A DNA stretch of 64,000 bases from an uncultured Pelagibacteraceae bacterium (GTDB lineage Bacteria; Pseudomonadota; Alphaproteobacteria; Pelagibacterales; Pelagibacteraceae): assembly GCA_902617025.1 (NCBI GenBank), contig CACMVB010000004.1, forward strand, positions 26,537 through 90,536. The letters are read 5' to 3'. Positions 1 to 64,000 of this stretch are shown piece after piece. A model generated the notes under the pieces. It saw nothing but the letters and a program-made list of their open reading frames with translations. It ran no database searches and was not told where the DNA came from. Position 1 is the stretch's first letter. Every line of letters starts with the position of its first letter. A program made the position numbers and the translations under genes.

Positions 1-1
1 A

Positions 2-1587
2 GGGTACGCAAGATCAAGTGGTAAGCCTGGAGTTTTATTAGTTACATCAGGGCCTGGCGCCACAAATGCAGTAACAGCCTTAACAGATGCTTACATGGAC
101 TCAATCCCACTTGTTTGTATTTCTGGACAAGTACCAACACATTTAATTGGAACAGATGCATTTCAGGAATGCGATACAACTGGAATTACGAGACCATGTA
201 CAAAACACAATTGGTTAGTAAAAGATGTGAATGATCTCTCAAAAGTATTACATTTAGCTTTCGAAGTAGCAACTACTGGAAGACCTGGTCCAGTTTTGGT
301 TGATATTCCGAAAGATATTCAGTTTAAAAAAGGCAAATATAAATTTTTTAAGAATACACTTAAAAAAAAATTAAATGGGAAAGCTTCCCATAAAATATCT
401 AATTCGGAACTAGACAAATTTATCGATCTAATTAAAAAATCCTCAAGGCCTATTTTTTATACAGGTGGAGGAGTAATTAACTCAGGACCTAAAGCTAGTG
501 AATATTTAAGAGAAATTGTATCATTAACTGGCTTCCCAATAACTTCAACATTACAGGGTCTTGGAGCTTACCCTGGAGATGACCCACAATTTTTAGGGAT
601 GCTTGGTATGCACGGAACTTACGAAGCTAATAATGCGATGCATGATTGTGACTTAATGATAAATATTGGCGCAAGATTTGATGACAGAATCACGGGAAAG
701 GTAGATGAGTTTTCACCTGGTTCTAAAAAAATTCATGTGGATATCGACCCGTCTTCTATTGGAAAAAATATTAAAGTTGATCTGGCTATAGTAAGTGATG
801 TTACAGAGCTTTTAAGATCCTTGACAAAAAGATTTAAGGAAAAAAATAAAAACTTTGTGAATTCTAATAAACAAAAAACTTCAAAATGGTGGGAACAAAT
901 AGGGAAGTGGAGAGAAAAAAAGTCTTTAAACTATATTAATAGTGACAAAGTTATAAAACCCCAATACGCAGTACAAAGATTATACGAACTAACAAAAAAT
1001 CAAGACACTTTCATTACAACTGAAGTTGGTCAACATCAAATGTGGGCAGCTCAACATTACAAATTTAATAAACCTAATAGATGGATGACATCTGGAGGTC
1101 TGGGAACTATGGGGTATGGGCTTCCAGCTGCAATAGGTGTTCAAATTGCAAATCCAAGTAAATTAGTAGTTGATATTGCTGGCGAAGCATCTGTTTTAAT
1201 GACGATGCAAGAAATGTCTACAGCAGTACAATATAGATTACCAATTAAAATATTTATTTTAAACAATGAATACATGGGAATGGTTAGACAGTGGCAAGAA
1301 CTTTTACACGAGAAAAATTATTCTGAAAGTTATACAGCTGCACTCCCTGACTTTGTAAAACTTGCCGAGTCTTACGGTTGTGTTGGTATTAGAGCAAAAA
1401 CACCAGATGAACTTGACGAAAAAATTAAAGAAATGATAAATATTGATAAACCAGTGATATTTGATTGCGTTGTAGACAAAGCGGAAAATTGTTTTCCTAT
1501 GATACCTTCAGGAAAGCCCCATAATCAAATGATCCTAGGACCTGAAGAGGAAGAAGAAATTTCAGATGAAGGGAAAATTTTAGTTTA

Positions 1588-1588
<1 letters not shown>
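2..1588 (+). CDS. ilvB: acetolactate synthase large subunit, 5'-truncated by window edge
   Basis: Frame is open from base 2 (GYARSSGKPGVLLVTSGPGATNAVTAL...), TPP-enzyme motifs; followed by ilvH and ilvC. Confidence 0.95.
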
Positions 1589-3158
<1,570 letters not shown>

Positions 3159-3254
3159 CCCATATTGAGTCCAAAAAACAAAGTTAAACTATATAATTAT
3201 TTGCAAATTCTAGCTTTGATTGTAATATGAGATTTTAATTTAAAAAAATTAAAC

Positions 3255-5862
<2,608 letters not shown>

Positions 5863-5879
5863 TTAATTGTAATGGACAG

Positions 5880-6722
5880 ATGTCAGTCAGTAGAGATGAT
5901 TTTAGTATAGCTTTTCGTTCAGCTCTTCTTCAAAGAGGAGGAGCTCAAAAATTTTCAGTTTTATCTCTTATTTTTTTAGCATTAATTATCTTCTTTTTAG
6001 ATGTCTATGGAGTTAAATTTACAAAACCAATTAGAAGTTTTATTAATGATGTGGTTTATCGTGTTACCTTTCTAGCTTCTGCTCCGACTAGATTTTTTCC
6101 TCAGGCAAGTGAGGATATTTCAAGTTTTTTTAATGTTAGAGAAGAAAATAAAAAACTTAGGGCAGAAATCGAAAAATATAAATCTCTTGAATTAAATGTT
6201 GAATTCTTAACAGATGAAAATAAAAACTTACAAAAAATTTTAGAGACAGAGTATTTTAACAAAAATCTTAGCAATATAGTTCTTGCAAAAGTTCTTGTTG
6301 ACAAAAATAGTCCTTTTCTAAAATCGATAATTATAAATAAGGGTACGCGAAATGGTATTCTTAAGGGAATGCCAGTTACAAAGGATAATTATTTAGTCGG
6401 AAGAGTTGTTGAAACAAATTATTTATCTTCGAGAGTATTATTATTAAATGATTTAAATAGCAGAATTCCTGTTACATTAGATGAAAGTGCTCAGGCTATT
6501 TTATCTGGGAGTGGAAAAAATAATCCAATTTTAGAGTATTTACCGGAAGATTATGAAATTATTGAAGATATTAATGTTTTTGCTTCAGGAAAAGATGGGA
6601 TATTTATGCCCGGAACTCCCATTGGAAAAACCAATGAAGTAGGAGAAATAGAACTTTTTGTTGATCCAAATCAATTATCTTTTGTTACCGTTAATTTAAA
6701 TACTAAAAAAGGAAATTTATAG
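5880..6722 (+). CDS. mreC: rod shape-determining protein MreC
   Basis: Position between mreB and mreD; coiled coil then beta domain (NKGTRNGILKGMPV). Confidence 0.9.
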   Translation: MSVSRDDFSIAFRSALLQRGGAQKFSVLSLIFLALIIFFLDVYGVKFTKPIRSFINDVVYRVTFLASAPTRFFPQASEDISSFFNVREENKKLRAEIEKYKSLELNVEFLTDENKNLQKILETEYFNKNLSNIVLAKVLVDKNSPFLKSIIINKGTRNGILKGMPVTKDNYLVGRVVETNYLSSRVLLLNDLNSRIPVTLDESAQAILSGSGKNNPILEYLPEDYEIIEDINVFASGKDGIFMPGTPIGKTNEVGEIELFVDPNQLSFVTVNLNTKKGNL

Positions 6723-7234
6723 TGGCTAAAAGATCATTCATAAGTAAACTTTATAACGCTGGCCCACTGTTATTATTATATTATTTATGTATAAGCGAAG
6801 TTGACTCTAATTTAGAAAAAATTTTTGACATTTTTACATTAAATTTTCAGATTATAATAATTTATTTTTGGGTAATCAAAAGACCTGAAATTATGGCTAA
6901 TGGACATGTATTTCTTGCTGGATTGGTAAATGATGTTGTGATGGGTTTTCCGTTAGGAATTAGTTCACTATCTTACTTAATAATTATTTTTTTTGGGACT
7001 TATGTAAGAAACAAAAGTGTTAATACAACAATTGCATCAGACTGGTTTACATTTTTTATGGCGATGATTTTTTCAAATTTATTATTTTTCAGTTTATTAA
7101 ATAATTTTTCAGATCTATCTTTTTCATATTCAAAAATTGGGTACAACATATTTTTTACTTTGTTCATGTTTCCAATTTTTTGGGTTATTTTTAATTTTTA
7201 CCAAATGACATTTGTAGGAAATCGAGATGCTTAG
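6722..7234 (+). CDS. mreD: rod shape-determining protein MreD (GTG start)
   Basis: Polytopic small membrane protein between mreC and PBP2. Confidence 0.85.
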   Translation: MAKRSFISKLYNAGPLLLLYYLCISEVDSNLEKIFDIFTLNFQIIIIYFWVIKRPEIMANGHVFLAGLVNDVVMGFPLGISSLSYLIIIFFGTYVRNKSVNTTIASDWFTFFMAMIFSNLLFFSLLNNFSDLSFSYSKIGYNIFFTLFMFPIFWVIFNFYQMTFVGNRDA

Positions 7235-9161
7235 CCCAAGCTCTGGAAATACTGTTATCAAGTCAAAACTAATCGGCAGAAGAATGTTTTTACTAACTGC
7301 CGCAAAAGCAATAGTAACTTTTGGAATTATAGGTAGATTAGTATCTTTACAAATTAATGAGAGATCAAAATATAAAACTCTTTCTGACAAAAATAGATTC
7401 AGAGAATGGAAATTAGCACCTGAAAGAGGTGTTATTAGAGATTTTTTTGATAAAGAAATAGCATCCAATAAACAGGTTTACCAAGTTCATTTGATTCCAG
7501 AGAACTCAAAAGATATTGAAAAACTATTTGTAAGACTTAAAACAATTTTAAATATTACAGAAAAAAAATTATTTTACCTTAAAAGAGTTATTGCTAAGCA
7601 AAAACCATGGGAGCCAATTATAGTCTCAGATAATATAACATGGTCAGAATTTTCCAGATTAAATTTATTTTTACATGAACTTGAGGGAGTAAAACCTATT
7701 GTATCAGTAGCAAGAATGTACCCTGATAATTCATCCGCTCATATTTTGGGATATGTTTCTCAGGTAAGTGCTAAAGATCTTCAAACAAAGAAATATTTAA
7801 AAGATTTACACGTACCAGGAATGAGTATTGGTAAAACTGGTCTTGAGAGAAAACTAGATGAAGAAATTATAGGTAAAATTGGATTTCAAAGATATGAGGT
7901 CAATGCCTATGGAAAAAGAATCAAGCAAATTTTAATAAATGAGGGCCAGGCAGGAAAAAGTTTCAAAACAACTTTAGATTTTGAAGTTCAAAAATTCACA
8001 AGTGAACTTGTTAAAGACAAAGCTGCTGCTGTTTGTGTCATGGATGTATATAATGGAGATATAGTATCTCTTGTTTCTTCCCCAACTTTTAAACCAAACG
8101 AGTTCGTACATGGATTAGATAAAACTTATTGGAACAGTTTAATAAAAAATGAAATGAGACCACTCACGAATAAAGCTATTGCCGGTCTATATCCACCAGG
8201 ATCAACAATAAAGACTCTTGTTGCTTTAAGCGCTTTAGAAAACGGAGTTATAAAACCACTAGACACTTTTAAATGTGAGGGAAAAATTGAACTTTATGGA
8301 GAAAAATTTCATTGTTGGGAAAAAGATGGCCATGGAATTGTGAATTTAAGAAAAGGCATACAAAGATCTTGTGACGTATACTTCTATGAAGTTGCTAGAA
8401 AATTGGGAGTAGATAGAATTTCTGAAACAGCTAAAAAATTTGGTCTTGGAAAAAAAGTTCTTAATGGCTTTATTGAGGAGAGAGCAGGTGTTGTACCTAA
8501 CACCAAATGGAAAAAAAAATTCATAGGTCAAAATTGGTATTTAGGTGAAACTTTACACTCAGGAATCGGTCAAGGATATTTTCAAAGCACACCTTTACAA
8601 CTTTGCTTAATGACAGCACAAATTGCTAATGGTGGATTTGAAATAAAACCAAGGATAATCTTTGATAAAAAAAATAATAATTTAAGAGAGTACATAAAAT
8701 ATAAAAATGAAAATCCAAATGATCCTCTTCCAACAGATTTATTAGTATCGAATTTTGAACTTAAACCTCTTTTTAAAAATCAAGAGCATATTAATTTAAT
8801 TAAAGATGCAATGTTTTCCTCCTCAAATGAACCAGGTGGAACTTCTTACAGGCATAGATGGGAAAATAAAAAATTTACTTTTGCTGGAAAAACAGGATCA
8901 TCACAAATAAAAAGATTTACCCAAGCTCAACGTGAGGCTGAAGTTAAGCAAGAAAGTTTACCCTACAAAGATAGAGATCATGCATTATTTGTTGCTTATG
9001 CGCCTTACAATGATCCTAAATACGCAATAAGTGTTTTAGTAGAGCATGGAGGCTCAGGAGGAAAAACAGCTGCTCCCATTGCTAAAAAAGTAATTAAAAA
9101 AGTTCTAGAGCGACATGAGCTAAGAAAGAGAATTGATAGTTTGCTAGGGGAGCAAGTATAA
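7227..9161 (+). CDS. mrdA: penicillin-binding protein 2
   Basis: GLYPPGSTIKTL, SCDVYFYEVA, AGKTGSSQ transpeptidase motifs. Confidence 0.95.
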   Translation: MLSPSSGNTVIKSKLIGRRMFLLTAAKAIVTFGIIGRLVSLQINERSKYKTLSDKNRFREWKLAPERGVIRDFFDKEIASNKQVYQVHLIPENSKDIEKLFVRLKTILNITEKKLFYLKRVIAKQKPWEPIIVSDNITWSEFSRLNLFLHELEGVKPIVSVARMYPDNSSAHILGYVSQVSAKDLQTKKYLKDLHVPGMSIGKTGLERKLDEEIIGKIGFQRYEVNAYGKRIKQILINEGQAGKSFKTTLDFEVQKFTSELVKDKAAAVCVMDVYNGDIVSLVSSPTFKPNEFVHGLDKTYWNSLIKNEMRPLTNKAIAGLYPPGSTIKTLVALSALENGVIKPLDTFKCEGKIELYGEKFHCWEKDGHGIVNLRKGIQRSCDVYFYEVARKLGVDRISETAKKFGLGKKVLNGFIEERAGVVPNTKWKKKFIGQNWYLGETLHSGIGQGYFQSTPLQLCLMTAQIANGGFEIKPRIIFDKKNNNLREYIKYKNENPNDPLPTDLLVSNFELKPLFKNQEHINLIKDAMFSSSNEPGGTSYRHRWENKKFTFAGKTGSSQIKRFTQAQREAEVKQESLPYKDRDHALFVAYAPYNDPKYAISVLVEHGGSGGKTAAPIAKKVIKKVLERHELRKRIDSLLGEQV

Positions 9162-10285
9162 TGTTTAGACCTAGATCCATTCAATCGTCATTAAGTATAA
9201 AAGATAAAATTCTTTCGATAGATTATATTTTAGTAATTTCGATATTTATACTTGGACTTACTAGTATATTAGCCATGTACTCTACAGATGGCGGGGAGTT
9301 AAAATACCACACAAAAAGTCATGTGCTTCGTTTCTTTGTTTTTTTTATTATGTTTTTAATTCTATCATTTATTCAAATAAGATTTTGGCATAGTCAAAGC
9401 TATCTAATTTATATTTTGTTCTTCATATTATTATTAGGGGTTAAATATTTTGGCTTAACATCCTCCGGTTCGAAAAGATGGTTAGACCTTTATTTTATGA
9501 ATTTACAACCTTCTGAATTAATGAAGATAGGTCTTATTTTATTTTTAGCAAAATATTATCACCGTACCTCAATTGAAAATTTAAATCGTGTAAGATATTT
9601 ATTTTTACCCATTGTAGTTTTGGTTGCTCCAATAATATTAGTTGCTACTCAGCCTGATTTAGGAACTGCATTACTAATTGCTGCGGGTGGTCTGACTGTT
9701 GCGTGGCTCGCTGGGGTTAGAGTAAAATTTTTTACTATTTCAGGTCTAGCATCTTTAGCATTACTACCTATAGCAATTTCTTTTTTAAAACCATATCAAA
9801 AATCGAGAATTTTAACTTTTTTAAATCCTGAAAGAGATCCTTTAGGCGCTGGATATCAAATCATTCAGTCCAAAATAGCAATTGGTTCAGGTGGATTGTT
9901 TGGAAAGGGTTTTTTACAAGGCTCCCAAAGTTATTTAGATTATTTACCAGAGAAACATACAGATTTCATATTTACTTTGTTTTCTGAGGAATTCGGTTTT
10001 TTTGGCTCACTATTTATTCTTTTTTTATATGCAATAATTGTTTGGAGAATCATAAAAATTGGAAATGTTACAAGAAGTAATTTTGGCAAACTTTTCTGCT
10101 ATGGTTTTGGAACTGCTTTTTTTATATATGTAGTAGTAAATATGATGATGGTGCTTGGGCTTTTGCCGATAGTTGGATCTCCTTTACCGATTATGTCTTA
10201 CGGAGGCTCATCTATGATGGCAATAATGCTGGGATTGGGCATTGTCATGTCATGTAAAGTCTATAAAGACACACCTGTTAACTAG
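9161..10285 (+). CDS. rodA: rod shape-determining SEDS protein RodA
   Basis: SGSKRWLDL, QPSELMKIG, ATQPDLGTALL, PEKHTDFIF motifs. Confidence 0.95.
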   Translation: MFRPRSIQSSLSIKDKILSIDYILVISIFILGLTSILAMYSTDGGELKYHTKSHVLRFFVFFIMFLILSFIQIRFWHSQSYLIYILFFILLLGVKYFGLTSSGSKRWLDLYFMNLQPSELMKIGLILFLAKYYHRTSIENLNRVRYLFLPIVVLVAPIILVATQPDLGTALLIAAGGLTVAWLAGVRVKFFTISGLASLALLPIAISFLKPYQKSRILTFLNPERDPLGAGYQIIQSKIAIGSGGLFGKGFLQGSQSYLDYLPEKHTDFIFTLFSEEFGFFGSLFILFLYAIIVWRIIKIGNVTRSNFGKLFCYGFGTAFFIYVVVNMMMVLGLLPIVGSPLPIMSYGGSSMMAIMLGLGIVMSCKVYKDTPVN

Positions 10286-10359
10286 GGAATTTTAAACCTA
10301 AATTGGTCAAATTTGATTTTATTAAGCACTTGTATATTATATTAATAGGTGGTTAATTT

Positions 10360-10824
10360 ATGAAAAATATTATGTTTGGCGATAAGAAAAAAAAACTTAC
10401 AGACTCAGAAAGATCGTTAATAAGCGAAACCGTAAGTATAGAAGGAACAATCAATAGCTCAGGCGCAATAGATGTTGCAGGACTTGTCAAAGGTCCAGTT
10501 TATTCTAAAGAGATTATTATTAGAGAAACAGGTTCTATTACTGGAACTTTAGAGGCAGACCATGTTGAAATTCACGGACACCTTGACGGAAAGGTATCAG
10601 GTCAGGATATAGTTATCGGTTCAACAGGCACTGTGAAAGGTGATATTGAATTTGGAAACAATTTAAAAACTGAAAATGGTGCTGATATTGACGGTTACAT
10701 TAAAAAAACAAATAAATCTAAGTCAACATTAACTGGTGATTTCTTGTTCAAGAAAAAAGATAAAAAAGAGAGTTTAGAAACAGAAGAAAAACCAGAAGTT
10801 GTTAATAAAGAAGCCCTAGTCTAA
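10360..10824 (+). CDS. bactofilin family polymer-forming protein
   Basis: VSIEGTINSSGAIDVAGLVKGPV...GSTGTVKGDIEF beta-helical repeats. Confidence 0.88.
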   Translation: MKNIMFGDKKKKLTDSERSLISETVSIEGTINSSGAIDVAGLVKGPVYSKEIIIRETGSITGTLEADHVEIHGHLDGKVSGQDIVIGSTGTVKGDIEFGNNLKTENGADIDGYIKKTNKSKSTLTGDFLFKKKDKKESLETEEKPEVVNKEALV

Positions 10825-10868
10825 TCTAACGCACTTTAATTTCTACTAGATTAAATTATAATTTTAAA

Positions 10869-12128
10869 ATGGAAAATTATAAATGTAAATCTGTTGGGAT
10901 AGTTGGATCAGGTATCCAAGGAGTTTGCACAGGTCTTCAACTTATAAAAAAAGGCATACCAGTTACGATCTTTGACCGACAAGATCCTTTATCATCAGAA
11001 TACAAACCAGCATCTTATGGTAACGCTGGTCATTTTTCACCATACGCGGTATTACAATTCAACCGTCCAGATATTTTATATGATGTTCCAAAAATGCTAT
11101 TTAGTTCTTATGGACCTCTAGCCTTAAAATGGAGTTATGTTCCAAAAATGTTGAATTGGTTTTTATATTATTTAAAAAACTGTAATAAAAAATCTATGTT
11201 ACATACAGCTAAGTACATGCATCAAATTTTAAGTTTATCGAATGACGCTTATGAAGAAATATTTCAAGAAATTAATGTGGATGGACTAGTTGAAAAAAAA
11301 GGGATTATTTATGTATGGACGAATAAAAACCTAAAGAGCAGAAAACTAGAAATAAAAGTTCGAGATGACTTAGGTGTGAAACAAAAATTATTAACTCGTG
11401 AAGAGATATTAGAATTAGAGCCAAACTTAAACCCAGTATTTGATGCTGGTGTAATATATGAAAACGCTATGCATGCCAGAGACCCTCACGGAATACTTAA
11501 AGAAATATTTAAATTATATCTAAAGAGGGGCGGTAAATTTATTCAATCAGATATTACAAGCATAGAACAGAAAACAGCAAACGAAACAATAATAAAATCA
11601 GCCAATGATGTATATACGTTTGAAAAGTCAGTGATTGCATCAGGAGCATTTTCAAAAAAATTGACTGACCAACTTGGTGAAAATATTCCCTTAGATACTG
11701 AGAGAGGATATCATGTGCATTTTAAAGACAAGGATAAATTAATCTCTAGACCTGTAATTTTCTTAGATCGAGGATTTGGCATGACACCAATGAACCAAGG
11801 TTTACGAGCTGTAGGAACAGTTGAATTAGGAGGATTAAAAAACCCTCCTTCGAAAAAAAGAATTGAATATGTTATTAATTGCGCAAAAGAATTATTACCA
11901 CAACTCGGCAGGCATGATGATGAATGGCTTGGGTTTAGACCTACTTTACCAGATTTTTTACCCATTCTTGGCCCTTCGCTAAAAAATAAAAATATAATTT
12001 ATGCGTTTGGCCATCAGCATTTAGGCTGGACTTTAGGCGCTGTAACAGGCAAAATTATTTCTGGTGTAGTTGCAGGGGAAAAAACTAATTTAGATTTATC
12101 TCCCTACAGCTCTAAAAGATTTGATTAG
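10869..12128 (+). CDS. FAD-dependent oxidoreductase, DadA-like (D-amino acid dehydrogenase family)
   Basis: N-terminal Rossmann GSGIQGVCTGLQLIKKG; ASYGNAGHFSP; GHQHLGWTLGAVTGK C-terminus. Confidence 0.8.
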   Translation: MENYKCKSVGIVGSGIQGVCTGLQLIKKGIPVTIFDRQDPLSSEYKPASYGNAGHFSPYAVLQFNRPDILYDVPKMLFSSYGPLALKWSYVPKMLNWFLYYLKNCNKKSMLHTAKYMHQILSLSNDAYEEIFQEINVDGLVEKKGIIYVWTNKNLKSRKLEIKVRDDLGVKQKLLTREEILELEPNLNPVFDAGVIYENAMHARDPHGILKEIFKLYLKRGGKFIQSDITSIEQKTANETIIKSANDVYTFEKSVIASGAFSKKLTDQLGENIPLDTERGYHVHFKDKDKLISRPVIFLDRGFGMTPMNQGLRAVGTVELGGLKNPPSKKRIEYVINCAKELLPQLGRHDDEWLGFRPTLPDFLPILGPSLKNKNIIYAFGHQHLGWTLGAVTGKIISGVVAGEKTNLDLSPYSSKRFD

Positions 12129-13026
12129 GATTTTTTTGTCAAAAAATTATATAGCTTATATATTTCTAACGTTCGCGGCTTTATTCTGGTCAGGAAATTT
12201 TATAATTGGAAAATTCGCCACTTTATTTGAAGTTCCACCACTTACTTTAAACTTTTTAAGATGGTTCATGGTATGGTTTATTTTAATTCCTTTCACAATA
12301 AAAGAAATTTTAGCAAAGAAAAACTATATTAAAGAAAACTTTTTTGTCATTGGCATAATGGGAATATTATCAATTAGCACCTTTAATTCTGTAGTTTATT
12401 TTGCTTTAAATTTTACCCAAGTAATTAATGCAGTTTTAATGTTGGCCGCTATTCCACCAATGATAATAATTTTTTCGTCACTTATGAAGATTGAAAAAAC
12501 AAATGTATTTCAATTATCTGGACTGTTCTTATCAATATTTGGAGTTGCAACAATTATTTCGAATGCAGATTTGCAAAAAATAATTTCTTTAAGTTTTAAT
12601 AAAGGAGATATATGGATGCTGGTTTGTGTTTTGAGCTGGTCATTATATTCAACTTTACTTAAAAAAAATAAATTTGAGTTGTCTCAATTTTCTTTAATCC
12701 AAATTATGGTAACAGTAGGATTGATATTTTTAGTTCCACAATTTTTATACGAACAATCAATTGGATTAGATATTAAAATTAATAAAGCTTTTTTCTTAAT
12801 TTTAATTTATGTGGTTATCTTTCCTGCAATCGCAGCTTATTATTGTTGGCAAAAAGCTATAGAATTAATAGGGCCAAACAGATCTTCAATGTTTATTCAG
12901 TTAATGCCACTTTTCAGTGCATTAATGGCAATTATAATTTTTAAAGAAAAATTTCAATTATTCCATTTTATTGGAGCATCCTTTATTATATCTGGTATTT
13001 ATCTATCGAATAGGAAAACCCAATGA
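12121..13026 (+). CDS. DMT/EamA family transporter
   Basis: About 10 TM segments, AALFWSGNFIIGK, two EamA repeats. Confidence 0.85.
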   Translation: MIRIFLSKNYIAYIFLTFAALFWSGNFIIGKFATLFEVPPLTLNFLRWFMVWFILIPFTIKEILAKKNYIKENFFVIGIMGILSISTFNSVVYFALNFTQVINAVLMLAAIPPMIIIFSSLMKIEKTNVFQLSGLFLSIFGVATIISNADLQKIISLSFNKGDIWMLVCVLSWSLYSTLLKKNKFELSQFSLIQIMVTVGLIFLVPQFLYEQSIGLDIKINKAFFLILIYVVIFPAIAAYYCWQKAIELIGPNRSSMFIQLMPLFSALMAIIIFKEKFQLFHFIGASFIISGIYLSNRKTQ

Positions 13027-13973
13027 TTAAAGTTGCAGTCCTGGATGATTATCAAAGTGCTTTTAAAGAAATTGTAGACGTAGAAAAATTAAAGAATAAA
13101 TTTGATTTTAAAATTTTTAATGAAACTTTCAGTGATGAAAATGAAGCTATTGAAGCTTTGGAAGAATTTGAAGCATTATTTATAATGAGAGAAAGAACCC
13201 CTATCACAAAAAATTTATTAGAAAATTTACCAAATCTAAAATATATAATGACCTCCGGCATGCGTAATAATTCTATTAATTTAGAAGTAGCGAAAAAAAA
13301 AGGCATTTTAGTGTGTGGAACTGAGATAAATTCAAATCCTGCAGCTGAGATCACATGGACTTTGATCTTAGGTCTTTTGAGAAACGTTAAACAAGAAATT
13401 GATAATATGTTTCAAGGATATTGGCAAACTACTGTTGGAACAGAATTAAAAGGTAAAATGTTGGGAGTAATAGGCCTTGGAAAAATTGGAACACAAGTTG
13501 CAAAAGTAGGAAAAGCTTTTGGAATGGAAGTTTGCGCTTGGAGTGAAAATTTAAACTTATCTCATGCAAATGAACTTGGAGTATTACCCATGAGCAAAGA
13601 AGATTTACTTAAAAATTCAGATATAATTTCTATTCATTTAGTTTTAGGTGAGAGATATAAAAACTTAATCACAAATAAAGAGATAGGAATGATGAAAAAA
13701 ACAAGTTTTCTCATCAATACTTCGAGAGGTCCAATTATTAATGAAAAAGATTTAGTTACAGCTTTAAAAGATGAAAAAATAGCTGGTGTTGGTTTAGATG
13801 TCTATGATATAGAACCTCTCCCTCAAGACCATAAACTTCGATTTCTTCCAAACGCTTTGTTATTTCCACATATCGGTTACGTAACTGCTGAAAATTACTC
13901 AAAATTTTACTCGCAAATGATTGAAAATTTGGAAAGTTGCTTAGAAAACAAGCCTCAAAGGATAATTTCATAG
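13023..13973 (+). CDS. D-2-hydroxyacid dehydrogenase family protein
   Basis: LGVIGLGKIGTQVAKVGKAFGM NAD-binding motif; LINTSRGPIINEKDL. Confidence 0.88.
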   Translation: MIKVAVLDDYQSAFKEIVDVEKLKNKFDFKIFNETFSDENEAIEALEEFEALFIMRERTPITKNLLENLPNLKYIMTSGMRNNSINLEVAKKKGILVCGTEINSNPAAEITWTLILGLLRNVKQEIDNMFQGYWQTTVGTELKGKMLGVIGLGKIGTQVAKVGKAFGMEVCAWSENLNLSHANELGVLPMSKEDLLKNSDIISIHLVLGERYKNLITNKEIGMMKKTSFLINTSRGPIINEKDLVTALKDEKIAGVGLDVYDIEPLPQDHKLRFLPNALLFPHIGYVTAENYSKFYSQMIENLESCLENKPQRIIS

Positions 13974-14081
13974 AAAAGAACTTCCATTATAGGTTGTATT
14001 ATATAAACTCATTTTGAGTGATTCGTTTGTTTTATAACGAACAAATCTCTGCTTAAATTATTGGAAATTTGAAAAGGGAGT

Positions 14082-14483
14082 ATGAAAAAAATTTTAGGCG
14101 TTTTGCTTGGACTCACTTTACTAACAGGTTGCGCAGAGTCTCTAGCTCTATTAGGACCTACTTCCACCGCTGTGACCGGTGGAAATATTGCTCAGTCAGC
14201 TCTTTCTTCAGCAGTAAATTATGGAGTAAAAAAACAAACTGGAAAAAGCGCTATGGAGCATGCAATTGCATATGCTGAGGAAATGAACCCGCAGAAAAAG
14301 AAAGAGCCTTGTTTATCATTTTTTGAAAAAACTAACTCAGAAATTTGCGCTATTGTGAAAAATCAAATAAAAATAACAAAATCGAAGATCTTAAAAATAT
14401 CAAAGGAAAAATATATAAAAGACCTTACTTCATCACTGCAGCCTAATATAGATAAAAAATCTAAAATTAAGTATTTAGATTAA
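14082..14483 (+). CDS. putative lipoprotein, paralogue 1 of a tandem pair
   Basis: Lipobox LLTGC after signal peptide; shares CAESLALLGP and YGVKKQTGK with next ORF. Confidence 0.7.
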   Translation: MKKILGVLLGLTLLTGCAESLALLGPTSTAVTGGNIAQSALSSAVNYGVKKQTGKSAMEHAIAYAEEMNPQKKKEPCLSFFEKTNSEICAIVKNQIKITKSKILKISKEKYIKDLTSSLQPNIDKKSKIKYLD

Positions 14484-14623
14484 TCAATTTTAAAAAAAAT
14501 CATTAATTCAAATTTGAAATCTTAACCACCATGGGTTGTGTTAATAAAATCTAATACATTTATAATTAACTTTTATTTAAAGATGAAGCAGATATATGAA
14601 ACCAATTAAAGTTAATTTTAATC

Positions 14624-15031
14624 ATGAAAAAGATATTGCTTTTGTTATCATCCATTTTTTTGCTTAACGGCTGCGCTGAGTCATTAGCATTACTCGGCCC
14701 AGGTGCCTCAAATGGAAAATTTGTTCAGTCCAGTTTAAATTCAGCGGTAAGTTATGGAGTAAAAAAACAAACAGGAAAAACTCCTTTGGAGCATGCTATT
14801 GCCTATGTACAAGAAAAAAATCCTGACAGAAAAAAAGAGACTTGCATTTCTTCTTTTGAAATAACAAGGTCTGAATTTTGTACTATTGTTAAAAAACAAA
14901 TTAAGCTTAAAACCACAGCGATGGCAGAAAAGACTACAGACATTGTGAAAGAATTTCCAATAAAGAAAATTAAAGAAATATCTAAGATCGAAAAGATAGC
15001 AAAAAAATCAGTTATTTATAATAGAAGGTAG
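14624..15031 (+). CDS. putative lipoprotein, paralogue 2 of a tandem pair
   Basis: Lipobox LLNGC; same architecture as 14082..14483. Confidence 0.7.
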   Translation: MKKILLLLSSIFLLNGCAESLALLGPGASNGKFVQSSLNSAVSYGVKKQTGKTPLEHAIAYVQEKNPDRKKETCISSFEITRSEFCTIVKKQIKLKTTAMAEKTTDIVKEFPIKKIKEISKIEKIAKKSVIYNRR

Positions 15032-15048
15032 TTGAAATTTCTCTAGAG

Positions 15049-15081
15049 AGATGGTCCCAATATAAATAATTGAGACCATCT
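15049..15081 (+). terminator. hairpin between convergent lipoprotein and metY genes (weak T-tract)
   Basis: AGATGGTC-N17-GACCATCT then atttattttta. Confidence 0.5.
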
Positions 15082-15089
15082 ATTTATTT

Positions 15090-16382
15090 TTATGCAGCCA
15101 ATGCTTGCTTGATATCTGCAACAATATCGTCTGGATGTTCTATGCCAATTGATAATCTGACATAACCTGGAGTGACACCAGCAGCTAACATTTCCTTTTC
15201 TGTAAGCTGACTATGCGTTGTTGTTGCCGGGTGAATTGCCAAACTTCTAGCATCACCAATATTCGCTACGTGGTAAAGCATTTTTAAGCTATCAATAAAT
15301 TTAGCTCCTGCTTCTTTCGTTCCTAGATCCATACCTATTAAAGATCCATAACCACCTTGCATATATTTTTTTGCTCTATCTCTAATTTCACCTTGATAAT
15401 TAGTTGGATAGATAACCTTTTTAACTTTTTTGTGACCATCTAAGAAATTCACAACTTTCTCTGCATTACTGCAATGTTGTTTCATTCTTAAAGCTACAGT
15501 TTCCAAACCTTGAATGATTTGGAAAGCATTGAATGGACTTAAAGGAGCACCTAAGTCTCTCAATAAAACCACTCTCGCTCGGATGACAAATGGAATATTA
15601 GCACCAGTTAATTGTGGAACTGCGTCTGCCCAAACTGCACCATGATAACTTTGATCTGGTTCATTTAATAGAGGTTGTCTTTTTCTATCTTTAATCCAAT
15701 CAAAATTTCCTCCATCTACAATTATTCCTCCAATTGAAGTACCGTGACCACCAATATATTTTGTCAAAGAGTGCATTACAATTGCAGCTCCATGAGCTAA
15801 AGGTTTACATATTACCGGTGAAGCTGTGTTATCGATAATTAAAGGAATACCTTTTTTTCTACCGATATCAGAAACTTCTTTAATTGGAAAAACACGAAGA
15901 TATGGATTTGGAAGAGTCTCACCATAATAAGCTCTTGTCTTCTCATCAGTTACTTTTTCAAAGTTTTTTGGATCCGCAGGATCTGCAAATCTAACTTCAA
16001 TACCTTGTTGCCTTAAAGTATTTTTGAATAAGTTAACTGTACCTCCGTATAAATCAGTAGAAGCAACAATGTTATCTCCAGCTTGTGCTAAGTTTTGAAT
16101 ACACATTGCTGACGCTGCTTGGCCTGATCCCACTGCACATGCCGCTACACCGCCTTCAAGCGCTGCAACTCTTTTTTCTAGCACATCTACAGTTGGGTTC
16201 ATGATACGTGTGTAAATATTACCAAATTCTTTTAGACCAAATAAATTTGCAGCATGTTCTGCATTTTTAAATTGGTAAGAAGTTGTTTGATAAATAGGAA
16301 CTGCTACAGCTGTTGTAGTAGGATCAGCTCTGTAATCACTACCATGTAAGCCAATAGTTTCTGGATGTTTAAAATCAGCCAT
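15090..16382 (-). CDS. metY: O-acetylhomoserine aminocarboxypropyltransferase / O-succinylhomoserine sulfhydrylase (PLP)
   Basis: PETIGLHGSDYRADPTTTAVAVPIYQTTSYQFK; HSLTKYIGGHGTSIGG PLP lysine region. Confidence 0.93.
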   Translation of the reverse strand: MADFKHPETIGLHGSDYRADPTTTAVAVPIYQTTSYQFKNAEHAANLFGLKEFGNIYTRIMNPTVDVLEKRVAALEGGVAACAVGSGQAASAMCIQNLAQAGDNIVASTDLYGGTVNLFKNTLRQQGIEVRFADPADPKNFEKVTDEKTRAYYGETLPNPYLRVFPIKEVSDIGRKKGIPLIIDNTASPVICKPLAHGAAIVMHSLTKYIGGHGTSIGGIIVDGGNFDWIKDRKRQPLLNEPDQSYHGAVWADAVPQLTGANIPFVIRARVVLLRDLGAPLSPFNAFQIIQGLETVALRMKQHCSNAEKVVNFLDGHKKVKKVIYPTNYQGEIRDRAKKYMQGGYGSLIGMDLGTKEAGAKFIDSLKMLYHVANIGDARSLAIHPATTTHSQLTEKEMLAAGVTPGYVRLSIGIEHPDDIVADIKQALAA

Positions 16383-16422
16383 TGATTTTCCCCCTTACTG
16401 TTTCTCTTATCGTTTCGTTCAT
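16375..16422 (-). CDS. candidate leader micro-ORF 2 (MNETIRETVRGKING*), overlaps metY start codon
   Basis: ATG overlaps stop of micro-ORF 1 (ATGA), SD GGAG 5 nt upstream; ends 8 nt into metY (ATGGCTGA). Confidence 0.35.
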   Translation of the reverse strand: MNETIRETVRGKING

Positions 16423-16479
16423 TTTTTCTCCGTCTTTCTGGAGAAGAATGAACGAAGCATAATTCTGTTCATCTTCTCC
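16414..16479 (-). other. three-arm alternative hairpin region (A:B or B:C) over two SD-AUG modules
   Basis: A=GGAGAAGATGAAC (16479-16467), B=TTCGTTCATTCTTCTCC (16456-16440), C=GGAGAAAAAATGAACGAA (16431-16414); B is complementary to both A and C. Confidence 0.7.
16419..16472 (-). CDS. candidate leader micro-ORF 1 (MNRIMLRSFFSRKTEKK*) directly behind SAM-V
   Basis: AAGGAG-AAG-ATG just 3' of SAM-V pseudoknot; 17 codons, then TGA overlapping next ATG. Confidence 0.4.
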   Translation of the reverse strand: MNRIMLRSFFSRKTEKK

Positions 16480-16532
16480 TTTTTAGTACTTCGGCATTTG
16501 CCAGGTGTACAATATGGTTCAAATACCCGGTT
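16474..16532 (-). ncRNA. SAM-V riboswitch aptamer
   Basis: GGUAUUUG/CAAAUGCC stem, GUACUAAAAAGGAG 3' segment overlapping the SD; directly downstream of SAM-II in a metY leader. Confidence 0.75.
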
Positions 16533-16549
16533 TAATTTCAGATTGTTCC

Positions 16550-16578
16550 AAAAAAAAACCACCGGCTAAAGCGGTGGT
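16550..16578 (-). terminator. intrinsic terminator following SAM-II aptamer
   Basis: ACCACCG-CUUUAGC-CGGUGGU then a run of U. Confidence 0.9.
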
Positions 16579-16589
16579 CTAAGTGACTA

Positions 16590-16643
16590 ATGCGCTTTAG
16601 CAGGATTTATAAAGCGCCCGCAAGTTGCCTTAACTCAGCGCTA
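16590..16643 (-). ncRNA. SAM-II riboswitch aptamer
   Basis: AGCGCUGAGUUAAGGCAACUUGCGGGCGCUUUAUAAAUCCUGCUAAAG matches recalled SAM-II consensus; P1 AGCGCU/GGCGCU. Confidence 0.85.
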
Positions 16644-16648
16644 AAAGA

Positions 16649-16678
16649 TTTATAACAAGAATTTCAGGATTTTGTCAA
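16649..16678 (-). promoter_or_regulatory. sigma70-type promoter of metY leader
   Basis: TTGACA-18 nt-TATAAA upstream of SAM-II. Confidence 0.85.
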
Positions 16679-16685
16679 CTGTCAA

Positions 16686-17603
16686 TTAAATATTATTCCA
16701 GAACAATTTTGCAAGGTTTATTCCAGATAAATCTTTGTATGCAGCGAGACCAGTAGGGCTAGTAACATTAATATCACCAATTAATTTCTCTTGTACGAAG
16801 TCTATTCCTGCAAAATATATATTATTTTGCACTAACAATTTTCCAATCGCTTTGCTTGCATTAATTTCTTTCCTTGTGAGTTTTGTTAATTTCGCTTTAG
16901 CTCCTTTGCTCATATTAGATAAAATACTTCCTTTTTTAGGTATCCTAGAAATAGCACCCACAATCTTTCCTTTTATGATAAAAACCCTTTTATCACCCTT
17001 AGAAACACCAGGTAAAAATTTTTGAAAAAATAAATGATTATTAGTTTTTATTAATTTTCTAATTTTGCTTGAGTTAAATGTTTTAAATAAAATTACGTTA
17101 TTACCACTAAAACCATTAATAGGTTTTGTTACAACAGCTTTGTGTTTTTTAAAAAAATTTTTAATTTCTGAAAGGTTTTCACTGATTAAAGTTGGAGGCA
17201 TATACCTCATGAGATTAATTGAAAATAGCTTTTCAGATATATTTCTTACAGCAAAAGGGTGATTTATTATCTTAACCTTCTTAGAAATATGGTTTAGTAA
17301 GAATGTTGTATATAAATAACGATTATCAAAAGGCGGATCGTTTCTGATTAATATAATTTTAGATCTTTCTAAATCAAAACTAACAGTTTTAAGCAATGAA
17401 TAAAATTTCTTTTTATTTTCATTGATTTTTATATGTTTACAAAAAGCTAAAACTTTTCCATTCAAAAAACTCAAATTTTCTGGTTCAAAATAATATATTT
17501 TGTAACCTCTTTTTTGCGCTTCAGATGCTAAAAGAATAGTTGTATCAGTTTTGATATTTACTTTTTTAAGATCAGAACCCTGAATAGCTAAAATTTTCTT
17601 CAT
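16686..17603 (-). CDS. gshB: glutathione synthetase (GshB-like ATP-grasp)
   Basis: ATP-grasp features (VVTKPINGFSGNNVILF, GAISRIPKKGS, INVTSPTG); overlaps gshA. Confidence 0.85.
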   Translation of the reverse strand: MKKILAIQGSDLKKVNIKTDTTILLASEAQKRGYKIYYFEPENLSFLNGKVLAFCKHIKINENKKKFYSLLKTVSFDLERSKIILIRNDPPFDNRYLYTTFLLNHISKKVKIINHPFAVRNISEKLFSINLMRYMPPTLISENLSEIKNFFKKHKAVVTKPINGFSGNNVILFKTFNSSKIRKLIKTNNHLFFQKFLPGVSKGDKRVFIIKGKIVGAISRIPKKGSILSNMSKGAKAKLTKLTRKEINASKAIGKLLVQNNIYFAGIDFVQEKLIGDINVTSPTGLAAYKDLSGINLAKLFWNNI

Positions 17604-18915
17604 GATTTATTAAGAAATCTAATTTTTTTGTTTTATTATATTGCTCAATCAACATTTCGGCTCTAGTTTTTTTATTACTAATTATTTCCTCTATATGTTT
17701 TAAATAAATAGTTTCATTTTTCCCATTTTTATTCATTTCATTTCTTTTTTCTAAGCCTTTTTTTGACAAATCTAAAAATATTTTTGCCCAATCAATTAAT
17801 TTTTTATCGTGAAGCAATGTACTTAATCCATGTTTAGGGGCGTTTATGTATGCTTCCATAATTTCCTCTTTTTTCCAATTTTTTATTATCTCATAAGTTT
17901 CCTCTAAAGACCCATAAATTAAACCAGTAAAAAACGAGGGCCCATTGCAAATACACCCAAAGTTACAAGTATCTAACGATCTAAATTCAATGACTTGTTT
18001 TAATCTTATCTCAGTAAAAATAGTACCTAAATGATTTTCAAAATCTTCTAAGGTTGGTATGTTTCCTTTTAAAAAATTTAAATTACCATTTAAAAAATCT
18101 TTGAAATTTTGACCATTAGGAGAATGGTATTTTCCTTTTTTTTTAAGAAATAAAATTGGGTAATTTATTACATAATCAATATATTTTTCAAAATTAACAT
18201 TTTCAAAAGTGATTGGCATTATCCCACCTCTATAAGTTTCTTGCCAAACTTTCCCCCTATATGACAAAAAACCTGATGGTTTGTTTTCGTAAAAAGGAGA
18301 ATTTGCGAATAAAGCAATTGTTAGAGGTGCTAAGTAATTCCCTATCTTAAACTTTTTTTCAAAATCTTCTTCAGAAGTGTAATCGTAATTTATTTGAATA
18401 CCTGCAGTTTTATACATCATGTCCAAACTTAGCTTACCTTTTTTAGGCATTTCAGTTGTCATAATTTTGTAACGCTCTTTTGGACTTTTAGGGATATCAA
18501 TTAATTTATTAAATGGGTCATACGCAATTGATGAAGTAGTAATATTTGTCGACTTAAAAACTTCATTCAGTTCATTAAAATGAGAACTATTTTCTGAACA
18601 AACTGAATGTATGTTTTTAAACGGTGCACCTGATAATTCATATTGAAATCCAGGTTCAGTCGTAATTTTTTGATTTTCTCTTTTTAACCCGATTAATTTA
18701 TCTTTCTCTAGTTGTGGAACCCAGCCTTTTTCTTTTAAAATTTCAAATATTTTCTTAATTTGATCATAATTAACTCTTTTTAAATCTGTTCTATTAAAAA
18801 GAAATTTTTCATGCTCAACGCCAATTTTAAGATTTGTATCTTCTTTAATACCGTCGTTAAAATATTGAATTAACTGGCTTTTATTTTCAATGAATGAAGT
18901 TGATTTATTAGTCAA
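17572..18915 (-). CDS. gshA: glutamate-cysteine ligase
   Basis: IGVEHEKFLF, TTEPGFQYELSGAP, MMYKTAGIQINYDY motifs of plant-type GCL. Confidence 0.9.
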   Translation of the reverse strand: MTNKSTSFIENKSQLIQYFNDGIKEDTNLKIGVEHEKFLFNRTDLKRVNYDQIKKIFEILKEKGWVPQLEKDKLIGLKRENQKITTEPGFQYELSGAPFKNIHSVCSENSSHFNELNEVFKSTNITTSSIAYDPFNKLIDIPKSPKERYKIMTTEMPKKGKLSLDMMYKTAGIQINYDYTSEEDFEKKFKIGNYLAPLTIALFANSPFYENKPSGFLSYRGKVWQETYRGGIMPITFENVNFEKYIDYVINYPILFLKKKGKYHSPNGQNFKDFLNGNLNFLKGNIPTLEDFENHLGTIFTEIRLKQVIEFRSLDTCNFGCICNGPSFFTGLIYGSLEETYEIIKNWKKEEIMEAYINAPKHGLSTLLHDKKLIDWAKIFLDLSKKGLEKRNEMNKNGKNETIYLKHIEEIISNKKTRAEMLIEQYNKTKKLDFLINHEENFSYSGF

Positions 18916-19306
18916 ACGTTTTTAACTCTAATACATTTCCATTTGGATCTTCGATAAAAAATGTATTTTGCTCAAATTCAGTGCCTTCAAATCTAGTGTA
19001 AGGTTTGTCGATGTAGTTAATTTTATTAGCTTCAATATTAGCTTTGATTTTATTAAAAATATCTTTTTTTAGATGCACACCAAAGTGTGGAACTGGAACT
19101 TGACCCATATCCACGTCATGTCTTTCTCTTGGAAGTTTCATGGATGTTTGATGTAAAGTAAGTTCATTACCCCAAAAATCTATGTCGACCCATTTACCGT
19201 CTTCACGATTACCAGTTTTACATCCTAAAATATCTGTATAAAAAGCTTCTGCTTTTTTTAAATCTCCAGCTGGGATTGCCAAATGAAATGAGTTACTCAT
19301 GGGCAT
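18908..19306 (-). CDS. VOC/glyoxalase superfamily protein
   Basis: [23 protein letters not shown]...[15 protein letters not shown]. Confidence 0.85.
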
Positions 19307-19355
19307 TTTTATATATTCTTCTTTAAATTTATCAAGTAGTCATTATATACATCTT

Positions 19356-19931
19356 ATGAACGATTATTTAGAATCTATAAAAAAAAGAGATCCTGCGGCA
19401 AAATCTATACTGAGTATCATTCTCACGTACCCCGGCGTAAAAGCAGTTTTCTTTCATCAAATATCAAACTTTTTTTATAAAGCTGGGTTTGACCTAATAG
19501 CAAGAATTATTTCACAAACAATAAGATTTTTTACAGGAATTGAAATTCATCCTGGGGCCAAGATTGGTAAAAATTTATTTATTGATCATGGTATGGGTGT
19601 AGTGATCGGTGAAACTTCTGAAGTTGGAGACAACGTTACTATATATCACAATGTCACTTTAGGCGGAAGTTCTCCAAGCATAGATAGCGAAAGACAACGA
19701 CATGAAAAAAGACATCCTACGATTGGCAATGATGTTGTGATCGGGTCAGGTGCACAAATAATTGGACCAATTAAAGTTGGTAACAATTCTAGAATAGCAG
19801 CTAACGCAGTTGTGGTAAGAGATGTTCCAGAAAACGCAACGATGGTTGGCATTCCTGCTAGAGCAGTCAAGTTGGAAAATAAAGGTAGTTTCAGACCTTA
19901 TGGTGTAGATGATAAAGTAAAAGATGAGTAA
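19356..19931 (+). CDS. cysE: serine O-acetyltransferase (start trimmed from 19299 to [17 protein letters not shown])
   Basis: Left-handed beta-helix, [44 protein letters not shown]. Confidence 0.93.
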
Positions 19932-20301
19932 AGACTGGGATCCAAACTTAACTCCAGAACAAAATTATGTTTTAAAACAAGAGGGAACAGAGTCCCCAGG
20001 TAGTAGTCCTTTAAATCAAGAAAAAAGAGAGGGTTCTTATCACTGTGTAGGGTGTGGAACAAAATTATTTGAGTCTACAACTAAATATGAGAGTGGTTCA
20101 GGCTGGCCTTCTTTTTTCGAGTCTATTCAAGGGGTATTCGAAGAAAAAAAAGATATGCACATTGGTTATCCAAGAACTGAGTATCATTGTAAAAAATGTG
20201 GAGGTCATCATGGTCATGTTTTTGATGACGGTCCAAAACCTACTGGAAAACGATATTGTAACAACGGTATCTGTTTAGTCTTTAAACCAAAAGGCGAGTA
20301 G
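19924..20301 (+). CDS. msrB: peptide-methionine (R)-S-oxide reductase
   Basis: [44 protein letters not shown]. Confidence 0.95.
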
Positions 20302-20416
20302 TTATACACAAACCAATTAAGTGTTTTAATACAACTTATCAAAAAATTATAATCTATTTTGTCATGTCCTCTAGACCAAGGCGACACAAGTTTGTAAGAT
20401 TATCATTTCATCCACC

Positions 20417-20974
20417 ATGAAGAAGCAAATTATTTCCCTACTGATAATTATATTCTCATTAATTTCATTTCATACTCACGCATCAGAACAAAATTGGAAA
20501 CCAGTTCAGGATGGAGATAAGATTATCTTAATTAGACATGCTAAAGCCCCGGGTGGCGGCGATCCAGAAGGATTTAAAATAGATGATTGTAAAACTCAAA
20601 GAAATCTCGACATGATGGGCATTAATCAAGCAAAAAAAATTGGCGAACTCTTTAGAGAAAAAAAAGTTAAAATTAATCAAGTTTTATCAAGTCAGTGGTG
20701 TAGGTGCAAAGATACCGCTAAATATGCTTTTGGCAATTTCAAAGAATTTTCTGCATTAAATTCTACTTATACTCCTCCATACGATCAAAATGAAAAACAG
20801 CAGATTAAGGACTTAAAAAAATATGTAAATAATTGGAATGGTAAAGGGGGAAACCTAGTTTTAGTTACGCATTATGTAATTATCTTGGCGATAACCGGAG
20901 AAACAGCACGATCTGGTGAACTAGTCATTACTGATAAAAATTTTAAAGTTTTATCTACAATTAATACTTTTTAA
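20417..20974 (+). CDS. histidine phosphatase family protein, secreted
   Basis: Signal peptide; LIRHAKAPG, LSSQWCRCKDTA, LVTHYV. Confidence 0.8.
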   Translation: MKKQIISLLIIIFSLISFHTHASEQNWKPVQDGDKIILIRHAKAPGGGDPEGFKIDDCKTQRNLDMMGINQAKKIGELFREKKVKINQVLSSQWCRCKDTAKYAFGNFKEFSALNSTYTPPYDQNEKQQIKDLKKYVNNWNGKGGNLVLVTHYVIILAITGETARSGELVITDKNFKVLSTINTF

Positions 20975-21315
20975 AAAAATATAAAATATCCAACTGTTAT
21001 TAAAATTAAATACTCGATAAATGTTTTAATTTTTAAAAGAGTATTCTTATCCTGAAATTTGTTATTAATGAATAAAGTTAATCGAGAAAAAGCCAAGTGA
21101 ACCAAAACAATACTCAAAGCTATACCAAGTAAAGCATGGTAAAAGCTAAAATTTTTAAGGCCATAAAAGCAAGCTGCGATAAACGTGAACCAGGATATAT
21201 TGGTCACAAATAAAGTAATTAAAAAACCTGATCCTTTTTTAAAAATACTTTGAGACTTAATGAAAGTATATGACCACAAAAGAGTGAATAAAAAACCTGC
21301 GTATTTAATTATCAT
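20971..21315 (-). CDS. hypothetical small membrane protein
   Basis: About 4 TM segments; ORF between divergent/convergent neighbours. Confidence 0.55.
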   Translation of the reverse strand: MIIKYAGFLFTLLWSYTFIKSQSIFKKGSGFLITLFVTNISWFTFIAACFYGLKNFSFYHALLGIALSIVLVHLAFSRLTLFINNKFQDKNTLLKIKTFIEYLILITVGYFIFF

Positions 21316-21365
21316 GAGCCAATATTGTAATTGCGGTAAAGTTTAAAGGCAAATATAAACATAAT

Positions 21366-22082
21366 ATGATTATTAAACTTATGTTCGCTTTTGGGGCTGG
21401 ATTTATAAGTTTTCTCACCCCTTGTGTACTTCCAATTATCCCAGGTTATATTTCATATATTACTGGAAAAGATTTAGGGGAAATAGATAAAGACAAATCT
21501 ATAGTTTTGACTAAAACTATTCTTTTTTCACTAGGTTTCTCATTTGTTTTTATAACCCTTGGAGCTGCCGCCTCTGCAATAGGAAACGTGCTTCTTTTCT
21601 TTTCTAATGAATTACGGATTGTTGCAGGATTAATAATTATTATTTTTTCATTACAAATGTTAGGTTTTTTAAATTTTTCTTTTTTAAACACTGAAAAAAG
21701 AATTCAAACTAATTCTAATTATAAAGATCATTATGCATTTCCTTTTATAGTTGGTGCGGCTTTTGCTTTTGGTTGGACACCTTGCATTGGTCCAGTTCTA
21801 GGTTCAATAATTGCTCTGTCTGCTACTGAAGCTACTATTAGCAAAGGGGTTTTATTACTATCATTTTATTCTTTAGGATTAGCTATCCCATTTATATTAT
21901 CCGGATATTACATGAGTAGATTTTTAAATTCTAAAAAAGGTTTTGGAAAATATTATGGAACTATTACAAAATCTGGCGGAGTTATTCTTTTAATTACTGG
22001 CATCTTGATTACTACAAATTATATTCAAGTTATTAGCTATTATATTTTGACGACCTTTCCAATTCTCGCTAAGGTTGGATAA
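21366..22082 (+). CDS. ccdA: cytochrome c biogenesis protein CcdA
   Basis: GFISFLTPCVLPIIPGYISYITG, FGWTPCIGPVLGSI. Confidence 0.93.
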   Translation: MIIKLMFAFGAGFISFLTPCVLPIIPGYISYITGKDLGEIDKDKSIVLTKTILFSLGFSFVFITLGAAASAIGNVLLFFSNELRIVAGLIIIIFSLQMLGFLNFSFLNTEKRIQTNSNYKDHYAFPFIVGAAFAFGWTPCIGPVLGSIIALSATEATISKGVLLLSFYSLGLAIPFILSGYYMSRFLNSKKGFGKYYGTITKSGGVILLITGILITTNYIQVISYYILTTFPILAKVG

Positions 22083-22984
22083 TGAGCGAAATAACAGTCT
22101 TAGGAATTTTTGTCGCTGACATAAGTTTTTCTGGATCTAAAATCCCATCAATAGGTGAAACTATTTTGGGAAAAAAATATAATGTCGGTCCAGGAGGAAA
22201 AGGTTGCAATCAAGCCATAGCAATTGCAAGACTTGGCGGAAATACAAACTTTATAAGTAAAATTGGTAAAGACGCATACGGAGAGTTAGCTCTTAAAACT
22301 CTTGAAAAAAATAAAATTTCTAAAGAAAATATAATTCAAGATGGCAATCAACAAACTGGTGTAGCTGGAATTTTAGTTGATCAAAATACTGGAAAAAATG
22401 CAATAAATGTAATTGTAGGTGCCCCAAGTTCTTTAAAGATAAGTGAAATTGAAGAACAAATTAATTTAATAAAAAGATCAAAAATTTTTTTAACTCAACT
22501 AGAGGTTCCAAAAGATGTTACATTACATTGTTTGAAAATTGCTAAAGAGAATGGATGCATTACTATTTTAAATCCTGCACCAGCATCTGAAATTTCAAAA
22601 GAATTTTATAATAATATTGATTTTTTTACGCCTAATGAAACTGAGGCCGAATTTTATACTGGAATAAAGATTACTAGCGAGAATGAGGCAAAGCAGGCAG
22701 CAGATAAACTTTTAAATTTAGGAATTAAAAAAGTAATAATAACTCTTGGAGAAAAAGGGCTCTTTTATTCTGATGGAAAAGAAGAAACTTATTTAAAAGC
22801 CAGTGCAGTAAAAGCTATTGATACTACTGGCGCAGGAGATGCTTTTAATGGGGGTTTAGCTTTTGGGTTGTCTAAAGAAAAACCAATAAAAGAGTGTTTA
22901 GATTTAGCAAATAAAGTTGCTGGAATTTCTACTACAAAACTTGGTGCTGGTGATGCTATGCCTTTTTTAAAAGAAATAAATTAG
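22082..22984 (+). CDS. rbsK: ribokinase (PfkB family)
   Basis: GPGGKGCNQAIAIARLGG; DTTGAGDAFNGGLA. Confidence 0.88.
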   Translation: MSEITVLGIFVADISFSGSKIPSIGETILGKKYNVGPGGKGCNQAIAIARLGGNTNFISKIGKDAYGELALKTLEKNKISKENIIQDGNQQTGVAGILVDQNTGKNAINVIVGAPSSLKISEIEEQINLIKRSKIFLTQLEVPKDVTLHCLKIAKENGCITILNPAPASEISKEFYNNIDFFTPNETEAEFYTGIKITSENEAKQAADKLLNLGIKKVIITLGEKGLFYSDGKEETYLKASAVKAIDTTGAGDAFNGGLAFGLSKEKPIKECLDLANKVAGISTTKLGAGDAMPFLKEIN

Positions 22985-23235
22985 GTTAAAAGCTTATCTA
23001 ATTCTCCACTTCGATTAGCTTCTTGAAGTTTATCATTCCCACCAATGTAATGATCGCCTATAAAAATTTGAGGAATAGTTCTTACACCATTCGTTCTTTG
23101 TAGCATTTCTTTAGCATTAGCTGGATCTGCCCAAATATCAATTTCCTCTATTTCAACATTTTTTGCTTTTAATAAAGCTTTTGCTGCCGCGCAAAATGAG
23201 CAGGGATTGCCAGTATACATTGTAACTTTTTTCAT
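22981..23235 (-). CDS. grxC: glutaredoxin 3
   Basis: MYTGNPCSFCAAAKALL, RTIPQIFIGDHYIGG. Confidence 0.9.
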   Translation of the reverse strand: MKKVTMYTGNPCSFCAAAKALLKAKNVEIEEIDIWADPANAKEMLQRTNGVRTIPQIFIGDHYIGGNDKLQEANRSGELDKLLT

Positions 23236-23237
23236 AA

Positions 23238-23534
23238 TTAATATATATCAGTTATTTTTATTTTTTCTCTAAGTTTTTTTCTACCTAATTTAAACTTTTT
23301 TCTATGCTTGATGCTAGTATTATGTACTCTTTTTCTCCATAGCCTAAAAGAACCTGGTTTTAAATTTTTTCTCATTATCTTAATAACTTGAGACTCATTT
23401 TTTCCAGTTTTTTCTTTTATTTCTTCAAATGTAATCCTATCAGCCCATGCAGCCCAAATAATCCAATTATCATCCTTTTCTTTTGGCTCAGGGTTTTTAA
23501 TTCTTGTTTGAGGGATAAAACTTTTTTTCTTCAT
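23238..23534 (-). CDS. TIGR03643/DUF2805 family protein
   Basis: IIWAAWADRITFEEIKEKTGKNESQVIKIMRKNLKPGSFRLWRKRV. Confidence 0.75.
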   Translation of the reverse strand: MKKKSFIPQTRIKNPEPKEKDDNWIIWAAWADRITFEEIKEKTGKNESQVIKIMRKNLKPGSFRLWRKRVHNTSIKHRKKFKLGRKKLREKIKITDIY

Positions 23535-23559
23535 AAATTTATATATAGTAACAAGTTAA

Positions 23560-24174
23560 ATGTTTCCAACAGACTATATAATATTTTTACAAATCATTTT
23601 ATTTTTATTTATTTCTCCAGGTCCGCCCAGAGTTGTAATTGTTTCACACACATTAAACTATGGATTAAATAGATCTGTTTGGACTGCATTGGGAGATATA
23701 TCTGCAAATACTATCCAAGCTATTTTAGTAGTGTTTTTAATTGGCTCTTTTTTAAGTGATAACCCTCAAGTCCTTTACTATTTAAAATGGGCAGGGATAT
23801 TTTATATAGTTTATTTAGCCTATGACACTTTTAATTCTAAAATAAAAAGTTTTAATTCTAAAGATCAAAATTTAAAATCACCACTATCGTTTTATAAAGA
23901 TGGATTATTAGTTGCAGGTTTAAGCCCAAAAGCACTTTTATTTTTCGGAACAATTTTTCCTACTTTTATTAATTTCGGATCAAATATCATTTCACAGTTT
24001 GTAATCTTATTGATTACTTATGTAGTTTTAGATTTTTTAACGTTAATGATTTATGGATTAGCAGCTGAAAAAATTTCAGTATGGTTAAGAAGTAAACCAA
24101 AGCTATTAAATACAATTTCTGCGTGTGTTCTTCTAATTTTAGCAGTTTACATTGCTGCGACACAGAATTTTTAA
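23560..24174 (+). CDS. LysE family translocator
   Basis: ISPGPPRVVIVSHTLNYGLNRSVWTALGDI; 5-6 TM. Confidence 0.8.
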   Translation: MFPTDYIIFLQIILFLFISPGPPRVVIVSHTLNYGLNRSVWTALGDISANTIQAILVVFLIGSFLSDNPQVLYYLKWAGIFYIVYLAYDTFNSKIKSFNSKDQNLKSPLSFYKDGLLVAGLSPKALLFFGTIFPTFINFGSNIISQFVILLITYVVLDFLTLMIYGLAAEKISVWLRSKPKLLNTISACVLLILAVYIAATQNF

Positions 24175-24227
24175 TCAATTCTAACTGTTGTCAAAATCTC
24201 TATTTCTTGTTTTAATTATTTAATTTT

Positions 24228-24247
24228 AATTAATTAATTAATAACAA
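24228..24247 (+). promoter_or_regulatory. 20-nt leader motif shared by both LIV substrate-binding genes (copy 1)
   Basis: aattaattaattaataacaa, identical at 40949..40968, each followed by (ga)agggaaataat-ATG. Confidence 0.5.
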
Positions 24248-24258
24248 GAAGGGAAATA

Positions 24259-25500
24259 ATGAATAAAATAGCAAAACTATTTGTTACATTTATTTCAGCA
24301 ATAACTTTAGCACTTGTATCTTTCACTTCTTCTTTTGCAAAAGTAGAAGGTGAGTACATTGTGTTAGGTTCTGCAATATCTCTTACAGGTAAATACTCTT
24401 CAAATGGAGTTCATACTCAAAATGGTTATAACATGGCCGTTGAAAGAATTAACAAAATGGGTGGAGTAGAAGTACAAGGTAAGAAATATAAGTTTGAGAT
24501 CATTTACTATGATGATGAGTCAAACCCAAAAAGAGCCGCTCAGTTAGCTGAAAGACTAATTAAACAAGATGGCGTTCATTACATGCTTGGACCATACAGT
24601 TCAGGTTTAACGAAAGCCATTGCACCAGTAACCGAGAAATATAAAATTCCTATGGTTGAAGCGAATGGTGCATCTAGATCTTTATTTACTAAAGGATATA
24701 AATATTTGTTCGCGGTGTTATCACCAGCTAACCAATACCTTGAAGTAGCTATCGATTTAGCGGTAGAAAAAAACGGTGGTAAAGGAGTAAAAATTGCTCA
24801 AGCATTTGAACAAGATGCTTTCTCACAAGACGTGAGACTTGGTATTTTAGATGCAGCAAAAAGAACTGGATCTGAGATCATCATCGATGACAAACTACCA
24901 AAAGAACTTAACGATATGGCAGCTACATTGGCTAAAGTAAAAGCTGTTAAGCCAGATGTACTTGTTGTATCAGGTCACACAAAAGGTGCATTAACTGCAA
25001 TCAGACAAATTTCTGAAATGAAAGTTGATGTTCCTATGTTAGCGATGACACACTGTGATGCTGCAAAACTTTCTAAACAACATGGAAAGAAATCAGAATT
25101 CGCATTGTGTGCTTCTCAGTGGCACAAAAATTTATCTTACAAAGATAAATTCTTTGGCTCTGGTAAGAAATACGCTAAGGACTTCCAAAAAGAATTTGGA
25201 TATGACCCGCCATATCAATCAGCAGAGTCTTCTGCAGCATTGTTAGTATTTAAAGATGCATTCGAAAGAGCTAATTCTTTTGATAGAGATGCAGTTAGAG
25301 ATGCGCTAGTTGATACAGAAATGCAAACTTTCTATGGAAACATTAAATTTGGACCTGGTGGCCAAAACGTTGCTAAGCCAATGATCTTGTTCCAAGTAAG
25401 ATGTAAAGGCGATGATTGTGAGAATAGAGTAGTAGCTCCTACAAAATGGGCTTCTGATAAGTTCTATCATCCAATCCCGAAATGGTCTGAAAGAAGCTAA
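24259..25500 (+). CDS. ABC transporter periplasmic substrate-binding protein (LIV/amide type)
   Basis: Signal peptide; GSAISLTGKYSSNGVHTQNGYNMAVERINKMGG. Confidence 0.9.
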   Translation: MNKIAKLFVTFISAITLALVSFTSSFAKVEGEYIVLGSAISLTGKYSSNGVHTQNGYNMAVERINKMGGVEVQGKKYKFEIIYYDDESNPKRAAQLAERLIKQDGVHYMLGPYSSGLTKAIAPVTEKYKIPMVEANGASRSLFTKGYKYLFAVLSPANQYLEVAIDLAVEKNGGKGVKIAQAFEQDAFSQDVRLGILDAAKRTGSEIIIDDKLPKELNDMAATLAKVKAVKPDVLVVSGHTKGALTAIRQISEMKVDVPMLAMTHCDAAKLSKQHGKKSEFALCASQWHKNLSYKDKFFGSGKKYAKDFQKEFGYDPPYQSAESSAALLVFKDAFERANSFDRDAVRDALVDTEMQTFYGNIKFGPGGQNVAKPMILFQVRCKGDDCENRVVAPTKWASDKFYHPIPKWSERS

Positions 25501-25518
25501 TAACTTCTGAATAATTTG

Positions 25519-25550
25519 AAAAGCCCCTAGTTTTCTAGGGGCTTTTCTTT
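25519..25550 (+). terminator. intrinsic terminator between SBP and permease genes
   Basis: AAAAGCCCCTAG-tttt-CTAGGGGCTTTTcttt. Confidence 0.92.
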
Positions 25551-25568
25551 TATAAGTTTTGAAATTTT

Positions 25569-26462
25569 ATGGACTTTCTTATTTTTAAAGCTCCAATGTT
25601 AATGGTCCAGGCTTCACTGGACGGGATTCTTTTAGGCATATTATTTGCGTTGATTGCATACGGCATGGCACTTCAATGGGGTGTAATGAACATAATTAAT
25701 ATCGCACAAGGTGATTTAGTAATTCTCGGAGGTTACATCGCATACACTATTTACCTTTGGGGGATCCATCCTGCTTGGGGAGTTATTATATCTCCAATTA
25801 TAATGTTTTTTGTCGGGTGGGCACTCTATAAGTTAGTAATCAATAAAGTAGTGGATAGAGACTTATTTATTTCAATTTTAGCAACTTTTGGTATCGCTAT
25901 TGTATTCCAACAATTAATGAATTTTATTTTCGGTGCAGACGTGGTCGTGGCACAGTCTGAATATGGAACAACAATGTTATTTGATAATTCAGTAACCCTA
26001 CCAAATTCAAAAATATTCTCTGCTTTTATAAGTGTTTTATATGCAATAGCTCTAGTTATTTACATGAGGAAATCTAAACTTGGACGGGCTATTAGAGCAA
26101 CAGCACAAAATGCTAGGGCTGCAAAAATTTTAGGCGTAGATACAGAAAAAGTTTATGCTGCAACTTTTGGAATTAATGCAGCGTTATGTGGAATCGCAGG
26201 AGCTTTGATTTCAATAACTCTTACACTTCATCCTTATGTAGGGCTTCCGTATACAGTTAGATCTTTCATGATAGTAATTGTTGCAGGTCTTGGAAACTTA
26301 CCTGCAGTAGCAGTTTCAGGGATGGGGCTAGGTCTTTTTGAGGAATTTGCTGATTATATTTTAGGAACAGAATTTAGAATTGGAGCAGTATTTTTACTGC
26401 TAGTCTTAATATTAGTTTACAGAAGATTTAAACTTTCAAAAAAAAGGGAGTATTTGAAATAA
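25569..26462 (+). CDS. branched-chain amino acid-type ABC permease LivH-like
   Basis: LivH fold, GDLVILGGYIAY, EKVYAATFGINAALCGIAGALIS. Confidence 0.9.
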   Translation: MDFLIFKAPMLMVQASLDGILLGILFALIAYGMALQWGVMNIINIAQGDLVILGGYIAYTIYLWGIHPAWGVIISPIIMFFVGWALYKLVINKVVDRDLFISILATFGIAIVFQQLMNFIFGADVVVAQSEYGTTMLFDNSVTLPNSKIFSAFISVLYAIALVIYMRKSKLGRAIRATAQNARAAKILGVDTEKVYAATFGINAALCGIAGALISITLTLHPYVGLPYTVRSFMIVIVAGLGNLPAVAVSGMGLGLFEEFADYILGTEFRIGAVFLLLVLILVYRRFKLSKKREYLK

Positions 26463-27527
26463 ATGGAAAAAGTAAAACAGAAAGATTTAATATTATACTC
26501 TGGCTTAATTATTTTAGGTTTGGCGGCACCTTATTTGTTTTCTGCTTTTAAAGTTCAGCTTACATATCTTTGTGTCTTGATAGTTCTAGCAATGACATGG
26601 AATTTACAAGGTGGAGAAATGGGCTACAATACTTTTGGAAACATTCTTTTCTATGGTCTTGGAATGTATTTAACTGCCTCGGTTCAGGTGGGTATGTTTT
26701 TCCCATTAGCTGAATGGACAGAAAGCGGTGGAGAAAAAACGTTTGTACATACTACAGCGCAATATTTTCAAGGAATAGGTGTCGGATTATTAGTTTCAGC
26801 CATTGTACCCGCTATTATCGCCGGTGCTATAGGTTACGCTATTTTAGGTTTAAGAGGCCACTACTTTGCTATTTGTACTTTGGGTTTAGGGATCGCTGCA
26901 GGTGAGATAGCAGGAGGGATAGAAATTATTGGAGCTGGCCAAGGTTTCACTACACCACCTTTTCCTGCGGAAATAGTTGATACTGAAGCTAGAGGAAAGT
27001 TTTTCTACTTTTTAAGTTTCGCATTATTAGTGGGAACATTTATTTTTGTTAAATACATTTACGGTTCCAGATTTAGATTAATTTTAAATGCAATAAGAGA
27101 CAATGAAGATAAAGCGGAAGCTATGGGTATTCAAACTATGAAATATAAAATCGTAGGTTGGATGTGTTCAGCGTTTTTCTGTGGTCTTGCAGGCGGAATA
27201 ATGGGTGGATTAATTGGGTACATAGACTCTACTGATGTTGCTTTTGATGGAAGAGAGATGGGAGTATTCATGGTTCTTATGGCAATTCTTGGTGGAAAAG
27301 GAACTTTATGGGGCCCGGTAATTGGAGCAACGTTATTTCATTTCTTCAAAGAAGGTCTTTGGACATTAATATTAGGCTGGCAGTATGTTGCGTTAGGAGT
27401 TTTAATCGTTGTTATCGTAGTGTATTTCCCAGAAGGATTAATGGGTTGGTTGCGTGAAAAATACCCTGAAAGATTTGGTGAAGTGATAGATGAAAAAGAT
27501 CGGAAAGCACAGGTAGAATTAAAATGA
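26463..27527 (+). CDS. branched-chain amino acid-type ABC permease LivM-like
   Basis: LivM motifs LRGHYFAICTLGLG, RDNEDKAEAMGI, GGKGTLWGPVIGA. Confidence 0.9.
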   Translation: MEKVKQKDLILYSGLIILGLAAPYLFSAFKVQLTYLCVLIVLAMTWNLQGGEMGYNTFGNILFYGLGMYLTASVQVGMFFPLAEWTESGGEKTFVHTTAQYFQGIGVGLLVSAIVPAIIAGAIGYAILGLRGHYFAICTLGLGIAAGEIAGGIEIIGAGQGFTTPPFPAEIVDTEARGKFFYFLSFALLVGTFIFVKYIYGSRFRLILNAIRDNEDKAEAMGIQTMKYKIVGWMCSAFFCGLAGGIMGGLIGYIDSTDVAFDGREMGVFMVLMAILGGKGTLWGPVIGATLFHFFKEGLWTLILGWQYVALGVLIVVIVVYFPEGLMGWLREKYPERFGEVIDEKDRKAQVELK

Positions 27528-28258
27528 GTATTTTACAAGTTAAAAATGTGAGTAAATCTTTTGGCGGTGTTCAAGCAAACGTAGATATTTCTGTTTCGGT
27601 AGAACAGGGATCTATAGTTGGTTTAATTGGCCCCAATGGTTCAGGTAAAACTACTTTATTTAATTCTATTGTTGGAACTCATCCGATTGATAAAGGATCA
27701 ATTGTTTTTGATAATACAGAAGTTTCCGAAATGCCTGTGCCAGCAGTCGCTAAACTTGGATTGTTAAGAACCTTTCAACAAACAAGAATTTATTCAAAAC
27801 TTAATTGTGTAGAGAATATGCTAATAAGTCATAAAGCTAGTGATTCTGGATTTATTTTTGCAAAAGTACCTACTGAACTTACTGAGAAAGCTGAAAATAT
27901 TTTAAACTTTGTGGGTCTTTATCAAAAAAGAAATTTGAGAGCAGGTGATTTATCATTTGGGCAACAAAAATTACTTGAATTAGCAATGGCTCTGATGAAT
28001 GAGCCTAAAATGCTTTTATTAGACGAGCCTACAGCTGGAATTAATCCAACTTTAATAAATGGAATTATAGATAGATTAATTAAAATAAATAAAGATTATG
28101 GAATTACTTTATTAGTAATAGAGCATAATATGAAAGTAATTATGAGTTTAGCACAAAAAATTTTCTGTTTAGCGCACGGTAAAATGCTAGCAGAAGGTTC
28201 ACCAGATCAAATTAAGAATGATAAGCGAGTAGTGGACGCTTATTTAGGAGCGCAATAA
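27524..28258 (+). CDS. ABC transporter ATP-binding protein LivG-like
   Basis: Walker A GPNGSGKTT, signature LSFGQQKLLE, LLLDEPTAGINP. Confidence 0.93.
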   Translation: MSILQVKNVSKSFGGVQANVDISVSVEQGSIVGLIGPNGSGKTTLFNSIVGTHPIDKGSIVFDNTEVSEMPVPAVAKLGLLRTFQQTRIYSKLNCVENMLISHKASDSGFIFAKVPTELTEKAENILNFVGLYQKRNLRAGDLSFGQQKLLELAMALMNEPKMLLLDEPTAGINPTLINGIIDRLIKINKDYGITLLVIEHNMKVIMSLAQKIFCLAHGKMLAEGSPDQIKNDKRVVDAYLGAQ

Positions 28259-29043
28259 TGGTAAATCAATACGATGTTTTAGGTAAAGCACCTGGTTTAG
28301 AAGATTTGAATAGATTGTCTCCTAACGATGTTCATCTAACCATAAGAGGTTTAAATGCTGGCTATGGAAAAATGGAGATACTTCATAATTTTGATTTAAC
28401 AGTCAGTAAAGCTCAATCTTTATGTTTAATAGGTCCTAACGGAGCAGGAAAATCTACAATACTTCACTCCATATATGGATTTACAAATATATTTGATGGG
28501 AAAATTGAATTAGAAGGAAATGAAATTACGACTTTAACTCCTGCTCAGAAACTTAGTAAAGTGGGCATAGCTTATATCTTACAAGATAACTCAGTATTTC
28601 CTGACATGACAGTTGAGGAAAATCTTTTAATGGGTGGATATATTAAAGATAAACAGGACGAAGCTTATGAGGAAGCTGAGAGAATTTTTCAGAAATATGA
28701 AAGATTAAGAAATAGAAGAAATCAACCTGCAAAAGTTTTATCAGGTGGTGAGAGAAGATTATTAGAAATTTCAAGAGCATTAGTTATGAAGCCATCAGTT
28801 TTATTAGTAGATGAACCATCAATTGGTTTGGAACCAAAATATATAAATATGGTTTTTGAAATTTTAGAAGATCTTCAAAAAGCAGAGAAGAAAACAATAA
28901 TACTTGTAGAACAAAACGCAAAAAAAGGATTAGAGTTTGCAGATATAGGTTACGTTTTAGTTTCTGGTCAAACAGCTATTGCAGGCAAAGGGGATGATCT
29001 TTTAAAAAATCCGGACGTAGGAAGATTATTCCTTGGTGGATGA
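28258..29043 (+). CDS. ABC transporter ATP-binding protein LivF-like
   Basis: GPNGAGKST, LSGGERRLLE, LLVDEPSIGLEP. Confidence 0.93.
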   Translation: MVNQYDVLGKAPGLEDLNRLSPNDVHLTIRGLNAGYGKMEILHNFDLTVSKAQSLCLIGPNGAGKSTILHSIYGFTNIFDGKIELEGNEITTLTPAQKLSKVGIAYILQDNSVFPDMTVEENLLMGGYIKDKQDEAYEEAERIFQKYERLRNRRNQPAKVLSGGERRLLEISRALVMKPSVLLVDEPSIGLEPKYINMVFEILEDLQKAEKKTIILVEQNAKKGLEFADIGYVLVSGQTAIAGKGDDLLKNPDVGRLFLGG

Positions 29044-29744
29044 TTAATTCACAAGCTTTCTTCACAGGTTTAAAATCTTTAAAAGGTGCAAGAAGTCCAG
29101 CGTTACCTTTGGCGGCATGTTTTGTTGCTTTAGGAGCTTTACTTAAAGATGCTGGATTTAACATTCAACAAAGTGCAGCCTCAAGTTTTTTTACATACGC
29201 ATTGCCCGGACAATTAGTAATGGCAGAGTCATTATTATTAGGCACATCTATTGTAAATATTTTTTTAGCAGTTTGGTTAGTTAATTTTAGACTTTATCCA
29301 ATGACAGTTTCCTTATTCCCTTTACTTGAGCATAAATCACAACCTAAGTGGAAATATTATTTATCTTGTCATTTTCTTGCAGTTTCATCCTGGTTAATTG
29401 CTAAAGACTCTTATAAAAAAATTAATGCAAAATATCGAATAGATTTTTGGATAGGCATTGGTACTGGAACTTGGTTAACCGCTGTACTAATGACAGTTAT
29501 TGGGTATCTAGCAGCAGATCTTTTAAATAAAGAAATGTTAATTGGATTAGCAATTGTAAATCCAATTTATTTTTTTTGTATGATGATAGGTGCTATGAAA
29601 AATATAGCTATATCAATTTCGGTAATTTTAGGAACAACTTTAGGACCAGTAATTTATTTATTTTCTACTGAGTGGTCATTATTATTTGCAGGATTAATAG
29701 CTGGGACTGTTGCTTATTTATTTGGAGAAAAAGATGGCAAGTAG
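29040..29744 (+). CDS. azlC: AzlC family branched-chain amino acid exporter large subunit
   Basis: AzlC-like topology; paired with AzlD; overlaps livF by 4 nt. Confidence 0.85.
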   Translation: MINSQAFFTGLKSLKGARSPALPLAACFVALGALLKDAGFNIQQSAASSFFTYALPGQLVMAESLLLGTSIVNIFLAVWLVNFRLYPMTVSLFPLLEHKSQPKWKYYLSCHFLAVSSWLIAKDSYKKINAKYRIDFWIGIGTGTWLTAVLMTVIGYLAADLLNKEMLIGLAIVNPIYFFCMMIGAMKNIAISISVILGTTLGPVIYLFSTEWSLLFAGLIAGTVAYLFGEKDGK

Positions 29745-30060
29745 TCAACTTATAATTTTTGCAATTATAGCAACTTCAATTGCTACATATATATCTAGAT
29801 TGATGGGAGCACTTACCTCAGAAAAAGTTAGTGTGAAATCAAAAATATTTAAATGGTTTAACTGTGTTGCTTTCTCAACTTTAGCAGCATTACTTGGAAG
29901 AATGATAATATTTCCTGCTGGAGTTTTAGCTGAGTCCGAGCTTACAATTAGACTAATAGTATTCTTTACTTGTATTGCTATATTTGTAATATCTAAAAAA
30001 AATTTAGTGATCCCTACTATTGCTTCAGCAATTTTACTAAGTTTTTTGACTAACATTTGA
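29734..30060 (+). CDS. azlD: AzlD family protein (start trimmed to MASSQLIIF)
   Basis: Small 3-4 TM protein adjacent to azlC; SRLMGAL...CVAFSTLAALL. Confidence 0.8.
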   Translation: MASSQLIIFAIIATSIATYISRLMGALTSEKVSVKSKIFKWFNCVAFSTLAALLGRMIIFPAGVLAESELTIRLIVFFTCIAIFVISKKNLVIPTIASAILLSFLTNI

Positions 30061-30073
30061 TTTGTGGTAAAAT
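30046..30073 (+). promoter_or_regulatory. promoter inside azlD 3' end with extended -10
   Basis: TTGACT-16 nt-TGgTAAAAT, 5 nt before micro-ORF ATG. Confidence 0.6.
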
Positions 30074-30078
30074 TAAAA

Positions 30079-30135
30079 ATGGAACCAATATTAGCAATTT
30101 TTATTGTTTTATGGATCATGGGCACTATTAATTAA
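30079..30135 (+). CDS. candidate 18-aa hydrophobic micropeptide MEPILAIFIVLWIMGTIN
   Basis: ORF between azlD and glaH; stop TAA abuts glaH ATG (TAAATG); single-TM-like. Confidence 0.45.
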   Translation: MEPILAIFIVLWIMGTIN

Positions 30136-31032
30136 ATGAGTTTTTCGATTTCAGATCATAATAATTCTAAAAGAGTTCGTGTAATTAAGTTAAATGAAAG
30201 CGACCTTGATAGATTGATTTTTCCTTTTAAAAAACATTCAATTTTATCTTTAGAATATAAACCATTTTCTAGATTTAGTTTGGCAAAAAGCTTAGATGAG
30301 GTATTTCAAAATAAACTAAGTAAAATTTTAAGTGAAATTCTTAATGATCGAAAAACTGGGACTGCCATCGTTGAGCCTGATATTAAAAATAAAAAATTTG
30401 ATAAAGATTTTTTAGTCAAGCTTTCCACAGGTCTTGCTTATCTAATTGGCAATCCTAACTTTGACTCTATGACAGGTAAATACTATGCAAGATTCCATGT
30501 AAAACACCAAGACAGCAGCGACTCTTATTTAAGGAAGGCCTACACAAATTTAGATCTTCATACGGATGGAACATATGTAAAAGAGAAAACTGATTGGATT
30601 ATAATGACAAAAATGGAAGAACAGAATGTCGGTGGAGGAGAAAGTGTAATTTTACATTTAGATGATTGGGAACACTTGGAAGATTTAAGCAATGATCCTG
30701 TGGGTCAAGAAGATTTTGTATGGGGATCGCCAAAAAGTAAGAATGTTAGTTATAAAGTTGAACATCCTGTATTTTCAAAAGATAAAAATGGCAAGCCAAT
30801 TATTTCCTATATTGATCAATTTCCTGAACCAAAAAATATGAAACAAGGTTTATTTTTACAAAAATTATCAGATTCCCTCGAACAAAGTAAAAATAAAATA
30901 AGCTTCCCTTTGCCTGTTGGATCTACAATTTTCTCTAACAATTATTTTTGGTTGCACGGTAGAAAAGCTTTTAAAGAGCATTCTGGGTTATCTAGAGAAT
31001 TATTGAGAATTCGAGGAACATTTTTCAACTAA
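30136..31032 (+). CDS. glaH: glutarate 2-hydroxylase (CsiD/GlaH family Fe(II)/2OG dioxygenase)
   Basis: LIGNPNFDSMTGKYYARFHVKHQDSSDSYLRKAYTNLDLHTDGTYV, GGGESVILHLDDWEHLEDL, FWLHGRKAF; recalled strong similarity to E. coli CsiD. Confidence 0.88.
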   Translation: MSFSISDHNNSKRVRVIKLNESDLDRLIFPFKKHSILSLEYKPFSRFSLAKSLDEVFQNKLSKILSEILNDRKTGTAIVEPDIKNKKFDKDFLVKLSTGLAYLIGNPNFDSMTGKYYARFHVKHQDSSDSYLRKAYTNLDLHTDGTYVKEKTDWIIMTKMEEQNVGGGESVILHLDDWEHLEDLSNDPVGQEDFVWGSPKSKNVSYKVEHPVFSKDKNGKPIISYIDQFPEPKNMKQGLFLQKLSDSLEQSKNKISFPLPVGSTIFSNNYFWLHGRKAFKEHSGLSRELLRIRGTFFN

Positions 31033-31039
31033 TACATAG

Positions 31040-31068
31040 TTGACTCTAGATAAGATATTTATTTTAAT
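31040..31068 (+). promoter_or_regulatory. promoter upstream of tctC
   Basis: TTGACT-17 nt-TTTAAT. Confidence 0.5.
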
Positions 31069-31098
31069 AAGTATAATTAATAAACACAGGGGGAAAAA

Positions 31099-32091
31099 AT
31101 GTTCAATAAGTTCAAAAAACTTATCAGCCTAGTTTTCGCAACTGTTCTTTTAACTTCAGTTTCAAACACATCTTTCGCTGCTGACAAATTACACTTTGTA
31201 ATTGGTGGTGGTGCTGGTGGTGGTTGGGATGGAACTGCTAGAGGAACTGGTGAAGCTTTAACTAAAGCTGGTTTTTTAAATAGTGCATCATTTGAAAATA
31301 TGTCAGGTGGTGGTGGAGGAAAAGCTTTATCTTACATGATAAATACAAAACCTTCAGATACAATTTTAGTTCAATCTACTCCATTAGTTCTAAGATCAAT
31401 AACTAGACACTCTGGTTATGTTGACAAGAAAAATGCAGCTAAGGTCACATCTTATAAAGATGTAGTGCCAATAGCTGGTGTAATCGGTGATTATGGTGCA
31501 ATCGTTGCTGCAAAAAATTCACCATACAATTCTTGGAAAGATGTAGTTGCTGCTTATAAAGCAAATCCAAAATCAGTAAAAATGGCTGGTGGATCTGTAA
31601 GAGGAAGCATGGACCATTTAATTGGTGCATTAGCATTTAAAGAAGCTGGCGCTAATCCAAATGATGTTGTTTACATTCCTTACGATGCAGGTGGAAAAGC
31701 ATTAGCTGGACTTTTATCAGGTGAAACTCAGATTCTTTCAACTGGTTTGGGAGAAGTAATGGGTGCTAGAGATCAAGTTAAAATTCTTGGTATTACAGCT
31801 CCAAAAAGAGTTGCTGATGCTCCAGATGTTCCTACTTTAAAAGAACAAGGCACTAATGCAATCTTCGTAAATTGGAGAGGTTTTTTTGGCCCTCCAGGTA
31901 TGAGTGATGGTGAGAGAAAGAAAATTGCAAAAATGTTGGGCGATGTTCAAAAAACACCTGAATGGGAAGCAGTCAGAAAAAGAAATGCTTGGGTAAATAT
32001 TTATAACCCAGATAAAAAATTCGTTAAATTTTTAGAAAAACAAACAGTCGAGATGACTGGGTTGTTAAAAAATTTAGGCGTAATTAAATAA
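31099..32091 (+). CDS. tctC: tripartite tricarboxylate transporter substrate-binding protein
   Basis: Signal peptide; FVIGGGAGGGWDGTARGTGEAL; KMAGGSVRGSMDHL, Bug-family features. Confidence 0.9.
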   Translation: MFNKFKKLISLVFATVLLTSVSNTSFAADKLHFVIGGGAGGGWDGTARGTGEALTKAGFLNSASFENMSGGGGGKALSYMINTKPSDTILVQSTPLVLRSITRHSGYVDKKNAAKVTSYKDVVPIAGVIGDYGAIVAAKNSPYNSWKDVVAAYKANPKSVKMAGGSVRGSMDHLIGALAFKEAGANPNDVVYIPYDAGGKALAGLLSGETQILSTGLGEVMGARDQVKILGITAPKRVADAPDVPTLKEQGTNAIFVNWRGFFGPPGMSDGERKKIAKMLGDVQKTPEWEAVRKRNAWVNIYNPDKKFVKFLEKQTVEMTGLLKNLGVIK

Positions 32092-32101
32092 ATACTTAAG
32101 G

Positions 32102-32158
32102 AAAGAGCAGTGAAAATAAGTCCTTCAAAGATTATTTCACTGCTCTTTTTTATTTTTT
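32102..32158 (+). terminator. strong intrinsic terminator/attenuator overlapping the tctB start codon
   Basis: AAAGAGCAGTGAAAATAA-gtccttcaaaga-TTATTTCACTGCTCTTT then TTTATTTTTT; 17-bp stem with one bulged A. Confidence 0.85.
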
Positions 32159-32580
32159 CTGGTTTTTATCTTTATACAGCGCATCAGATTCAAGTTTTTA
32201 CTTTTGATGAGAATGCTGCATTCAACGCAAAAACGTTTCCAATTTATTTGGGCTATGCAGGCTTAATATTTTCTGCCCTTTATCTTATTTTACCAGAAAC
32301 AAGACATTCAAATGTAGATTTAAAAGTTTTAGATTATAAAAAAACTATCACATTGGTTGTACTTATGGTTTTGTATGGATTAACAATTTTAAGAGTAGGG
32401 TATTTTTTATCAACTTCTATATTTTTAGTTTTATCTTACATTGTTTTAGGTGAGAGAAAATGGTTATGGATATTTCTTCTATCATTTCCTTTTGTAGCAA
32501 TATTTATGTATCTCCTTCATGGACTATTAAATATTTATCTTCGTGATCCATTTTTACAATTCATTGGAGTTATGGGATGA
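32110..32580 (+). CDS. tctB: tripartite tricarboxylate transporter small membrane subunit (GTG start)
   Basis: 4 TM, between tctC and tctA. Confidence 0.85.
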   Translation: MKISPSKIISLLFFIFSGFYLYTAHQIQVFTFDENAAFNAKTFPIYLGYAGLIFSALYLILPETRHSNVDLKVLDYKKTITLVVLMVLYGLTILRVGYFLSTSIFLVLSYIVLGERKWLWIFLLSFPFVAIFMYLLHGLLNIYLRDPFLQFIGVMG

Positions 32581-34079
32581 TCGAAGGAATACTCATTGGA
32601 TTAGAAACAGCTTTATCGTTAAAAAATTTAATGATGGTTATGATTGGTTGTTTTGCTGGAACCATAATTGGAATGTTACCAGGTTTAGGACCAATGACTG
32701 CAATAGCTTTAATGATACCTATTACTTATGGCTTTGAACCGTCAACAGGTTTAATTTTAATGGCGGGCGTTTATTACGGCGCAGTTTTTGGCGGATCTAC
32801 ATCATCAATTCTAATTAATGCACCAGGAATACCAGGGACAGTAGCAACTTCATTTGATGGCTATCCAATGGCACAACAAGGTAAAGCTGGAAAGGCTTTG
32901 GCAATAGCTGCTTATAGTTCTTTTGCAGGCGGAACGATTGCTGCAATATTTCTTTTAATCGCAGCACCAAGTTTATCCAAAGTAAGTTTAGCTTTTAGAT
33001 CACCAGATTATTTTGGTTTAATGATATTAGGTTTGACAGCTGTATCTGCTTTTTCAGCCAAAGGACATTTTTTAAAAGCTATGATGATGGTAGTCCTTGG
33101 ATTGATGTTAGCAAGCGTCGGTCAAGATACTCTCTCAGATATTCCAAGATTTACGTTTCAAAATATGAATTTATCAGATGGTATAAGTTTTGTTTTAGTG
33201 GTTATGGCGACATTCGCAATGAGCGAAGCTTTAACAATAATATTTAAAGCTAATGACCCAACAAGAGTAGCTAAACAAATTTCTTTGTCTCAATTAGGAT
33301 CAATAAAATTAGATAAAGAGGAAACAAAAAAAATGGTTACATCAATCCCCAGGTCATCTGTTTTGGGATTTATAATTGGTGTTTTGCCAGGCGCTGGGTC
33401 AACAATAGCATCTTTTTTAGCTTACGGAATGGAAAGAAATTTCGTTAACGATGAAGAAAAGCAAAAATTTGGAAAAGGAAGTGTAAATGGATTGGCTGCT
33501 CCAGAAACAGCTAATAACGCAGCATGTTCGGGTTCATTTGTGCCATTACTTACTTTAGGAATACCTGGCAGTGGCACCACAGCGGTAATGCTTGGGGCAT
33601 TACTTGGATTTGGGATTCAACCAGGTCCAAGACTGTACCAAACTAACCCTGAGATTTTTTGGTCAGTTATAATGTCAATGTATATAGGTATGGTTATTCT
33701 TTTAATTTTAAATCTTCCATTGATCCCGTATATTGCAAGAGTTTTAGCTACACCAAGAACATTTTTAATTCCACTAATTTTATTTTTCTCAGTGACAGGT
33801 ATATACCTTATGTCATTTAATAATTTTGATATTTACATGATGATAGGGATAGCAGTAATTGCAACGATACTTCGATTATATGATTTTCCAATGCCACCCT
33901 TAATCCTAGCTTTTGTTTTAGGAGGCCTTATGGAGGAAAATTTAAGAAGATCTTTGTTAATCAGCGATGGATCATGGACATTTCTTTGGGATAGGCCGCT
34001 AACTATCATAATCATGCTGGTAATTATATTGATTGTAATTTGGCAAATTATTAAAAGTTTTAGTCAAAAAACTAGGTAG
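32577..34079 (+). CDS. tctA: tripartite tricarboxylate transporter large permease subunit
   Basis: GTIIGMLPGLGPMTAIALMIPITYG, GVYYGAVFGGSTSSILINAPG, GVLPGAGSTIASF. Confidence 0.95.
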   Translation: MIEGILIGLETALSLKNLMMVMIGCFAGTIIGMLPGLGPMTAIALMIPITYGFEPSTGLILMAGVYYGAVFGGSTSSILINAPGIPGTVATSFDGYPMAQQGKAGKALAIAAYSSFAGGTIAAIFLLIAAPSLSKVSLAFRSPDYFGLMILGLTAVSAFSAKGHFLKAMMMVVLGLMLASVGQDTLSDIPRFTFQNMNLSDGISFVLVVMATFAMSEALTIIFKANDPTRVAKQISLSQLGSIKLDKEETKKMVTSIPRSSVLGFIIGVLPGAGSTIASFLAYGMERNFVNDEEKQKFGKGSVNGLAAPETANNAACSGSFVPLLTLGIPGSGTTAVMLGALLGFGIQPGPRLYQTNPEIFWSVIMSMYIGMVILLILNLPLIPYIARVLATPRTFLIPLILFFSVTGIYLMSFNNFDIYMMIGIAVIATILRLYDFPMPPLILAFVLGGLMEENLRRSLLISDGSWTFLWDRPLTIIIMLVIILIVIWQIIKSFSQKTR

Positions 34080-34226
34080 TGTGGTAAAATTACAACAAAA
34101 AAAACCCTTAAATTAGCTGTTTTTTTTTCAGTACTACCAATAGTAGATTTTTAATGTACTTGAGGTTTTAAACCTGGTTATATAAAAATCGGATAACGTT
34201 AATTTAATTAAATTAAGGAAACTAAA

Positions 34227-34877
34227 ATGAAAAAAATTGTAACACTTATCTTTAGTGCATTTTTTTTATCAAGTATAGCTAATGCAGAAATGAAATATGG
34301 ACTTACGGGTTCATTAACTTTTATTGATGCAACAGGATCAGAGACTGAGGGTGGAGAAAAAACAAATGGAAGCGCTGACAACATTGTTGTTGTGCCTTCA
34401 CTATTTCTAGAATATGGAATGGGTAATTTGTCTGTAGGTCTTGATTATATTCCATTGAGCGCTGATGTGAGCTCTAAAGCTAAGAAAAGAACTGATGTTG
34501 AGAAATCGGTTACTGGAACAGTAACAGAAACTTCTACAACTAGAAATCAGTCTGCTCAAGCTTCATTAGAGGATCACATAACACTTTATGCGAACTACAT
34601 GTTAAATGATTCGTATTTTGTTAAAGCAGGAATTGGTCAAGTGACTTTATCATCTGATGAGACTTTAAATACTGGAGCAAAATACGGTAACGTCGATATT
34701 GATGCTTATCTTATTGGCTTAGGTTATGCGAGTGGAAATGGACGAATAGAACTAGTTTATACTGATTATGAAGATATATCTTTAACTTCATCAGTAGCAA
34801 GAACTGGAGTTACTACAAATAATAAGATTGAAGCTGACTTAGATACAGTTTCATTAAAATATTCTTACGTATTTTAG
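34227..34877 (+). CDS. outer-membrane beta-barrel protein
   Basis: Signal peptide SSIANA; amphipathic strands; C-terminal ...VSLKYSYVF aromatic end. Confidence 0.7.
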   Translation: MKKIVTLIFSAFFLSSIANAEMKYGLTGSLTFIDATGSETEGGEKTNGSADNIVVVPSLFLEYGMGNLSVGLDYIPLSADVSSKAKKRTDVEKSVTGTVTETSTTRNQSAQASLEDHITLYANYMLNDSYFVKAGIGQVTLSSDETLNTGAKYGNVDIDAYLIGLGYASGNGRIELVYTDYEDISLTSSVARTGVTTNNKIEADLDTVSLKYSYVF

Positions 34878-34894
34878 TAATCTAAAAAATATTA

Positions 34895-34931
34895 AAAACC
34901 CATCTAATTTCAGATTAGGTGGGTTTTTTTT
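34895..34931. terminator. bidirectional intrinsic terminator between convergent genes
   Basis: aaaaACCCATCTAAT-ttcag-ATTAGGTGGGTttttttt. Confidence 0.92.
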
Positions 34932-35316
34932 ATAGTCTTACGTATTTTTTCTCTCTATCGACTGAAAAATCTTTTGTTCCATTAGCAACAATAAAAATAA
35001 ATCCTCCAGCTAAACCGATATTTTTAAGAAATGAAATTAATTGAGTTTGATTTGAAAAATCAAAGTGAAAAATAAAAGCAGTGCTTAAACAAAAAATTGC
35101 GAGAATACCTGCTGCTATTCTAGCTTGATAGCCGACTATAACTAGAACAGGTAAAATGACTTCAATTGCAATTGCAGGAAATATTAAAAAACCAGGCACC
35201 CCAAAGCTTTCCATCCAATCTATAGAACTCTCTAGATTAAAAACTTTATTGAAGGCTGAGATTAAGAATAAAGCCGAAATTAAAATTCTTCCAATTAAAT
35301 CTAAAATGTTTGCCAT
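34930..35316 (-). CDS. DoxX family membrane protein
   Basis: LDLIGRILISALFLISAFNKVFNL, 4 TM. Confidence 0.8.
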   Translation of the reverse strand: MANILDLIGRILISALFLISAFNKVFNLESSIDWMESFGVPGFLIFPAIAIEVILPVLVIVGYQARIAAGILAIFCLSTAFIFHFDFSNQTQLISFLKNIGLAGGFIFIVANGTKDFSVDREKKYVRL

Positions 35317-35367
35317 TACAAAAAATTAGATTGAATGAAGACTAATGTCAAAAAAAGATAGTTTAAT

Positions 35368-36441
35368 TCAGGTTTTTTTCAAAAACCTTAATATTATTGG
35401 TACAACAAATAATATCATTAACAAGCGAATGATATGGTGAAAGGATACAAACTCTGGATCAAGATTGAAGAAAATAGCAATAACTGCTACCTCATAAATT
35501 CCCCCAGGACAGTAAGAAAGTAATAAAGTGAAAAAATTCTTATCTATTATCAGACTTGCAAAAAGTGCTGCTATCACACCTAAAGCAACTAGCAAGAAAG
35601 TAGCAATAAAACTATGGAATGCATTTTTAGCTACTTCATTAAAAGTTTTATTAGCAAACCTACAACCTACCGAAGCACCCAAAATTAAAAGACAGTAGTC
35701 TACAATCTTAGGAGACAGCTGATAAGATGCGATCTCTGTTATTTGAAGTAAACCGCTAGCCACTAAAGTTCCAGAAAGTAGAGCAGCTGGTACTTTGAAT
35801 TTGTCAAAAATCAAAATAAAAATAATTGAAAAAATAATTAAAATAAAAAAATTAGAAATTTTTTGATCATCTAAAGCTTCTTGTACGAATTCTCCTATGT
35901 CGGCGTCGTAATAACTATTAACAAAAAAAGGGAAGACAGTTACAATTATAATTAGTCTAATTAAATGTGATGTAGCTACATGACTTAAATCAGTTTTTTG
36001 ATCTTCAGCTAAAATCATTAAAGGACCTAAAGCCCCTGGTGCAGCTGAAAAAATAGAAGTTTTTTTCTCGTACTTAGAAAATTTTTGTAAGTAAATTGAA
36101 ACTACAAGAATGCTTAAAATTATGTAGGTAAACATTATTAAGGAAGTAAAAGCCCATTCATGTATTTGTGAAAAAAGATCTTTATCGATATAGTTTCCAA
36201 TGTAAAGCCCTAATAAAATTAATATTGAGGAAATAACAATTCTAGGAATTAAGATTTTTAAACCTATCAAAGCTCCAATCGACGTAGCTAACATCGGGCC
36301 TAAAAACCAAGCAAGTGGTAAACTTAAATAATCGGCTACGATAGCACTTGGAACTGAAATAGCTATTACCAAAAGAAATTTTATTGAAAAGATTTGTTTA
36401 AAATTTTCTTTATTAAATGGGATAGCTTGGTTATTCTGCAT
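35368..36441 (-). CDS. AbrB-type (putative ammonia monooxygenase-related) membrane protein
   Basis: Two AbrB-duplication repeats, AWFLGPMLATSIGALIGL. Confidence 0.75.
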   Translation of the reverse strand: MQNNQAIPFNKENFKQIFSIKFLLVIAISVPSAIVADYLSLPLAWFLGPMLATSIGALIGLKILIPRIVISSILILLGLYIGNYIDKDLFSQIHEWAFTSLIMFTYIILSILVVSIYLQKFSKYEKKTSIFSAAPGALGPLMILAEDQKTDLSHVATSHLIRLIIIVTVFPFFVNSYYDADIGEFVQEALDDQKISNFFILIIFSIIFILIFDKFKVPAALLSGTLVASGLLQITEIASYQLSPKIVDYCLLILGASVGCRFANKTFNEVAKNAFHSFIATFLLVALGVIAALFASLIIDKNFFTLLLSYCPGGIYEVAVIAIFFNLDPEFVSFHHIIRLLMILFVVPIILRFLKKT

Positions 36442-36446
36442 AATCT

Positions 36447-37211
36447 ATGATTTTAGGATTCATTGGAACTGGAAAAATCTCTTCATCTATAATTTATGGT
36501 ATTTTTAAATCTAAATTAAAAGTTAGGAAGATTTATATATCTTCAAGAAATACAAATATAGCTAAAAAACTAGCTAAAAAATTTGGACAAATTAGAGTTT
36601 TAAAAGACAATCAAGAAATTGTCGACAAATCATCAGTAATTTTTTTAGGGATTACCCCGAATGTAGGAAACAAAATTCTTCCTAAATTAAAGTTCTCAAA
36701 AAATAAAAAGATAATAAGTTTAATTTCTACTATTAATCTAGAGAAATTAAAAAAGTTCACAAAATTAAAAAATATAGTTAGGGCAACACCTTTGCCTCCA
36801 ATAGAAATTAAGAGAGGACCAATAATTATTTGTCCTCCTAATAAGTTTGTAAAAAATATATTTAAGCATTTAGGCAAAGTTTTAGAAATTAGAGATGAAA
36901 AACTAAGTTATAAATTTTGGTCTACAGCATCTTTAATGGCTGCATATTATGAAATTCTTAATACAAGTTCTAAGTGGCTTATAAAAAAAGGAATTAACAA
37001 AAAATTTGCAAATACTTATATTGCTGAATTATTTTTAGCTCTAAGCCAAGATGCTTTAAATAAATCTTCTCAAGGTTATAAAAAGCTTGTAGCAGACTCT
37101 CAAACGCCAAAAGGCCTTAATATGCAGGTTCTTAATGAATTGAAAAAAGGAAAATTCTTTACTAAGTTCACCAAAGCTCTAGATAATGTGAATAAAAGAG
37201 TAAGTAAGTAA
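36447..37211 (+). CDS. pyrroline-5-carboxylate reductase-like protein
   Basis: ILGFIGTGKISSSIIYGI Rossmann; RATPLPPIEIKRGP; ProC-like length. Confidence 0.7.
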   Translation: MILGFIGTGKISSSIIYGIFKSKLKVRKIYISSRNTNIAKKLAKKFGQIRVLKDNQEIVDKSSVIFLGITPNVGNKILPKLKFSKNKKIISLISTINLEKLKKFTKLKNIVRATPLPPIEIKRGPIIICPPNKFVKNIFKHLGKVLEIRDEKLSYKFWSTASLMAAYYEILNTSSKWLIKKGINKKFANTYIAELFLALSQDALNKSSQGYKKLVADSQTPKGLNMQVLNELKKGKFFTKFTKALDNVNKRVSK

Positions 37212-37214
37212 ATC

Positions 37215-38126
37215 ATGGAATATTTTATACAACAATTGGTTAACGGGATTACTTTAGGTTCAATATACGGACTCATCGCAATTGGTTACACCATGGTTTA
37301 TGGAATTATAGGCATGATAAACTTTGCACACGGTGATATTTTTATGATCGGTGCTTTTGTTGCATTAATTTCATTTATAATTTTTGGCTTAACAGGTGTA
37401 GCATTACCAATAATTTTATTATTAGTTTTATTAATAGCTATGCTTTTTACAGCTTGCTATGGATGGACAGTTGAAAAATTAGCCTACAAGCCTTTAAGAG
37501 GATCTTTTAGATTAGCTCCGCTTATATCTGCTTTAGGTATGTCGATTGTATTACAAAACTATGTCCAAGTTTCTCAAGGTGCAAGAGTAAAACCAATGCA
37601 GCCATTATTTTCGGGAGGATTAGAGTTTTTTAAGAATTCAGAATTTATTGTAACAGTTAGTTATCTCCAAATTTTTATTGTTGTATTAACAATTATTTTA
37701 ATGGGAATTTTTACTTATTTAATCACAAAAACTGATTTAGGTAGAGCACAAAGAGCCTGCGAACAAGATCGAACAATGACCGCTTTACTTGGAATTAATG
37801 TTGATAGAACTATTTCAATTACATTTATAATTGGATCTTCTTTAGCTTCAGTAGCAGGAATGATGTTTGTTCTTTATTATGGTGTAATTGATTTTTACAT
37901 AGGATTTTTAGCTGGTATAAAAGCTTTTACAGCTGCAGTATTAGGCGGAATAGGATCGTTGCCTGGAGCAATGTTAGGCGGTTTGTTAATCGGACTTATA
38001 GAAACCTTCTGGGCTGGATATGTTTCACTTGAATATAAAGATGTTGCGGCTTTCAGTGTTTTAATTGTAGTTTTAATTTTCTTTCCAACTGGATTTCTTG
38101 GAAAGCCTGATATCGAGAAAGTTTAA
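37215..38126 (+). CDS. livH: branched-chain amino acid-type ABC permease LivH
   Basis: GSIYGLIAIGYTMVYGIIGMINFAHGD. Confidence 0.92.
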   Translation: MEYFIQQLVNGITLGSIYGLIAIGYTMVYGIIGMINFAHGDIFMIGAFVALISFIIFGLTGVALPIILLLVLLIAMLFTACYGWTVEKLAYKPLRGSFRLAPLISALGMSIVLQNYVQVSQGARVKPMQPLFSGGLEFFKNSEFIVTVSYLQIFIVVLTIILMGIFTYLITKTDLGRAQRACEQDRTMTALLGINVDRTISITFIIGSSLASVAGMMFVLYYGVIDFYIGFLAGIKAFTAAVLGGIGSLPGAMLGGLLIGLIETFWAGYVSLEYKDVAAFSVLIVVLIFFPTGFLGKPDIEKV

Positions 38127-39394
38127 TGGGAAAACAAGATATAATTAAATCATTAAAAGATAGTTTGTTTACTGGCTTGATAGCTTTAGCTTTGTTTGGT
38201 CCAATAGTAGGTTTAAGAACTGTATCAAAAGGTGAAGGGCTATTCATAACTCCACAATGGGGAGTAGTTTTTTTACTTGTTGGATTATGTATTCTAGGAA
38301 GATTTTTAATTAATATTAATTCTGCAAGAAGAACAGAATTTAAAATTTTTTCAACACTATCATCAAAGTTTTCCAGTATTACCGAGGATAAAGCTAAACA
38401 TTTTGCAATTACAGGAATTTTGTTTGCAGTAGTATTTCCATTTCTACCGTTTACTGACAGGTACTTTATGGATGTAGCAATAATGATTTTAACTTACATC
38501 ATGTTAGGATGGGGCTTAAATATTGTAGTCGGTTTAGCAGGTCTTCTTGATTTAGGTTATGTAGCTTTTTATGCGGTCGGCGCTTATTCTTACGCACTGA
38601 TTGCTACTACGTTCGGTTGGTCTTTTTGGATTTGTTTACCTTTGGCTGGAGTATTTGCAGCTTTTTTTGGAATTTTACTTGGTTTTCCAGTGCTAAGATT
38701 AAGAGGAGATTATCTTGCGATTGTTACTTTAGGATTTGGAGAAATTATAAGAATTATTTTGATTAATTGGTATGAGGTAACTAATGGACCTGACGGAATT
38801 ACAGGAATACCGCGACCATCTTTTTTTGGATTACCTTTTAAAAGATCTCCAGATGAGGGGGAAACAAGTTTTCATTTGTTTTTCAATCTTGAATATTCAA
38901 CAATGCATCGAATAATATTTTTATACTACTTAATATTAGTATTAGCCTTAATAACGAATTACTTCACGCTAAAGATAAGAAAACTTCCTGTCGGTAGAGC
39001 ATGGGAAGCTTTAAGAGAAGATGAGATCGCTTGTAAATCTTTAGGAGTAAATCCTACGAATACAAAACTAACTGCTTTTGCAATTGGAGCTATGTTTGGT
39101 GGTTTCGCTGGTTCATTTTTTGCAACGCGACAAGCATTTATAAGTCCAGAAAGTTTCACATTTATTGAGTCCGCAATTATTGTTGCAATTGTTGTACTTG
39201 GCGGCATGGGTTCACAAACTGGAGTTGTTCTTGCATCAATTTTCTTAATTGGAATAACAGAAATGTTTAGAGATTTAGAGCAATTTAGAATGATCGCTTT
39301 TGGTGGAGCCATGGTTTTAATAATGGTGTTTAAACCAAAGGGAATATTAGCAAACAGGAAGCCAACTATTCTTATGCACGGAGATAAGAAATGA
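38126..39394 (+). CDS. livM: branched-chain amino acid-type ABC permease LivM
   Basis: LRLRGDYLAIVTLGFGEIIRII; LREDEIACKSLGVNPTNTKL. Confidence 0.92.
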   Translation: MGKQDIIKSLKDSLFTGLIALALFGPIVGLRTVSKGEGLFITPQWGVVFLLVGLCILGRFLININSARRTEFKIFSTLSSKFSSITEDKAKHFAITGILFAVVFPFLPFTDRYFMDVAIMILTYIMLGWGLNIVVGLAGLLDLGYVAFYAVGAYSYALIATTFGWSFWICLPLAGVFAAFFGILLGFPVLRLRGDYLAIVTLGFGEIIRIILINWYEVTNGPDGITGIPRPSFFGLPFKRSPDEGETSFHLFFNLEYSTMHRIIFLYYLILVLALITNYFTLKIRKLPVGRAWEALREDEIACKSLGVNPTNTKLTAFAIGAMFGGFAGSFFATRQAFISPESFTFIESAIIVAIVVLGGMGSQTGVVLASIFLIGITEMFRDLEQFRMIAFGGAMVLIMVFKPKGILANRKPTILMHGDKK

Positions 39395-40182
39395 GTAATT
39401 TATTATCAGTAGAAAATTTAACAATGAAGTTCGGTGGCTTGACCGCAATTGATGATTTAAGTTTTGATGCAAAAAATAATCAAATTACCTCTATCATTGG
39501 ACCTAACGGTGCAGGAAAAACTACTGTATTCAATTGTCTAACAGGATTTTATAAGCCTACTAATGGTCAAATGTTTTTACACAAAGAGGATAGCAAAATT
39601 TCATTAAGAAAATATACAGATTTTAAAATTGCTTATGTAGCTAAGGTGGCTAGAACTTTTCAAAATATTAGATTATTCCCAGCAATGTCAGTTCTTGAAA
39701 ATTTGTTAGTCGCTCAACATAATGAATTAATGGTAGCTTCTGGTTACTCTTTATTTGGTTTACTTAATCTTAAAAGCTATAGAGATAAGGAACAGCTAGC
39801 AGTTGATAAAGCGAAATACTGGTTAGATATTATTGGTTTAACCCATAGAGCGGATGACAATGCAGGTGATCTACCTTACGGAGATCAAAGAAAATTAGAA
39901 ATTGTTCGTGCAATGTGTATTGAACCAAGGTTATTGTGTCTAGATGAACCAGCTGCAGGATTAAATCCTAAAGAGTCAGCTGAACTAAATAAACTTTTAA
40001 AATTTATTAAAACAGAAAAACAAACAGGAATTTTATTAATTGAACATGATATGAGTGTGGTAATGGGAATTTCCGACCATGTTGTTGTTTTAAATTATGG
40101 TAAAAAAATCTTTGCAGGAACAGCCGAACAAACTAAAAATAGCAAAGAGGTTATCGAAGCTTACCTTGGAGTAGATGAATAA
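39391..40182 (+). CDS. livG: ABC ATP-binding protein LivG
   Basis: GPNGAGKTT, LPYGDQRKLEI, LLCLDEPAAGLNP. Confidence 0.93.
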   Translation: MSNLLSVENLTMKFGGLTAIDDLSFDAKNNQITSIIGPNGAGKTTVFNCLTGFYKPTNGQMFLHKEDSKISLRKYTDFKIAYVAKVARTFQNIRLFPAMSVLENLLVAQHNELMVASGYSLFGLLNLKSYRDKEQLAVDKAKYWLDIIGLTHRADDNAGDLPYGDQRKLEIVRAMCIEPRLLCLDEPAAGLNPKESAELNKLLKFIKTEKQTGILLIEHDMSVVMGISDHVVVLNYGKKIFAGTAEQTKNSKEVIEAYLGVDE

Positions 40183-40901
40183 TGCTTAAGATTTCTAATG
40201 TTGAAACTTTTTATGGAAAAATTCAAGCTCTTAGAGGTGTTGACCTTGATGTAAATGACGGTGAAATTGTCTCTTTAATTGGCTCTAATGGAGCAGGTAA
40301 ATCAACTTTACTTATGACTATAAGTGGAGTGAATAAAGCTAGAAGAGGAAATATAGTTTTAAATGGTGAAAATATTGAGAACAAAGACCCTCACAAAATA
40401 GTTGATATGGGTATTTGCCAAGTTCCAGAAGGAAGAAGAATATTTTCAAGATTGACTGTAGAAGAAAATTTAAGATTAGGAGCTCATGCTAACGAAAAAG
40501 GAAAGCACTTTGAAAATGATATTAAGGAAGTTTACGATTTATTTCCTGTATTAAGTGATAGAAAAACGCAAAGAGGCGGAACACTTTCTGGAGGAGAACA
40601 GCAAATGCTGGCGATAGGAAGAGCATTAATGAGTAAACCCAAAGTACTTTTATTAGATGAACCTTCACTTGGAATAGCACCTAAACTAGTAAATCAAATT
40701 TTTGTTTCAATAAAAAATATAAATAAAGAAAAAAATGTTACTATTTTTTTAGTTGAGCAAAATGCAAAAAAGGCTCTGGAGCTTGCTGATAGAGCATATG
40801 TTTTAGTAAATGGGAAGGTGACCATAAAGGGTCCCGGTCAAGAGTTACTCAAAAATAAAGATATACAAGCTGCTTACCTCGAAGGTGGGGTAAAAAATTA
40901 A
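40182..40901 (+). CDS. livF: ABC ATP-binding protein LivF
   Basis: GSNGAGKST, LSGGEQQMLAIGRALM, LLLDEPSLGIAP. Confidence 0.94.
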   Translation: MLKISNVETFYGKIQALRGVDLDVNDGEIVSLIGSNGAGKSTLLMTISGVNKARRGNIVLNGENIENKDPHKIVDMGICQVPEGRRIFSRLTVEENLRLGAHANEKGKHFENDIKEVYDLFPVLSDRKTQRGGTLSGGEQQMLAIGRALMSKPKVLLLDEPSLGIAPKLVNQIFVSIKNINKEKNVTIFLVEQNAKKALELADRAYVLVNGKVTIKGPGQELLKNKDIQAAYLEGGVKN

Positions 40902-40948
40902 CTTTTTTTCATATTTACAATATTAGAATTAAGGTGTTCAATATCGAT

Positions 40949-40968
40949 AATTAATTAATTAATAACAA
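40949..40968 (+). promoter_or_regulatory. 20-nt leader motif shared by both LIV substrate-binding genes (copy 2)
   Basis: aattaattaattaataacaa identical to 24228..24247. Confidence 0.5.
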
Positions 40969-40979
40969 AGGGAAATAAT

Positions 40980-42083
40980 ATGTTAAGAACGTTCAATAAA
41001 CTTCTTTCATTAATTGCCGGAACATTAATGCTTGCAACAGTTTCAGCTAAAGCTGACGTTGTTGTTGCTTCTGCTGGACCTATGTCTGGTCAGTACGCTT
41101 CATTTGGTGCTCAGTTAAAAGCTGGTGCTGAAATGTGGTTAAAGCACGTTAACAAAAAAGGCGGAATTAATGGCGAGAAAGTTAAATTAGAAATCGGAGA
41201 TGATGCTTGCGATCCTAAACAAGCTGTTGCTGTAGCCAACAAATTTGCTGGTCAAGGTGTAGCTTATGTTGCAGGTCACTTCTGCTCTGGTTCTTCAATT
41301 CCAGCTTCTGCAGTTTACAATGAAGAAGGAATTATACAAGTTTCACCAGCTTCAACAAATCCAGCGTTAACGGATAAAGGTGGTAAATATACTTTTAGAG
41401 TTTGTGGTCGAGATGATCAGCAAGGTGAAGTTGCTGGTAAATTCTTAGCTGAAAACTACAAAGGTAAAAAAGTAGCTATCCTTCATGATAAAACTGCTTA
41501 CGGAAAAGGTTTAGCAGATGCGACTAGAAAAAACATGAAGAAAGCTGGCCTTAAAGATGCTATGTACGAAGCTTATACAGCAGGTGAAAAAGACTACTCT
41601 GCTTTAGTTTCAAAACTAAAATCAAATAACATTGATGCAGTTTATCTTGGTGGATACCACACAGAAGGTGGTTTGATCGTAAGACAAATGAGAGATCAAG
41701 GTATGAAAACTAAATTAATCAGTGGTGACGCATTAGTTACAGCTGAGTATTGGGATATCACAGGAAATGCAGGCGAAGGTACTTTAATGACTTTCTCTCC
41801 AGATCCTAGAAATAACCCTGCTGCTGCAGATGTTGTAAAAGAATTTAAAGCTGCTGGTATTGAGCCAGAAGGTTATGTTCTTTATTCATACGCTGCGTTA
41901 CAGGTATTCGAACAAGCTGCTAATCAAGCTGGAACAAACGATCCTGCTAAAGTTCTTAAAGTTATGAGAAAAGGTAAGTTTGATACTGTAATCGGTTCAC
42001 TAAGCTTTGACAAAAAAGGTGATGTGAGCTTACCAGGTTATGTATTTTATGAGTGGAGCAAAGGTAAATACAAAGAACTGTAA
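40980..42083 (+). CDS. livK: branched-chain amino acid-type ABC substrate-binding protein
   Basis: Signal peptide; VVVASAGPMSGQYASFGAQLKAGAEMWLKHVNKKGGING. Confidence 0.93.
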   Translation: MLRTFNKLLSLIAGTLMLATVSAKADVVVASAGPMSGQYASFGAQLKAGAEMWLKHVNKKGGINGEKVKLEIGDDACDPKQAVAVANKFAGQGVAYVAGHFCSGSSIPASAVYNEEGIIQVSPASTNPALTDKGGKYTFRVCGRDDQQGEVAGKFLAENYKGKKVAILHDKTAYGKGLADATRKNMKKAGLKDAMYEAYTAGEKDYSALVSKLKSNNIDAVYLGGYHTEGGLIVRQMRDQGMKTKLISGDALVTAEYWDITGNAGEGTLMTFSPDPRNNPAAADVVKEFKAAGIEPEGYVLYSYAALQVFEQAANQAGTNDPAKVLKVMRKGKFDTVIGSLSFDKKGDVSLPGYVFYEWSKGKYKEL

Positions 42084-42103
42084 ACCAATTGCTTAACTAA
42101 TTT

Positions 42104-42131
42104 AAAAGGGGGCTTAGGCCCCCTTTTTTAT
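42104..42131 (+). terminator. intrinsic terminator after livK
   Basis: AAAAGGGGGC-ttag-GCCCCCTTTTTT. Confidence 0.94.
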
Positions 42132-42147
42132 TTATAGAAAGGAATTT

Positions 42148-42483
42148 ATGGAAATAACTTATGACGATTTTAAGAAAGTGCAGATTAAAGTCGGCACTAT
42201 TTTAGAAGCAAAAGTAAATGAGAAAGCAAGAAAACCTTCATTAGTAGTTAAGGTAGATTTTGGAAAAGAGATAGGCATAAAACAATCCTCAGCGCAGATT
42301 ACTCACTATTACACTCCTGAAAATTTAGTAGGAAAACAAGTTATTGGGGTTTGTAATTTTCCGACAAAAAATATTGCTGGCGTTACATCAGAAGTTTTAG
42401 TGCTTGGTGCAATTGAAAAGGACGGAAAAGTTGTCCTAGTGCACCCATCTCAGAAAACTGATAATGGTCTAGATATTGCTTAA
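42148..42483 (+). CDS. csaA: CsaA-like tRNA-binding domain protein
   Basis: DFKKVQIKVGTILEAKVNEKARKPSLVVKVDFGKEIGIKQSSAQIT. Confidence 0.85.
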   Translation: MEITYDDFKKVQIKVGTILEAKVNEKARKPSLVVKVDFGKEIGIKQSSAQITHYYTPENLVGKQVIGVCNFPTKNIAGVTSEVLVLGAIEKDGKVVLVHPSQKTDNGLDIA

Positions 42484-42921
42484 ATGAGTTCTGAAATATT
42501 TAATTGGAGTTGTAGACATACATGGTCAAGAAGTGCCAAAAATACATTTTGGTGTTTACTTGGTTGCTCTATTGGTGATTTTGGAACTATATTATTTTTT
42601 CAATTAACAAAAATTCCTTTTCCCGTTTTAGCAATCATGGTTTTAGCGATAATCAATGGAATTATTACAAGTATAATTTTAGAAACAATTATTTTATTAA
42701 GACAAAACTTTTCTTTAAAGTTAGCTTTTAAAACAGCTGTTGGGATGAGTTTAATCTCAATGGTAAGTATGGAAGTTGCTATGAATGCCACTGATTATTT
42801 TCTTACAGGTGGAGCTATTTTAACTTGGTGGGTTGTGCCGATAATGTTAGCTGTTGGTTTTGTTACGCCCTGGCCATATAATTATTGGAGATTAAAAAAG
42901 TTCAACGAAGCTTGCCACTAA
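42484..42921 (+). CDS. DUF4396 domain membrane protein
   Basis: WSRSAKNTFWCLLGCSIGDFG...ALTD-type 4 TM, WWVVPIMLAVGFVTPWPYNYWRLKKF. Confidence 0.7.
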   Translation: MSSEIFNWSCRHTWSRSAKNTFWCLLGCSIGDFGTILFFQLTKIPFPVLAIMVLAIINGIITSIILETIILLRQNFSLKLAFKTAVGMSLISMVSMEVAMNATDYFLTGGAILTWWVVPIMLAVGFVTPWPYNYWRLKKFNEACH

Positions 42922-43448
42922 GTAATTTTGTTTAAGATTTTATCCTTAAAAATAAAATGATGAACAATCACTGCTAGTATATGTAGGCTTACAAGTGCTA
43001 ATAATAAGTAATTAGCGTAAATGTGAACTTGGTAATAAACATCAGCTAAAACAAAATTATCTTTTTCAAATCCATATTTAAAAAAAATAAAATTAAGTGT
43101 TTCTCCCATATAAAGTTTCTTAAGAATGCCAGAAATAGTTATGGAAAAAATAGTTACATAAAGCAAAAAATGGTTAGCCTTCCCAATGAAGACTTGGCCT
43201 TTAAAAAAACTCTTAGTTTCAGATGGACTTGGGTTAAAAAATTTCCAAATTAGTCTAAACAAAGTAAGATAGAAAACGGTTATTCCAACTAGGATATGTA
43301 TATTTTCAAGTTCAATTCTTTCATCAGAGAATTCAAGTCCTACTAAATAAAATCCAAAAGGAACTTGAGCTACTAAGACAATAAATGTAACCCAGTGGAA
43401 CAATTTGGCCAATAGCCCATATTCATTTTGACTGTTAAAAATTTTCAC
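42918..43448 (-). CDS. cytochrome b561-family protein
   Basis: LLAKLFHWVTFIVLVAQVPFGFYLV, heme His residues in 4 TM. Confidence 0.85.
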   Translation of the reverse strand: MKIFNSQNEYGLLAKLFHWVTFIVLVAQVPFGFYLVGLEFSDERIELENIHILVGITVFYLTLFRLIWKFFNPSPSETKSFFKGQVFIGKANHFLLYVTIFSITISGILKKLYMGETLNFIFFKYGFEKDNFVLADVYYQVHIYANYLLLALVSLHILAVIVHHFIFKDKILNKIT

Positions 43449-43467
43449 TATTAATTATAATCAAAGT

Positions 43468-43950
43468 ATGTCATTTAAAAACACCGTTTCTAAATTCATT
43501 ATTTTAACAGTAGTATTATTCTCTGTATTTTATATCTTTAATTTTGTCACAGATAAAAAAGAAGCTTTAGCCAATATTAACAATAAACAAATTGTTGAAG
43601 TTTTTAAGACACCCTCATGCGGATGTTGTTATGGGTATGTTTTATTTTTAGAAGAAGAAAAATTCAAAGTAAAACAAACAGATATGAGAAGCCTTCATAC
43701 AATAAAACAAAAATATAATATCCCAGTAGAAATGCAGTCTTGTCATACTACTATTATGGGAAAATACTTTATTGAAGGACATGTCCCGTTTGAGGCAGTT
43801 AACAAATTATTAAAAGAGCAACCTGATATTGATGGTATAGCTTTACCTGGAATGCCGATTGGCACACCAGGAATGCCAGGTGATAAAGATGAGCCTTATG
43901 TTATTTATCAACTTAAAGATGGGAAATCATCTATTTTCATGACAATATAA
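43468..43950 (+). CDS. DUF411 domain protein (metal-binding, putative copper-related)
   Basis: VEVFKTPSCGCCYGYVLFLEEEKF...QSCHTTIMGKYFIEGHVP. Confidence 0.85.
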   Translation: MSFKNTVSKFIILTVVLFSVFYIFNFVTDKKEALANINNKQIVEVFKTPSCGCCYGYVLFLEEEKFKVKQTDMRSLHTIKQKYNIPVEMQSCHTTIMGKYFIEGHVPFEAVNKLLKEQPDIDGIALPGMPIGTPGMPGDKDEPYVIYQLKDGKSSIFMTI

Positions 43951-43955
43951 ATTTT

Positions 43956-44405
43956 ATGATACGAAAGATAAAAATAATAAAAACACTTATTATTATTTTT
44001 TCTTTAAGTCTTTCCTTTTCTGCTAATGCTCAGACTGTGGAAGAAATTATTAAAGGTAGAAAAGCAATGTTTAGCGAAAACTATCAAAACGCTAAAAAAA
44101 TATCCATATTACTGAAATCTAAAAGAATCGAGGAGGCTAAACCTTTAATGAAAAAAATTTCAGATAATTATATAAAATTACAAGATTATTTTCCTGAAAA
44201 TACAAAAGAGGGGTTTAAAACAGGGGCACTACCAAGCATTTGGGAAAACAAAGATGAATTCAATGCTTTAATGAAAAAAGCATCAGATGATATGATTAAA
44301 CTAGCCAAAGCTATTGAGACTGCTGAAGATCTAAGAGCAGTGCAGAAAGAACTAATGTGGAGCAATTGTTCGGCTTGTCATAGTAAGTTTAGAGCGCCTC
44401 ATTAA
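43956..44405 (+). CDS. cytochrome c'
   Basis: Signal peptide; four-helix sequence with C-terminal CSACH heme motif (SNCSACHSKFR). Confidence 0.85.
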   Translation: MIRKIKIIKTLIIIFSLSLSFSANAQTVEEIIKGRKAMFSENYQNAKKISILLKSKRIEEAKPLMKKISDNYIKLQDYFPENTKEGFKTGALPSIWENKDEFNALMKKASDDMIKLAKAIETAEDLRAVQKELMWSNCSACHSKFRAPH

Positions 44406-44411
44406 ATTTTA

Positions 44412-44999
44412 ATGCAACTTTTCCCATTAATTTTATTCGGTATTGCAACTGCTTTTTCTCCTGGCCCAAATAATATTATGACATCTTATACAGCTTTTAA
44501 TTTTGGTTTTAGAAAAGCTATCCCCACTATGCTTGGAGTGATTATCGGATGGACGCTTTTAATTATTCTTTTGCAACTTACATCTGGAGCTATTTTTCAA
44601 AAGTATGCATTTGTTCAAACTACAATAAAAATACTAGGATCAATCTACTTATTATATATGGCGTACAAATTATCTTTTGCAGGACAAACAAAAGATAAAA
44701 AAATTGATCCAAAGCCAGTAACTTTTTTGAATACTTTTTGGTTTCAATTCGTTAATCCTAAAAGCATTATAGTTGGATTAACCTCAATTTCTTTATTTAT
44801 TGATACACAAAATAATTACTTAAGAGACTCAATTGTTTTAACATTTGTTTGGTTTTTGATGGCTGTTGGAAGTCAAACAGCCTGGTGTTTAATGGGTAAA
44901 TACATGAGAAAATTCGCCACAAGTGATAAATTTATTAAGAATTTTAATTACACAATGTCTTTTTTACTTATCGTTTGTGTGATTTTGTTCTATGTATAG
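44412..44999 (+). CDS. LysE/RhtB family translocator
   Basis: FSPGPNNIMTSYTAFNFGFRKAIPTMLGVI. Confidence 0.88.
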   Translation: MQLFPLILFGIATAFSPGPNNIMTSYTAFNFGFRKAIPTMLGVIIGWTLLIILLQLTSGAIFQKYAFVQTTIKILGSIYLLYMAYKLSFAGQTKDKKIDPKPVTFLNTFWFQFVNPKSIIVGLTSISLFIDTQNNYLRDSIVLTFVWFLMAVGSQTAWCLMGKYMRKFATSDKFIKNFNYTMSFLLIVCVILFYV

Positions 45000-45002
45000 C
45001 GC

Positions 45003-47678
45003 ATGAAATTTAATAGTAAAAATTCTTTTAAGTCATTAGATAATATTTCATCATTAGGTAAAGATTATAAGATCTTCAATTTAAAAATAGCCGAAAAGAA
45101 TGGCTTAGACGGAATTTCAAAGCTACCAAAATCTCTTAAAGTTTTATTAGAAAATCTTCTTAGATATGAGGATGATTTAACAGTAGATAAAAAACAGATT
45201 ATAGCAATAAAAGAATGGTTAAAAAATAAAAAGTCTAACACTGAAATAGCTTACAGACCTGCACGTACTTTACTACAAGATTATACTGGAATTCCTGCAA
45301 TTGCTGACCTTGCAGCTATGAGAGATGCGGTAAAAGATAAAAATAAAAACCCAGACAAAATTAATCCATTATCTGCAGTTGATTTAGTTATAGATCATTC
45401 TGTAATGGTCGACGAGTATGCATCAGGAAAATCATTTAATCAAAATGTCGAGAGAGAATTTTCAAGAAATGGTGAAAGATATTCTTTTTTAAAATGGGGG
45501 CAAAAAGCATTTGATAATTTTAGAGTTGTTCCGCCTGGAACAGGAATTTGTCATCAAGTAAATTTAGAATATTTGTCTAAAGTTGTTTGGTCATCAAAAA
45601 GTGACAACGATCTATATGCTTATCCAGATACTTTAGTTGGAACTGACAGTCACACAACAATGGTGAATGGTTTATCAGTCTTAGGCTGGGGTGTTGGAGG
45701 AATAGAGGCTGAGGCCGCAATGTTAGGCCAACCAATTTCAATGTTAATTCCAGAAGTTGTTGGCGTAGAGCTAAAAGGAAAATTAAAAGAAGGTACGACT
45801 GCAACAGACTTAGTTTTAATTATTGTTGAAATGCTAAGAAAAAAAGGTGTGGTTGGAAAATTTGTGGAGTTTTATGGTGAAGGTTTAAAAAATTTAACTT
45901 TAGCTGATAGAGCAACAATTGCAAACATGGCTCCTGAATATGGAGCTACATGTGGTTTCTTCCCAGTTGATGATGAAACTCTTAAATATTTAAAATTATC
46001 TGGAAGAGATCAAGAAACAATAGTTTTAGTCGAGAAATATTCTAAAGAACAAGGACTTTGGGCAAGTAATGATGTTGTTTTTACTGATACTCTTTCATTA
46101 GATGTTAGCAGTGTAGTAACAAGCATTTCTGGACCTAAACGACCCCAGGATAAAGTTTTGCTAACAGAAGCCTCGACTGCATTTGCGAAAGTTTATAAAG
46201 AAAATGCAAAAAGAGATAAGCCTATTGAAGCTAAAGTTGAAGGAACTGACTTTAATATAAAAGACGGCGATATTGTAATTGCCGCGATAACATCTTGCAC
46301 AAATACTTCGAATCCAAGCGTGATGATTGGCGCAGGTCTTTTAGCGAAGAAAGCAGATGAAAAGGGTTTAAAAGTTAAACCTTGGGTAAAAACTTCACTA
46401 GCACCAGGATCACAAGTTGTTACTGACTATTTAGAAAAAGCAGGTTTGAACAAATATTTAGATGAACTTGGTTTTAACTTAGTTGGTTATGGCTGCACAA
46501 CTTGTATAGGTAATTCTGGACCTTTAAATCAAAATATATCAGATGCAATAAATAAAAATGATCTTTACGCTGTTTCAGTTTTATCTGGAAATAGGAACTT
46601 TGAAGGAAGAATTAATCCGGATGTAAAAGCGAATTACTTAGCTTCACCTCCTCTTGTAGTTGCTTATGCTCTAGCAGGTAATATGAATTTCGATATGTAC
46701 AAATCACCTCTTGGTAAAGACAAAAATGGCAAAGATGTTTTCTTAAAAGATATTTGGCCAAGTAATAAAGAAATTGAAGATTTAATGTTAAGTTCTTTAA
46801 ACGCGGATATGTTTAAAAAAAGATATTCAAATGTCTCAAAGGGACCTAAAGAATGGCAAGCTATCAGTACAACAGATAGTGATATTTATGACTGGGAAGT
46901 TAATTCTACATATGTAAAAAGACCACCATTTTTTGATGATTTACCCGACCAACCAGAGGGATTTAAACCAATTAATGACGCAAGAATTCTTTTATTATTA
47001 GCTGACACAGTAACTACAGATCATATTTCACCAGCAGGAAGTATTAAAAAAGAAAGTCCAACTGGCGATTATTTTATGAAGCATCAAATACAACAAAAAG
47101 ATTTTAACTCTTATGGTGCAAGAAGAGGAAATCATGAAGTGATGATGAGAGGAACTTTTGGAAATATAAAAATTAGAAATGAAATGGCTCCTGGTACCGA
47201 GGGTGGATTTACAACGTTGCAGCCAGATGGAAAAGTAATGAGTGTTTATGAAGCTGCAATGGAATATAAAAAAAGAAAAAATGATTTAGTTGTAATTGCT
47301 GGTAAAGAATATGGAACAGGTTCGTCTAGGGACTGGGCAGCAAAAGGAACTAAACTTTTGGGAATTAAAGCTGTTTTAGCAGAAAGTTTTGAAAGAATTC
47401 ATAGATCTAATTTAATTGGAATGGGTGTTTTACCCTTACAGTTTAAAGAAGGTTTTGATAGAAAAAAATTGAAAATTACAGGAGCAGAGCTAGTTTCAAT
47501 TGTAGATATTGACAAAGGTGTGAAGCCAAGACAAGAGGTGAATTGTGAAATTAAATATCAAGACGGAACTAGCAAAAAAATTCCGATGCTTTGTAGAATT
47601 GATACCGCTAATGAAGTGGAGTATTACAAAAATGGAGGAATTTTACAGTATGTTTTAAGAAATATGCTTGCTAACTAA
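45003..47678 (+). CDS. acnA: aconitate hydratase
   Basis: VGTDSHTTMVNGL, TSCTNTSNPSV, VLSGNRNFEGRI, EYGTGSSRDWAAKG. Confidence 0.96.
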   Translation: MKFNSKNSFKSLDNISSLGKDYKIFNLKIAEKNGLDGISKLPKSLKVLLENLLRYEDDLTVDKKQIIAIKEWLKNKKSNTEIAYRPARTLLQDYTGIPAIADLAAMRDAVKDKNKNPDKINPLSAVDLVIDHSVMVDEYASGKSFNQNVEREFSRNGERYSFLKWGQKAFDNFRVVPPGTGICHQVNLEYLSKVVWSSKSDNDLYAYPDTLVGTDSHTTMVNGLSVLGWGVGGIEAEAAMLGQPISMLIPEVVGVELKGKLKEGTTATDLVLIIVEMLRKKGVVGKFVEFYGEGLKNLTLADRATIANMAPEYGATCGFFPVDDETLKYLKLSGRDQETIVLVEKYSKEQGLWASNDVVFTDTLSLDVSSVVTSISGPKRPQDKVLLTEASTAFAKVYKENAKRDKPIEAKVEGTDFNIKDGDIVIAAITSCTNTSNPSVMIGAGLLAKKADEKGLKVKPWVKTSLAPGSQVVTDYLEKAGLNKYLDELGFNLVGYGCTTCIGNSGPLNQNISDAINKNDLYAVSVLSGNRNFEGRINPDVKANYLASPPLVVAYALAGNMNFDMYKSPLGKDKNGKDVFLKDIWPSNKEIEDLMLSSLNADMFKKRYSNVSKGPKEWQAISTTDSDIYDWEVNSTYVKRPPFFDDLPDQPEGFKPINDARILLLLADTVTTDHISPAGSIKKESPTGDYFMKHQIQQKDFNSYGARRGNHEVMMRGTFGNIKIRNEMAPGTEGGFTTLQPDGKVMSVYEAAMEYKKRKNDLVVIAGKEYGTGSSRDWAAKGTKLLGIKAVLAESFERIHRSNLIGMGVLPLQFKEGFDRKKLKITGAELVSIVDIDKGVKPRQEVNCEIKYQDGTSKKIPMLCRIDTANEVEYYKNGGILQYVLRNMLAN

Positions 47679-49184
47679 ATGAGAGACATAAAAGTAAAAG
47701 TTCATCCGTCAAAATCAAATCTAAAAAAAGAAGATCAATTAGCTTGGAAAATCGCTGAGATTGCATCAGATAAAGCGAAATTAGACAAAGATGCAGTTGA
47801 TATGGTCATTAATAGAATTATTGATAATGCATCAGTAGCAATTGCCTCTTTTAATAGAGCACCAGTTATATCAGCAAGAGCAATGGCTCTAGCTCATTCT
47901 AGAAAAAAAGGTGCTACAGTTTTTGGTTTAAATCCAAAAATTAAAGTAGATTGCGAGTGGGCTGCATGGGCAAATGGAACAGCTGTGAGAGAATTAGATT
48001 ATCACGATACTTTTTTAGCAGCGGATTACAGTCATCCAGGTGATAATATTCCTGCTATCTTAGCAGTAGCACAACAAAAGGGATGTAATGGTAAAGATTT
48101 AATAAGAGGAATACTTACCGGTTATGAGGTGCAAGTAAATTTAGTAAAAGGTATTTGTCTACATGAACATAAAATTGATCATATAGCTCACCTAGGTCCA
48201 AGTGTTGCAGCTGGTTTAGGGAGTTTATTGAATTTGAATACAGATGTGGTTTATCAATCTGTCCAGCAAGCATTACACACTACCGTCTCGACAAGACAAT
48301 CTCGAAAAGGAGAAATATCTAGTTGGAAAGCTTTTGCACCAGCACATGCTGGTAAACTTGCGGTGGAGGCAGTTGATAGATGTATGAGAGGTGAGGGCGC
48401 TCCCTCACCAATTTATGAAGGAGAAGATAGCGTCATTGCTTATGTTTTATCTGGACCAGATAAAGAATACAGAGTTCCATTACCAAATGTAAATGAGCCT
48501 AAGCGAGCAATACTTGAAACATACACCAAAGAGCATTCAGCAGAATACCAATCCCAAGCTTTGATTGATTTAGCTAGAAGCTTAAATAAAAAAATTTCTA
48601 ATATTGGTGATATTGAAAACATTGTAATTGAAACAAGTCATCATACTCACTACGTAATCGGTACTGGAGCAAATGATCCTCAAAAAATGGATCCAAAAGC
48701 AAGTAGGGAAACTTTAGATCATTCAATAATGTATATATTTGCAGTGGCACTTGAAGACGGCGCTTGGCATCATGTTAAATCCTACACTCCTAAAAGAGCT
48801 CAAAGAAAAAGTACTGTTGAACTTTGGCAAAAAATTTCAACTAAAGAGGATCCAAAATGGACTGAAAAATATCATGACCCCAACCCTAAAAATAAATGCT
48901 TTGGTGGAAAAGTAGTTATAACAATGAAAGATGGGTCTACGATGTCAGAGGAAATTAACGTTGCAGACGCACACCCAGCTGGCAAAAAACCTTTTTTGCG
49001 TAAAGAATATATAAATAAATTCAAAAGTTTAACTCAAGGTATTATTTCAAAAAAAGAGTCGGATAGATTTTTAGAATGTGTGCAAAATCTTCCAAAATTA
49101 AAAGAAAAAGATTTAACGGGTTTAAATGTAGAGGTCAAATCGTCGGTAAAAGATAAATCTAAAAGTAGTAAAGGGATATTTTAA
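47679..49184 (+). CDS. prpD: MmgE/PrpD family protein (2-methylcitrate dehydratase-like)
   Basis: [25 protein letters not shown]...[14 protein letters not shown]...[15 protein letters not shown]. Confidence 0.88.
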
Positions 49185-50147
49185 TTATTTGATTTTCTTT
49201 GCTAAATCATTAGCACTTAACCAAGCATTTTCAACTTTAGGACCGATAAACCAATCAGCGCACAAACCTAACCTTAATTTTTTGTTCCAATAACTTTTTA
49301 AAGGTGAACCATTTAAATTATATGAATATTTCCATCCGTGTGTTTTTTTGAAAATAATCTTATTTTTTTTATACCCTGTAAAATTTAAAAATTTTGATAT
49401 TAAAGTGTTCTCTACGTTCTTATTCTTTTTATAATTATTTATATTTTTTCTTGCCCACCCAATCGATGACTGTAGTGTCCAAAGAGAATTTGAAGATTTA
49501 AATCTATTTTTACTATTTTCGAAAGCTGCCCAAGTTAAAATATCATCATTAAATTTAATACTACTTACTGGTACAGTCTTTTGATTTTTAAAAGCTAGCA
49601 TTACTGTTATATTAGGCTCCATGTTAATCCTTAAATTTGATATTTTTTTTTCTAAATATTTACCTGCTATTTTTTTTGATTGAGGGAATGGACAAGTTAA
49701 TATTATCGACTTAGCTTGAATATATTCACCATTATCTAGTTTTATTTCCCAGAAGAATTTATTATTAAAAATTGATTTGACTGAAGATTGAAAATTTTTT
49801 TTTATTTTTTTAGTATAATATTTAGATATAAAATTATTGCCTTTTACTCCAATAAACTTTTCTGTATCTTCTTTTTTTTCAAAGGTAAAATCTAAATGAT
49901 TTCCATTCCAAACTTTTGCTTCTTTTTTTTTATAAAGAGTTTTTATAAACTTCAAAAATTCTTTTGATTTTGGAGAAATATATTGAACTCCATGGTCAAA
50001 GCTTAAATTTTGTTTAAATCTTTTATTCGACGCACGTCCTCCCGGGCCTCTTGCTTTGTCAAGAATATGCACAGAGTAGTTTTTTGAAAGAAGGTAAGCT
50101 ATTGTAGAGCCAGATACACCTGACCCTATAATACAAAAGTCTAACAT
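49185..50147 (-). CDS. FAD-dependent oxidoreductase, renalase-like
   Basis: GSGVSGSTIAYLLSKNYSVHILDKARGPGGRASNKR. Confidence 0.82.
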   Translation of the reverse strand: MLDFCIIGSGVSGSTIAYLLSKNYSVHILDKARGPGGRASNKRFKQNLSFDHGVQYISPKSKEFLKFIKTLYKKKEAKVWNGNHLDFTFEKKEDTEKFIGVKGNNFISKYYTKKIKKNFQSSVKSIFNNKFFWEIKLDNGEYIQAKSIILTCPFPQSKKIAGKYLEKKISNLRINMEPNITVMLAFKNQKTVPVSSIKFNDDILTWAAFENSKNRFKSSNSLWTLQSSIGWARKNINNYKKNKNVENTLISKFLNFTGYKKNKIIFKKTHGWKYSYNLNGSPLKSYWNKKLRLGLCADWFIGPKVENAWLSANDLAKKIK

Positions 50148-50764
50148 TATAAGAACAAAAATTTATATTTTTCGTTAATTGAGAGAACTTCATAACTTAC
50201 AAGTCCGCCAATAATTAATTGAATTGAAATTACTAAAATTACAAATAAACCTAAATATCCAAGCCACATATGTTTTTTAATATATTCAGCAAAAAAACTT
50301 GCAAGGGTAGCAATTAAAAACACTGATAATAGCAAACCTATCACCATTAAATGAAAATTACCCTTCGAAGCTGCAACAACAGCAATAGTATTATCAAAAC
50401 TTAATGTAAGATCTGCAATTAAGACTTGATAGACTCCCACGCTAAAACTCTTAGTTTCAGAGGACTTAAGTTGTGGTGTTTTAATCTTATTTTTTCCAAA
50501 AAAGTCTTGTCTTAAATTATTAATAACCCATAAAAGCAAAACGCCGCCAAGGATTTTAATCCAAGCAAATTCAAACAGATAATTAGCTCCTGATGCAAAT
50601 ACAATTCTAAATAAGAATGCTGCAGCAACACCCCATGCTATAATCTTTCTTCTATTTTCTGTTGCAAATCCTGCAGCGATTAAACCTATTATGATCGCGT
50701 TATCCGCAGCCATAACTATATCTATAAGGATTATTTGTACTGAGATAATTACTTGCTCTAACAT
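50147..50764 (-). CDS. TerC/YjbE family membrane protein
   Basis: DIVMAADNAIIIGLIAAG, ADLTLSFDNTIAVVAASKG. Confidence 0.88.
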   Translation of the reverse strand: MLEQVIISVQIILIDIVMAADNAIIIGLIAAGFATENRRKIIAWGVAAAFLFRIVFASGANYLFEFAWIKILGGVLLLWVINNLRQDFFGKNKIKTPQLKSSETKSFSVGVYQVLIADLTLSFDNTIAVVAASKGNFHLMVIGLLLSVFLIATLASFFAEYIKKHMWLGYLGLFVILVISIQLIIGGLVSYEVLSINEKYKFLFL

Positions 50765-50811
50765 TCGAGAATCAATGTATATAAGGTTATTAAGATATAT
50801 TAAAGAATAAA

Positions 50812-52137
50812 ATGGAACTGTTCAAAAGCTCATCAAAATTTTCAAAAAAACAAATAATTTTGTTGTCCATACCGGTTTTTTTTTCAAACATGGCCATTCC
50901 ATTAGTAGGAATGGTTGATACAGGCTTGATGGGAAATTTAAGCGAGACCAAGTATTTAGCAGCAACCAGTATAGCTACATCAGTTATGACAATGATTGTT
51001 TGGAGTTTTGGTTTTTTAAGAATGGGGACTGTTGGACTAGTTGCACAGGCTTATGGTAGAAGTGATTATAGAGAGATAGTAAAAACGATTTTAAGAAATA
51101 TAGCCCTTGCTCTAATTGCAGCATTTATAATAATTATTTTCTTCCCGGCTTTAAAAATTACAATAAGTTATTTTTTCTCACCCTCTGATGAAACAGAGGT
51201 ATTAATAAAAACTTATCTAAATGTAAGAATTTTTTCAATTCCTGCAGAATTAATTATTTATGTTTTAGTGGGTTTTTATTTAGGTATACAAAAAACTAAA
51301 ATTTCAAGTTTTTTAATAATTGTTCTATCAAGTTTGAATATCATTTTTAGTTCTCTACTAGTTTTAACATATGATTTAAAAGTTTTTGGTGTAGCTCTAG
51401 GAACATTAATTTCGAGTTATATAACCTTAATTATTTTCACGATATTTACCTATAATTTTATTATTCAAAAATTCAAAGTAATTCCTAAATTTGAAAATTT
51501 GGTAGTAAGGTCTAAATTAATTAAACTTTTAAATATAAATTTAGATATTTTTATAAGAACTTTATTTCTCACATTTGCTTTTCTATGGGTAACTTATCTT
51601 GGTTCAAAAATCGGAGAAGATTATTTAGCAGTTAATACAATATTGATGCAATTTATAATTTTATCATCATTCTTCTTAGATGCTTATGCATTTTCGACTG
51701 AAGGAATTATAGGTTTCGCTGTAGGGAGAAGAAACCGAAAATCTTTTTTAGAGGTTGTAAAAAATTCTATTCAGGTAAGTTTTGTCACCGCCATAATTAT
51801 TTCTTTTTTCTATTTAATATTTTTTAAAGATATAATTTACGTAATAACTGATATTGAGATTTTAAGATTTATTTCATTTCAGCATATCTTATGGGTAATT
51901 ATAATTCCACCAATTGCGTGTTTTTGTTATCAGTTAGATGGAATATTTATCGGAGCATCACAAACAAAAGAAATTAGAAATGCAATGATAGTATCTGTTT
52001 TGAGTTATATTGGAGTATCGATCTTCTTTACAAAATATCTAGACAATCATGGTATTTGGTTATCTCTTTTATTATTTATGATATTTAGGTCTTTGACTTT
52101 ACAATATTATTTTAAAAATATTTTGAAAAAATTCTAA
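50812..52137 (+). CDS. MATE family efflux transporter
   Basis: SIPVFFSNMAIPLVGMVDTGLMGNLSETKYLAATSIATSV. Confidence 0.9.
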   Translation: MELFKSSSKFSKKQIILLSIPVFFSNMAIPLVGMVDTGLMGNLSETKYLAATSIATSVMTMIVWSFGFLRMGTVGLVAQAYGRSDYREIVKTILRNIALALIAAFIIIIFFPALKITISYFFSPSDETEVLIKTYLNVRIFSIPAELIIYVLVGFYLGIQKTKISSFLIIVLSSLNIIFSSLLVLTYDLKVFGVALGTLISSYITLIIFTIFTYNFIIQKFKVIPKFENLVVRSKLIKLLNINLDIFIRTLFLTFAFLWVTYLGSKIGEDYLAVNTILMQFIILSSFFLDAYAFSTEGIIGFAVGRRNRKSFLEVVKNSIQVSFVTAIIISFFYLIFFKDIIYVITDIEILRFISFQHILWVIIIPPIACFCYQLDGIFIGASQTKEIRNAMIVSVLSYIGVSIFFTKYLDNHGIWLSLLLFMIFRSLTLQYYFKNILKKF

Positions 52138-53001
52138 ATGCAATTTTTATATAAAATACCGGGTTATATTCTACTCTTATTTGGAGGTTTTTGTTTAAGC
52201 TGGGGAGGATTTATTATTAGATCTTTTGAAGAGGCAAGTATCTGGCAAATATTATTTTTAAGATCTTTTTTTTTCCTTTTAGCTCTAATAGCTTTTCTTT
52301 TTATAACTTATAAAAAAAATACCTTTAATATTATTAAAGAGTCTGGTCTTCCAGGTTTATTAGGAGGTTTTGTTTTATCATTTAGCTTTGTTGCTTTTGT
52401 AGTTGCGATGAGCAATACAACAGTAGCAAATGTAGTTTTTATTATAAGTACACAAACTATGTTTCTGGCAATATTTGGATATTTTTATCTTAAAGAAAAA
52501 GTTTCTTCAATTGGCTTAATATCAATCCTTCTTGCTATGAGTGGTATTATTATAATGATTGGAGACTCTATTTCAGGCGGATCATTATTTGGAAACATAG
52601 TGGCGTTAGCAATCCCAATAAATTTTGCGATTTTAGTAATGATAATTAGAAAAAATACCAAAGTTGATATGGTTCCGGCAATTTTTTATTCTGGAATATT
52701 TAGTTTGATTTACGGTTTTTTCTTAGCAGAGTCATTTGAATTCACTAAACATGATCTATGGATGGGTTTTCTTCTTGGAGTTCCGCAATTAGCAATTAGT
52801 TTTATTTGTATAACAATCGGATCAAGAACAGTTGAATCAGCAACAGTTGGAATTTTGATGTTGATGGAAACTTTATGTGCGCCTCTTTGGGTATGGTTAT
52901 TTTTAAATGAAATTCCTCCAATTAGTGTATTTATAGGTGGCGCAGTCATTATTTCGGCAATAATATTGAAGAGTTTTGATAAAAAACATAGCAAGACTTG
53001 A
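52138..53001 (+). CDS. DMT/EamA family transporter
   Basis: 10 TM; VVAMSNTTVANVVFIISTQTMFLAIFGYFYLKEKVS. Confidence 0.88.
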   Translation: MQFLYKIPGYILLLFGGFCLSWGGFIIRSFEEASIWQILFLRSFFFLLALIAFLFITYKKNTFNIIKESGLPGLLGGFVLSFSFVAFVVAMSNTTVANVVFIISTQTMFLAIFGYFYLKEKVSSIGLISILLAMSGIIIMIGDSISGGSLFGNIVALAIPINFAILVMIIRKNTKVDMVPAIFYSGIFSLIYGFFLAESFEFTKHDLWMGFLLGVPQLAISFICITIGSRTVESATVGILMLMETLCAPLWVWLFLNEIPPISVFIGGAVIISAIILKSFDKKHSKT

Positions 53002-53029
53002 ATAATTTGCATTTGACTTTTTAATGTAT

Positions 53030-53197
53030 TTAGAGGAAAGTCCTCTGCGTAACGGGAGAGACCATTTAGGCGCCGAAGGAGCAACCACCCCGGAAACTCT
53101 CAGGCAAAAGGACCGTTGCCGTAATAACTCTGGAAAGCAGGCGAAAGCCTCACCGAAGGATTAAATCTCTCAGGTACATAGACAGATGGGGTTAGAT
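53030..53197 (+). ncRNA. tandem glycine riboswitch upstream of gcvT
   Basis: Two aptamers: cgggagagacc...gccgaaggagcaa...ccggaaactctcaggcaaaaggaccg and actctggaaagcaggcgaaagcctcaccgaaggattaaatctctcaggtacatagacagatgggg. Confidence 0.95.
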
Positions 53198-53207
53198 AAG
53201 AGTTATT

Positions 53208-54302
53208 ATGGAAGTACAAAAAACAGCTTTATACAATTATCATAAAAATCTAGGAGCAAAGTTTGTTCCGTTTGCTGGTTATGAAATGCCTATTCAATAT
53301 AAAGATGGCATTGTTAAAGAACATATTTCTACAAGAACACACGCTGGATTTTTTGATGTCTCACATATGGGGCAATTTTTTTTAGAAGGGGATGAAACTT
53401 TGATAGAGTCATTAGAGAAAATTATACCAGCAGATTTAAAAAATTTGAAAATTAATCATTCAAAATATTCTTTTTTACTTAATAATGAAGGTGGAATAAT
53501 CGATGATTTAATTATTACGAGAAAAGAAAAAGGTTTTTGTATAATCTTAAACGCAGCTTGTAAGGAAAATGATATAAAACAAATTTCTCAATTTTTGAAA
53601 AAAAATCATAAACATCTTTTAAACAACGATTTATCTTTAATAGCGTTACAAGGACCTAAATCTGTAGAAATTTTAGAAAAATTAATTCCAGGCGTTGCTA
53701 ATTTAAAATTTATGACTGGAAGTAATTTTGAGTATGAAAGTGAAAATCTATATGTAACAAGATCTGGATATACAGGTGAAGATGGTTTTGAAATCTCAAT
53801 TTCAAACACAAAAGTTGAAAAGCTTATCGATTACTTAATTTCAAATGAAGTTAAACCGATAGGTTTAGGAGCTAGAGATACATTAAGATTAGAGGCAGGT
53901 CTGTGTTTATATGGCCATGATTTAAATGAAAAAATAAATCCAGTTGAGGCTAATTTAAAATGGGCTATAGCAAAAAAAAGGAAAGAAGTTGGTGGCTTTA
54001 ATGGATGGGAAAAAATAAAAAATTTATTAGCAAACGGAAGTGAAAAAATTAGAGTTGGTATAAAACCAGATGGAAAAGTTATAGCTAGAGAAAATACGAA
54101 AATCTTTTCGTCAGATAATAATGAAATAGGATTCGTTACTAGCGGTACTTTTGGCCCGAGTGTGAACGCTCCAGTTGCAATGGGGTACGTTAAATCAGAA
54201 TTTTCTGAGGTAGGTACATCTGTTCAGCTTGAAGTAAGAGGAAAAAAATATGGGGGTAAGATTTCTGAACTCCCATTTTATAAAAAAAGTTATGTTAAAT
54301 AA
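53208..54302 (+). CDS. gcvT: aminomethyltransferase (glycine cleavage T protein)
   Basis: KFVPFAGYEMPIQYKDGIVKEHISTRTHAGFFDVSHMGQ. Confidence 0.96.
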   Translation: MEVQKTALYNYHKNLGAKFVPFAGYEMPIQYKDGIVKEHISTRTHAGFFDVSHMGQFFLEGDETLIESLEKIIPADLKNLKINHSKYSFLLNNEGGIIDDLIITRKEKGFCIILNAACKENDIKQISQFLKKNHKHLLNNDLSLIALQGPKSVEILEKLIPGVANLKFMTGSNFEYESENLYVTRSGYTGEDGFEISISNTKVEKLIDYLISNEVKPIGLGARDTLRLEAGLCLYGHDLNEKINPVEANLKWAIAKKRKEVGGFNGWEKIKNLLANGSEKIRVGIKPDGKVIARENTKIFSSDNNEIGFVTSGTFGPSVNAPVAMGYVKSEFSEVGTSVQLEVRGKKYGGKISELPFYKKSYVK

Positions 54303-54314
54303 AGGGGAAAAAAT

Positions 54315-54695
54315 ATGAGTGAAAAAAAATTTTCTAAAAAACATGAATGGGTTTCACTAGATGGAGACGTTGCTACAGTAGGAATAACTAAGCATGCAAC
54401 AGAAATGCTCGGTGACATTGTTTTTGTGGAGGTTCCTGATGCAGGTAAAGCTGTAGAAAAAGAAGGTCAAGCAGCTGTTGTAGAGTCTACTAAAGCTGCG
54501 AGTGATGTTTATTCTCCTATTTCTGGAGAAATTACTGAAGGAAATAAAGCCATTGCAGATGATCCCGGGAGCGTAAATACTGATCCTGAAGGTGCCAGCT
54601 GGTTTTTTAAGTTAAAGATAAAAGATAAAGGTGAGTATGACTCCCTAATGTCAAAAGACGAATATGATAAATTTTGTAAGGAGAACCCTAGCTAA
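54315..54695 (+). CDS. gcvH: glycine cleavage system H protein
   Basis: [47 protein letters not shown] lipoyl site. Confidence 0.97.
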
Positions 54696-57563
54696 ATGAT
54701 TGACGATAATTCAAAAGAATTCATTAAAAGACACATTGGTCCTTCTGAAGAAGATCAATCCAAGATGTTGCAATATGTTGGGTATGAATCATTAGAGGAT
54801 CTAATGAGCAATACTGTACCAGAAAAAATCTTATTAAAAGGTGATCTTAAAATCGATCAGCCAATGTCAGAGAACGATGCTTTAAAAAAATTAAAATCTT
54901 TATCTAAAAAAAATAAAATCTTTAAAAATTTTATTGGAATGGGATACTATAATTCTATTACACCTAATGTCATTCTTAGAAATATTTTAGAAAATCCAGG
55001 ATGGTATACATCTTATACACCTTACCAACCTGAAGTGGCGCAAGGTCGTCTTGAAATGCTTTTAAATTTTCAACAATCAATAATTGACTTAACGGGCATG
55101 GATATAGCTAATGCTTCTTTGTTAGATGAAGCAACAGCAACAGCAGAGGCAGTTGGATTAAGCCAAAGATTAGATAAGACTAATTCAAAAAAAATATTTA
55201 TTTCAAGTAATTGTAATCCTCAAACAATTGATCTTATAAAGACGAGAACAAATCCTTTTGGTTTAGAATTGATCATTGGTGATGAAAAAAAAGAACTTTC
55301 AAAAATTAATGAAGATATAATTTGCGGTGTTTTATCTTATCCGGGAACTTTAGGTGAGATAAACGATCCTAGTGAAAGCATCAGTCAAATTCACAAAAAA
55401 AACGGAAAAGCTATTTTGGTTTGTGACTTATTGGCCTTAGCAAGATTAAAAACTCCAGCTGAACTTGGAGCTGACATTGCTGTCGGTAGTGCCCAAAGAT
55501 TTGGTATCCCAATGGGTTACGGCGGGCCTCATGCTGCATTTTTTGCTACAAAAGAGGAATTTAAAAGATCAATGCCAGGAAGAATAATAGGTGTTTCAAA
55601 AGATAGACACGGAAAAAAAGCATACAGGCTTTCTTTACAAACAAGGGAGCAACACATTCGAAGAGATAAAGCAACAAGCAATATTTGTACTGCTCAAGCT
55701 TTATTGGCTATTATTTCTGCTGCTTTTGCAATTTATCATGGACCTGAAGGAATACTTAAAATTGCGAATAGAACTTCTAAACTAGCAAAAATCTTTGCTG
55801 ATAATATTAAAGCAAGCGGTTATAAAATTCTATCAGATCATTTCTTCGATACCGTTACGATTAAAACTAATGAAAAAACAAATCCTATTTTTGAAGCTGC
55901 ACTAAAAGAGAATATAAACCTTAGAAAAGTTGATAAAGATCATTTGTCTGTTGCGTTTGATGAAGCAAAAAAACTTGATGATGTAAACTTATTGTTGAAA
56001 ATATTTGGAGTAACTAAAGTAATTAAACAAGACGTTAAGGTTGAACTAGATAATCTTCCAAAAAATCTTTTAAGAAATTCAAAATACTTAACTCATCCAG
56101 TTTTTAACAAATACCATTCTGAAACTGAGATGTTAAGATATCTAAAGAAACTAGAAGATTGTGATATTGCACTTAATAGATCAATGATTGCTTTAGGATC
56201 TTGTACAATGAAGCTCAATGCAACAGCAGAATTAATTCCTATTACTTGGAAAGAGTTTTCGCTTCCACATCCTTTTGTTCCTACAAATCAAATGGAGGGT
56301 TATAAGATTCTTTTTAACGATCTAATAAACGATCTGAAAGAAATTACTGGATATGACGCAGTTTCTTTACAGCCTAACTCTGGGGCTCAAGGAGAGTATG
56401 CAGGTCTAATGACTATAAGAAAATTCCATAAAAATAATAAACAAGAAAATCGTAACGTTTGTCTAATTCCGGATTCAGCTCATGGAACTAATCCAGCAAG
56501 TGCCCAAATGTGTGGGATGAAAGTGGTTGTAGTCAATTGTGACGAAGATGGAAACGTGGATATAGACGACCTTAAAAATAAAGCTGAAAAACACTCAAAA
56601 GACTTAGCTGCTTTAATGGTTACTTACCCCTCTACTCATGGAGTATTTGAAGAAAAAATTATGGATATTTGTGAAGTAATTCATAAGCATGGCGGACAAG
56701 TTTATATGGATGGAGCAAATCTAAACGCGCTTGTAGGTGTTGCAAAGCCAGGGAAATTTGGACCAGATGTTTGTCATATTAATTTACATAAAACATTTTG
56801 CATACCGCACGGTGGAGGTGGACCAGGAATGGGCCCAATCGCTTGCGCTAAGCATCTAACTGATTTTTTACCAACACATGAAATTATTAAAGAGGCAGGC
56901 CCTAAGAATGGAATGGGAGCTGTATCAGCTGCACCTTGGGGTAGCTCAAGCATACTTCCAATATCCTGGATGTATATAAAGATGATGGGTGCTGAAGGAT
57001 TGAAAAAAGCCTCACAAGTTTCAATTTTAAATGCAAATTACATTTCAAAAAAATTATCCAAAGATTACAAAGTTCTTTATACTGGTAAAAATGGAAATGT
57101 TGCACATGAATGCATAATTGATATCCGACCAATAAAATCAAGTTCAGGAATCTCTGAGGAGGATTTAGCAAAAAGACTTATTGACTTTGGCTACCATGCT
57201 CCAACAATGTCATGGCCAGTTGCTGGTACAATTATGATTGAGCCAACTGAAAGTGAAAACTTGGAGGAGATTGATAAATTTTGTAATGCACTTATAAAAA
57301 TTAAAAAAGAAATTAATTTAGTGGAGTCATCAAAATTTGACAAAATAGATAACCCGCTGAAAAATGCACCTCATACTTATGTCGAATTAGCCTCCAGTGA
57401 GTGGAAACACTCCTACTCAAGAGAAGAAGCAGCTTTTCCAACTGAGTATGTTAAAAATAATAAATATTGGGCACCAGTCGCTCGGGTAGATAACGTTTTT
57501 GGAGATAGAAATTTAGTATGTTCATGTCCTTCAATAGATGAATATAAAGATGAAGCTGCTTAA
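54696..57563 (+). CDS. gcvP: glycine dehydrogenase (P protein), single chain
   Basis: FIKRHIGPSEEDQSKML; NLHKTFCIPHGGGGPGMGPI PLP site. Confidence 0.97.
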   Translation: MIDDNSKEFIKRHIGPSEEDQSKMLQYVGYESLEDLMSNTVPEKILLKGDLKIDQPMSENDALKKLKSLSKKNKIFKNFIGMGYYNSITPNVILRNILENPGWYTSYTPYQPEVAQGRLEMLLNFQQSIIDLTGMDIANASLLDEATATAEAVGLSQRLDKTNSKKIFISSNCNPQTIDLIKTRTNPFGLELIIGDEKKELSKINEDIICGVLSYPGTLGEINDPSESISQIHKKNGKAILVCDLLALARLKTPAELGADIAVGSAQRFGIPMGYGGPHAAFFATKEEFKRSMPGRIIGVSKDRHGKKAYRLSLQTREQHIRRDKATSNICTAQALLAIISAAFAIYHGPEGILKIANRTSKLAKIFADNIKASGYKILSDHFFDTVTIKTNEKTNPIFEAALKENINLRKVDKDHLSVAFDEAKKLDDVNLLLKIFGVTKVIKQDVKVELDNLPKNLLRNSKYLTHPVFNKYHSETEMLRYLKKLEDCDIALNRSMIALGSCTMKLNATAELIPITWKEFSLPHPFVPTNQMEGYKILFNDLINDLKEITGYDAVSLQPNSGAQGEYAGLMTIRKFHKNNKQENRNVCLIPDSAHGTNPASAQMCGMKVVVVNCDEDGNVDIDDLKNKAEKHSKDLAALMVTYPSTHGVFEEKIMDICEVIHKHGGQVYMDGANLNALVGVAKPGKFGPDVCHINLHKTFCIPHGGGGPGMGPIACAKHLTDFLPTHEIIKEAGPKNGMGAVSAAPWGSSSILPISWMYIKMMGAEGLKKASQVSILNANYISKKLSKDYKVLYTGKNGNVAHECIIDIRPIKSSSGISEEDLAKRLIDFGYHAPTMSWPVAGTIMIEPTESENLEEIDKFCNALIKIKKEINLVESSKFDKIDNPLKNAPHTYVELASSEWKHSYSREEAAFPTEYVKNNKYWAPVARVDNVFGDRNLVCSCPSIDEYKDEAA

Positions 57564-57572
57564 TCTCTTTTA

Positions 57573-58799
57573 ATGAAAATCGCTGTTATCGGCTCAGGCA
57601 TCTCAGGACTATCTTGCGCATATTTTCTCTCAAAAAAATATAAAGTTGATTTATACGAAAAAGATGATCATTTTGGAGGTCATTCTTTTACCTACGAGAT
57701 AAAAGAAGATGATAAGATTGTTCCAGTAGATCTAGGCTTTATTGTTTTTAATGAGGTTACTTATCCAAATTTAGTAAATTTTTTTAATGAATTAAAAGTT
57801 CCTTATGAAAAAAGCGACATGTCATTTTCTGTATCAATTAAGAATAGTAATGTTGAATATAGTGGAAGTGGTTTAGGAGGTATTTTTGCTAATAAATTAA
57901 ATCTTCTTAATTTAAAATTTTTATATATGATTAGAGAGATAATTTCATTTTATAAAACTGCTCCAAAATTACTTGAAAGTGAAATTAAAGAAGAGACTCT
58001 TGGAAATTATCTTAATAAAAAAAAGTTATCAAAATATTTTATCGAGTATCACTTAATTCCCATGGTTGCTGCTATTTGGTCAATGCCATTTAATAAAGCA
58101 AAGGAAATGCCATTAAAATTTTTTTTAAATTTTTTTACTAATCATGGTTTATTTAAATTTAAAAATAGACCACAATGGTACACAGTTTCAAATAGAAGTA
58201 GAGCTTATGTAAAAAAAGTAACAGATAAAATTAGTGGAGAAATTTTCAAAAATTATAAAGTGGATAAGTTAATTAGAAGCGATGACAATATCAGGGTAAT
58301 TATTGGCAATGAATATGTTGACTATGATCAAGTAGTTTTAGCTTCCCATGCAGACCAAAGTTTAAGAATGATAGAAAAACCAACGGAACAAGAAAAAAAT
58401 ATTTTGGAAAAATTCAATTACGTGAAGAATGAGGCTTATTTACACACTGATAAGAGATTAATGCCTCACAAAAAAAGGGCCTGGTCTAGTTGGAATTCTG
58501 TTTCAGATGGAGAAAAGACATGCATTACCTATTGGTTAAATAAACTTCAAAATTTAGATACATCTAAAGACTATTTTTTAACTTTAAACCCTATTTGTAA
58601 AATTAACGAAAATTCTATTATAAAAAAAGTTGATTTTACCCATCCATATTTGAATTCAAAGAATACCGCACTTCAAAAAGATCTAAGATTAATACAAGGG
58701 AAAAAAAGAACTTGGTTTTGTGGAAGTTATTTTGGTTACGGATTTCATGAAGATGGATTAAAATCATCTATAGATTTGATAAACAACTTTAAAATTTGA
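57573..58799 (+). CDS. FAD/NAD(P)-dependent amine oxidase-like protein
   Basis: GSGISGLSCAYFLSKKYKVDLYEKDDHFGGHSFTYE. Confidence 0.88.
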   Translation: MKIAVIGSGISGLSCAYFLSKKYKVDLYEKDDHFGGHSFTYEIKEDDKIVPVDLGFIVFNEVTYPNLVNFFNELKVPYEKSDMSFSVSIKNSNVEYSGSGLGGIFANKLNLLNLKFLYMIREIISFYKTAPKLLESEIKEETLGNYLNKKKLSKYFIEYHLIPMVAAIWSMPFNKAKEMPLKFFLNFFTNHGLFKFKNRPQWYTVSNRSRAYVKKVTDKISGEIFKNYKVDKLIRSDDNIRVIIGNEYVDYDQVVLASHADQSLRMIEKPTEQEKNILEKFNYVKNEAYLHTDKRLMPHKKRAWSSWNSVSDGEKTCITYWLNKLQNLDTSKDYFLTLNPICKINENSIIKKVDFTHPYLNSKNTALQKDLRLIQGKKRTWFCGSYFGYGFHEDGLKSSIDLINNFKI

Positions 58800-59557
58800 T
58801 GAATTCCTGCATTTACAACGGTGAAGTAACTCATACAAGATTTAAACCTGTAAGACATTTTTTAAAATATAAAACTTTTTCATTTTTAATTGATTTAGAT
58901 GAAATCAATCAATTAGACAGTTCAATAAATATTTTCTCTCATAATAAATTTAATATTTTTAGCTTTTACGATAAAGATCATGGAGAACGTGACGGAAGTG
59001 ATTTAAAAGAGTGGGTTCTTAAAAACATAAGTAAGTTCAATATAAAATGTGAAATAAATAAAGTTAAAATACTTTGTTATCCAAGAATTTTTGGCTATGT
59101 GTTCAACCCTTTAAGTATTTTTTACTGCTACGAGGATAATCAATTGAAGGCAATTTTTTATGAAGTAAAGAATACTTTTAATGAGCAGCACACATATATT
59201 TTTAAAATTAAAGATAATGAAGAAATAGCTCAAAAATGCAGAAAAAAGTTTTACGTTTCACCATTTATGGATATGGAAACTTACTATAATTTTAAATTAC
59301 TTAACCCCAGTGATAAACTCTCAGTCTTTATAAAACAAACAGACACGAAAGGAACAGTTTTAACAGCTACCCAAACAGGAGAAAGAAAAGAATTCAGCCC
59401 AAAACAACTCATGCTTAACTTTTTTAAGTATCCCTTAATGACAATTAAAATCATTAGTTCGATACATTTTGAAGCATTACTTTTATGGAAAAAAGGGGCA
59501 ATATACAGAAAAAGAAATACTAAATTAAAAAATAATTTAAGTTACGAGGAATATTAA
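58796..59557 (+). CDS. DUF1365 family protein
   Basis: GEVTHTRFKPVRHFLKYKTFSFLIDLDE; YPRIFGYVFNPLSIFYCY. Confidence 0.9.
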   Translation: MMNSCIYNGEVTHTRFKPVRHFLKYKTFSFLIDLDEINQLDSSINIFSHNKFNIFSFYDKDHGERDGSDLKEWVLKNISKFNIKCEINKVKILCYPRIFGYVFNPLSIFYCYEDNQLKAIFYEVKNTFNEQHTYIFKIKDNEEIAQKCRKKFYVSPFMDMETYYNFKLLNPSDKLSVFIKQTDTKGTVLTATQTGERKEFSPKQLMLNFFKYPLMTIKIISSIHFEALLLWKKGAIYRKRNTKLKNNLSYEEY

Positions 59558-60747
59558 TGAGTTTGATAAAAATTTCAGAAAGATTCGTCCTAAATAAATT
59601 GAAAAAAATCTCACACGGAAATCTTAAGCTCATAAATTATGATGGAAAAGTTTTTCATTTTGGTGACTTAGAGAGTAAATTATCTTCAGATATCAAAATT
59701 AATAAACCTAATTTTTACCTAAATGTTATTATGGGTGGAAGCTCAGCTTTAGGTGAAGCTCACATGAAAAAAGATTTTTATTCCTCAAATTTAACAAATT
59801 TAATCGAACTTACTGCAAGAAATATTAATATAATATATTCTTTTTCAGGAAGTTTAAAATTACAAAAGATCAAAAATTTTCTAAAAAAAATATTTGCGTC
59901 TAATACAAAATCTAAAAGTAAAATATATATTTCAAAACACTATGATTTAGGGAATGAATTTTTTTCGTCGTGGCTTGATAGATCTCTTACTTATTCAAGC
60001 GCAGTCTATAAAAACGAGAAAGATGATTTAGAAATCGCTCAAAGAAATAAATATCAAGAGCTTATAAATTTAATGAATATTAAAGATGGAAACAAGGTTT
60101 TAGAGATTGGGTGTGGTTGGGGCGGATTTGCTGAATTTTTAGCTAAAAATTATGATGTGCGTGTAGACTGCATCACAATTTCTAAAAATCAATATGAGTT
60201 TACTAGAAAGAGGATTTTCAACTCAGGACTAAACAATAAAGTAAATGTTAAATTTTTAGATTACAGAGATCTCAAGGAAAAATATGATCATGTAGCTTCG
60301 ATAGAAATGATAGAAGCTGTTGGTGAAAAATATATGGACCAATATTTTGGTACAATTAAAAATGTTCTTAATTATGGGGGAACTGCTGCTATTCAAGGCA
60401 TCGTGATAAAAGATGACTTATTTGAAAGATATAGAGCAAATGAGGATTTTATTCAAAAATATATATTTCCAGGTGGTTTTTTACCCTCAATTCAATTTAT
60501 GGAAAATCTAATTAAAAAAAATGATCTAAAACTGGAAAAAATTAATACATACTCCGACGATTATGCCAGAACTTTAGCAACTTGGAGAAAAAATTTTTTA
60601 GGTGCTTGGGAAAAAATTAGCCCACTTGGTTTTGATGAATATTTCAAGCGTATGTGGGAATTTTACTTATCTTATTGTGAAGGCGGTTTTAAGTCTAGAA
60701 ACATTAACTTGATTCAATTCTCTATGTCTAATAGATATTCGTCATGA
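59557..60747 (+). CDS. cfa: cyclopropane-fatty-acid-phospholipid synthase family methyltransferase
   Basis: SKHYDLGNEFFSSWLDRSLTYSSAVY; VLEIGCGWGGFAEFLAKNY. Confidence 0.92.
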   Translation: MSLIKISERFVLNKLKKISHGNLKLINYDGKVFHFGDLESKLSSDIKINKPNFYLNVIMGGSSALGEAHMKKDFYSSNLTNLIELTARNINIIYSFSGSLKLQKIKNFLKKIFASNTKSKSKIYISKHYDLGNEFFSSWLDRSLTYSSAVYKNEKDDLEIAQRNKYQELINLMNIKDGNKVLEIGCGWGGFAEFLAKNYDVRVDCITISKNQYEFTRKRIFNSGLNNKVNVKFLDYRDLKEKYDHVASIEMIEAVGEKYMDQYFGTIKNVLNYGGTAAIQGIVIKDDLFERYRANEDFIQKYIFPGGFLPSIQFMENLIKKNDLKLEKINTYSDDYARTLATWRKNFLGAWEKISPLGFDEYFKRMWEFYLSYCEGGFKSRNINLIQFSMSNRYSS

Positions 60748-61268
60748 AAAAATTTATATTACTATTTTTACTAATTTTAACAACAGGATGTGCAAATAAA
60801 ATGAAACCGACAGATTTTAAAGATCAAAAACCAAGACTAATCATCGAAAATTATTTATCGGGTAATGTCAAAGCTTGGGGAGTTTTACAAAATAGATCTG
60901 GAAAAGTTACAAGACAATTTAAAGCTGATTTAAACGGAAAATGGAATGGTTCTCAATTAATTTTAGACGAAGTTTTTGATTGGAATGATGGGGAAAGACA
61001 AACTCGTCAATGGACAATTAAAAAAATTGATGAACATAACTACGAGGGAACAGCCTCTGATGTAGTTGGAACAGCTAAAGGATATTCATATGGTCCAGCT
61101 TTTAAATTTGAATATGTATTGCTGGTGCCGGTCAAAGGCAAAAATATTAAAATTACTTTTGATGATTGGATTTTCATGCAGGATGATCGTGTGGCAATAA
61201 ACAGAGCGACAATGACTAAATTTGGAATTAAAGTAGCAGAATTAACCGTAATGTTTGTAAAAGATTGA
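60744..61268 (+). CDS. DUF3833 lipoprotein
   Basis: Lipobox LTTGC; AWGVLQNRSGKVTRQFKADLNGKWNG...LDEVFDWNDGERQTRQW. Confidence 0.85.
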   Translation: MKKFILLFLLILTTGCANKMKPTDFKDQKPRLIIENYLSGNVKAWGVLQNRSGKVTRQFKADLNGKWNGSQLILDEVFDWNDGERQTRQWTIKKIDEHNYEGTASDVVGTAKGYSYGPAFKFEYVLLVPVKGKNIKITFDDWIFMQDDRVAINRATMTKFGIKVAELTVMFVKD

Positions 61269-61269
61269 T

Positions 61270-61854
61270 ATGTTTGAGCTTCCTAAACTAGATTACAGTA
61301 ATTCAGCTCTTTCTCCAATAATGTCAGAGCAAACTTTGGATTTACATCATGGCAAACATCATCAAACTTATATTACAAATTTAAATAACTTTATAAAAGG
61401 TTCTGATTATGAAAAATTATCTTTGGAAGATATAATTAAAAAATCATCAAATGAAAAAAAAGCAGGAATTTTCAACAATGCAAGCCAACATTGGAATCAT
61501 AATCTTTTTTGGAAGTGCATGAAACCTAATGGCGGAGGAAATGTTCCATCCAAGCTTGAAAGTAAGATTAAAGAAGATTTTGGAGGCTTTGAAAAATTTA
61601 GGGAGGAATTTATCAATGCTGGAGTTACCCAGTTTGGATCTGGATGGTGTTGGTTGTCTTTAAAAGAAGATAAGCTTGTAGTAACTAAATCACCTAATGC
61701 TGAAAATCCAATAATTCATAATATGAAACCTATATTAGGTTGTGATGTGTGGGAGCACTCGTATTACTTAGATTACAGAAATAAAAGACCAGCTTATTTA
61801 GAAAATTTTTTTGATAAATTAATCAATTGGGAATACGTTAACTCTCTTCTTTAA
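61270..61854 (+). CDS. sodB: superoxide dismutase (Fe-type likely)
   Basis: LHHGKHHQTYITNLNNFIKGSDYE; NNASQHWNHNLFWKCMKP; CDVWEHSYYLDYRNKRPAYLENF. Confidence 0.93.
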   Translation: MFELPKLDYSNSALSPIMSEQTLDLHHGKHHQTYITNLNNFIKGSDYEKLSLEDIIKKSSNEKKAGIFNNASQHWNHNLFWKCMKPNGGGNVPSKLESKIKEDFGGFEKFREEFINAGVTQFGSGWCWLSLKEDKLVVTKSPNAENPIIHNMKPILGCDVWEHSYYLDYRNKRPAYLENFFDKLINWEYVNSLL

Positions 61855-62607
61855 TTATCGTTTAACAAGTTTATCAACTAAAAATAAATAAAGTCTATAA
61901 GGTAATATTCTTAAAAATTTTAAAGTTAAAGTTAATCCTTTTGGGAAGTGAATTTCAAAAGCATTTCCTTTCACCAAGCCATTATAAATTTTTTCTGCGG
62001 CATATTCAGGAGTTTTTAAAAATGGCATAGGAAACTCATTTTTATCAGTCAAAGGAGTTTTGATGAAACCTGGTGATACAACCGACACCCTCACTCCAAA
62101 TTTTTTAAAATCAAAGTAAATACTTTCACTAAAATTAGTTAGAGCAGCTTTTGAAGGACCATAACCGCTTGAATTTGGCAGACCTCTGTAACCTGCAATC
62201 GAAGAAACTATCGAAATGTGTCCAGATTTCTTATTTTTAAAATAATCTTCGACAACTTTTACACAATCAATAACTCCTAAAAAATTAACATTAATTACAT
62301 TTTTAATTTTGTCTGGATCTATATTTTGCTCATCTTTTGGCTCGTAAGTTCCACTGGAGAACAAACAAATGTCAATATCACCAAAAGTATTTAAAACATC
62401 TTTAAAAACATTATTTATTTGAGATTGGTTCGTTACATCCAAAGGAAATGAACTTATGTTGTTATGTTCAGCTAACTCATCCAAAAGTTCTTTTCTTCTT
62501 GCAGATACTGCCACTTTCCATCCCTCGTTAGCAAATTTTTCAGCTACTGCCTTTCCAATTCCGCTACTTGCACCTGTAATCCATATTTTTTTCTGATTTT
62601 CAGACAT
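61855..62607 (-). CDS. SDR family oxidoreductase
   Basis: WITGASSGIGKAVAEKFANEGW; YGPSKAAL. Confidence 0.9.
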   Translation of the reverse strand: MSENQKKIWITGASSGIGKAVAEKFANEGWKVAVSARRKELLDELAEHNNISSFPLDVTNQSQINNVFKDVLNTFGDIDICLFSSGTYEPKDEQNIDPDKIKNVINVNFLGVIDCVKVVEDYFKNKKSGHISIVSSIAGYRGLPNSSGYGPSKAALTNFSESIYFDFKKFGVRVSVVSPGFIKTPLTDKNEFPMPFLKTPEYAAEKIYNGLVKGNAFEIHFPKGLTLTLKFLRILPYRLYLFLVDKLVKR

Positions 62608-62628
62608 AAATTAGTTATACCTTAATTT

Positions 62629-63093
62629 ATGACTAAGAATAAATATTTATCTCTTACATTTATTCTTTTAATAACATTTTTGGCATCTGGAATTGGTGGA
62701 TTTACTACTGCTACTTTTAAAGAGCCTTGGTATTCTCAGATAATTCTTCCAAGTTTTAATCCTCCGAGCTGGGTGTTTGGACCTGTATGGACAGTTTTGT
62801 ATATCTTAATGTCAGTAGCAATTTGGCGTATTTGGATAAACTACTATGATAATAAAATTTTAAATTTATATTTTTTACACCTCTTTTTTAATATGATTTG
62901 GAGTATTATTTTTTTTGGTTTTCATCAAATAGGACTAGCATTACTAGATTTAGTTTTAATTCTCATATTTATAGTTCTCTTAATGAAAATTTATTATTTG
63001 AAGGATAAGATTAGTTTTTCTTTGATGGTCCCTTACTTTTTATGGAGCGGTTACGCTTTAGTATTAAATTTTAATATTTTTATTTTAAACTAA
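62629..63093 (+). CDS. tspO: TspO/MBR family protein
   Basis: TFKEPWYSQIILPSFNPPSWVFGPVWTVLYILMSVAIWRIW. Confidence 0.92.
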   Translation: MTKNKYLSLTFILLITFLASGIGGFTTATFKEPWYSQIILPSFNPPSWVFGPVWTVLYILMSVAIWRIWINYYDNKILNLYFLHLFFNMIWSIIFFGFHQIGLALLDLVLILIFIVLLMKIYYLKDKISFSLMVPYFLWSGYALVLNFNIFILN

Positions 63094-63111
63094 ATTAAGC
63101 TATACACACGC

Positions 63112-63906
63112 ATGAACTACAAAAAAACTTTTAATTTTTTAAAATCTTTACCTACAAAATTAAATTCATTTTACAAAAAAAAATCAAAATCTGGAATTAA
63201 AGTAAATAATAAATCAAAAAATAAGAAAGATTTTGATCCGGTAACTAATTTTGATAAATCTTTTGAAAAATACATAAGATCATTAATTCTAAAAAAATTT
63301 CCTAACGATTCTATTATTGGAGAAGAATTTGACGATAAAAAGTCTGATAATCATTTTCAATGGTCAATCGACCCGATAGATGGAACAAGAGCTTTTGTTA
63401 TTGGAGCACCGACTTGGTCCAACTTAATAGGCCTTTCTCTTAACGAAAAATCAAAAGTTGGTTTAGCAAATTTTCCAGAATTAAATAAATTTTATATAAA
63501 CGATAAAAAAAAATCCTATATTTTCAAAAATAATAAAAAAAAAATTCTTAAATCTTCTAATAATAGCAATTTAAAAACAGTTAAAATTATCGGAAACTTT
63601 CATGGAACCTTAAGCTATGAAAGACAAAGAAAAGTTATAAAGAAATTTGGTTGGTCATTTAGGTTAGCTGGATTTGATGCTTTAAATTATTGTTTATTAG
63701 CTGAAGGAACAGTAGATGCTGTGATAGAAGCTAACTTAAAGCCTTATGATATTTTACCTTTAATACCCATCATCAAAAACTCAGGCGCAATTGTAACTAA
63801 TTGGAAAAATGAACCTGCAGAAATAGGAGGTAATATTATTGCTTCATCTAATAAAGCTTTACATAACAAGATTCTAAGATTACTAAAACCTTTTACAAAA
63901 AAATGA
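63112..63906 (+). CDS. inositol monophosphatase family protein (HisN-like)
   Basis: DPVTNFDKSFEKYIRSLILKKFPNDSIIGEEF; WSIDPIDGTRAFVIGAPTW. Confidence 0.88.
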   Translation: MNYKKTFNFLKSLPTKLNSFYKKKSKSGIKVNNKSKNKKDFDPVTNFDKSFEKYIRSLILKKFPNDSIIGEEFDDKKSDNHFQWSIDPIDGTRAFVIGAPTWSNLIGLSLNEKSKVGLANFPELNKFYINDKKKSYIFKNNKKKILKSSNNSNLKTVKIIGNFHGTLSYERQRKVIKKFGWSFRLAGFDALNYCLLAEGTVDAVIEANLKPYDILPLIPIIKNSGAIVTNWKNEPAEIGGNIIASSNKALHNKILRLLKPFTKK

Positions 63907-64000
63907 TTAATTTATTTATAAATAGAGTTTTTAGAGCTATCAAAATAGATATAGATCTTTACGAAGAAGTTGAAAAAGATAAAAAAGCGACTTTTCAAGC
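63903..64000 (+). CDS. 3'-truncated ORF, possibly YIP1-family membrane protein
   Basis: ATG overlaps upstream stop; MINLFINRVFRAIKIDIDLYEEVEKDKKATFQ; family guess from LYEEVE motif only. Confidence 0.35.
   Translation, partial: MINLFINRVFRAIKIDIDLYEEVEKDKKATFQ

Follow-up and report, generated by a model that had tools for sequence, protein, structure and literature searches.

The leader between the SAM-V riboswitch and metY in an uncultured member of the Pelagibacteraceae, from a different genus than HTCC1062, contains three RNA strands (A, B and C) that probably form a translational expression platform of SAM-V, acting as a relay built of RNA only. Strand A of this relay would be the GGAG found at the SAM-V 3' end, acting as an anti-anti-SD rather than as the SD of the controlled gene, and would compete with the downstream SD strand C for the single anti-SD strand B. 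Without SAM, A would be free to pair with B, leaving C open (ON); with SAM bound, the aptamer would hold the start of A in P2a, so that B would pair with C and bury its SD and start codon (OFF). An open C would then allow translation of a short ORF, micro-ORF2, and raise metY expression by translational coupling, and the SAM-II-like element with its terminator further upstream would add transcriptional control. The computed support consists of the complementarity of the strands, the covariation of both helices, their near-equal energies, the effect of blocking the GG of A, and the recurrence of the design before three kinds of gene. P2a has been reported to form on SAM binding, to be stabilised by SAM and to include the start of the SD (PMC6061858), and we infer that bound SAM rules out A:B in the complete leader; P2a comprises only 2 bp and therefore may not outcompete A:B. 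The sign of the relay (OFF with SAM) fits what is described for HTCC1062, where both bhmT and metY are induced at sulfur limitation (PMC5069961).

The elements of the leader are given below, with coordinates in the window, i.e. the whole stretch of 64,000 nucleotides that was analysed.

16556..16651, minus strand: SAM-II-like aptamer with intrinsic terminator (Rfam SAM_alpha profile and terminator scan)
16651-16577, minus strand: the SAM-II-like aptamer itself (SAM_alpha, 21.4 bits, gathering score 36)
16580-16556, minus strand: intrinsic terminator after the SAM-II-like aptamer (terminator scan)
16473..16537, minus strand: SAM-V aptamer (RF01826, 68.6 bits, gathering score 41)
16467..16479, minus strand: arm A, GGAGAAGATGAAC, the proposed anti-anti-SD strand, with SD and AUG of micro-ORF1 (sequence; A:B fold, z -4.9; covariation)
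16440..16456, minus strand: arm B, TTCGTTCATTCTTCTCC, the shared anti-SD strand (sequence; folds; comparative tests)
16414..16431, minus strand: arm C, GGAGAAAAAATGAACGAA, with SD and AUG of micro-ORF2, where the controlled initiation is proposed (sequence; B:C fold, z -5.2; covariation)
ATG 16472 to TGA 16419, minus strand: micro-ORF1, MNRIMLRSFFSRKTEKK (sequence)
ATG 16422 to TGA 16375, minus strand: micro-ORF2, MNETIRETVRGKING (sequence)
15090..16382, minus strand: metY, O-acetylhomoserine aminocarboxypropyltransferase, 430 aa (TIGR01326, 575 bits, above the cut-off; PF01053)

The three arms, both SD-AUG modules and all coordinates of the first-pass annotation match the sequence. The SAM-V match spans the full length of the model, and arm A takes its GGAG from the 3' end of SAM-V, within the aptamer model. 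The SD in arm A does overlap the P2a (pseudoknot) region as had been claimed; in P2a, GG at 16479-16478 is proposed to pair with CC at 16517-16516, the exact CC:GG assignment being putative. The SAM-II-like match stays below its cut-off, yet stands in the correct order with its terminator, and GCTAAAGCG in its 3' strand forms a perfect complement to CGCTTTAGC of that terminator, which would offer a ready antiterminator/terminator choice. Matches to the MIR and glutamine-riboswitch families of Rfam were below their cut-offs and were taken as chance. Elsewhere in the window, at 53043-53125 on the plus strand, a glycine riboswitch aptamer was found (62 bits, cut-off 32).

The two micro-ORFs and metY are arranged in a chain of overlaps: the stop of micro-ORF1 overlaps the start of micro-ORF2 (ATGA), and the stop of micro-ORF2 overlaps the start of metY (ATGGCTGA at 16382). 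Measured from the aptamer GGAG, the micro-ORF1 start lies at most 3 nt away, while the start in C follows at ~54 nt and that of metY at ~94 nt. In typical SAM-V riboswitches the controlled start is found within ~10 nt of the aptamer (PMC2704228), a distance exceeded by both the C and the metY start; this difference concerns the expression platform, not the aptamer.

Folding was computed on the A/B/C leader, leaving out the aptamer and its pseudoknot. A:B alone reached -17.3 kcal/mol (z -4.9) and B:C alone -18.3 kcal/mol (z -5.2), with 0/200 shuffles as good in either case. A:B is the 13-bp helix with one bulge of the first-pass annotation, extended by a 3-bp tip; the proposed B:C pairing was likewise recovered, its helix counting 15 bp instead of 16 and holding an internal loop of 1x2. 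The central claim, that B can pair with A or with C and not with both, was borne out. Since the minimum free energy structure of the window leader is already B:C, the modelled ON fraction without SAM is only ~12% there: the probability that the SD of C is open was 0.12 in the free leader and 1.7e-6 with the GG of A blocked. A role of A:B or B:C as a transcription terminator was rejected, as neither is followed by a U tract and the terminator scan finds the SAM-II terminator only.

The relay is not confined to metY. In total, 77 distinct SAR11 leaders of this design were collected, preceding metY, a bhmT-like methyltransferase gene or a MetE-like gene. Their common layout leads from the GGAG of A to the CTCC of B and, over a spacer of ~5-9 nt, to the GGAG of C and an ATG; leaders without CTCC or CTCT in B were filtered out, L058, L073 and L081 being three with a point change. 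The arms vary among groups and complementarity is kept inside each leader, a recurrence with changed yet complementary arms that appears far beyond chance. In SAR11, SAM-V often appears not to block the RBS of the gene itself; its copy of the SD and the real site seem to compete for B.

Because a MAFFT alignment of all 25 mixed leaders put the arms out of register, covariation was assessed by pair counts in two more restricted sets and by a swap test, in which arms were exchanged between sequence groups over the 77 leaders with the GGAG/CTCC cores removed. A paired with its own B at a mean of -9.7 kcal/mol, compared to -4.85 with the B of other groups; the own partner was better in 75/77 leaders, and 0/2000 group derangements were as good. 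The exclusion of the core keeps this test from being circular despite the CTCC-based collection. In one set of Pelagibacter leaders 97.9% of A:B was paired and 11 cells were double-changed; for B:C the window's set gave 89.7%, seven pairs being changed on both sides. Either covariation score was reached by 0/500 shuffles, in counts and nulls that ignore kinship among leaders that are related. In other groups the B:C hairpins extend past the SD core. In homologous leaders B covaries with A and with C, the outcome on which the first-pass annotation had staked its claim beforehand.

Removal of A by the ligand was modelled by blocking the GG of A, with the aptamer outside the fold. Under this in silico block the probability of an open SD in C falls by a median factor of 10^4.4, compared to 10^0.7 in shuffles that keep the three cores, and 0/462 shuffles reach the real median, against a null that carries no tree model. 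The two folds are nearly isoenergetic (median |ddG| 0.88 compared to 2.32 kcal/mol in shuffles), and from leader to leader the energies of A:B and B:C are correlated (r 0.75). Blocking the first 24 nt, as a model of a ribosome sitting on A, likewise closes C, so that A occupied by anything except B means OFF.

The last result bears on an alternative in which ribosomes, rather than A:B, do the switching: without SAM they would initiate at A, translate micro-ORF1 through B, unwind B:C and reinitiate at C, with A:B of secondary importance. We consider this unlikely. A riboswitch-controlled leader with termination-reinitiation is known from ppe2 of M. tuberculosis (PMC11260477), and micro-ORF1 ends on the C start in 23 of the 40 distinct metY leaders, in 14/15 bhmT leaders and 2/2 MetE-like leaders of the window's genus, and in the four HTCC1062-type bhmT leaders. 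In the fold model, however, a ribosome on A frees B for C and closes it, and A:B has covariation of its own, which such a ribosome mechanism does not require. In the metY class just 3 nt separate the SD of micro-ORF1 from its AUG, and the remaining 17/40 metY leaders have early stops, frameshifts or fusions (a stop after 2-4 codons in five, in-frame fusion to micro-ORF2 in six, reading past C in six). Moreover, in two Pelagibacter bhmT groups that keep A:B:C, 11/14 leaders lack a start codon at up to 12 nt from the GGAG of A. The first-pass annotation had proposed that ligand state and ribosome loading on micro-ORF1 could decide whether A or C is open; the competition between A and C holds up, and loading of micro-ORF1 as the deciding step finds no support in the form proposed. 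A conserved first uORF, as expected of a uORF-coupled leader of the ppe2 type, is not what we found, micro-ORF1 being startless or broken in many relay leaders; it is therefore not a general part of the device, and the step of a ribosome on micro-ORF1 would not be needed for the relay. For the same reasons (starts absent, frames broken) micro-ORF1 was rejected as a conserved leader peptide in general. In L067, L074, L056 and L094 both micro-ORFs are fused in frame into a single ORF of 31-32 codons, which still ends on the metY start.

In the window's genus, micro-ORF1 may nevertheless add something. One reading, which overlaps with the RNA-only relay and which we regard as possible but not probable, keeps the RNA relay as the core and has translation of micro-ORF1 add a boost or ribosome sensing in this genus only. 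There, all 15 bhmT leaders keep micro-ORF1 open through B, among them one whose loop is 3 nt longer. On the other hand, the metY class shows loop indels of 1 nt, and the conserved residues of micro-ORF1 are largely encoded by the helix arms, so that their conservation may be structural.

The relay as proposed reaches metY through micro-ORF2, which in the window has 15 codons and is started by C. In relatives the distance from the micro-ORF2 start to the metY start is 37, 40 or 43 nt, all in one frame, or 47 nt in L103, which uses a different stop-start overlap (TAATG). The micro-ORF2 stop overlaps the metY start at every distance seen, which makes it likely that micro-ORF2 couples initiation at C to metY. 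An own SD of metY, AAGGGGG, is located just upstream of its ATG in a weakly structured region with a weak hairpin around the start; control through C consequently depends on this putative coupling.

The history of the leader was approached by comparing gene arrangements. Among metY relatives and leader matches in the window's genus there are two architectures: a direct one, with the metY start within ~7 nt of SAM-V and no A/B/C (e.g. L091, L100, L150-L154), and a derived one, with A/B/C behind SAM-V. In part of the derived genomes a gene for a bhmT-like homocysteine S-methyltransferase (PF02574) lies between A/B/C and micro-ORF2-metY, and in L147 and L148 the same leader type is followed by a MetE-like gene (weak NCBIfam match). 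In the metY tree, for which most relay leaders were unlabelled automatically and classes were assigned by eye from the leader sequences, the direct leaders branch at the base of the genus, and the derived ones form one clade in which those with bhmT and those without lie intermixed (SH-aLRT 97). Tree and architectures together suggest that the metY leader of the window probably derives from a SAM-V-A/B/C-bhmT-ORF2-metY operon by loss of bhmT. The distant MetE-like protein that replaces bhmT in L147 and L148 suggests that genes are exchanged behind a regulatory leader that stays in place.

In another explanation the hairpins are not a switch: they could merely stabilise or space the leader, or be debris of the loss of bhmT upstream of metY. 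The related genomes that hold bhmT between SAM-V and micro-ORF2-metY do make the metY leader look like the result of gene turnover, and orphan SAM-V elements with A:B hairpins and no C at all exist. We consider this explanation very improbable, as covariation is seen in both helices, their energies match and intact bhmT and MetE-like genes are preceded by the design as well. The orphans just mentioned (L264 1445-1563; also L024, L267, L269 and L275) consist of SAM-V and an A:B hairpin with neither a C arm nor a gene behind; what comes next is a HAD-like ORF of the opposite strand, with its 3' end 4 nt past B. In several Pelagibacter genomes this hairpin is kept by wobble and compensatory changes, and the element could be either a relic or a SAM-responsive small RNA.

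Outside the window's genus, a pattern search of 399 Pelagibacter genomes recovered the layout in 21, and in none with the reversed pattern as control. These leaders mostly precede bhmT, and orthologous bhmT genes elsewhere have direct leaders. The bhmT leader of Ca. Pelagibacter ubique HTCC1062 (L020), recognised by coordinates and genes matching Table 1 of PMC2704228, is a relay leader as well, with the SAM-V GGAG 73 nt before the bhmT ATG. Direct, relay and long leaders are mixed in the bhmT tree, which needs at least eight changes (with L210, a relay leader whose micro-ORF1 is fused to bhmT, counted there as direct); the cassette has therefore been gained, lost or exchanged several times. 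A search for viral copies found none. A broader and rather doubtful proposal is that SAM-V leaders have more than once acquired or exchanged a relay cassette with a duplicate of the SD, turning the SD of the aptamer into a decoy, and that in the window's genus this decoy is also a working RBS, so that one arm would sense both SAM and free ribosomes before metY translation.

Two further types of leader were observed. In other genera, L223, L224, L225 and L218 have 130-142 nt between SAM-V and bhmT and an extra inner hairpin, with a distant CTCC arm in L225 able to pair with the SAM-V GGAG; these could be a longer version of the relay. In bhmT-type leaders (e.g. L183, L186, L265, L141, L254) a CCCUC-like run recurs across groups in the A:B loop, and in some Pelagibacter leaders the loop run complements the middle of A (AAGGG/CCCUU, AAGAG/CUCUU). 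This run may be a second, earlier competitor strand.

Switching between anti-SD and anti-anti-SD strands is an established principle: in riboswitches such as E. coli btuB a three-strand competition decides whether the SD is sequestered. The window leader, in which folds and pair counts give two exclusive helices, one of them sequestering an SD, shares this three-strand competition over the SD with the btuB type. It differs in that its anti-anti-SD is a near copy of the SD and start of the controlled ORF, and lies inside a pseudoknot aptamer that elsewhere acts directly. Direct-occlusion SAM-V (RF01826) has the same aptamer, ligand, expected OFF-with-SAM logic and P2a region with GGAG; there, this GGAG is the gene's own SD near the start codon (PMC2704228, PMC6061858), whereas in the relay leaders the controlled start lies ~54-77 nt further and has its own GGAG, that of the aptamer being the competing strand. 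The B12 switch of M. tuberculosis ppe2 (PMC11260477) resembles the window leader in its order of riboswitch, short ORF with overlapping stop, and gene, and by analogy the step from micro-ORF2 to metY may work in the same way; the aptamer is a different one, and the first micro-ORF of the relay is dispensable in related leaders.

Selective SAM binding has been shown for the metY and bhmT SAM-V of HTCC1062 (PMC6061858), and SAM-V is described as acting directly on the RBS in the literature consulted (PMC2704228, PMC6061858, PMC9481103). The bhmT tandem of HTCC1062 resembles the window leader in having SAM-II (a SAM-II-like element in the window) with a terminator followed by SAM-V, and also A/B/C. 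The accessible parts of the papers on it (PMC11508383, PMC5069961, PMC9481103) discuss SAM-II, the linker and SAM-V, with no mention in those parts of the region from SAM-V to the bhmT start. The first-pass annotation had given a SAM-II/SAM-V tandem before metY as already reported; the tandem is, and the gene named in those parts is bhmT of HTCC1062. Leaving aside the founding paper of Poiata et al. 2009 (RNA 15:2046), no SAM-V relay was described in the literature searched. Three-strand anti-SD switching is known; what is provisionally new is that SAM-V employs it by way of a duplicated SD.

SAM-V is regarded as a standard case of direct ribosome-site occlusion, and the bhmT leader of HTCC1062 is among its model leaders. 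If the relay is true, control of bhmT would lie with a three-strand relay, as yet unexamined, that follows downstream of the published aptamer. Orthologous genes with direct leaders in some genomes and relay leaders in others would represent a natural experiment on the change of an expression platform by duplication of the RBS, set in SAR11, one of the most abundant bacterial groups of the ocean.
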